The notes under the pieces: generated by a model
What the model was told of the DNA's origin: nothing
Database searches by the model: none
The model's input: only the letters and a program-made list of their open reading frames with translations
In this document: one piece after another, positions 1 to 30,170 of the stretch
Layout of the letters: each line of letters begins with the position of its first letter
Position numbering within the stretch: position 1 is the stretch's first letter
Virus record (IMG/VR): IMGVR_UViG_3300032116_000948
Span: 1-30,170 of that record
DNA: 30,170 nucleotides
Source: a virus
Strand: one strand, 5' to 3'
Translations under genes and position numbers: made by a program

Positions 1-62
1 ACATTAATGAAAATGCAGCAGTAGGATTTACAAAAGGATTTACAATAGGATTTAATTCATAA
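1..62 (+). CDS. 3' end of a truncated structural-region gene
   Basis: Only the last 19 codons are inside the window, ending at a TAA at 60-62. The visible residues include the near-repeat GFTKGFTIGFNS. The next gene starts 3 bp downstream on the same strand, so this is probably the last part of another tail or distal virion gene of the same operon. The fragment is too short to assign a function. Confidence 0.55.
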   Translation, partial: INENAAVGFTKGFTIGFNS

Positions 63-64
63 AT

Positions 65-580
65 ATGAGCCAATTAACTAAGGGAACATTTGAGACAACT
101 TATCAAAATGCTGGTGGAACATTTGCTGACAATACCACTAGACAAATAACAGAAGCTGATATAAGGCAATTTGCTGATGACATAGCTGATTCAACATTAT
201 TTCTTGATGATGCTTATGACAATCTTCAAATAATAATTGACGGTGGGGGTTCTACAATAACTACTGGAGTAAAAGCTGATTTAGTTGTTCCATATAATTG
301 TACCGTATTAGGATGGGATATTTTGGGCAATGCATCAGGTAGTATTGTCATTGATATTTGGAAAGATACATACGCTAATTTTCCACCCACAATAGCTGAT
401 ACAATTACTGGAACTGAAAAACCAACATTGTCTTCAGCACAAAAAAATCAGGATATATCAATAACTACTTGGACTGCTACAACATTAACAAGAAATGATA
501 TTTTAAGGTTTAATGTAGATTCAGCAACAACCGTAACTAGAGTTACTTTATCAATTAGAGTTAAGAGAAACGCAGCTTAA
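65..580 (+). CDS. Putative tail-fibre/distal virion protein, 171 aa
   Basis: The protein is rich in Thr, Asn, Asp and Ser, with alternating polar and hydrophobic stretches typical of beta-structured phage adhesion or fibre proteins. Residues 1-60 are more helical (TEADIRQFADDIADS). The rest looks like a beta-sandwich: a GGGSTITTG loop is followed by VKADLVVPYNCTVLGWDILG and a C-terminal region of strands ending in TRVTLSIRVKRNAA. There is no signal peptide or membrane segment. It sits 1 bp before the next gene and upstream of the S74 tail fibre, so a role in the tail tip or fibre is inferred from context. I do not recognise a precise family. Confidence 0.7.
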   Translation: MSQLTKGTFETTYQNAGGTFADNTTRQITEADIRQFADDIADSTLFLDDAYDNLQIIIDGGGSTITTGVKADLVVPYNCTVLGWDILGNASGSIVIDIWKDTYANFPPTIADTITGTEKPTLSSAQKNQDISITTWTATTLTRNDILRFNVDSATTVTRVTLSIRVKRNAA

Positions 581-581
581 A

Positions 582-1235
582 ATGGCAGCACCTATATATC
601 AATCTAAAGGAACCTTAGGTCAAGATACTGATCTTAATTTTAGTTTTACATACCCCACATTAGCAGCTAATGATTTGTTGTATTTATTAGTTTGGAATGG
701 TGGCAATGGATCTTTAATTACGGTTAATGGATCATGGACATTGCAGAATCTTATTAAAACAACTAATAATTACGGATTTATTTATTTGTATACTAAATTA
801 GCTACTGGTTCTGAAACTGGTACTGAAGTAGTATCTAGGACTACACCAAGTAATTCAGGAAGCACATTTGCCGGACAAGTATATTCTTTTCGTGGTGATG
901 CATTTATTACCGTTGAATCAAAATCTACAAATAAAGATTCTAATGATACCGTAACATGGAGTGCAGTAACCGTATCAGGAACTGAAAGAATTTTAGCTGC
1001 TTTTGTAGTAAATATTAATGGTGGGAATCCAGACACTCCAACCGGATATACAAATAGAGCATCAGAAACATTAACTGATGGAACCTATTTTGAATTGCAT
1101 ACAAAAGACAATACATCTTCAGATGGTGCTGTTACTGCAACTGGTGGATCATTAGATGAATGGGGAACATTTCATCATTCTATTTATAATGCTACTCCGA
1201 CAATAACTACATCAAGAACATTTATTATTAATTAA
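582..1235 (+). CDS. Putative tail-associated beta-sandwich protein, 217 aa
   Basis: This is a Gly/Thr/Asn-rich protein without long hydrophobic segments. The pattern of short strands (DLLYLLVWNGG, GFIYLYTKLATGSE, ERILAAFVVNING) resembles the jelly-roll or concanavalin-like modules seen in phage fibres and adhesins. The gene abuts the tail-fibre gene at 1236 with no gap (TAA directly followed by ATG), so the two are probably co-translated. A receptor-binding or fibre-accessory role is an inference from composition and position. I see no catalytic motif. Confidence 0.7.
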   Translation: MAAPIYQSKGTLGQDTDLNFSFTYPTLAANDLLYLLVWNGGNGSLITVNGSWTLQNLIKTTNNYGFIYLYTKLATGSETGTEVVSRTTPSNSGSTFAGQVYSFRGDAFITVESKSTNKDSNDTVTWSAVTVSGTERILAAFVVNINGGNPDTPTGYTNRASETLTDGTYFELHTKDNTSSDGAVTATGGSLDEWGTFHHSIYNATPTITTSRTFIIN

Positions 1236-4200
1236 ATGGCAGTAAAAAACACCAATACAAGTCCTTTATTAAAAGAAGGTGCAAATGTTACACTAACTGA
1301 AAGTGGTCAAGTTATCACTATTAGTTCAGCATCGGCAAGTCCTGCCGGAACTGATACGCAAGTTCAGTTTAATGATGGTGGTGCATTTGGTGGAGATGCC
1401 GGACTTACTTATAATAAAACTACTAATGTATTATCTGTAGAGTCAATAGACTTTGCACAAACTCCTGTAGCAGCAGATGCGGAGCGTAGATTAAAGTGGG
1501 ATAATGATGAGGGTAGTTTAGTATTGACATTAAAGGGTGGCAATGTTACTGTTCCACTTGGTGGAGAGGTTGTGGCATTGGTGCATAATGCTGAAAGCTT
1601 TACGCTAACCAAAGGAACGGTAGTATATGCTTTTGGTGCAAGTGGTCAGCGAGTTAGTGTTAAAAGAGCAGTAAATACGAGTGATGCTACATCAGCACAA
1701 GTATTGGGTGTTGTAGCAGAACCTATTGCTACTGGTGCTGAAGGATGGGTAATGGTTCAGGGTTTTGTTCGTGGATTAGACACATCAAGCTATACACAAG
1801 GTGATGCATTGTATTTATCAAATACTGCTGGTCAATTTACCAAGACCAAACAATATGCACCAAACCATCTTGTTTATGTTGGCTTTGCAGTCAAAATAAA
1901 TGCATCTTCAGGTGAGATATTTGTCAAGTGTCAGAATGGATATGAGATGGATGAGTTGCACAACGTGTCTGCACAAAGTCCATCTAACAATGATATATTA
2001 GCTTACAACACAAGCACTAACTTGTGGGAAAAGAAGCAGTTAAGTGCTATTAGCGGAATAACTGGAAGTGGAACATCAGGTCAAGTAAGTTATTTTAATG
2101 GAACCAATAGTATAACATCTGAAAGTGCTTTTACTTGGGATGCCGTAAATGATAAAATAGGAGTTGGTAGTAATTTTACAATTAGTCCTACTGCTATTGA
2201 ACAAAGTGATGCTAATGGTCTTACTTTAAATGGCTCGAATGGAAGTGGTGCAATATATTTTAGAGTTGCCGGAGCAGAAAGAGCAAGAATGGATGCGAGT
2301 GGTAACTTTATGGTTGGTAGGACTGGTTCAATATCTCAAATTACATTCGATGGAAGTTCCGGAATCACATATCAAAGAAGTACTGCCAATGAGTTTTCGG
2401 GTGTACTTGATTATCTAAAATCAAGGGGTACATCAGCAAGTCCGGCAGCGGTTCAGAATGGTGATGGAATATTTACATTGCGTTCTGCACCATATCACGG
2501 TTCTGCATTTACATATCTAAATTCAATGTCTGTTGATGTCGATGGTACATTTACATCAGGACAGAATCCACCTACAAAAATTTCATTCTATACTAATACT
2601 GCCAATGGTTCAGCAACGGAAAGATTAAAAATTACAAATAGCGGTGATGTAATTATAGGTGGTGGTGCTGATAGCGGTGAGACACTACAAATAACTGGTG
2701 ATGAAAAAGTTAATGGTAAGATAATTGCCGGAACAGCTAATTCAACAAACGGTTCAGAAATATTAAATGGAAAATATACAAGTGGAGCATTAACGGTTTT
2801 AGGTACAGAATATTCAACGGGTGGCCCAGTTTTGGGTTATGCAGTTAAACCATCTACATCAGCATCAGGTGCGTTTTTAAGTGCAACTGGTGTTAATATA
2901 GACCGTGGAGCCTATACCGTTTCAGGTAGTATTCACAAGTGGTATAGTGGCACAACACAAACCGTAGCAGAAAATAGTTCTGTTACAATGACTGAAAGGA
3001 TGAGCCTTTTAGATAACGGTAAACTAAAAATAAACGGTTACACATCTACAAGTTCATATACTGGTACTGCACAAGGTTTATTAGGATTTGCCAATGATGG
3101 TAGTGTTATTACATTAGACGATAGAGTATCGGGTACTGGTTCAACTAATCAGGTTGCTTTCTTTGATGGCACAAAAACTATCAAATCAGAATCCGCATTT
3201 GTGTGGGACCAAACAAATGATAGATTAGGTATTTCATCTACTGCATCATTTGGTAAGCTTTCCGTTGGTTCAGGTACTGGTTTTGTTGGCTTCAATGTAG
3301 GCACATCTTCATCACCTGAAAGGGCTAATATCTTTTTTGATACTGACGGCACTGGTTGGAAGATGAATATTGGTAAATACCAAAGTTCAACATTTAGTTC
3401 AATAATGACCGTACACGATTCGTCAAATGTTAGCATAGGTTCTGCAAGTGACAACGGTAATAGGTTACAAGTATCAGGAAAAATATCAGTCAATACATCA
3501 GGTCAGTCACAAGTTATATCAAATCGTTATGGAGCAAATTCTGATGGTTACAATACTTGGATAGGTGGTGGTGGAGATTCTGCTATTGGTTCAGTAGCAG
3601 ATACATCAAAAGGTGCATATAATACATCTTATGGATGGAACTGCCTTTTAAATATTACCGAGGGAGCGTACAACAATGGTCAAGGTGTCAATGTTCTTGG
3701 CTCATTAACAACTGGGTCAGGTAATAGTGCATTTGGAACATCCAGTTCCGTAACAATGAGTACTGGTTATGGCAATAGTGCATTTGGAAATAATTCGCTT
3801 GAAAAAGGTACTACTTGTTATTACAACGTGGCATTAGGTAATGCCAGTCTTTATAATATAACTACGGGGTATCAAAATGTCGGAGTTGGATTTGAGGCGG
3901 GTAGATATATAACTGCCGGAACCGCAAATCAAACATCTACTAATTCAGTTTACATTGGCACAGATGCAAGGGCAGGGTCTAACGGTAACGACAACGAAAT
4001 TGTAATTGGTGCAACAAGTAGAGGCAATGGAACAAATAGCGTTACATTAGGCAATACATCAATTACCAAAACCGTTCTTCAAGGTAGTGTATGTATTGGC
4101 AATACATCTACAAGTTATAAATTAGAAGTAACCGGAGATGCAAAGGTTACAACGGGAGCATTAGGAGTGAACGTAAACCCTAACGCTACCGATGGTAGAA

Positions 4201-4559
4201 TAGATGCAAGTAATGACATTGTTGCCTACTCATCAGATAGAAGACTAAAAGAAAATATTAAAGACATTGAAAGCCCTATTGAGAAAGTACAGAAACTCAA
4301 AGGCTTTACTTATAATTGGAATGACCTCGCAAATCAATTAGCAGGGTATAACACAAGTGAAAGTTTGGTCGGTGTCTTTGCTCAAGATGTACAAGAGGTT
4401 TTGCCTGAAGCGGTTAAGTTGGCTCCATTTGATAACAACGGATATAACAAGTCAATAAGCGGTGAAGATTACCTAACCGTGCAATATGAAAAACTTGTGC
4501 CTTTGTTGATTGAAGCTATTAAGGATTTACAAAATCAAATTAACGAATTGAAGAAATGA
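1236..4559 (+). CDS. Tail fibre with C-terminal S74 intramolecular chaperone domain
   Basis: This 1107-residue protein is probably the main host-recognition fibre. Residues 1000-1107 match the peptidase S74 family, which helps trimeric fibres fold and then cleaves itself off. The SDRRLK signature is at 1000-1005, giving Ser1000 and Lys1005 with the spacing of the known Ser-Lys dyad, and the domain ends in a coiled-coil tail (LIEAIKDLQNQINELKK). Upstream are beta-rich repeats. A module with the pattern QVxFFDGTxxIxSESAFxWDxxNDxLGI begins near residues 38 (diverged), 276 and 632. Residues about 830-930 contain head repeats of the GNSAFG/NVALGNASL type, like trimeric autotransporter heads. The stop overlaps the next start (ATGA). 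The mature fibre would lack the last ~108 residues. Confidence 0.9.
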   Translation: MAVKNTNTSPLLKEGANVTLTESGQVITISSASASPAGTDTQVQFNDGGAFGGDAGLTYNKTTNVLSVESIDFAQTPVAADAERRLKWDNDEGSLVLTLKGGNVTVPLGGEVVALVHNAESFTLTKGTVVYAFGASGQRVSVKRAVNTSDATSAQVLGVVAEPIATGAEGWVMVQGFVRGLDTSSYTQGDALYLSNTAGQFTKTKQYAPNHLVYVGFAVKINASSGEIFVKCQNGYEMDELHNVSAQSPSNNDILAYNTSTNLWEKKQLSAISGITGSGTSGQVSYFNGTNSITSESAFTWDAVNDKIGVGSNFTISPTAIEQSDANGLTLNGSNGSGAIYFRVAGAERARMDASGNFMVGRTGSISQITFDGSSGITYQRSTANEFSGVLDYLKSRGTSASPAAVQNGDGIFTLRSAPYHGSAFTYLNSMSVDVDGTFTSGQNPPTKISFYTNTANGSATERLKITNSGDVIIGGGADSGETLQITGDEKVNGKIIAGTANSTNGSEILNGKYTSGALTVLGTEYSTGGPVLGYAVKPSTSASGAFLSATGVNIDRGAYTVSGSIHKWYSGTTQTVAENSSVTMTERMSLLDNGKLKINGYTSTSSYTGTAQGLLGFANDGSVITLDDRVSGTGSTNQVAFFDGTKTIKSESAFVWDQTNDRLGISSTASFGKLSVGSGTGFVGFNVGTSSSPERANIFFDTDGTGWKMNIGKYQSSTFSSIMTVHDSSNVSIGSASDNGNRLQVSGKISVNTSGQSQVISNRYGANSDGYNTWIGGGGDSAIGSVADTSKGAYNTSYGWNCLLNITEGAYNNGQGVNVLGSLTTGSGNSAFGTSSSVTMSTGYGNSAFGNNSLEKGTTCYYNVALGNASLYNITTGYQNVGVGFEAGRYITAGTANQTSTNSVYIGTDARAGSNGNDNEIVIGATSRGNGTNSVTLGNTSITKTVLQGSVCIGNTSTSYKLEVTGDAKVTTGALGVNVNPNATDGRIDASNDIVAYSSDRRLKENIKDIESPIEKVQKLKGFTYNWNDLANQLAGYNTSESLVGVFAQDVQEVLPEAVKLAPFDNNGYNKSISGEDYLTVQYEKLVPLLIEAIKDLQNQINELKK

Positions 4560-5128
4560 CATTACCATTATCAGGGCCATTGTCGTTGAATGACATCAAT
4601 TTAGAACTTGGTAGAACATCAGGTACATCAATAGCACTAAATGAGGCAGAAGATGGAACCTACGCAACAATAAATGTATACTCATGCAAAAAGCCGGACT
4701 CTGCAAATCCGGCAAGGGTTAGCGAATGGTATGGTTATGACCATAATGCTTTGCAGGCAAAAAATAGAAACATTTTTGCAAGGTTAGAAGCTAATCTTTC
4801 TACACAAAACTGGTCTCTATACTACAATATCAATAGCGGAGGATGGACTGCATTAGCCACAAATATTGGAGCCACGGCAACTACTTGTGCCCAACGTGGT
4901 ACTGCTATTACGGTCAATGATGGAGACACCGTAGAATTTAGCGTAAGAAATGCCTCAACTGGTGTAGCATCATCTTTCTATGGTTCTTCAGGAACCACAT
5001 CATCATGTCCTACATCAGGAACTGCCTATGAAGAAGGGGTTACTGCTTTTACCGTAACCTTTGATGCCTGCACACTATTTGTGGGCATAACTGCACGGGT
5101 TAGTGCTGGTGCTTTAGTCGTAATTTAA
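4556..5128 (+). CDS. Phage tail-tip/fibre-associated protein, 190 aa
   Basis: The first 65 residues (LPLSGPLSLNDINLELGR ... VSEWYGYDH) fit a short N-terminal module common in phage tail proteins of the form LPxSGPxSxxDIxxELG ... YG, which I recognise from phage genomes but cannot name precisely. Residues ~75-190 form a beta-rich domain with six Cys or so, ending in TARVSAGALVVI. Translation is coupled to the S74 fibre by a 4-bp ATGA overlap. It is probably a virion component next to the fibre, perhaps an accessory binding protein. No enzyme motif is seen. Confidence 0.75.
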   Translation: MTLPLSGPLSLNDINLELGRTSGTSIALNEAEDGTYATINVYSCKKPDSANPARVSEWYGYDHNALQAKNRNIFARLEANLSTQNWSLYYNINSGGWTALATNIGATATTCAQRGTAITVNDGDTVEFSVRNASTGVASSFYGSSGTTSSCPTSGTAYEEGVTAFTVTFDACTLFVGITARVSAGALVVI

Positions 5129-5142
5129 ACTAAATTTGCAAT

Positions 5143-5433
5143 ATGAAAACAATTCAACCTATCTCTATTTGGAAGCCAGGTGGCACAAAAGATGCTACCA
5201 TTTTAAATGCCTTTGTTATTGCTGACAATATCAAAGATGCAGCCCAGTTTTATTTCACCCTTATGACAAATAACAAAGAGGCTATTGCTGAAGGTAATTT
5301 GACAATGACTGGTGATGATTATCAAAATTGGACACAGAATGAACAAGCTTGGGATTTTGTGGCACAAAAGCTTGGGGTAACAATTACTGGTGATTATGTT
5401 TCTGTAATAACTGAAGCTGTCGTTCAGGAATGA
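5143..5433 (+). CDS. Small conserved-type phage protein, 96 aa, unknown function
   Basis: This is a small soluble protein of mixed alpha/beta character, with no membrane segment. It contains a central EGNLTMTGDDYQNWTQNEQAW segment. The stop overlaps the following metallophosphoesterase start by 4 bp (ATGA), and the start is 14 bp after the previous gene. The start codon is preceded by TAAATTTGCAAT, which resembles the sequence before the portal start at 22115. I recognise the general type from tail-fibre ends of Bacteroidota phages but know of no function. Confidence 0.75.
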   Translation: MKTIQPISIWKPGGTKDATILNAFVIADNIKDAAQFYFTLMTNNKEAIAEGNLTMTGDDYQNWTQNEQAWDFVAQKLGVTITGDYVSVITEAVVQE

Positions 5434-6419
5434 ATAAAACCCAATTAATCAGGGATTTTATTACTAAAAGTAAGCTTAAATCCAAAATAGCCATAGCAAA
5501 GGCAGTATTTGAGAAATATCCTGATAAATTTAAATCTGTTGAAGATGCAAGGACTTTAGTTAGATATGTAACAGGATCATTAGGAAATCATCTTCGAAAA
5601 GATATTAGTAATCCTGAATTGACAAAGTTTTTTTACAATGGTTTTGAAAGTTGGGCTAAAGAAAATTTAAATACAGAGTTAAGACCTTGGGATGATCCTT
5701 TTGTAATTCCTGACTCTATAAAGGTTTTGAATGTTATTGCCGATTTACATTCTATACATTTAGATGTAAATACTTACAAGGCTTTTCTAAACAATACGAA
5801 GGATAAAACTGCCTTATTAATCAATGGTGATTTATTAGATTCTGAACAACTTACAAGACATCTTAAAAGTCATAATGCTGTTGAGTATGAAAAGGAATTA
5901 GAGATATGTCACACAATACTGAAGGCACTTAAATCAGAATTTAATCACGTTTATTTTAAGGCTGGGAACCATGACTACTGGCTCGAAAGGTACTTGTTAA
6001 ATAATGCTAGGGAAATATTTCGTTTGCGTGGAATACAGGTTCAGGAATTACTACGTTGTGGTGAACTTGGTGTTCATTTTATACATAATCTCAAATACAT
6101 TCAATACGGTGATTTAGATATTGTTCATGGTCACGAATTTGGTGGTTTTGGTGGTGGTAAATTTCCATCAGTAAGCTTATTAGATAAATGGCAAACTTTT
6201 AAGGGCCGTTATGATGTAAAAATTTTAGCATCTCACAGCCACCGGAACGATCATTCAATCAGCCGTAAGAGTAAAGATGGTAAATTTGGCGAATCTTGGG
6301 TAACTCCGGCAATGTGTCGCAAAGGTGCTGGATATGCTCCTTATAGTGGATGGGATAATGGATGGTGTGTATTACAAAACAATAATGGCAAGGTAGATGT
6401 GCAAATGATTGTAATATGA
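5430..6419 (+). CDS. Calcineurin-like metallophosphoesterase with N-terminal helical domain
   Basis: This 329-residue protein carries the ordered motifs of the metallophosphoesterase superfamily: D105-x-H107 (ADLHS), G133-D134 (NGDLLD), G179-N180-H181-D182, H233/H235 (VHGHE), and SHSH at 268-271 where GHxH is usual. These bind two divalent metals and hydrolyse phosphodiesters or phosphomonoesters. Mre11/SbcD-like nucleases share the fold, but no SbcC partner or capping domain is seen here. Residues 1-60 form a Lys-rich helical region that may bind nucleic acid. The gene overlaps its neighbours by 4 bp on both sides. It lies at the junction between tail genes and the replication operon, so a DNA or RNA processing role is plausible but unproven. 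Confidence 0.88.
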   Translation: MNKTQLIRDFITKSKLKSKIAIAKAVFEKYPDKFKSVEDARTLVRYVTGSLGNHLRKDISNPELTKFFYNGFESWAKENLNTELRPWDDPFVIPDSIKVLNVIADLHSIHLDVNTYKAFLNNTKDKTALLINGDLLDSEQLTRHLKSHNAVEYEKELEICHTILKALKSEFNHVYFKAGNHDYWLERYLLNNAREIFRLRGIQVQELLRCGELGVHFIHNLKYIQYGDLDIVHGHEFGGFGGGKFPSVSLLDKWQTFKGRYDVKILASHSHRNDHSISRKSKDGKFGESWVTPAMCRKGAGYAPYSGWDNGWCVLQNNNGKVDVQMIVI

Positions 6420-6661
6420 AAAAAACAAAGGTGGAATATCGTAAGCTACGCACCGTATGGGGTTATGCTTATGTAAACGAAAATAAAATTCACCTTTGGG
6501 AAAATCTACGTCATCCAAAGTATGCTAAAAAACATTTGGAGGTTTTAATACACGAAAAACTGCACATCATGTTTCCTGATCTTGATGAAACAGCAATCCT
6601 ACGACACGGTAAGGATTTATCTCAGTTTCTTTGGGATAATGGATATAAGAAGCAGCAGTAG
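6416..6661 (+). CDS. Mini-protein with HExxH zinc-metallopeptidase motif, 81 aa
   Basis: The protein has HEKLH at residues 46-50 in a helix (LEVLIHEKLHIMFPDLDE). The residues after it, FPDLDE, place an Asp/Glu-rich turn where gluzincin-like and SprT-like enzymes have a third metal ligand. The N-terminus (VEYRKLRTVWGYAYVNENKIHL) looks like short beta-strands, as in minimal SprT/WSS1-type peptidases. At 81 residues it is much smaller than those families. The start overlaps the metallophosphoesterase stop by 4 bp, so the pair is probably co-translated. The stop TAG at 6659-6661 directly abuts the stop of the convergent ATPase gene. Peptidase activity is an inference from the motif only. Confidence 0.78.
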   Translation: MKKTKVEYRKLRTVWGYAYVNENKIHLWENLRHPKYAKKHLEVLIHEKLHIMFPDLDETAILRHGKDLSQFLWDNGYKKQQ

Positions 6662-7603
6662 TTAAAAAGGCAAATCATCTTTATATGGCAGTACCTTTAC
6701 ACTAGGGTAATATTTTTCAATAGTGTCTTCTGCTGTATCAAATCCTGTCCAATCCTTTCGGAATGTAAATCTAATAGGTTCCAAGTAAGGAGTTGGGAAA
6801 CCACCACCCTCTGTATTCCTAACTTTATCTATGTAAAGATGACTAACAAATCTTTCTTGTGTATCCATGTGATATAAATTACGATGTATACACATTACAT
6901 CATCTGATTTGTTTATAAACTTGCCACCACCCTCTGTATCTGATGCCATTGGCCTAGGAACCTCACCCATCTTATCAGGCTTTAATCTTTGAGTTTCAGT
7001 TACGGTATGGCAGTTTAAAAATATGCTTATCCCTGTATTCTTACAAAATATTCTAAAGTCTTCAATAGCCTCATAGTCATATTCGTGGCTATTCATTTTA
7101 CGATCCTTTTTAAGAGAATTATAAGGATCAATAAAAACTATATCAGGATTAAAGCCAAAGTCTTGTGCAATTGCTACTTGTTCAAGTATGTCTTTGTAAG
7201 TATACTGCTTAACGTGTTTTATAAATATGCATTGCTGCCGGATAAAGTCAAAGTGTTTAGCATAATCGTGGCTTTGGAATGTAAACTGAATTAAAAGTCT
7301 AGCAAGCTGGCTTACTTTGTTTTCAGCAGAATAGATTATAATCTTTTTGTCTCTTATTAATCTGCTTAATAGATAAGTTATTAGTGTTGTCTTTCCTACG
7401 TTACTATTGCCCACTATTGTCGTTAGTTGTCCCTGTTTGTACGGACAATGCTGATCAAGTCTTTTGTGACCATATTTGGTTATTTCCCATTTGACTCCGG
7501 TTAATATTTCATTTTCGTAATCCTTTGGGTCTTCAAAATAGTCCTTACCAGCCTGAAAATCTTCTATTTTAAGCTGTTTCTTAATCTTTTCGGCAAAATT
7601 CAT
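6662..7603 (-). CDS. RecA/DnaB-like replicative ATPase (helicase-type)
   Basis: This 313-residue protein is a P-loop ATPase of the RecA/DnaB/RepA type and probably unwinds DNA or loads replication proteins. Walker A is GNSNVGKTT at residues 65-73, Walker B is DIVFIDP at 154-160, and a sensor-like strand with a polar end (FLNCHT) is at 195-200. The Gly-rich segment DTEGGGKFINKSDD at 222-235 and a later TEGGGF fit ring-helicase loops. There is no primase domain. The C-terminus is KDDLPF, like the acidic SSB tail that recruits repair proteins. It is the last gene of the leftward operon and overlaps the gene upstream of it by 23 bp. Confidence 0.88.
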   Translation of the reverse strand: MNFAEKIKKQLKIEDFQAGKDYFEDPKDYENEILTGVKWEITKYGHKRLDQHCPYKQGQLTTIVGNSNVGKTTLITYLLSRLIRDKKIIIYSAENKVSQLARLLIQFTFQSHDYAKHFDFIRQQCIFIKHVKQYTYKDILEQVAIAQDFGFNPDIVFIDPYNSLKKDRKMNSHEYDYEAIEDFRIFCKNTGISIFLNCHTVTETQRLKPDKMGEVPRPMASDTEGGGKFINKSDDVMCIHRNLYHMDTQERFVSHLYIDKVRNTEGGGFPTPYLEPIRFTFRKDWTGFDTAEDTIEKYYPSVKVLPYKDDLPF

Positions 7604-7886
7604 TCATGTAAAAGGTTAGCATCTCACTTTGTAATTCTAATTTGGCCCTCAATTGACCTTTATCAATAGCCTCATCGTATCTGATTTCAGTAAGGGTATG
7701 ATGAGTAAAATCTATTAGGTCATTAGCGACCTCATAAATCTCCGCAGAGGCAATTAAAAGGTAAATGGTATCTTCATTCACCTTTTGATAAGATAATCGT
7801 TCTACGAGCCTCTTTTGGGCCTCTAATAAGCTTTTAAGTTTGCCAGCCTTGTTCGCCCAAGATGGTAGGTCTAAATAATGGTTCAT
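7581..7886 (-). CDS. Small helical protein in replication operon, 101 aa
   Basis: The predicted protein is almost entirely helical and charged (LKSLLEAQKRLVERLSYQKVNEDTIYLLIASAEIYEVANDLIDF), with no membrane segment. It sits between the winged-helix replication protein (4-bp ATGA overlap) and the RecA-like ATPase (23-bp overlap). In many phages this position holds a helicase loader or accessory replication factor, and that role is suggested by position alone. No family is recognised. Confidence 0.75.
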   Translation of the reverse strand: MNHYLDLPSWANKAGKLKSLLEAQKRLVERLSYQKVNEDTIYLLIASAEIYEVANDLIDFTHHTLTEIRYDEAIDKGQLRAKLELQSEMLTFYMNEFCRKD

Positions 7887-8569
7887 TTGTATTGTTTTGA
7901 AACGTATAGGTTGTATGCATTGTAGATATGCATAAAATCATTGAATGGCTTGCCTAGATTTTCCAAAAGAAACTTTCTAACAAATTGTGGCCTAGCAATT
8001 ATTGACTTATTCATTTGAAATAATTGTTCCAAACCATCTTCACCCTGTATGCGGTATATGGTCTTACCAATAACCTTTGGTTGGATAGTGATAAAAAGAT
8101 CAGAATTGTTACCCAAAATTTCAATTTCTTTTACCTCAGAGGTATATATATTATCTTTTGTTATTAAACTTATATTATTATGGTTAACGTTTTCGTTGAC
8201 CCCCCCTCCCTGTTTTCGTTGACCCCCCCTTAACGTTTCCGTTGACCCCCCTCCCTGTTTTCGTTGACCCAGTTGATCCTTTACAGGATCGCTCAATGTC
8301 AATCTTCTTTGGGTAGTTTGATTGTCCAAAATTTCATCATAACGTAGCAAATAACCACTTGCAATCAATTCATGGATATGCTTAGATATGGTGTTTTCAT
8401 GTAGATTTAACATATTGCCTATATACAAGTTTGTAGCAAAGCAGTATCCTTTTTGATTGCTAAGATTGCTTATAACTCCAAAAGTCAATTTAGCTGGGGC
8501 ACTAACTTTCATATCTGTCAATAGACTAGACGGAATTACCACAAATGCACCAAACACTTTTTCTTCCAT
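7883..8569 (-). CDS. Winged-helix replication initiator-like protein with internal origin repeats
   Basis: Residues 1-85 form a helix-turn-helix/winged-helix domain (ATNLYIGNMLNLHENTISKHIHELIASGYLLRY) of the kind found in phage replisome organisers and Rep-like initiators. Residues 101-130 are a low-complexity Gly/Gln/Arg linker (GQRKQGGG occurs twice) encoded by the DNA repeats at 8189-8270. The C-terminal ~90 residues are helical (IIARPQFVRKFLLENLGKPFNDFMHIYNAYNLY). The arrangement recalls lambda O, where the origin iterons lie inside the initiator gene. The ATPase gene two positions downstream in the operon would be the helicase partner. Recognition is by fold pattern and context, not by a named family. 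Confidence 0.82.
   Translation of the reverse strand: MEEKVFGAFVVIPSSLLTDMKVSAPAKLTFGVISNLSNQKGYCFATNLYIGNMLNLHENTISKHIHELIASGYLLRYDEILDNQTTQRRLTLSDPVKDQLGQRKQGGGSTETLRGGQRKQGGGVNENVNHNNISLITKDNIYTSEVKEIEILGNNSDLFITIQPKVIGKTIYRIQGEDGLEQLFQMNKSIIARPQFVRKFLLENLGKPFNDFMHIYNAYNLYVSKQYK
8189..8270. repeat. Tandem 22-23 bp repeats inside replication gene, candidate origin
   Basis: The 14-mer GTTTTCGTTGACCC starts at 8189, 8212 and 8257, with a one-mismatch copy (GTTTCCGTTGACCC) at 8235. Spacings are 23, 23 and 22 bp. Copies alternate in what precedes them: TTAAC before copies 1 and 3, CTCCCT before copies 2 and 4, so the higher-order unit is about 45 bp. Each of the first three is followed by six or seven C. 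The spacing breaks the triplet phase, so the same DNA is read in different frames. This suggests that the DNA, not the protein, is being kept. The minus strand is G-rich, with several runs of three or more G. Confidence 0.85.
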
Positions 8570-8763
8570 TAGTCGTTTAATTTTATAAGCAAAGCTGTTA
8601 GCATCATATTACTTAATAACAACATAACGTAGAATCTCCAAGTAGCCATTCCGATTATGTAAAAATTAATCAGGTCTGCCGATAAACAGCACAAAATGAA
8701 TGTAACGGTAGAACTAATAATTCCCCAAATTAAAATCCCAATAACGTATTGTTTTGCTTTCAT
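8569..8763 (-). CDS. Small two-helix membrane protein, 64 aa
   Basis: There are two predicted membrane-spanning segments, at about residues 6-27 (YVIGILIWGIISSTVTFILCC) and 33-60 (with FYVMLLLSNMMLTALLI), with a very short basic N-terminus and a C-terminal KLND. The gene touches its downstream neighbour by 1 bp and lies 2 bp from the upstream gene. No family is recognised. Holin-like topology is possible, but it lies inside the replication operon and far from the endolysin, so I do not assign that role. Confidence 0.7.
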   Translation of the reverse strand: MKAKQYVIGILIWGIISSTVTFILCCLSADLINFYIIGMATWRFYVMLLLSNMMLTALLIKLND

Positions 8764-8765
8764 AA

Positions 8766-9038
8766 TTAATTGGTAAAAATTTCTTTGTAATCAACTTTAT
8801 GTCTTTCCATCCATGTTTTCCCTCTTAAACCCGGAAATTCCTGTTGTAATTTTTGTCTACATCTACGAATACTTTCAGCAGATGTATACATTCCTTTAGA
8901 ATAGTTCATTAAAAATCCAAATGCTGTCATTTCCTTATCACACTCTTGCCACCATATTGTAGCAATAAGCAATTCATCATCATCTCTGAATCTTGGTTCT
9001 TCGTTGAGTAGTTTCAATACTCTGTCTATCGTTTTCAT
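8766..9038 (-). CDS. Small charged protein in early operon, 90 aa
   Basis: This is a soluble, helical protein with an Arg/Lys-rich segment (SAESIRRCRQKLQQEFPGLRGKTWMERHKVDY), which suggests nucleic-acid contact. The layout KTIDRVLKLLNEEPRFRDDDELLIATIWWQE followed by a basic helix is one I recognise in general from Bacteroidota phage early regions, but its function is unknown to me. It overlaps the 3' end of the upstream coiled-coil gene by 59 bp in another frame. Confidence 0.75.
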   Translation of the reverse strand: MKTIDRVLKLLNEEPRFRDDDELLIATIWWQECDKEMTAFGFLMNYSKGMYTSAESIRRCRQKLQQEFPGLRGKTWMERHKVDYKEIFTN

Positions 9039-9177
9039 TTAGTTTTTCTTGTAAATAATCAATTATTTCTTCACGCATTAATGCACTAAGCCGAAGATTA
9101 GCCATTACAGCACGCAAGCGTTGATTCTCTTTTTGCAGTTCAAGAATCCGATCCAGCATTCGATCTATATGATCCAT
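8980..9177 (-). CDS. Small coiled-coil protein, 65 aa
   Basis: I start at the ATG at 9177, because the longer frame to 9186 opens with TTG. GGAAAAA just upstream of the ATG fits an A-rich ribosome site. The first 45 residues have Leu/Met heptad spacing (MLDRILELQKENQRLRAVMANLRLSAL), which indicates a dimeric coiled coil, followed by a basic C-terminus (TTQRRTKIQR). It overlaps both neighbours on the same strand, by 38 bp and 59 bp, so reality is less certain than for the rest of the operon. Function unknown. Confidence 0.55.
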   Translation of the reverse strand: MDHIDRMLDRILELQKENQRLRAVMANLRLSALMREEIIDYLQEKLNENDRQSIETTQRRTKIQR

Positions 9178-9337
9178 TTTTTCCAAGCATTTTTTTCAAT
9201 CTTAATTCTAATTTAGCTTTTTCTTTTGGCGAATATAGATCACTATTTCTCCAATAACAAAGTTCACCGCTTGCCCAACGATCATCTTTTAGATAATGCA
9301 ACTCTTGCAAATAATCGTAATTCCTTATTTTAGCCAT
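9140..9337 (-). CDS. Small hypothetical protein, 65 aa
   Basis: The N-terminal half is aromatic-rich (NYDYLQELHYLKDDRWASGELCYWRNSDLY). The C-terminal half is a basic helix (KEKAKLELRLKKMLGKNG). The start overlaps the 3' end of the upstream HTH gene by 13 bp. The protein is too short for family recognition. Its compact overlapping position within an all-leftward operon supports it as a gene. Confidence 0.6.
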   Translation of the reverse strand: MAKIRNYDYLQELHYLKDDRWASGELCYWRNSDLYSPKEKAKLELRLKKMLGKNGSYRSNAGSDS

Positions 9338-9546
9338 ATCTGTTCAGGTTTTACAATGCCATTTTTTAATGCATATAAAACTAATCCCCAACGACCATTG
9401 ACACCAAGCTGCCTAGAATGCTGATAAATATAACTATGCAAGGTAGATTCATTACAATTATAGTATGCAGCCAATTCTTTAAGGGTAAGATTTGAGCAGA
9501 CCATCTTGCACACATCTTCAAATTTTTCATTATCAAAGTAACTCAT
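9325..9546 (-). CDS. Small helix-turn-helix DNA-binding protein, 73 aa
   Basis: Residues 18-45 (NLTLKELAAYYNCNESTLHSYIYQH) fit a helix-turn-helix of the resolvase/transposase (HTH_23-like) type, with the TLKELAAYY first helix and the STLHSYIY recognition helix. The remaining residues, GRWGLVLYALKNGIVKPEQIW, may form a wing or dimer contact. It could be a small early regulator and is one candidate for the protein that reads the intergenic CTAAC repeats, although nothing here proves that. It overlaps the exonuclease gene by 14 bp. Confidence 0.75.
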   Translation of the reverse strand: MSYFDNEKFEDVCKMVCSNLTLKELAAYYNCNESTLHSYIYQHSRQLGVNGRWGLVLYALKNGIVKPEQIWLK

Positions 9547-10222
9547 TTTTTAACATGGATATAATTTCCTGACATCTTGCCTCTGCCTTATGTATTTTCT
9601 TTCTCATCTCATCTTGCACAGCCTGATCAGCATCAACTTGTCTAAAAAATATCCTTTGTTCTAACGGGAGATCAAACCTATGCTCAACTTCTCCTGTGAA
9701 TGTATTAGCAAATTCTTTGGCTAAATAATATACAAGAAATCCTTTAGGAGCCTTACAAGACATCATCTGCATTTGCAATTGATAAAAGTATTGCCTTTCA
9801 ATAGGTTCATCTTCAATCATTGCTTTACGCTGACTAAAGAATGTCATAAACTGAGGGCATTTGACATCACAAACTGCCACCACATCTATACCATCATATA
9901 GTACAGCATCAGGACTAGCACCTGAAATATCATCAATAGCAAAAAACTGACGATTAGTATAAGTCCAATTTTGCTTTGTTACCTCACTCCAATATTGCAA
10001 AGCATCGGTTTCGTTCATTATTCCATGCACCATGGCCTTATTGGTATATTGCTGTCTTTCACCAGTCAATCGTTCAACAGCTTTCTCTGTTATATACGCA
10101 TCAGCAGTTTCACTCCATTTACCGGCATCTTTGTCTGCCTTGTTCCTAGGCTCAACAAATAGTTTCCATATCTCACTTGCCGTCCATTTTCCGGCCCGAT
10201 CTTGTTTCCATATATCACTCAT
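9533..10222 (-). CDS. YqaJ/lambda-type recombination exonuclease
   Basis: This 229-residue protein belongs to the PD-(D/E)XK YqaJ-like alkaline exonuclease group, which resects dsDNA ends for single-strand annealing. The motifs are in order: HGIMNETDAL (Glu71), SGASPDAVLYDG (Asp105), VCDVKCP (Asp119-x-Lys121) and YFYQLQMQM (Gln148/150). Length is normal for the group. The ERF-like annealing gene lies two genes upstream in the same operon (10403-10945), so together they form a Red-like recombination pair. The start at 10222 overlaps the upstream small membrane-protein gene by 8 bp. Confidence 0.9.
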   Translation of the reverse strand: MSDIWKQDRAGKWTASEIWKLFVEPRNKADKDAGKWSETADAYITEKAVERLTGERQQYTNKAMVHGIMNETDALQYWSEVTKQNWTYTNRQFFAIDDISGASPDAVLYDGIDVVAVCDVKCPQFMTFFSQRKAMIEDEPIERQYFYQLQMQMMSCKAPKGFLVYYLAKEFANTFTGEVEHRFDLPLEQRIFFRQVDADQAVQDEMRKKIHKAEARCQEIISMLKNELL

Positions 10223-10406
10223 CGTTTAAGGATTTAATAGTTTGAATTATTACATAATACGTTATAAACAAAAAGTTAATGACCAATAAAATTGTCAATC
10301 CAATCGTATGCTTATCAGTTAAAAAATCTCTATAAATTTCTGATGCAACAATAATGATTACAAATAAGGCCACAGCAATTGCTAATGATTTATATACATT
10401 TTTCAT
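10215..10406 (-). CDS. Small two-helix membrane protein, 63 aa
   Basis: Two hydrophobic segments, at about residues 6-23 (KSLAIAVALFVIIIVAS) and 34-56 (IGLTILLVINFLFITYYVII), indicate an inner-membrane mini-protein. The gene is wedged between the ERF-like and exonuclease genes, with 4-bp and 8-bp overlaps, so it is translated with them. Function unknown. A role in superinfection exclusion is possible but purely speculative. Confidence 0.7.
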   Translation of the reverse strand: MKNVYKSLAIAVALFVIIIVASEIYRDFLTDKHTIGLTILLVINFLFITYYVIIQTIKSLNDE

Positions 10407-10945
10407 TTAAAACTAAGCTTTTGTTGGGTAAATAATTTTCTAAGATCAGTAGATTCTTCCACAGCCTTTTTGTTTGCGGAATACAATGCGTATAATTTTT
10501 CCTCAGTATCACAGGCTTTGATGGCTGACACAAGAACATCGTTATTAGGTTTTTCGGTTACCCCGTGATCGTTTGTTCCATCCGGATCAAGGCCACCATC
10601 GTCAAGTGCTAAAAGATTCTGTAAGGCCATTTTTCCGGCATAGGATGAGGCACTTCCTGTAATCTGTGAGTCATCCATTCCTTTTTTTACCTCTGCCTCC
10701 CTTGCCCACCCACAAGCGGTATATGTTTCTTTCCCGTTACTTAAAGTGGCAGTTGATTTAATGTAGTAGCGGTTACCAATCATTACCAAATCGTCATCTA
10801 CTTTAATAAACCATCCGTGTGGATTTACTAATGGCTTAACTACCTCAAGAATAGACTCTTTATTGCGATAATGATATTTGCCAAATGAGTTGTAGTTAGA
10901 CTTTTTGGCTTTGACTGCTGACTGAATTTCTGCTAGGTTCTTCAT
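10403..10945 (-). CDS. ERF-family single-strand annealing protein
   Basis: The N-terminal ~130 residues match the ERF superfamily: the NSFGKYHYRNKESILEVVKPLV start, the beta-hairpin region VDDDLVMIGNRYYIKSTATLSNG, and the Gly/Ala-rich segment SQITGSASSYAGKMALQNLLALDDGGLDPD, which corresponds to the conserved ERF motif. Such proteins form rings on ssDNA and anneal complementary strands. The C-terminal 40 residues are helical. The partner exonuclease lies two genes downstream. The start overlaps the upstream small gene by 4 bp. Confidence 0.9.
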   Translation of the reverse strand: MKNLAEIQSAVKAKKSNYNSFGKYHYRNKESILEVVKPLVNPHGWFIKVDDDLVMIGNRYYIKSTATLSNGKETYTACGWAREAEVKKGMDDSQITGSASSYAGKMALQNLLALDDGGLDPDGTNDHGVTEKPNNDVLVSAIKACDTEEKLYALYSANKKAVEESTDLRKLFTQQKLSFK

Positions 10946-11154
10946 ATTTGATCTAATTGTGTTTCGTTTACAAAAGTTTCTACTTCTAATTGAATCTTGT
11001 TTTTGGCCTTTTCAATGACTTCTTTTAATGACTTAAATTTGTCTTCCTGATTTACAAAAGCCCTGCAAGCTACAATTTTACCATCAATGTAAGCATCCCA
11101 TATTCCACCTTGTGGACAGGATTCAACTTTGTGTTCTACAATTTTAATTTTCAT
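10942..11154 (-). CDS. Small hypothetical protein, 70 aa
   Basis: The N-terminal half looks like beta-strands (KIKIVEHKVES..GIWDAYIDGKIVACRAF), followed by an amphipathic helix (KSLKEVIEKAKNKIQLEVETFV). No motif is recognised. It overlaps the ERF-like gene by 4 bp and overlaps a short upstream frame by 11 bp. It is probably an accessory early protein. Confidence 0.68.
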   Translation of the reverse strand: MKIKIVEHKVESCPQGGIWDAYIDGKIVACRAFVNQEDKFKSLKEVIEKAKNKIQLEVETFVNETQLDQI

Positions 11155-11311
11155 ATCTTATTTGTTTATCGGTTTGAATTTTTTCGTAAAGTAATATAGC
11201 TGATTGTAGTCCTATTACATTACTCCATTTTTGTATAATTATGTATTTTTGGAATTGTCGTTTGCCTAGCAAATACACGATCCAAGGTGCGTATTTATAA
11301 ATGTAAATCAT
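11144..11311 (-). CDS. Very small basic/aromatic protein, 55 aa
   Basis: This frame opens with ATG at 11311, one base after the stop of the upstream gene (TAA at 11313-11315), and runs to a TAA at 11144-11146. The product is aromatic and basic: MIYIYKYAPWIVYLLGKRQF followed by a helix with QKWSNVIGLQSAILLYEKIQ. The tight spacing on both sides and the absence of any other gene in this 158-bp gap support it. No family is recognised, and codon-level conservation would be needed to settle it. Confidence 0.5.
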   Translation of the reverse strand: MIYIYKYAPWIVYLLGKRQFQKYIIIQKWSNVIGLQSAILLYEKIQTDKQIRYEN

Positions 11312-11312
11312 A

Positions 11313-11552
11313 TTAGCCGACATTAATCAATTGTTGTTGAGATAACTTGACACAAAATTCATCGTCTTGCCCGATGGCAATTTGCAAATGTCCATCTTCA
11401 CGGATCATAAGGTTATGCCATTTAAGATGAAAACGTTTGCAGATATGCAAGAAGCTATAATATGCCTCTGCATTGTCAAAATACGATTCCGTGGTTGTTT
11501 CGTCTGTGGCTAAATCTGTAATTGAGATTGTCCACATAATGTAATTGTCCAT
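11313..11552 (-). CDS. First gene of leftward early operon, hypothetical, 79 aa
   Basis: I choose the ATG at 11552 (MDNYIMWTISITDL) over the upstream ATG at 11588, because the sequence just before it, AAACCCAACT, resembles the leaders before three genes of the 17787-19382 island. The protein has two beta-rich parts around a helical centre (AEAYYSFLHICKRFHLKWHNL), and the pattern EDGHLQIAI resembles small phage proteins of unknown function. Starting at 11588 would add MFIAYIFKTNPT. It is the promoter-proximal gene of the operon. Confidence 0.68.
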   Translation of the reverse strand: MDNYIMWTISITDLATDETTTESYFDNAEAYYSFLHICKRFHLKWHNLMIREDGHLQIAIGQDDEFCVKLSQQQLINVG

Positions 11553-11640
11553 AGTTGGGTTTGTTTTAAATATGTATGCAATAAACATAGATAAAACATA
11601 TAAGTCAATATTTATCTAATATTTTTTTTATGGTATTTTA

Positions 11641-11671
11641 TTTGCAGAATAACATAGATTTAATACTTTTG
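11641..11671 (+). promoter_or_regulatory. Bacteroidota-type promoter (TTTG-N19-TACTTTTG)
   Basis: TTTG at 11641-11644 is followed by exactly 19 bp and then TACTTTTG at 11664-11671, a full match to the Bacteroidota housekeeping consensus. It points rightward into the endolysin and auxiliary genes. Transcription would begin about 7 bp after the -7 box, near 11678, just ahead of the hairpin at 11692-11748. Confidence 0.8.
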
Positions 11672-11677
11672 TCACGG

Positions 11678-11748
11678 GTTTAGTTAACTGAACAGGGCCA
11701 GCTACCTGATTTTCATGGGTTAGGTATTTTTTGCTGGCTCTGTTTTTT
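11678..11748 (+). ncRNA. Candidate attenuator or terminated small RNA
   Basis: The two arms ACAGGGCCAGC (11692-11702) and GCTGGCTCTGT (11733-11743) pair over 11 bp with one G-U pair. A T-run follows (11743-11748). Inside the 30-nt loop a smaller stem, TACCT (11703-11707) with AGGTA (11722-11726), can form. Because a promoter ends at 11671, the unit reads as promoter, ~70-nt transcript, intrinsic terminator. It could be a leader that attenuates downstream genes or an independent small RNA. The 5' end is estimated from the promoter. Confidence 0.6.
11733..11748 (+). terminator. 3' half of rho-independent terminator hairpin upstream of endolysin operon
   Basis: This is the descending arm GCTGGCTCTGT plus TTTTTT of the hairpin whose ascending arm is at 11692-11702. 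The GC-rich stem with an immediate T-run fits an intrinsic terminator, placed before rather than after the genes, which points to read-through control. Confidence 0.65.
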
Positions 11749-11761
11749 AAAAAATTAATAT

Positions 11762-11923
11762 ATGCCAAAAGGAAAAGGTGGGGGCAGAAAGCCTTATAAA
11801 GACAGGGATAATTTAAAGATTCAAGTGCCTTTATATTTAAAGGTTAGCACTATTAAAGAACATGGTGGTATAGATGCCATCAGATCAAAAGTTAAAATAT
11901 TTTTGAATGAACCCGAAGGATAA
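11762..11923 (+). CDS. Small basic DNA-binding-like protein, 53 aa
   Basis: The frame opens with ATG at 11762 and ends with TAA at 11921-11923. The N-terminus is very basic and glycine-rich (MPKGKGGGRKPYKDRDNL). It is followed by a strand (KIQVPLYLKVST) and an amphipathic helix (KEHGGIDAIRSKVKIFL), a strand-helix layout like the ribbon-helix-helix or AP2-linker-type mini-proteins of phages. It is the first gene after the attenuator-like hairpin and overlaps the endolysin start by 17 bp. It may act as a regulator; no direct evidence. Confidence 0.72.
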   Translation: MPKGKGGGRKPYKDRDNLKIQVPLYLKVSTIKEHGGIDAIRSKVKIFLNEPEG

Positions 11924-12401
11924 AATATCCAAGTATTTTACAATACAGGAATTGATTGCCACTAGCCCTGAAAATCAGGCTAAATTAAGAGCATTAGGAT
12001 TACATAATGTTCCTAATTTGGCTGTTCTTACTAATTTGACATCATTAGCTAAATTTGTGCTTGATCCGGTAAGAGAATTTATAGGTGGGCCATTAGCAGT
12101 AACATCAGGGTACAGATCACCAAAACTTAATGAATTTGTAGGTGGTTCACCATCATCGCAGCACATGGTGGGTTGTGCTTGTGATCTTGATGCTCATGTT
12201 TACGGAGTTGGAACTAATGCACAGATTTTTTGGTGCATTGTAAATGGATTAGATTTTGATCAGGTTATTTGGGAGTTTGGAACAGACTTAGAACCTGATT
12301 GGGTTCATGTTTCTTATGTATCACCATTTGAAAATAGAAGAAAGATTACGAAAGCAATTAGACAAAATGGTCAAGTAAAATATTTGCCTTATGAACATTA
12401 A
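11907..12401 (+). CDS. M15-family peptidase endolysin
   Basis: This 164-residue protein matches the peptidase M15 group (D-Ala-D-Ala carboxypeptidase/L-Ala-D-Glu endopeptidase fold) that cuts peptidoglycan cross-bridges at lysis. Zinc-site motifs are visible: S84-x-H86-xx-G89-x-A91-x-D93 (SSQHMVGCACD), and a second His at 134 in DWVHVSY, with VTSGYRS at 65-71 forming the typical upstream loop. There is no signal peptide, so release needs a holin or similar. It overlaps the small basic gene upstream by 17 bp and the coiled-coil gene downstream by 11 bp. Small membrane proteins nearby (13177-13318) are candidate partners. Confidence 0.92.
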   Translation: MNPKDKISKYFTIQELIATSPENQAKLRALGLHNVPNLAVLTNLTSLAKFVLDPVREFIGGPLAVTSGYRSPKLNEFVGGSPSSQHMVGCACDLDAHVYGVGTNAQIFWCIVNGLDFDQVIWEFGTDLEPDWVHVSYVSPFENRRKITKAIRQNGQVKYLPYEH

Positions 12402-12564
12402 TGAAGAAATAGCTAAATTAAAAACAGAATTAGAAAACCATAATAAATTGGCTGCTGAACACGCTTTTCAAGCGAAAGCTAAAGAAGCTAAATTACGCAA
12501 ACTGCAAAAGCAATTGGATAAAATTAATGAGATAATCAATGAGCAATTACCGCCAGCTATATAG
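12391..12564 (+). CDS. Small coiled-coil protein, 57 aa
   Basis: ATG at 12391 opens a frame ending in TAG at 12562-12564. The product is a single charged helix, with Leu/Ala heptads in KLKTELENHNKLAAEHAF and KLRKLQKQLDKINEIINEQL. It overlaps the endolysin stop by 11 bp and the acyltransferase start by 26 bp. It has no signal or membrane segment, so it is not an obvious spanin. It may be a structural or accessory lysis factor, but function is unknown. Confidence 0.62.
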   Translation: MNINEEIAKLKTELENHNKLAAEHAFQAKAKEAKLRKLQKQLDKINEIINEQLPPAI

Positions 12565-13180
12565 TGGCCTTAAACCGAAAGAAATATCGTACTCTAAGGA
12601 GGATAATGTTCTCATTGTTCGCTCCAATAATTTTCCTGTATCTGATCCTAAAAAAGCATTTGTCGAAGCCTTAGAAGAATTTCCTGTGACCAATACATTT
12701 CATACATACAATACCGGAACTAAAGTTCATATAGATTGCATAATTGGAGATGAGGTATCCTTTGGATGTAATTGCACCATAGGTGGTGCTGGATTTGGAT
12801 ACGATAAGGATGAGAATGGTCATAACAAACGCATTCCTCATTTAGGGGATGTTGTGGTTCAGGATTATGTGACAATTCACAATTCTGTCAATATTGATCG
12901 TGGTACTACCGGATCAACAATAATTGGTAAGTATACAGCCATTGATAGTTTAGTTCATGTGGGTCATAATGCCCAAATAGGTTCTAATTGCCTTATATCT
13001 GCCGGAGCCGTTATTGGAGGATCAGCAGAAGTTGGCAATAATACATTTGTTGGATGCAATGCATTTGTGAAACAGAAAGTAAAAATTGGTAATAATTGCA
13101 CGATAGGAGCCGGAGCGGTAGTAACTAAAGATGTGCCTGATGGCGAGACTTGGGTAGGCATACCAGCTAAAAAAATATGA
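12539..13180 (+). CDS. LpxD-like hexapeptide-repeat acyltransferase
   Basis: Residues ~60-210 form a left-handed beta-helix of hexapeptide repeats ([IV]-G-x4: CIIGDEVSFGCNCTIGGAGFGY ... IGNNCTIGAGAVV). The segment GGAGFGYDKDENGH, the NIDRG motif at 118-122 and HVGHNAQIG at 140-148 match LpxD, the UDP-3-O-acylglucosamine N-acyltransferase of lipid A synthesis, and H143 fits the catalytic His. At 213 residues it is shorter than bacterial LpxD (about 340) and has only a short divergent N-terminal domain, so substrate choice may differ. It heads the auxiliary block with PIG-L, glycosyltransferase and AsnB genes. It may acylate a sugar of the host surface or of the virion. Confidence 0.85.
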   Translation: MSNYRQLYSGLKPKEISYSKEDNVLIVRSNNFPVSDPKKAFVEALEEFPVTNTFHTYNTGTKVHIDCIIGDEVSFGCNCTIGGAGFGYDKDENGHNKRIPHLGDVVVQDYVTIHNSVNIDRGTTGSTIIGKYTAIDSLVHVGHNAQIGSNCLISAGAVIGGSAEVGNNTFVGCNAFVKQKVKIGNNCTIGAGAVVTKDVPDGETWVGIPAKKI

Positions 13181-13239
13181 CATTAATCTATTTAGTACTT
13201 ATAGTATTGTTATTTTATAAAATCAACAGATATGTCTAG
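13177..13239 (+). CDS. Micro-protein with one membrane helix, 20 aa
   Basis: The ATG overlaps the acyltransferase stop (ATGA). The product is MTLIYLVLIVLLFYKINRYV: almost entirely hydrophobic, with a basic C-terminus. The length and hydrophobicity fit a single membrane helix. Its overlap with the following micro-ORF suggests a translated tandem. Chance occurrence in AT-rich DNA cannot be excluded. Confidence 0.35.
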   Translation: MTLIYLVLIVLLFYKINRYV

Positions 13240-13318
13240 TCTTGAAATTATTGCATTAGTTTACATTGTATTTTTAGTAGTTGGAACAATTTATTTAGCA
13301 TATAAAAAACACGATTAA
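13232..13318 (+). CDS. Micro-protein with one membrane helix, 28 aa
   Basis: ATG at 13232 overlaps the stop of the previous micro-ORF. The product has a short polar start (MSSLE), a hydrophobic helix (IIALVYIVFLVVGTIYLAY) and a charged tail KKHD, the layout of a single-pass N-out/C-in mini-protein. The next gene starts 13 bp after its stop. It could be a pinholin-like or membrane-anchored accessory protein, inferred from topology and from lying in the same transcript as the endolysin. Confidence 0.42.
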   Translation: MSSLEIIALVYIVFLVVGTIYLAYKKHD

Positions 13319-13331
13319 CAAACAAACGATT

Positions 13332-13544
13332 ATGGATTACATCAATGGAGTTTACATCAAGCGTAAAGAAGGTAAGTATGGTGAATATTTTGTCATCAGC
13401 TTTAAAGAAGAAGGTCTTGCATCATTGAAAGCATTACCTAACAATCAGGATGGATTTAGAGTGGTAATTGCTAGTCCACAAAAGGCTGATCCTAATAAAT
13501 TCAGCGTTAAGCCATTCATTAAAAAGGATGATGCTCCTTTCTGA
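13332..13544 (+). CDS. Small OB-fold-like protein with SSB-type C-terminal tail, 70 aa
   Basis: The first 45 residues look like a short beta-barrel or sheet (GVYIKRKEGKYGEYFVISFKEE ... DGFRVVIAS). The C-terminus is KKDDAPF, very like the acidic tip (DDxPF) of bacterial single-stranded DNA-binding proteins that recruits partners. A compact phage ssDNA-binding or SSB-mimic protein is therefore likely, though at 70 residues it is shorter than a standard OB-fold SSB. The PIG-L gene overlaps its 3' end by 17 bp. Confidence 0.7.
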   Translation: MDYINGVYIKRKEGKYGEYFVISFKEEGLASLKALPNNQDGFRVVIASPQKADPNKFSVKPFIKKDDAPF

Positions 13545-14139
13545 TAAGAAAAAGATTTTATTTATCGGTGCCCACACGGACGATGTTGAGTTGTCCTGTG
13601 GTGGCACTATTCATAAATTAATTCAAGCAGGGCATGATGTTCGTGTTTATGTATTTAGTTATGTAAATGATATGACCTTATTGCTAGAACATCAGCGTTC
13701 TATGCTAGAATTAGGGGTTGACAATTACATTCTAAATACATACGACACTAGAACAATGTCGTATTATAGACAATCATTGCTTTCTGATTTATGTGTTTAT
13801 AGGTCATCATTTCAACCTGATATTATTTTTACACACGATCCGGCAGACATTCATCAGGATCATTCAGTAGTTGGTCAAGAAACGTTAAGGGCTTTTAAAT
13901 ACACTAACATATTGAGTTATATGCACCCTTGGAATGGATCGTTTAATCCTAATTATTTTGTTAGTTTAAGCAAAGGCAATGTGGATGCTAAAATAAATGC
14001 GTGTAAGCAATATGATAGTCAATCACACAGGGCTTATATGTCAGAGGATATGATCAAGGTTAATAGTACCTACTATACAAATCAGGCACCTTATGACCAT
14101 TATTGTGAAGCTTTCAAAGTTTATTCCATCTATGACTGA
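13528..14139 (+). CDS. PIG-L/LmbE-family deacetylase
   Basis: I start at the ATG at 13528, preceded by AAAAAGG. A longer frame from 13468 would overlap the SSB-like gene by 77 bp and add residues without family character. The product has AHTDDVE at residues 15-21, the zinc-binding signature of PIG-L/LmbE N-acetylglucosamine deacetylases (AHPDDxE, here Thr for Pro), and the second metal motif HDPADIHQDHS, in which HxxH supplies another ligand. Length (203 aa) is normal. It probably removes an N-acetyl group from an amino sugar, with acyl groups perhaps added by the LpxD-like enzyme upstream. Confidence 0.88.
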   Translation: MMLLSDKKKILFIGAHTDDVELSCGGTIHKLIQAGHDVRVYVFSYVNDMTLLLEHQRSMLELGVDNYILNTYDTRTMSYYRQSLLSDLCVYRSSFQPDIIFTHDPADIHQDHSVVGQETLRAFKYTNILSYMHPWNGSFNPNYFVSLSKGNVDAKINACKQYDSQSHRAYMSEDMIKVNSTYYTNQAPYDHYCEAFKVYSIYD

Positions 14140-14647
14140 GACTAATGTAATTACAAATAATATCATCAAGTATTTAGAATACAAAGGTCATTTTGCATCT
14201 AGGATACAATCACAAGGTCAATACATTGCTAAACTTGGGAGATGGGTTAAAAGTAAAGTTAGGAGAGGGATAGGTGATATAATAGCGTGTATTGATGGTA
14301 AATTTGTAATGATAGAAGTAAAATATGGTCAAGATCGTCAAAGTATATATCAGAAGGATGTTGAAAAAGATGTCAAAAAAGCTGGTGGTGATTACTGGAT
14401 TATTAAGACATTTGGAGAATTTTTAGGTAAATATGAATCCAACCATAGTAATAGCAACGCACAAAAGAGTAGAACTGACAACTGGTTTGATCAACAACAT
14501 ATTCCAAAATCAACCACTAACAAACGTAGTGTTGGTGGTAAGCGATCACAAGGAAATAGTTCACTTTCAAAAAATAGAAAACAAACTGCTGCATATCGTA
14601 AAAGCAGAAAACAAGCCGTTAGGTCTAAAATGGCAAAAGGGAGTTGA
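14132..14647 (+). CDS. VRR-NUC nuclease with overprinted C-terminal extension
   Basis: I choose the ATG at 14132, which overlaps the PIG-L stop by 8 bp. Residues 1-100 are a VRR-NUC domain (PD-(D/E)XK fold): VRRGIGDIIACIDGK with Asp49, then MIEVK with Glu62-x-Lys64, then GGDYWIIKTF. These enzymes act as structure-specific or Holliday-junction-like nucleases. The domain ends near residue 100, exactly where the glycosyltransferase ATG (14433) lies in another frame. The next 71 residues are Ser/Lys/Arg/Gln-rich and lack family features, as expected for an extension read out of the coding frame of another gene. A lost stop codon or indel is likely. Confidence 0.82.
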   Translation: MTETNVITNNIIKYLEYKGHFASRIQSQGQYIAKLGRWVKSKVRRGIGDIIACIDGKFVMIEVKYGQDRQSIYQKDVEKDVKKAGGDYWIIKTFGEFLGKYESNHSNSNAQKSRTDNWFDQQHIPKSTTNKRSVGGKRSQGNSSLSKNRKQTAAYRKSRKQAVRSKMAKGS

Positions 14648-15080
14648 TTACGCAAGACAAATAAAGTCTAATCCTGTAATAATACTTGGTTCAGATGATG
14701 AATTAGGTAAGGATTTTGTTGTTAATGCTTGCAATAAAATAAGGGAAGGCTATCATTTTATAGGCTTAAGAAGGTTTAAAGTTAAAAGTAACAAAAAACT
14801 CTACACGATAGATTATAAGCCTGCAATGCCCATTGGTGGTGGAAGAATTTATAGTGCTAAATTATTAGATGACATTAATTGGAAATTATTTGCCCCAAAT
14901 AAAAACAGAAAGTTAGATGATGATGGCTGGAATTATACTTTAAAATCAAACAGAAAGATTCTGCTAGTTAGTGATATAGAAGGTAATGGTTTAGTCGTTA
15001 CTGCTAATAAAGGATCATGGCCTATGATGAATCCTTTTAATCCGTATCATCCAAATATTAGTGTAGTATGTGTGGAATAG
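14433..15080 (+). CDS. Glycosyltransferase, GT2/GT-A-like
   Basis: The first residues NPTIVIATHKRVELTTGLINNI fit the GT-A nucleotide-binding start, and GSDDELGKDFV with SDD at 87-89 is a DxD-like metal and sugar-nucleotide motif. GGGRIYSAKLLDDINW and NRKLDDDGWN follow at about 148-180. The same ordered elements occur in the 26318-27034 protein, so the two are paralogues. The 5' 215 bp overlap the VRR-NUC frame, and the 3' end overlaps AsnB by 13 bp. A sugar-transfer role in surface, virion or DNA modification is inferred. Confidence 0.83.
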   Translation: MNPTIVIATHKRVELTTGLINNIFQNQPLTNVVLVVSDHKEIVHFQKIENKLLHIVKAENKPLGLKWQKGVDYARQIKSNPVIILGSDDELGKDFVVNACNKIREGYHFIGLRRFKVKSNKKLYTIDYKPAMPIGGGRIYSAKLLDDINWKLFAPNKNRKLDDDGWNYTLKSNRKILLVSDIEGNGLVVTANKGSWPMMNPFNPYHPNISVVCVE

Positions 15081-16660
15081 CCGGATATGCTGGAAACGGA
15101 AAAGAATGGTTGCCAACAGCCGTTGAAAAATTAAAGCACCGTGGCCCTGATGATCAGGCAATGCTTTTTGTGGATAGTGTAGGATTTGCACATACCAGGC
15201 TTTCAATTATTGATCTTACCAAGAACGGTAGACAGCCTATTCAATCTTGGAATTATGTTCTTACCTATAATGGAGAAATATACAATTACAACGAGTTAAG
15301 AGGATATATCAATGCCTATGACGATTTAGGCAATATAACCGGCGGTAACGATGCTCATACATTCCTTGCATTTGCAGAGAAATATGGTCTTGATACTGCA
15401 TTAAATCGTAGTAATGGAATGTTTGCTTTTGGTTTATACGATAAGAACAAGAAAACAATCACTTGTGTTGTAGACCGTTTTGGTCAAAAGCCATTGTACT
15501 ATTACCAAACAGAAGATTCATTCTATTTTGCCTCCACTCCCGCAGCACTTTACAATTTAAAACAAAGGTGGAGTATTGATCATCAGGCTTTGGATCGTTA
15601 TTTCATGCTAGGTGCTTTGATGGGTGCTGATCATCTTTTGCAAGGCATAAAGAAGCTATGTGCCGGTGAAATGCTTACCTACAATGTGGAATCAAAAAAG
15701 TTAAAGGTTGAAAAATGGTATGACATAGATACGATAGCTGAAGTAAAAGATATAGAACCATTTGTTAATGATGCCATTGACGCAGTTAAGGTATCGGATG
15801 TTCCAATCAATATATTTCTTTCGGGAGGAATTGATTCTACATTAGTTGCAAGTAGATTTAAAAATACTCAAGCTGTTCATTTGCGTAGTCCTGAAGAAGG
15901 TTATGCCAATGCAGTTGCTAGTAAATACAATATCAATCTTCGTATTGTTGATCCACAAGAATATCACATTTGGCAAATCCTTACTGATTACTCAGAAAAA
16001 TCAGGTGAACCTACTATGGCTGGTGCAATACCTTGGATTACAGCTAAACACGCAAGGCAATATGGAAAGGTAGCTATTATTGCCAATGGAGCAGATGAGT
16101 TATTTTTTGGATACGATAGAATACAAGGGGATAATGATCAAGAATCTATCAAGCAAAATCATCACATGTTCCGTGGATCAATTTATCCAAAAGGATTAAT
16201 GAATGCTTACAGGCTTAAACATAATGGTAAGCCAAGCAGCAGAGTAACAGAATTATTGACCTTTGTTCAGTTTGACATTAACCGAACATTAGACTTTGCA
16301 TCCATGTGCCATGGATTAGAGGTAAGAAGCCCATTTCTAGACCATAGATTAGTTGAGGCAGCATTAAGTATACCTGAAAAGAAACATCGTTATAAGGGAA
16401 ATAAAACGCTTTTAAAGGCCATACTACATAAGCTAGGATTTGAGATGTCATTTACTGAAAGGCCCAAACAAGGCTTTAGTATGCATTACAAACCTTTAGG
16501 CTTTGAAGAAAGCAAAAAGGTATGTTATGATTGGGCACAATACAAAGGATATTTAGATGTTAAAGATAAAGTATTGAGTGGTAGAGATTTGTCATACATT
16601 CAATCTGCTTGTGTAGGATTAAATGTTTGGTATGATGTGCATAAAAATATGCTCAGATGA
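15068..16660 (+). CDS. asnB: Asparagine synthase-like glutamine amidotransferase (AsnB family)
   Basis: This 530-residue two-domain enzyme has Cys2 as the N-terminal nucleophile of the glutaminase domain (MCGIAGY), RGPDD at 25-29, HTRLSIIDL at 42-50 and NGEIYNYNEL at 68-77. The synthetase domain has the ATP pyrophosphatase loop SGGIDST at 252-258, then GADELFFGY and VRSPFLDHR. It uses glutamine nitrogen and ATP to amidate a carboxyl group. Cellular AsnB makes asparagine, but relatives in surface-polysaccharide clusters amidate sugars, which fits the adjoining glycosyltransferase and deacetylase. It overlaps the HNH gene by 4 bp. Confidence 0.92.
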   Translation: MCGIAGYAGNGKEWLPTAVEKLKHRGPDDQAMLFVDSVGFAHTRLSIIDLTKNGRQPIQSWNYVLTYNGEIYNYNELRGYINAYDDLGNITGGNDAHTFLAFAEKYGLDTALNRSNGMFAFGLYDKNKKTITCVVDRFGQKPLYYYQTEDSFYFASTPAALYNLKQRWSIDHQALDRYFMLGALMGADHLLQGIKKLCAGEMLTYNVESKKLKVEKWYDIDTIAEVKDIEPFVNDAIDAVKVSDVPINIFLSGGIDSTLVASRFKNTQAVHLRSPEEGYANAVASKYNINLRIVDPQEYHIWQILTDYSEKSGEPTMAGAIPWITAKHARQYGKVAIIANGADELFFGYDRIQGDNDQESIKQNHHMFRGSIYPKGLMNAYRLKHNGKPSSRVTELLTFVQFDINRTLDFASMCHGLEVRSPFLDHRLVEAALSIPEKKHRYKGNKTLLKAILHKLGFEMSFTERPKQGFSMHYKPLGFEESKKVCYDWAQYKGYLDVKDKVLSGRDLSYIQSACVGLNVWYDVHKNMLR

Positions 16661-16998
16661 AAGTAAGTAAGATTAAAAGACCTTGGGTTCAGGAATACAA
16701 ACAGCGTAAGTATGAACCCTTTTACCATTCCCAGCAATGGAGAAGTATAAGAAAGTCATTTATGCTAGGTTATACTACATTAGAAGATGGTAAACTAGTT
16801 CCTAATAACATTTGCATTATGTGTTATAAGGAAGGAAAAACGGTAGCAGCCAATACCATTGACCATAAGCATCGAATTAAGGATGGGGGTGATGCATTAG
16901 ACCCTAATAACCTACAAGCTTTGTGCCGATACCATCACGATCGCAAATCTTCAAGTGAAGGGCATGAAATGAAAGATAAAATGAAAAAATCAAACTGA
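16657..16998 (+). CDS. HNH endonuclease
   Basis: The 113-residue protein has CxxC at 53-56 (CIMC) and the ββα-metal core TIDHKHRIKDGGD (Asp69-His70), DPNNLQALC (Asn84/85, Cys90) and RYHHDRK (His93/94). In many HK97-type phages an HNH protein lies just upstream of the terminase genes and assists DNA cleavage at packaging. Here the 17787-19382 island separates it from the terminase. It shares a 4-bp ATGA overlap with AsnB. Confidence 0.9.
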   Translation: MKVSKIKRPWVQEYKQRKYEPFYHSQQWRSIRKSFMLGYTTLEDGKLVPNNICIMCYKEGKTVAANTIDHKHRIKDGGDALDPNNLQALCRYHHDRKSSSEGHEMKDKMKKSN

Positions 16999-17007
16999 TT
17001 TCCAAAA

Positions 17008-17211
17008 ATGCTGGAAAAGAGAAAGGGCACTTTTGAAAAAGTCAAAATTGAAAATGATGACAAATCTTCGGTAGAATTGTCTGAAAAATTCTCGGTATAC
17101 ATTGACCCAAATGATGGGTATTATGTCCTGTTTGAATACCCTGATACTCCGGCAAATTCAGCAGAAAATGCGGAGAAAAATGCGGACAATATTACTCAGA
17201 AAAAAGCCTAG
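17008..17211 (+). CDS. Small acidic protein, 67 aa, unknown function
   Basis: The product begins with a Lys-rich stretch, then a beta-like region (KFSVYIDPNDGYYVLFEYPD), and ends with a repetitive Asn/Ala/Glu tail (NSAENAEKNADN). The start is 9 bp after HNH. It is the last rightward gene before the 575-bp noncoding region. No family is recognised. It may be a small head or packaging accessory. Confidence 0.62.
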   Translation: MLEKRKGTFEKVKIENDDKSSVELSEKFSVYIDPNDGYYVLFEYPDTPANSAENAEKNADNITQKKA

Positions 17212-17550
17212 AAAAAAAGTCTACAAAATCCTTTAGAAATTAATGGGAATATTTTAGGGCATTTTTATCACAAATATTTTAGAAAAACGCTCAGCGATTT
17301 TCCAGTAAATTGTCAATAAATAAATTTATGATAATATTGACTAGGAATTTTTTTATAGAAAATTAGAAAATTATATGCTTTCGGTCAGGTCGTTTTTCTT
17401 TTTTTGTCTCCAATCTTTTTTTTTTTGATGTGTTACTTTTTGCAAAAATGGGTGTTTTGACATAAATGTTTGAACATCGATGTTGTAACACCTAAAAAGT
17501 GCGAAATTTCGCTAAAAATGAGGTTTTTAGATGTTGTAACGTATAACCAC

Positions 17551-17600
17551 CTAACGTTCGTAAGCCACCTAACGTTTGTTAGCAAACTAACGCTTGTTAG
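17551..17600 (-). repeat. Cluster 1 of CTAACRANCGTTAG-type repeats
   Basis: Three sites occur: 17551-17564 (CTAACGTTCGTAAG, one mismatch), 17569-17582 (CTAACGTTTGTTAG) and 17587-17600 (CTAACGCTTGTTAG). Read on the minus strand they are CTTACGAACGTTAG, CTAACAAACGTTAG and CTAACAAGCGTTAG. They face opposite to cluster 2 at 19541-19638. Centre-to-centre spacing is 18 bp. Sites of this kind are typical protein-binding operators. Confidence 0.8.
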
Positions 17601-17760
17601 GTAACGCTTATTTTGTGGTAGTCAGAAAAATTTTACTGACCAGCATAAGCGGAAACGTTACAGGCTAAAAAGTCTATTTTTTGGCCTTGCCTGTATTCAT
17701 TTGGCCAATATGGTTGCAGTCGTTTACATGGTTTAAATTGATTAGGATTAAACAGGGAAC

Positions 17761-17781
17761 AAAAAAAGGCCCGAAGGCCTT
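17761..17781 (-). terminator. Rho-independent terminator of the antisense island
   Basis: On the minus strand the sequence reads AAGGCC-TTCG-GGCCTT followed directly by a T-run. The stem arms are at 17776-17781 and 17766-17771 and the run at 17761-17767. It starts 5 bp after the stop codon of the last leftward gene, at the expected place for terminating the 17787-19382 operon. The 6-bp GC-rich stem with a TTCG tetraloop is strong. Confidence 0.85.
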
Positions 17782-17786
17782 AATAA

Positions 17787-17972
17787 CTACTGAACAAAAA
17801 CAAGGTCTAAAGCTTTCCGAAATTCGTTTACATCAATAAGGACAGAGGAATAAAGGCGATTTAGTTTTTTTATCTGTTCAATCTTGGCCCGCTGTTTTTG
17901 ATCTTGTGGCAGTTGTCCGATTGCCCTGATTTTTAGGCAAAGGATCGCAAAAAATTTGTCGTTGTCGTTCAT
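17787..17972 (-). CDS. Island gene 5: small helical protein, 61 aa
   Basis: I start at ATG 17972 (MNDNDKFFAILCLKI), preceded by AAATCCAAAACA, a variant of the leader before the other island genes. The frame from 18011 would add MVQLCHVLTKSKT without that leader. The product is helical and basic (QDQKQRAKIEQIKKLNRLYSSVLIDVNEFRKALDLV) with no membrane segment. It is followed after 5 bp by a terminator. Function unknown. Confidence 0.68.
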   Translation of the reverse strand: MNDNDKFFAILCLKIRAIGQLPQDQKQRAKIEQIKKLNRLYSSVLIDVNEFRKALDLVFVQ

Positions 17973-18043
17973 TGTTTTGGATTTGGTTAATACGTGGCAC
18001 AATTGCACCACGTTTCGGACATTTAGTCCTCATCAGTCAACCT

Positions 18044-18235
18044 TTATTTATCCTTCCACTTTTCTATTATTACATCATTTGTAGAATTATCAAAGTAATA
18101 AACAAAGCCCGCAAAACTCACATAAAGACAACCGGAAGCAATGCCAATGGTTTGACGTTGTTTTGTTTTGATCTTAAATACTTTTTCAGGCATATTCAAA
18201 ATAATGCCTGAATGATTTTTTTTATTCTTTTTCAT
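18044..18235 (-). CDS. Island gene 4: small basic protein, 63 aa
   Basis: I start at ATG 18235, with AAAATAAAACC just upstream. The alternative at 18259 overlaps the previous gene by 14 bp and adds MRTTKNKT. The product starts Lys-rich (MKKNKKNHSG), then has strands (VFKIKTKQRQTIGIASGCLYVSFAGFVYYF) and an acidic/basic tail. It may be a small beta-sheet protein. No family recognised. Confidence 0.62.
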   Translation of the reverse strand: MKKNKKNHSGIILNMPEKVFKIKTKQRQTIGIASGCLYVSFAGFVYYFDNSTNDVIIEKWKDK

Positions 18236-18245
18236 GGTTTTATTT

Positions 18246-18686
18246 TTAGTTGTTCTCATTAAGTTTTAAATAACCTTTTGCAATCATTGCGGAAATGTAT
18301 TCAAATTCATGGCTGTAATCTTCCCAAATCCAAAACAATTCACAGCAAAAAAATAGCTGATAATTTTTAAAGGGATAGTCCACAAATGCGCACCATAAAT
18401 TCAAATTCCAATTTTCTTTTTTGAATTTTTCCCTGTGTTCAGGTGTGAAATTGTTTATTTCAAATTGTAGTAAATTTTTCAAAGCATTTTTAAACCTTAT
18501 TATCCTGTTGGATTCTGATTTAAAATCATCGTCTGATTTTGTGCCGGTTTTGATCTTAAATGATTTATGAACCTTTTTAACTGATCTATCTAACTCGTTG
18601 ATCAAATCGTTGTAAATTTTTCGATCTCTTTTTGAAAGAGTGCGGAAAGCATTTTTAAAGCCTTCCAATCCTGTTAATTGTTTCAT
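18246..18686 (-). CDS. Island gene 3: hypothetical protein, 146 aa
   Basis: The N-terminal ~60 residues are basic and helical (FKNAFRTLSKRDRKIYNDLINELDRSVKKVHKSFK). The C-terminal half is rich in Trp, Phe and Tyr (NWNLNLWCAFVDYPFKNYQLFFCCELFWIWEDY). There is no clean membrane helix. The start ATG follows AAACCCAAAACC. It is the largest protein of the island and the best candidate for its effector, but I do not recognise a family. Confidence 0.72.
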   Translation of the reverse strand: MKQLTGLEGFKNAFRTLSKRDRKIYNDLINELDRSVKKVHKSFKIKTGTKSDDDFKSESNRIIRFKNALKNLLQFEINNFTPEHREKFKKENWNLNLWCAFVDYPFKNYQLFFCCELFWIWEDYSHEFEYISAMIAKGYLKLNENN

Positions 18687-18704
18687 GGTTTTGGGTTTAA
18701 TAGT

Positions 18705-18947
18705 TTAAAATACTTTTTTAGTTAATCTTTTGAGGTTGTAGCCTTGTGAGGTTAAAAAATTGTAAACGGGCAAAATATCGCCAACCTTTGCAACTTCGCT
18801 CATTGTTAAATAGTCAACGGAACAAACGGAATGCCCGCCAATGAATGCGAAGCAGTCAAACCAGTTGCCCTTTTTTGAATCGGGAAAAACTGCAAGCACG
18901 TCCCTAGTTGATCCCTCGTAAATAAAAATTACTCTTGTCTGTTTCAT
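18705..18947 (-). CDS. Island gene 2: hypothetical protein, 80 aa
   Basis: The short alpha/beta protein starts MKQTRVIFIYEGSTRDVLAVFPD and contains FDCFAFIGGHSVCSVDYLTMSE. The arrangement strand-turn-strand, then a GGHSVCS loop, then a helix with LPVYNFLTSQGYNL suggests a compact globular domain. I recognise similar small proteins in Bacteroidota mobile elements only in general terms, with no known function. The start follows AAACCCAAAACA. The gap to the next island gene is 18 bp. Confidence 0.72.
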   Translation of the reverse strand: MKQTRVIFIYEGSTRDVLAVFPDSKKGNWFDCFAFIGGHSVCSVDYLTMSEVAKVGDILPVYNFLTSQGYNLKRLTKKVF

Positions 18948-18971
18948 TGTTTTGGGTTTAATTCTTGTTAA

Positions 18972-19382
18972 TTAAATAATCCAGTTTTCACCGTTTCCGC
19001 TTTCTACTTCTTCAGTCCATTGCTGGATAGCATCTAAAGCGTTGAAAATGTGCCTACGTTCCGGATCGCTTGCCATTTCTATAAATACGCTCAAACGTTC
19101 TTCATATTCTTGGCCATTTTCCATATTAGTATAACTTACAAAAACGTGGTCTAGTGTTAAACCGCAATTAATCGGCATATATAAGGTAAACGAATAATCC
19201 TCGCACAACAAATATGTATATCCGCTGGTATTGTTTACGGCTATGCATCCATAGGAATCAGCGTATTCAATTCCTATTTCTTCAGCCACTTGCATCAAAT
19301 ACAGTGCTTTTTGCCGTTCCCATTGGCACATAGTGCCTAGTGCTGAAAAATCAAATGATGAATTGTTTGGTAAATTTTTCAT
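18972..19382 (-). CDS. Island gene 1: hypothetical protein, 136 aa
   Basis: The protein is acidic, without membrane segments, and contains ALGTMCQWERQKALYLMQVAEEIGIEYADSYGCIAVNN, then a strand-rich middle, and the C-terminus HIFNALDAIQQWTEEVES. It is the promoter-proximal gene of the leftward island, which has a TATATTTG-type -7 box at 19429-19436. The start is preceded by A-rich sequence (GAACAAAAAACACT). Function unknown. Confidence 0.72.
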   Translation of the reverse strand: MKNLPNNSSFDFSALGTMCQWERQKALYLMQVAEEIGIEYADSYGCIAVNNTSGYTYLLCEDYSFTLYMPINCGLTLDHVFVSYTNMENGQEYEERLSVFIEMASDPERRHIFNALDAIQQWTEEVESGNGENWII

Positions 19383-19428
19383 AGTGTTTTTTGTTCAGTT
19401 GTTACGCTGTCCCCCGGTTTAGTTGTCT

Positions 19429-19459
19429 CAAATATAGTATGTTTTATCTACGCAAAACA
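19429..19459 (-). promoter_or_regulatory. Candidate promoter for the leftward island
   Basis: The minus strand has TATATTTG at 19436-19429, a TAnnTTTG-type -7 box, upstream of the island's first gene. The nearest TTTG lies at 19456-19453, only 16 bp away instead of 19, so the match to the -33 element is imperfect. It is a partial promoter call. Confidence 0.4.
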
Positions 19460-19540
19460 ATATCAGGCAAAATATTTTAACAATTACAGCCCATATCTAG
19501 GCAATTGATCAGGCCAACTAAAGGCCTTTGCATAATCAAG

Positions 19541-19638
19541 ACTAACGAACGTTAGTTAATATAAACTAACAACGGATCGCATTAACTAACAAACGTTAAT
19601 TAGTATAAACTAACAATCGTTAGGCTAACGAACGTTAG
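19541..19638 (+). repeat. Cluster 2 of CTAACRANCGTTAG-type repeats
   Basis: The sites are 19541-19556 (ACTAACGAACGTTAGT, 7-bp arms around AA), 19586-19599 (CTAACAAACGTTAA), 19610-19623 (CTAACAATCGTTAG) and 19625-19638 (CTAACGAACGTTAG). A half-site CTAACAACG starts at 19566. The motif matches cluster 1 in reverse orientation. The direct repeats TATAAACTAACAA at 19560 and 19604 add a 44-bp periodicity. Tight phasing near a promoter fits multi-operator binding. Confidence 0.82.
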
Positions 19639-19730
19639 GTAGGGTTACTAAAAAATTTAGCATAAAGACGCAAGACCAGCCGCCCGACCACTTTTTCTTC
19701 TCAATTCAGCCTATGAGGGGGGTTCAAAAG

Positions 19731-19760
19731 TTGGAAATTTGCTCAAATTCGATACTTTTG
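19731..19760 (+). promoter_or_regulatory. Bacteroidota-type promoter for packaging/virion genes
   Basis: TTG (19731-19733) plus 19 bp plus TACTTTTG (19753-19760) matches the same consensus as the promoter at 11641-11671 and shares its -7 octamer. The predicted start lies near 19767, about 30 bp ahead of the small-terminase ATG at 19799. It sits 93 bp after the last CTAAC repeat and so could be controlled by it. Confidence 0.75.
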
Positions 19761-19798
19761 CAGAGATTAAATCAATCTAAAAACTTTAGCAAGCGTTT

Positions 19799-20164
19799 AT
19801 GTCGCAAAAAATAGATTTTCCAAATTGGCTTTCAGAAAATGGAAGACAATATTTTGAGTTAATTAAGGCTCATGCTTCCCAAATTGGAACATTGGAAATT
19901 GATGAAATTGAGATAGCAATGCTGGCAAATGAGTATGATCTATACTTTAGCAATTTGGAATTTTGCCAACGTGAAGGGTACTCATTTCAGACTGGATCGA
20001 ACAATGGGTATAGTCAGATTAGACCTGAGTTTACGGTAATGAAAAATGCGTATCAAAATATATTAAAACATTCAGCTAAATTTGGAATGAATCCGGCTGA
20101 CAGGGCTAAGATGTTTGGTACTAAATTAGGTGTAGCCAAAAAGCCGAAAACATTTGATATTTAA
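19799..20164 (+). CDS. terS: Terminase small subunit, P27-like
   Basis: This 121-residue helical protein precedes the large terminase by a 1-bp overlap. The C-terminal element GMNPADRAKMFG corresponds to the conserved P27-family motif (SPxxRxRL-type), and residues 20-85 are amphipathic helices (YFELIKAHASQIGTLEIDEIEIAMLANEYDLYF). Small terminases bind phage DNA at the packaging site and hand it to the large subunit. Recognition relies on context plus the motif. Confidence 0.85.
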   Translation: MSQKIDFPNWLSENGRQYFELIKAHASQIGTLEIDEIEIAMLANEYDLYFSNLEFCQREGYSFQTGSNNGYSQIRPEFTVMKNAYQNILKHSAKFGMNPADRAKMFGTKLGVAKKPKTFDI

Positions 20165-21870
20165 TGAGCAGGGCAGAAGCCTATGCCCGATGGGTTCTTG
20201 ATCCAAATAATCAAAATGCAACGGGCCATTTAATCAAGTTAGCAGCTAAAAGATTCCTTGCCGATTTAGATCGTAAGGACATTTATTTTGATGAAGTAGA
20301 GGCTAATAAGATTGTGAATTTTGCGGAGAAATACTGCTGTTTGTGGGAAGACAAATGGAGGGGATTGCCTGTGTCTATTGAGCCTTGGATGGCATTTATT
20401 TTTCAGCAAATATTTGGTTGGTATTACACAGAAACCAAATTAAGAAGGGTAAGAAAAGTATATGTCCAGGTAGCCAAAAAAAACGGTAAAACAACAATTG
20501 CCGGAGTTCTAAATAACTATCATCTATTTGCAGATGCAAGGATTGCCACACCTAAAATATTTGTAGGAGCCAATAATGAAGATCAGGCTAAAATTTGCGT
20601 GAATATATCAGGCAAGTTAATTGAGCAAAGTCCAGCATTATATGAGTTTATTGAGGATGGAGAGGTGAACCTCTTCAAATACAAGGAGAATATTGTGAAT
20701 ATCGTTCATAAAAGTAGGGACGGTTTCATTAAACCTTTATCAAAAGAGGCCACCTCTTCAACCTCTGCTGCTGCCGGAGGTAAACACGGTTTTAACCCAA
20801 GCTTGGGAGTTATTGATGAGTATGCAATGGCTGATACAGATGGCCTTTTAAATGCCCTGGAATCAGGTCAGGCTGCACGACAAGAGCCATTAATCTTCTG
20901 TATTACTACTGCTGGATTCAAGAAAAATGGCCCTTGTTTTCAGCAATTAAGACGATCAGGAATAGAGATATTAGAGGGTGTTTCTACCGATGATAATTAC
21001 TTACCATTCATATTTGAAATGGATAAAGGTGATGATATATCTGATGAAACTAAATGGCCCAAATGCAATCCAAATATAGGTGTAAGTGTATTTCCTGAAT
21101 TTTTGCGATCAAGGTTAAACGCTGCCAAAAATGAGGGTGGTAGTAAGATGGTGGATGTTAGAACTTTAAATTTTAATGAGTGGTGTGAAACCCCTGAAGT
21201 ATGGATTGCAAATGAAGTTTGGAAAGAAAATTACCACGGATTCAATGTAAAAGACCTACAAGGTATGGAATGTTATGGTGGATTAGATATAGTTTCAGGC
21301 CTATCTATGAATGCATTTGTGTTGTTTTTCCCTCATTTTAAGGGTGAAATACACGCAGTTCTACCGCTATTTTGGATGCCAAATGATGCAATCCGTAGCA
21401 GTAATATCCGTGTAGACTTTGAATCATGGGCTAATGATGGCTTGATTGCGATTTGTGAAGGAAACGTAGTTGAAAATGACTTTGCCTATAACCAAATAAT
21501 GAAAATGCTAGAGTTGTATAATGTGCATTCAATAGCCTTTAATTTGACTTTATTGAATCACGATATTGTACAATCACTTATCAAGGCCGGAATTAAATGT
21601 AACCCTATAAGCCAGGGATATAGGTCTCAAAGCACCCCTACACGGGCTTGGGAGGAAATGTTGATGTCAAGACAGATTGAACATTTCAATAATCCTGTAT
21701 TGGCTTGGCAAAATATGAATACTCAGTTAGGAAGAAACAAAGAAGGTGATATTAGGGTGCAGAAATTAGGCGGTATTAATGCTGGTATTACGGCAAGTAT
21801 CCAGGCATTGGCTCAATTTAAATCTGTATCAGCCAATGAATCAGATGATCAGACTTTAGATACTTGGTAA
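20164..21870 (+). CDS. terL: Terminase large subunit
   Basis: This 568-residue ATPase-nuclease drives DNA into the prohead. The Walker A-like motif is VAKKNGKT at 103-110, following the adenine-binding region EPWMAFIFQQIFGW. Walker B is LGVIDEY at 214-220. KEATSSTSAAAGGKHGF at about 194-210 and FCITTAGF further on are typical of the Terminase_1 group. The nuclease domain starts near GGLDIVSGLSMNAF (about 372), with an acidic residue in the GLD motif. Length is standard. It follows the small subunit directly. Confidence 0.93.
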   Translation: MSRAEAYARWVLDPNNQNATGHLIKLAAKRFLADLDRKDIYFDEVEANKIVNFAEKYCCLWEDKWRGLPVSIEPWMAFIFQQIFGWYYTETKLRRVRKVYVQVAKKNGKTTIAGVLNNYHLFADARIATPKIFVGANNEDQAKICVNISGKLIEQSPALYEFIEDGEVNLFKYKENIVNIVHKSRDGFIKPLSKEATSSTSAAAGGKHGFNPSLGVIDEYAMADTDGLLNALESGQAARQEPLIFCITTAGFKKNGPCFQQLRRSGIEILEGVSTDDNYLPFIFEMDKGDDISDETKWPKCNPNIGVSVFPEFLRSRLNAAKNEGGSKMVDVRTLNFNEWCETPEVWIANEVWKENYHGFNVKDLQGMECYGGLDIVSGLSMNAFVLFFPHFKGEIHAVLPLFWMPNDAIRSSNIRVDFESWANDGLIAICEGNVVENDFAYNQIMKMLELYNVHSIAFNLTLLNHDIVQSLIKAGIKCNPISQGYRSQSTPTRAWEEMLMSRQIEHFNNPVLAWQNMNTQLGRNKEGDIRVQKLGGINAGITASIQALAQFKSVSANESDDQTLDTW

Positions 21871-22053
21871 TTATTTTTTAGGCTTTCTTTTCCGGTATTT
21901 CCGTGATCGTGCAGCATTAAAACTATTGTAGGAATTGTAAGGCTCAAAGCCTATCTTATCAATAGTCTTGTAGAATGCATCTACTCTAGTATCAGATGCT
22001 TTTAATTGGTCTTGGAATTTTTCCTCAAACCATGTCAGCAAATCCTTGCCCAT
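21871..22053 (-). CDS. Antisense-oriented small basic protein, 60 aa
   Basis: It lies convergent to the large terminase, sharing a boundary with no gap (21870/21871), and divergent from the portal. The product is helical then very basic: MGKDLLTWFEEKFQDQLK ... YNSFNAARSRKYRKRKPKK, so it may bind nucleic acid. A minus-strand TAACTTTG box lies at 22086-22079, upstream of the ATG at 22053. Its orientation against all virion genes marks it as an inserted 'moron'. Function unknown. Confidence 0.6.
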   Translation of the reverse strand: MGKDLLTWFEEKFQDQLKASDTRVDAFYKTIDKIGFEPYNSYNSFNAARSRKYRKRKPKK

Positions 22054-22090
22054 TTGTAACTTGGTTAATTTATTACTACAAAGTTACTAA

Positions 22091-22109
22091 TACTTTTGTG
22101 ATAAATTTG
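22091..22109 (+). promoter_or_regulatory. Candidate -7 boxes upstream of portal
   Basis: TACTTTTG at 22091-22098 is identical to the -7 octamer of both strong promoters, and TAAATTTG follows at 22102-22109. No TTG lies at the correct 19-bp distance, so a full promoter is not shown. TAAATTTGCAA also precedes the start of the gene at 5143, where it may be an A-rich translation leader. Confidence 0.35.
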
Positions 22110-22114
22110 CAAAT

Positions 22115-23458
22115 TTGAGTAAGCCTTTTTTTCAAAATATTTGGGAAAAATACGTTTGGAATACATCCCAAAAGTCAATTTCAGGCAAATTCGACTTGAA
22201 AGGGACTGAAGCGTGGGCTAGACTAATTGGATATAGTGATAATTTTGCTGATGAACCAGTTAGTGAACAGCGTGCCCACGGCCTTGCCACCGTCTATACT
22301 TGCATAAATGTCAGAAGCCAGACCATTGCCTCTTTGCCGATAAACGTATACAGAGAAGATGGTGATAGCAAAATAAATCTATCTGAGCATCCTGTATATT
22401 ATCCGCTGGCCCACCAGCCCAATAGCTATATGTCATCTGCCAATATGTTCCTAACGGCAATGATTCATGCTGACTCTTGGGGTAATTCGTATATTGGAAT
22501 AAATAGGAATGGTCGTGGCGAGGTCAGAAGTCTTGACATTTTACAGCCGTGGCAATGCGAATCAATCAATGTAGTTGATGGCAATGCCTACTATAACATC
22601 AATGGCATGATTTATCCAAGCCGTGATGTATTGCATTTCCGTTGGTTTTCTACCGATGGATTAAATGGAATTTCCCCGATCCGGCAGAATGCCAACGTGA
22701 TGGGGAAAGCTATTAAAGCAGAAAAATATTCGTCAATGGCCCTTGGACAGAAACCTCCAGGTATTCTATCCTATGAGGGTAACATGACAGCAGAACAACG
22801 TGCAGAAAATCAGAAGGTGTGGAAGGAAGACCTAATGGCTGGCAGAACCCCAATTCTGTCAGGCCGTTGGTCTTTTGAGCCTATTATGTTGTCACCTGGT
22901 GATGCACAATTCATTGAGCAAGAAAAACTTACAGACAGGAAGATTTACGGCATCTACCGTATACCTCCTGTCTTCGCTCAAGACTTTGAACGTGCTACAT
23001 TCACAAATGCGGAACAATCTGATTTGATTTTTGCTAAACACACCATTCTACCATTAGTTCGTGTGATTGAGCAAGAGTGTAATATGAAGCTGTTTAGTGA
23101 GCGTGAAAAGCGTAATACCTATGTTAAATTTAACATGAATGGTTTATTGCGTGGTGATACCCAATCAAGGGCAGCTTTCTATACAGCAATGAGAAATATT
23201 GGTGGAATGAACGGAAATGAGATCAGGGAACGTGAGGATATGAATCCTTATGATGGTGGTGAAATATACACCGTTCAAGGAGCAAACGTTCCTGTTGATC
23301 AGTTGCGTGAGTTCTATGAATCTAAGGTAACCCCTAAAGAGAATTACCAAGAAGAACCAATGGAAGAAGAGGTAGGCGAAGAAAGTGAAGATGAAATCGA
23401 AAAAGCCTACAAGAAGTTTACAAGAAAAACTAACGCTAAATACCACTTTACAAAATGA
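22115..23458 (+). CDS. Portal protein, HK97-like
   Basis: This 447-residue protein forms the ring at the capsid vertex through which DNA passes. The landmark segments HGLATVYTCINVRSQTIASLP (about 49-69), then RWFSTDGLNGISPI and EKLTDRKIYGIYRIPPVF, fit the HK97/lambda-type portal family. The start is TTG at 22115. I find no in-frame ATG early enough to keep the N-terminus. The C-terminus is strongly acidic (EEVGEESEDEIEKAYKKF). It overlaps the protease by 4 bp. Confidence 0.92.
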   Translation: MSKPFFQNIWEKYVWNTSQKSISGKFDLKGTEAWARLIGYSDNFADEPVSEQRAHGLATVYTCINVRSQTIASLPINVYREDGDSKINLSEHPVYYPLAHQPNSYMSSANMFLTAMIHADSWGNSYIGINRNGRGEVRSLDILQPWQCESINVVDGNAYYNINGMIYPSRDVLHFRWFSTDGLNGISPIRQNANVMGKAIKAEKYSSMALGQKPPGILSYEGNMTAEQRAENQKVWKEDLMAGRTPILSGRWSFEPIMLSPGDAQFIEQEKLTDRKIYGIYRIPPVFAQDFERATFTNAEQSDLIFAKHTILPLVRVIEQECNMKLFSEREKRNTYVKFNMNGLLRGDTQSRAAFYTAMRNIGGMNGNEIREREDMNPYDGGEIYTVQGANVPVDQLREFYESKVTPKENYQEEPMEEEVGEESEDEIEKAYKKFTRKTNAKYHFTK

Positions 23459-24174
23459 TTAAAAAGGATATTCAAGCATCTATCCTTTCCAAATCCTTTG
23501 ACCCAAATACGGTTCTTGAAAGCCGTAAGATGAAATTCATCATCTCTACTGGGGCAAAAGATCGTGGAAAAGAAGTGATCAATATGGAAAATTGGTCATT
23601 TGATAACTATAAAATGAACCCTATTGTTGGCTATCAGCACGCAGTACATGGTTCGTATTTCACCGATCCTAATCCGGATATGGTGATTGGAAAAAGTGAA
23701 GTAAGTGTTGATTCATTCAACGGCAAAAAAGTTATTGTAGCAGAGGCTGAATTTGAGCCTGCTGAAATCAACCCAATTGCTGACAAGATTTTAAAAAAAC
23801 TTGTCTTTGGTTCACTCAATGCTGCTAGTGTGGGTATACTGCCTACCGGCAATGGAAAAACGGAGAAGGGTGTTTATTACTACGATGGTCAGGAATTACT
23901 TGAGTGGTCAGTAGTAAACATTCCAATGAATCAGGAGGCTATTAAGCTTTCTATTGATCGTGCTAATGATGCGATTCGTGCCGTTTCAATGATGCTGCCT
24001 GATGTTCCATTTACGGAATTAAAGGCAATGAAAGTACAGGAAATTCTTGATCTGATTGAGGGCAAAGACATTGCCGTTGATGTAGAAAAGATTGAGAAAG
24101 ACCTGAATCAACCAGACCCTAATGCTCAATTATATTTAAATCGTTTAAACCAAATTAAAAACAAAAATGGATAA
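23455..24174 (+). CDS. Prohead protease, HK97-like
   Basis: This 239-residue protein matches HK97 prohead serine protease. PIVGYQHAVHG at 56-66 provides His (62/65), and VFGSLNAASVGILP at 117-130 provides the catalytic Ser at 125. The strand NMENWSFDNYKMNP is also typical. It cleaves the scaffold-like delta domain of the capsid protein during maturation. It overlaps the capsid gene by 8 bp. Confidence 0.93.
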   Translation: MIKKDIQASILSKSFDPNTVLESRKMKFIISTGAKDRGKEVINMENWSFDNYKMNPIVGYQHAVHGSYFTDPNPDMVIGKSEVSVDSFNGKKVIVAEAEFEPAEINPIADKILKKLVFGSLNAASVGILPTGNGKTEKGVYYYDGQELLEWSVVNIPMNQEAIKLSIDRANDAIRAVSMMLPDVPFTELKAMKVQEILDLIEGKDIAVDVEKIEKDLNQPDPNAQLYLNRLNQIKNKNG

Positions 24175-25522
24175 TCTGAAAGCAAAGCGTGAGGAGCGTG
24201 TGGCATTGGAAGATGCATACGCTGCAATCGCAAATAAGGCTAAGGAAAAAAGCCTGTCAGCCGAAGAGGTAAAAACTCTCGAAGGTCTTGACAAACAAAT
24301 TACTGGACTTGATTCTGATATTGAAGTTTTAGAGCGTGCTGAAAAGCGTGCTGCTGAAATCGTTAAGCGTCAAGCAGCTTCTGTTTCCGCTGTTGGAGCA
24401 GTTCAGGACAATGCTTCTGAAGTTCGTGAATTGAATAAGATTGCAAAATCTTACTCTTTGGCAAAACAAATTCAGGGTATTGCTGAGAAAAAAGATCGCT
24501 TCCACAACGAAGGTATGGAAGCTGAGATGTATCAGGAAGCAGTTCGTGAAGCAAAAGAAAGTGGTGTTAGCGTATCAGGTAACATTGCTATCCCATCTAA
24601 GTTTATCAAAATTGGTAAGCAGAAGGCTGCTATCAATGTTGGAACAGAAGGTGCTGATGTAGTTGCAACTGATTTGATGGGGCTTATCCCTGTATTGAAT
24701 CCTAATCCAGTTGTATCACAACTTGGTATCACCGTAATGACTGGTCTTCGTGGTGATGTACAATGGCCTCGCCACACTACTGATGTTGGTTTCTCTTGGG
24801 AAACTGAAACATCTAACGTAGATGAGTCTGTGCCAGCATACGATAACATCAAAATTCAACCAAAGCGTACTGGTATGTATGTAGATGTTACCTCACAAAT
24901 GATGCTTCAGTCATCTTTTGTTCTTGAGCAACATCTGCGTAATATCATCACTAGACGTTATGAGTTGACCGTTGATGATGCAGTTCTTGTTGGTGGTGGT
25001 TCTAATGAGCCTGTTGGTATTCTTAACTATTCAGGTGTAAACGTTCTTTCACTTGGTTCAGGCTCACAAAATAACATGACTTATGCTGCTCTTATCAGCA
25101 TGATCCGTGATGTTAAGGCTGCAAATAGCCGTCTTGGTGCTGCTGGTTTCGTTACTAACGCATCAGGTGAGTTTGCTCTTGCAAATACTCCTAAACAAAC
25201 TAACGGTGTAGAAGGTAATTTCATTTATGATTTTGGTGGTCGTTTAATTGGCCGTCCTTTATTCACATCTGAAGTTGTTCCATCTGATTTCAGCGAAGGT
25301 GGTCAGACTGACCTTTGCGGAATTATCTACTCTGACTACTGGCAGGGTGCAGTTCTTGGAACTTGGGGTGGTTTGGACATTCTGTTCGATCCTTATACTC
25401 AGGCTCTTGCCGGAACTAAGCGTTTTGTTGTAAACGCATTCATGGATGTTGAGATTGAGCAGCCTAAAGAGTTCTCTATCTGCAAAGATTGGGATGCTAC
25501 TGATCTGCCTGCTCTTACCTAA
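24167..25522 (+). CDS. Major capsid protein, HK97-fold
   Basis: The 451-residue protein has an N-terminal coiled-coil delta domain (about 1-110: ALEDAYAAIANKAKEKSLSAEEVKTLEGLDKQITGLDSDIE) that should be removed by the protease. The shell part follows: QWPRHTTDVGFSWETETSNVDESVPAYDNIKIQPKRTGMYVDVT, then the spine helix QHLRNIITRRYELTVDDAVLVGGGSNEPVGI, then IYSDYWQGAVLGTWGGLDILFDPYTQALAGTKRFV near the C-terminus. These are HK97-family signatures. A hairpin follows the stop. Confidence 0.94.
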   Translation: MDNLKAKREERVALEDAYAAIANKAKEKSLSAEEVKTLEGLDKQITGLDSDIEVLERAEKRAAEIVKRQAASVSAVGAVQDNASEVRELNKIAKSYSLAKQIQGIAEKKDRFHNEGMEAEMYQEAVREAKESGVSVSGNIAIPSKFIKIGKQKAAINVGTEGADVVATDLMGLIPVLNPNPVVSQLGITVMTGLRGDVQWPRHTTDVGFSWETETSNVDESVPAYDNIKIQPKRTGMYVDVTSQMMLQSSFVLEQHLRNIITRRYELTVDDAVLVGGGSNEPVGILNYSGVNVLSLGSGSQNNMTYAALISMIRDVKAANSRLGAAGFVTNASGEFALANTPKQTNGVEGNFIYDFGGRLIGRPLFTSEVVPSDFSEGGQTDLCGIIYSDYWQGAVLGTWGGLDILFDPYTQALAGTKRFVVNAFMDVEIEQPKEFSICKDWDATDLPALT

Positions 25523-25534
25523 TTCCTAAACAAT

Positions 25535-25565
25535 AGAGGGCTGGAGAAATCTAGCCCTCTTAATT
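25535..25565 (+). terminator. Hairpin after capsid gene (GAAA tetraloop)
   Basis: The arms AGAGGGCTGGA (25535-25545) and TCTAGCCCTCT (25550-25560) pair over 11 bp with one G-U, around a GAAA tetraloop, followed by TTAATTAA. It lacks a long T-run, so it may be a partial terminator or an RNA-stability element that lifts capsid mRNA above the downstream genes. Confidence 0.6.
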
Positions 25566-25573
25566 AACCCTAT

Positions 25574-25705
25574 ATGCCAAAAGCAATTCCTAAAAGAACC
25601 TTTCTATTAAAAAAAGATGTCATTGCCCATAAGGGTGTGGCACTTGAAGTTACAGCAGAAGAATTGAAAAAATTCAAATCAGATTTGATTCAGCTTAAAA
25701 AATGA
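25574..25705 (+). CDS. Small connector-region protein, 43 aa
   Basis: The ATG at 25574 follows the hairpin by 9 bp, and the TGA at 25703-25705 overlaps the connector start. The product is basic and has a strand-helix layout: MPKAIPKRTFLLKKDV, GVALEVTAEELKKFKSDLIQLKK. Small proteins of this type with VIAHKG followed by an EV..EEL element occur between capsid and connector genes in HK97-type phages. A similar layout is seen in the 63-aa protein at 28261-28452. Confidence 0.72.
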   Translation: MPKAIPKRTFLLKKDVIAHKGVALEVTAEELKKFKSDLIQLKK

Positions 25706-26337
25706 TTACTTATTCAAGGGTAATAGATCAGCCGGACAAAGAGCCCATTAGTCTTAATGAGGCCAAAATACATATTGAGTATCAGGGGACAGCTAAAGAC
25801 GCATACATTACATCGTTGATTAAATCATCAAGGATTATGTGTGAGAAATACGCTGGTCTGTCGTTTATTACCCAAGAAAGAAGAATCAAATTGGATACTT
25901 TCCCATTAAATGGTGAACCTATTAAGGTTCCTTATGGGCCAGTTCAAACTATCAATTCATTTACTTATCTAAATGATGATGGAACAACTACGACATTGGT
26001 TGAGGGCACAGATTTTGCGGTTGATTCCCATAGTGGAATGTGCCGTCTTTTTGCTTTGGGGCTTGATGGCGAAGTTGATACATGGCCTACTGATGTAAGG
26101 AAATATCCTCAAGCAGTCAATATTGAATATACTGCTGGTTACGATGCTAATGTGAATGAGCCTTTACCTGAACAAATCAAACAAGCTATGTTACTGCAAG
26201 TAGCATCTATGTTTGAAAACAGACAGGATGAAGTAGCTGGTAGCATTAATATGATGAATTGGAATACTATTTCTTGGAATAGTCAAGCATTACTGGATAC
26301 CATAAAGGTTAGTTGGAATGCTGGATACCCCGATTAA
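25702..26337 (+). CDS. Head-tail connector (gp6-like)
   Basis: The 211-residue protein begins VIDQPDKEPISLNEAKIHIEYQGTAKDAYITSLIKSSRIMCEKYAGLSF, the typical N-terminus of HK97 gp6-like connector proteins, where an early EPISLxEAKxH segment and a helical pair precede a beta region (IKVPYGPVQTINSFTYLNDDG). The C-terminus is helical (IKQAMLLQVASMFENRQD). Connectors join portal and tail. It overlaps a glycosyltransferase gene by 20 bp. Confidence 0.88.
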   Translation: MITYSRVIDQPDKEPISLNEAKIHIEYQGTAKDAYITSLIKSSRIMCEKYAGLSFITQERRIKLDTFPLNGEPIKVPYGPVQTINSFTYLNDDGTTTTLVEGTDFAVDSHSGMCRLFALGLDGEVDTWPTDVRKYPQAVNIEYTAGYDANVNEPLPEQIKQAMLLQVASMFENRQDEVAGSINMMNWNTISWNSQALLDTIKVSWNAGYPD

Positions 26338-27034
26338 TCTTCTTGTTTATTTAGCCGTTTGGCGTAGACCTGAAATTACAGAACTATGCTTTATGGGTAT
26401 TGATCGGATGCGTAAGCACCCACTTTATAACATAGAGGCATTAGCTGTAATATCAGAACCTGAAATGATACCTCTTTGCAATAAATACAATGTAAAGTGG
26501 TTTATGGCAGATAATTACCCATTAGGCAAAAAGAAAAATAAGGGGCTTAAAGAGGCTAGTAATTTTAAATTTGACTATTTGATTGAGATAGGTTCTGATG
26601 ACCTGATCACCAATGATTTATTAGATTGTTACTTTCCGTATTTTAACAAATTTGATTTTTTTGGAATTTCAGATGCTGCTTATATAGAAAGCGAAAATCT
26701 TTCATGCCGTAGACATACATTTAATAAAAGCACTTATGGTGCTGGTAGGTGTATGAGCAGAAAGATGCTTGAAGATATGGGCTGGAATATTTGGGATGAT
26801 AATCTTCAGCGTGGATTAGATAATAATAGCACAATGAGGATTGGAACAAAAGGATATAAGTTTAATAAAATACCTCCTATGGATGTTCCGGGTTTAATTG
26901 ATATTAAAAGTCAGGAAAACCTATGGAAATTTAATTATTTTATTGGTGAAGAATATGACATCAATTTATTGTTTGCCAAATTAAGTGATTCTGAAAAAAA
27001 TAAGATAATATCATTAGCTTATGTTGGGACATAA
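26318..27034 (+). CDS. Second glycosyltransferase-like protein inserted in connector operon
   Basis: The 238-residue protein has INLLVYLAVWRRPEITELCF as a GT-A start, IEIGSDDLITNDLLD with SDD at 93-95, and GAGRCMSRKMLEDMGWN. Each element recurs in the 14433-15080 protein (GSDDELGKDFV, GGGRIYSAKLLDDINW), so the two are paralogous. It sits between the gp6-like connector and the head-closure gene with overlaps of 20 bp and 14 bp, an unusual place for a sugar transferase. It may glycosylate a virion protein or a host surface sugar. Confidence 0.8.
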   Translation: MLDTPINLLVYLAVWRRPEITELCFMGIDRMRKHPLYNIEALAVISEPEMIPLCNKYNVKWFMADNYPLGKKKNKGLKEASNFKFDYLIEIGSDDLITNDLLDCYFPYFNKFDFFGISDAAYIESENLSCRRHTFNKSTYGAGRCMSRKMLEDMGWNIWDDNLQRGLDNNSTMRIGTKGYKFNKIPPMDVPGLIDIKSQENLWKFNYFIGEEYDINLLFAKLSDSEKNKIISLAYVGT

Positions 27035-27383
27035 AAATCTTATTGGTCATCTTGATCACGAAATTTATTTTATTCGTCCGGTTATTGTTGATGGAGAAAG
27101 TAATGAAGATAAAATAACTGATTGGGAATTAATACCTGAATACTCTCAAGTTAATGCAAAAAAATATGATGTATCAGGAAATACAACGGTTATAAATGAT
27201 AGACTAACTTACTTTCAAAATACTGAATGGACTATTAGGTATCGTAATGATATTAATAGAACTATGAGGATTGTTTGGAATACACAAGTTTATGAAATCT
27301 TAAATATTCTTCAGACCAATGAAGGAAGAAATAGGTGGCTTAAAATAACAAGTAATTTACTTGACGAAATCTATTTCACATGA
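27021..27383 (+). CDS. Head closure/head-tail joining protein
   Basis: The 120-residue beta-rich protein has YSQVNAKKYDVSGNTTVINDRLTYFQNTEWTIRYRNDINRTMRIVWNTQVYEI, the layout of phage head closure (Phage_H_T_join, SPP1 gp16-type) proteins that seal the capsid and take up the tail. It overlaps the glycosyltransferase by 14 bp and the gp10-like gene by 4 bp. Confidence 0.85.
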   Translation: MLGHKNLIGHLDHEIYFIRPVIVDGESNEDKITDWELIPEYSQVNAKKYDVSGNTTVINDRLTYFQNTEWTIRYRNDINRTMRIVWNTQVYEILNILQTNEGRNRWLKITSNLLDEIYFT

Positions 27384-27877
27384 GCGGTAGAATATCAGTT
27401 ACTGGAATTAAAGAGGTAGATGATATTTTAAGAGGTCTGCCAAAACAAATAAACCATAGAATTATGGGTGCTGCACATTTAGATGCAGCAAGACCTTTAA
27501 TTGAATCTGCAAAAAATATTGTTGCTAATCGTGATAAAGTTGAAAATACTGGAAGATTAGAACAATCAATTGGTGGTTTAAGGCTATCTCAAAGAAAGTC
27601 TACTGAAATAGGTATGGTTCATGTAGGGCCAAGAAGAAAGAAGGGTGTTTATTATGGTAATCATGGACATTTAGTTGAATATGGACATAGACTTGTTTCT
27701 TCTAAAAAAACTGGTAAAAGACAAATTGGATTTGTTAGGGCTTATCCATTTATAAAACCAGCATTTGATAAAACGGCTGAACAAGTTGGAAAAAACATTG
27801 TGGAAACCGTTCAGAAAAAATTAATGTCGTACATGAAACGCACCATAAAAAAAGAAGGAGGAACTTGGATAAAATAA
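27380..27877 (+). CDS. HK97 gp10-like tail completion protein
   Basis: The 165-residue basic protein has DDILRGLPKQINHRIMGAAHLDAARPLIESAKNIV, then TGRLEQSIGG, VGPRRKKGVYYGNHGHLVEYGHRLV and GFVRAYPFIKPAFDKTAEQV, all in the order of the HK97-gp10 family. Such proteins link the head to the tail tube. It is spaced 1 bp before the DUF3168-like gene. Confidence 0.88.
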   Translation: MSGRISVTGIKEVDDILRGLPKQINHRIMGAAHLDAARPLIESAKNIVANRDKVENTGRLEQSIGGLRLSQRKSTEIGMVHVGPRRKKGVYYGNHGHLVEYGHRLVSSKKTGKRQIGFVRAYPFIKPAFDKTAEQVGKNIVETVQKKLMSYMKRTIKKEGGTWIK

Positions 27878-27878
27878 T

Positions 27879-28271
27879 ATGTTAAAAGCAATAACTTATA
27901 TTTTAGAAAACAATGCCGGATTGCAATCTGAGATTGGGCAAAACAAAGCTGCAACCAAATATAAAGTCTATCCGGTTGTGGTCTTTGAAACAGAAACGGC
28001 CCCATATTGCGTTTGCCGTATTGTATCTAAAACTACAAGTGCAAAGAATTGCGGTTATATATGGTCTATTGAAGTAGTTAGTTATGCAACTAGCTATGAT
28101 AAAGTGACATCTATAAATGAAGCTGTAATAACTGCATTAGAAAGTCAATCCTCTGGTACAATTAATGGTGAATCTTTTGGGTGGGCAACTTTTGATAATG
28201 AATATGATTCATTTGATAAAGATCATAATTTGTACGCTAAATCATCAACCTTTTCAGTTCATGGCTTATAG
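27879..28271 (+). CDS. DUF3168-like tail terminator/completion protein
   Basis: The 130-residue protein starts LKAITYILENNAGLQSEIGQNK and has IYPxxxFETETAPYCVCRIVS-type middle strands and a TSYDKVTSINEAVITALESQ helix. This fits the DUF3168 group (gpU-like tail terminator) found directly after gp10 in HK97-type phages. It overlaps the next small gene by 11 bp. Confidence 0.82.
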   Translation: MLKAITYILENNAGLQSEIGQNKAATKYKVYPVVVFETETAPYCVCRIVSKTTSAKNCGYIWSIEVVSYATSYDKVTSINEAVITALESQSSGTINGESFGWATFDNEYDSFDKDHNLYAKSSTFSVHGL

Positions 28272-28452
28272 AGTTAGACTTATAAAAAAATGGGTTAATA
28301 CATTCGGTAGAAGTTACCCGGTTGGAACCGTTATTCAATCTGATTCTCAACTAGCTAATGAACTTATAAGATTGAAATATGGTGTTAAATACGATGGAGA
28401 ATATCCTCCACAAAAAGAGAAAATAAATTTAGAACAATTAAACAATAATTAA
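28261..28452 (+). CDS. Small protein between tail completion and tail tube genes, 63 aa
   Basis: I start at ATG 28261 (MAYRVRLIKKWVNTFGRSYP). The longer frame to 28165 lies wholly inside the upstream gene and adds residues with no family character. The pattern RVRLIKKW...SYPVGTVIQSDSQLANELIRLKYGV is a strand-turn-helix fold like that of the 25574-25705 protein. It may be a small virion or assembly factor. The tail tube follows 1 bp after the stop. Confidence 0.7.
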   Translation: MAYRVRLIKKWVNTFGRSYPVGTVIQSDSQLANELIRLKYGVKYDGEYPPQKEKINLEQLNNN

Positions 28453-28453
28453 A

Positions 28454-28846
28454 ATGGCAGTTTTAAACGGAAATAATATAGGAGTATATGTTGGAGGTCA
28501 ATTGATTGGTTGTTTAACCAATGCGACCTTCAGTAGCACGAACACTACGATAGACATAACATGCAAGGATAATTCAGGGCAGCGTGCCGTTCTTCCATCA
28601 GGTAATAGTGCAACGGTAGAGTTTGAAGGACTTTTTAATCCTTCTTCAACTTATGGATTGCAGGATTTGGTTGATATTCATAAAAATAAGACAGAAGTTT
28701 CAATTGGTATCGGTGATCAAACAACGCTAACAATTTATGCTCAAGCTTATTTGAATACACTTTCATTTACTGGCCCTCTGAATGCTGCAACAACATTTAG
28801 TGGAACATTTGAAATAACTGGAACTTGGGCTAAATACGAATCATAA
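28454..28846 (+). CDS. Major tail tube protein
   Basis: The 130-residue beta-rich protein begins AVLNGNNIGVYVGGQLIGCLTNATFSSTNTTIDITCKDNSGQRAVLPSG and has VEFEGLFNPSSTYG, then FSGTFEITGTW near the C-terminus, the standard layout of siphophage tail tube proteins. It polymerises into the DNA conduit. The stop overlaps the tail chaperone ATG by 1 bp. Confidence 0.88.
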   Translation: MAVLNGNNIGVYVGGQLIGCLTNATFSSTNTTIDITCKDNSGQRAVLPSGNSATVEFEGLFNPSSTYGLQDLVDIHKNKTEVSIGIGDQTTLTIYAQAYLNTLSFTGPLNAATTFSGTFEITGTWAKYES

Positions 28847-29199
28847 TGGATCAATACAAAGGCATAGTTAAGATTAATGTTTTAGGAGCAGAACGTGGTT
28901 TTAAATTTGGAACCATGCAAGCAGCTTTATTTTGTAAAGAAATGAAGTGTAAGCTAAGCGATATGGCTGTACTGCTTGATGGCAATGATATAGATGCACA
29001 AATAACATGGTATTGGTCTGCATCTGTTGCTTATTCTAGATTATATAAGGAAACTGAATATAGTAAGGATGAAGTAGCAGCATGGATTGATACTTATGGA
29101 TTTGAATCTATGGATAAACAAACCGCTGAAAGTATGCTAGTCCCAAACGATCAAACCCCTCTGAATCAGAAGGAGGGGGATCAGTCGAATGGACAATAG
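28846..29199 (+). CDS. Tail assembly chaperone G, unshifted product
   Basis: The 117-residue helical protein follows the tail tube and precedes the second, shifted reading frame, as lambda gpG does. FGTMQAALFCKEMKCKLSDMAVLL and QITWYWSASVAYSRLYKE are amphipathic helices. It ends in a polar tail, NDQTPLNQKEGDQSNGQ. The -1 frameshift site is at 29142-29148. Confidence 0.85.
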   Translation: MDQYKGIVKINVLGAERGFKFGTMQAALFCKEMKCKLSDMAVLLDGNDIDAQITWYWSASVAYSRLYKETEYSKDEVAAWIDTYGFESMDKQTAESMLVPNDQTPLNQKEGDQSNGQ

Positions 29200-29528
29200 A
29201 ACAATATCTTGACTTTGCCTTTGTTCATTTGAAATTAAGTGTAGATCAGTTTTTTGAACTTTCATGGTATGAGTTGACATTGCACTTAAATAGATATGAT
29301 CAACAAGAAAAAGAAAAGAAATTTAATGATGAATTAGAATGGTTAAGGATTAGAAAAATATGGGTTTTAATGATAAACTATATGAGGGACTCTAAAACTA
29401 AGACAACACCATTTAAAGAAACAGATTTGATAAAACTAAGTTTTGACAAAGAAGAGGAACAACAAAAACCAATGAGTCCTGAAGAAGTAGAAAAATTATT
29501 CCCGAAGACTTTAAACATTAATAAATAA
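28846..29528 (+). CDS. Tail assembly chaperone GT fusion by -1 frameshift
   Basis: Codons 28846-29148 (101 residues) are read in the G frame, then the ribosome slips back one base and reads 29148-29528, giving 227 residues in total. The second frame is open from 29130. Its residues EWTIEQYLDFAFVHLKLSVDQFFELSWYELTL give the helical T domain. The slippery site CCCAAAC is in phase (C CCA AAC), with a GC-rich hairpin 7 bp later. A separate start at 29229 would need TTG and would cut the T helix. The fusion chaperones the tape-measure protein. Confidence 0.85.
29142..29148 (+). promoter_or_regulatory. Programmed -1 ribosomal frameshift site CCCAAAC
   Basis: The heptamer fits the XXXYYYZ rule in phase with the G frame (gtC-CCA-AAC). 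After a 7-nt spacer the arms CCCCTC (29156-29161) and GAGGGG (29173-29178) form a 6-bp hairpin with an 11-nt loop. GATC at 29149-29152 and 29179-29182 could extend the stem across a bulge. Confidence 0.82.
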
Positions 29529-29944
29529 TGGCATCTTTTAATAAATTCAATCAATTTGTGGAAGACCTTGCAAAAGGTGTACACAATTTTACAAGTGACA
29601 GCACTTGCACCGTAACGGTTGCATTAACAGCATCAGCACCAGTAGCAACTAATAGCGTATTGGCTGATTTAACTCAGATTAGCTATACTAACCTTTCAAG
29701 TCGTGTAATTACCGGAATTACAGCAGAACAAACATCAGGAACCGTATCATTTACTGCAAATGATTTAGTTCTTACTGCATCCGGCACGGTAGCAACATTT
29801 AGATATGTTGTATTATATAATGACGATCCAACATCTCCAGCTGATCCATTAATTGGATGGTATGATTATGGTGCAAACGTAACCTTACAGAACGGAGAAA
29901 CTTTCACCATTGACTTTACAACTGGATTTGCAACTTTAGCTTAA
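29528..29944 (+). CDS. Beta-rich virion protein, 138 aa
   Basis: The protein begins MASFNKFNQFVEDLAKGVHNF and has VALTASAPVATNSVLADLTQI and FRYVVLYNDDPTSPADPLIGWYDYG, a set seen in many phages as a structural protein of unknown detail. The C-terminus is NGETFTIDFTTGFATL. The ATG overlaps the GT stop by 1 bp. It may decorate the capsid or tail. No enzyme motif. Confidence 0.8.
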   Translation: MASFNKFNQFVEDLAKGVHNFTSDSTCTVTVALTASAPVATNSVLADLTQISYTNLSSRVITGITAEQTSGTVSFTANDLVLTASGTVATFRYVVLYNDDPTSPADPLIGWYDYGANVTLQNGETFTIDFTTGFATLA

Positions 29945-29950
29945 TAACAC

Positions 29951-30170
29951 ATGGCAGATAACACAACGCTAAATACGGGTACTGGTGGTGATGTTATTGC
30001 CACCGATGATATTGCTGGTGTAAAGTACCAACGGGTAAAGATAACTATTGGAGCAGATGGCACAAGTGATGGAGATGTCGCAAGTACAAATCCTCTGCCA
30101 ATTGAAGGTTCTGTCGGCATTACTGGAACCGTTGCGGTTACAGATAACTCAGGTAGTCTTACGGTAGATG
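29951..30170 (+). CDS. Virion protein, truncated at the window end
   Basis: The ATG at 29951 opens a frame that runs off the window after 73 complete codons. The visible part (MADNTTLNTGTGGDVIATDDIAGVKYQRVKITIGADG) is an N-terminal module common in phage structural and fibre-associated proteins, followed by a Gly/Thr/Val-rich region (GSVGITGTVAVTDNSGSLTV). The gene starts 6 bp after the previous stop. The length and the C-terminal domain are unknown. Confidence 0.75.
   Translation, partial: MADNTTLNTGTGGDVIATDDIAGVKYQRVKITIGADGTSDGDVASTNPLPIEGSVGITGTVAVTDNSGSLTVD

Follow-up and report, generated by a model that had tools for sequence, protein, structure and literature searches.

Replication origins formed by iterons inside the initiator gene are already known from phages lambda, TP901-1 and Tuc2009, from RepA_N plasmids and, with an HTH_36 domain, from plasmid pPR9. 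In lambda, four iterons occupy the middle of gene O, with annotated spacings of 20, 24 and 23 bp (lambda record) that place them in more than one reading frame; each is a dyad with an A-run at its centre. Lambdoid origins lie inside gene O, with an AT-rich tract beside inverted-repeat iterons (PMC7466680). ORF13 of TP901-1 and the Rep protein of Tuc2009 (Rep2009) bind direct repeats within their own genes, which constitute the origin (PMC8965321). In RepA_N plasmids such as pSK41, the winged-helix N-terminus of the initiator binds four Rep boxes located centrally in rep, and the linker encoded by the origin is dispensable (PMC5703833). The pfam13730 (HTH_36) domain of pPR9, a plasmid that replicates autonomously, has been exchanged together with the origin region (PMC5703833).

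We analysed a 30,170-bp stretch of viral DNA, record IMGVR_UViG_3300032116_000948 (hereafter the window). Its minus strand encodes a 228-residue replication initiator at 7883–8569, and the segment 8140–8270 within this gene is very probably a theta origin, at which iterons would be bound, an AT-rich tract opened and a helicase loaded. This reading draws on the sequence and on analogy with the systems above.

The iterons are copies of a 14-bp unit, GTTTTCGTTGACCC, which occurs four times in the window, once with a single mismatch. In coding order, they lie on the minus strand at 8257–8270 (iteron 1), 8235–8248 (iteron 2), 8212–8225 (iteron 3) and 8189–8202 (iteron 4, adjoining the AT-rich tract). 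The coding-strand unit is GGGTCAACGAAAAC, as in iteron 1; iteron 2 reads GGGTCAACGGAAAC and is the mismatched copy (GTTTCCGTTGACCC against GTTTTCGTTGACCC). Start-to-start distances are 23, 23 and 22 bp in window coordinates, or 22, 23 and 23 bp in coding order, confirming the positions and spacing reported in the first-pass annotation. The two-unit alternation described there is likewise visible in the flanks, which run A, B, A, B from iteron 1 to iteron 4 (TTAACG on the units starting at 8184 and 8230, TCCCTG on those starting at 8207 and 8252). All four occurrences of the core CGTTGACCC in the 30,170-bp record fall within the array, and it was not found on the opposite strand. When we counted pairs of 14-mers with at most one mismatch and 18–27 bp apart, the window contained 19, 13 of them inside the array, while 30 dinucleotide shuffles of the window contained 0 or 1. 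The array is thus real and non-random.

The units are read in frames 2, 0, 2 and 1 in coding order, giving the peptides GQRKQ (units 1 and 3), STETL (unit 2) and VNENV (unit 4). The four copies therefore occupy three frames, with two sharing one because 22 + 23 = 45 bp is in frame. The earlier description of the repeats as encoding different peptides holds to the extent of these three frames, but not for units 1 and 3, which share GQRKQ.

The protein that carries the array comprises a winged-helix (HTH_36) N-terminal domain, a low-complexity linker and a small C-terminal domain. It matches HTH_36 (PF13730) at 34.7 bits, above the curated cut-off of 25, over residues 26–74 (8348–8494, minus strand), the likely DNA-binding part. 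Several initiator phrogs match as well, among them phrog_19658, 'replication initiation protein' (6.4e-12), so that the repeats do lie within a winged-helix replication gene, as first proposed. In a structure model, mean pLDDT exceeds 90 over residues 11–90 and falls below 50 over residues 96–148, a linker predicted to be disordered (8126–8284, minus strand). Within the DNA for this linker lie the iteron array and the greater part of the AT-rich tract; selection for binding could therefore act on the array DNA almost irrespective of the peptide. The best fold matches of the model are 4pql, 4pt7 and 5kbj, which we take to be RepA_N plasmid initiators, all weak (E about 2e-3 to 1e-2). The family naming is also found in PMC5703833. 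The similarity to RepA_N is one of fold (E 1.9e-3), the RepA_N domain being absent from the Pfam matches. The same Pfam search detected neither a DnaB_2 nor a Rep_Org_C C-terminal domain, and PF04492 (Phage_rep_O) gave no match up to E 0.1. A PDB sequence search returned no significant match, and a search of bacterial genomes no relative.

Directly beside iteron 4, and downstream of the array on the coding strand, lies an AT-rich tract (8140–8188), a candidate DNA unwinding element on the basis of its A+T content and nearest-neighbour energies. A+T content reaches 82% over 8140–8189. By nearest-neighbour energies, the 50-bp segment from 8143 ranks within the window's least stable 0.06% and is the fourth least stable distinct segment. 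The GC-skew inflection near 8200 that had been suggested as a check is not supported. Cumulative skew has its maximum at 6670 and its minimum at 11401; both positions bound the minus-strand gene block, so that these extremes mark gene-strand switches instead. The slope does change near 8.0–8.2 kb, but in the direction opposite to that expected of a bidirectional origin.

The comparison with lambda O made in the first-pass annotation is borne out by the in-gene iterons, their 20–24-bp spacings and the adjoining AT-rich tract common to both. By contrast, the window protein falls outside PF04492, its iteron sequence is unrelated, and the phage encodes a DnaB-like helicase but no recognizable P-type loader. 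By analogy, we infer that the protein may work like lambda O while lying outside the lambda O family. The N-terminus of TP901-1 Rep is HTH_36-like, as in the window protein, although it scores 24.5 bits, just below the cut-off of 25. The DnaB_2 or Rep_Org_C C-terminal domains of the TP901-1 and Tuc2009 proteins have no counterpart in the window protein, and their repeats showed no clean 22–24-bp ladder in our scan. RepA_N systems and pPR9 are plasmid replicons with a different C-terminal domain, and the fold match to the window protein is weak. Closer in layout are five named-phage initiators, from Fusobacterium phage Funu2, Lactobacillus phage PMBT4, Staphylococcus phage 85, Acinetobacter phage D2SVT and Cellulophaga phage phi39:1. 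All have HTH_36 and in-gene repeats at the same place and spacing, and most of their arrays are followed by an AT-rich stretch; they differ from the window gene in iteron sequence and C-terminal part and have 2–4 copies.

We then compared homologous initiator genes, the check proposed for the claim of selection at the DNA level. The set of 62 genes comprised the window gene, 8 named-phage initiators and 53 dereplicated IMG/VR relatives, the distinct ones among the best 80 of 510 confirmed matches in viral contigs. For each gene, 100 versions were generated by permuting codons among positions with the same residue, thereby keeping protein and codon use, and repeats were scored as 13-mer pairs with at most one mismatch, 18–27 bp apart. 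Direct repeats in this range, almost all at 22–24 bp, were present in the same linker in 57 of the 62 genes, and overlap about codons 85–150 in practically every gene that has them. In 55 of 62 genes, the observed pair count was reached in no more than 5 of 100 shuffles, bearing in mind that the relatives share ancestry and that the shuffle models only part of the constraints on an AT-rich linker. The window gene has 17 pairs, compared with a mean of 0.0 in its shuffles.

Across the 62 genes, spacings pile up sharply at 22, 23 and 24 bp and again at 45 bp, with almost no repeats at 19–20 or 25–29 bp. A spacing of 22 bp was found in 29 genes against 0.8 in shuffles, 23 bp in 31 against 1.2 and 24 bp in 27 against 8.1. 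The in-frame distances of 24 and 45 bp also arise in shuffles, where a repeated peptide preserves some of the DNA repeat, whereas the out-of-frame spacings of 22 and 23 bp almost never do. At a looser threshold, which admits a few weak arrays, 50 of 62 genes have an array in more than one frame. Both the iteron motif and the encoded peptides vary between phages while the array persists, and among the genes compared we found no relative that keeps the peptide but has lost the repeat. The claim of DNA-level selection is thus supported: repeats occur in most genes, exceed protein-preserving shuffles and keep to 22–24 bp regardless of frame. These comparisons favour the view that, across the family, the array is maintained at the DNA level and not for its peptide, and the survey shows putative in-gene iterons to be near-universal in sampled HTH_36 phage initiators. 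The motif itself, as judged from the contigs searched, is phage-specific: two copies of CGTTGACCC 8–20 bp apart occurred in 53 stretches of viral contigs, most of them in unrelated sequence, and no initiator relative was encoded in any.

Among HTH_36 initiators, 45 of 75 pairs of consecutive spacings total 45 bp, where the single spacings would predict 22.9, a figure inflated by common ancestry. Arrays therefore tend to leave the frame and regain it every second unit. Differences of 15 residues (45 bp) exist between some relatives. Between lambda and the lambda-like Shiga-toxin phages, the difference amounts to two iterons and 13 residues (PMC7466680), which is an in-frame two-unit step as well. 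A general duplication of two-unit blocks was considered and rejected: in 46 genes, next-but-one copies were as alike as neighbours (0.738 against 0.732), and the alternation of units in the window is therefore not a family rule. We consider it an evenly balanced proposition that, group-wide, the genes of HTH_36 phage initiators contain the sites that their own proteins bind, at spacings of 22–24 bp whose successive pairs tend to 45 bp.

Two of the four window units have an inverted-repeat build, each with one mismatch. These imperfect dyads are TCAACG-gaaa-CGTTAA over iteron 2 (8230–8245) and TCAACG-aaaa-CGTTAA over iteron 4 (8184–8199); the type-A units have one good arm only. Across the linkers of the family, perfect dyads with 6-bp arms number 132, compared with 33 ± 5 in shuffles, and their commonest centre is AAAA. 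Examples are TTAACA-aaaa-TGTTAA (PMBT4) and CGGACA-aaaa-TGTCCG (relative L110). The iterons in the lambda record resemble these dyads in build.

The collections searched contained one close relative, IMGVR_UViG_3300045541_000080 (39,085 bp), which is 96–98% identical to the window over the replication region; no named phage was matched when 25 kb of the window were compared by megablast. Both contig ends of this relative (L005 and L006) lie inside the iteron array, and its genome is therefore probably circular or circularly permuted, the ends probably reflecting an assembly break at the C-rich repeats. The two initiator genes differ at 5 of 653 comparable bases. All three differences outside the array are silent and both inside it change the peptide, one of them at a contig end, a pattern that fits DNA-level selection in counts too few for a test. 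One difference, at 8244, changes the peptide (S109L) and makes the dyad of unit 2 perfect in the relative.

Elsewhere in the window, a 14-bp palindrome, CTAACNNNNGTTAG, is clustered in non-coding DNA, with three copies at 17551–17600 and four at 19542–19638. It has 16 matches in the window against 4.3 expected, and the clusters flank a leftward gene block (17787–19382); those of the relative lie at 9234–9303 and 10869–11020. The clusters are probably operators of some regulator. Other genes include a YqaJ exonuclease near an ERF annealing protein, a recombination pair (9533–10945), and a cargo-like group at 12539–16998 encoding a hexapeptide acyltransferase, a PIG-L deacetylase and an asparagine synthase of the glutamine-hydrolysing type, which may together modify sugars or nucleotides. 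An HNH endonuclease gene follows just after this group.

Other readings of the array were weighed against an origin. The repeats could be initiator sites that mainly repress the initiator's own operon, with the origin elsewhere, for example in the palindrome-rich DNA at 17.3–17.6 or 19.5–19.6 kb. The excess of CTAACNNNNGTTAG palindromes, clustered in the relative too, speaks for such a site, as does the instability of the palindrome-rich intergenic DNA at 17.3–17.6 kb, with 17315 among the least stable segments. However, the array lies ~300 bp inside the initiator gene and not at a promoter, the palindromes sit on both sides of a leftward block of small genes in operator-like fashion, and in characterized relatives in-gene repeats are the origin; we regard repression as the main role as improbable. 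The array might instead belong to the protein, as a repetitive flexible linker in which repeated residues or slippage gave rise to the DNA repeats; this would suit those relatives that combine an in-frame spacing of 24 bp with repeated peptides, TPIDEK for example. Protein-keeping synonymous shuffles nevertheless lose the repeats, both in the window gene and in 55 of 62 genes at the 5% level, the window units are read in three frames, and the change in unit 2 of the relative alters the peptide while perfecting the dyad, leaving this explanation very improbable.

The first-pass annotation had also raised a quadruplex on the G-rich strand, and three runs of 6–7 G on the coding strand invite the idea that this strand acts through such a structure. 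No canonical motif (G3+, loops of 1–7 nt) was found on either strand; a version exists if loops of up to 12 nt are allowed. Most sampled relatives have no comparable G-runs between their repeats, and the runs are therefore not a family feature. We give a quadruplex mechanism hardly any credence.

For the origin reading, we infer protein binding, strand opening, helicase loading and origin activity as follows. The HTH_36 winged-helix domain of the 7883–8569 protein would bind the four iterons, ~two helical turns apart, and the resulting nucleoprotein complex would open the AT-rich tract on the downstream side of the array. The DnaB-like helicase, a RecA-fold ATPase encoded at 6662–7603 on the minus strand (PF03796, 37.3 bits; phrog_18375 'DNA primase/helicase', 2.8e-31), would then be loaded at the opened tract, perhaps aided by the C-terminal domain of the initiator or by a 101-residue protein encoded between the two genes (7581–7886, minus strand). 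The latter matches no family above cut-off and is guessed to be a helicase loader from its position only. The order of initiator, then DnaB-like helicase, is also found in Cellulophaga phage phi39:1, Acetoanaerobium phage ANDSL2_ph1 and Fusobacterium phage Funu2.

The analysis thus places a probable replication origin in an uncultured phage that has no close named relative. Since in-gene iterons are near-universal in the sampled HTH_36 initiators, origins may be predictable in metagenomic phages. Each of these genes seems to contain the sites that its protein targets, which would provide many matched protein–target pairs for work on DNA recognition. If the group-wide rule is true, each HTH_36 gene would be a self-labelled protein–DNA pair, and sequence alone would suffice to read the family's recognition code.
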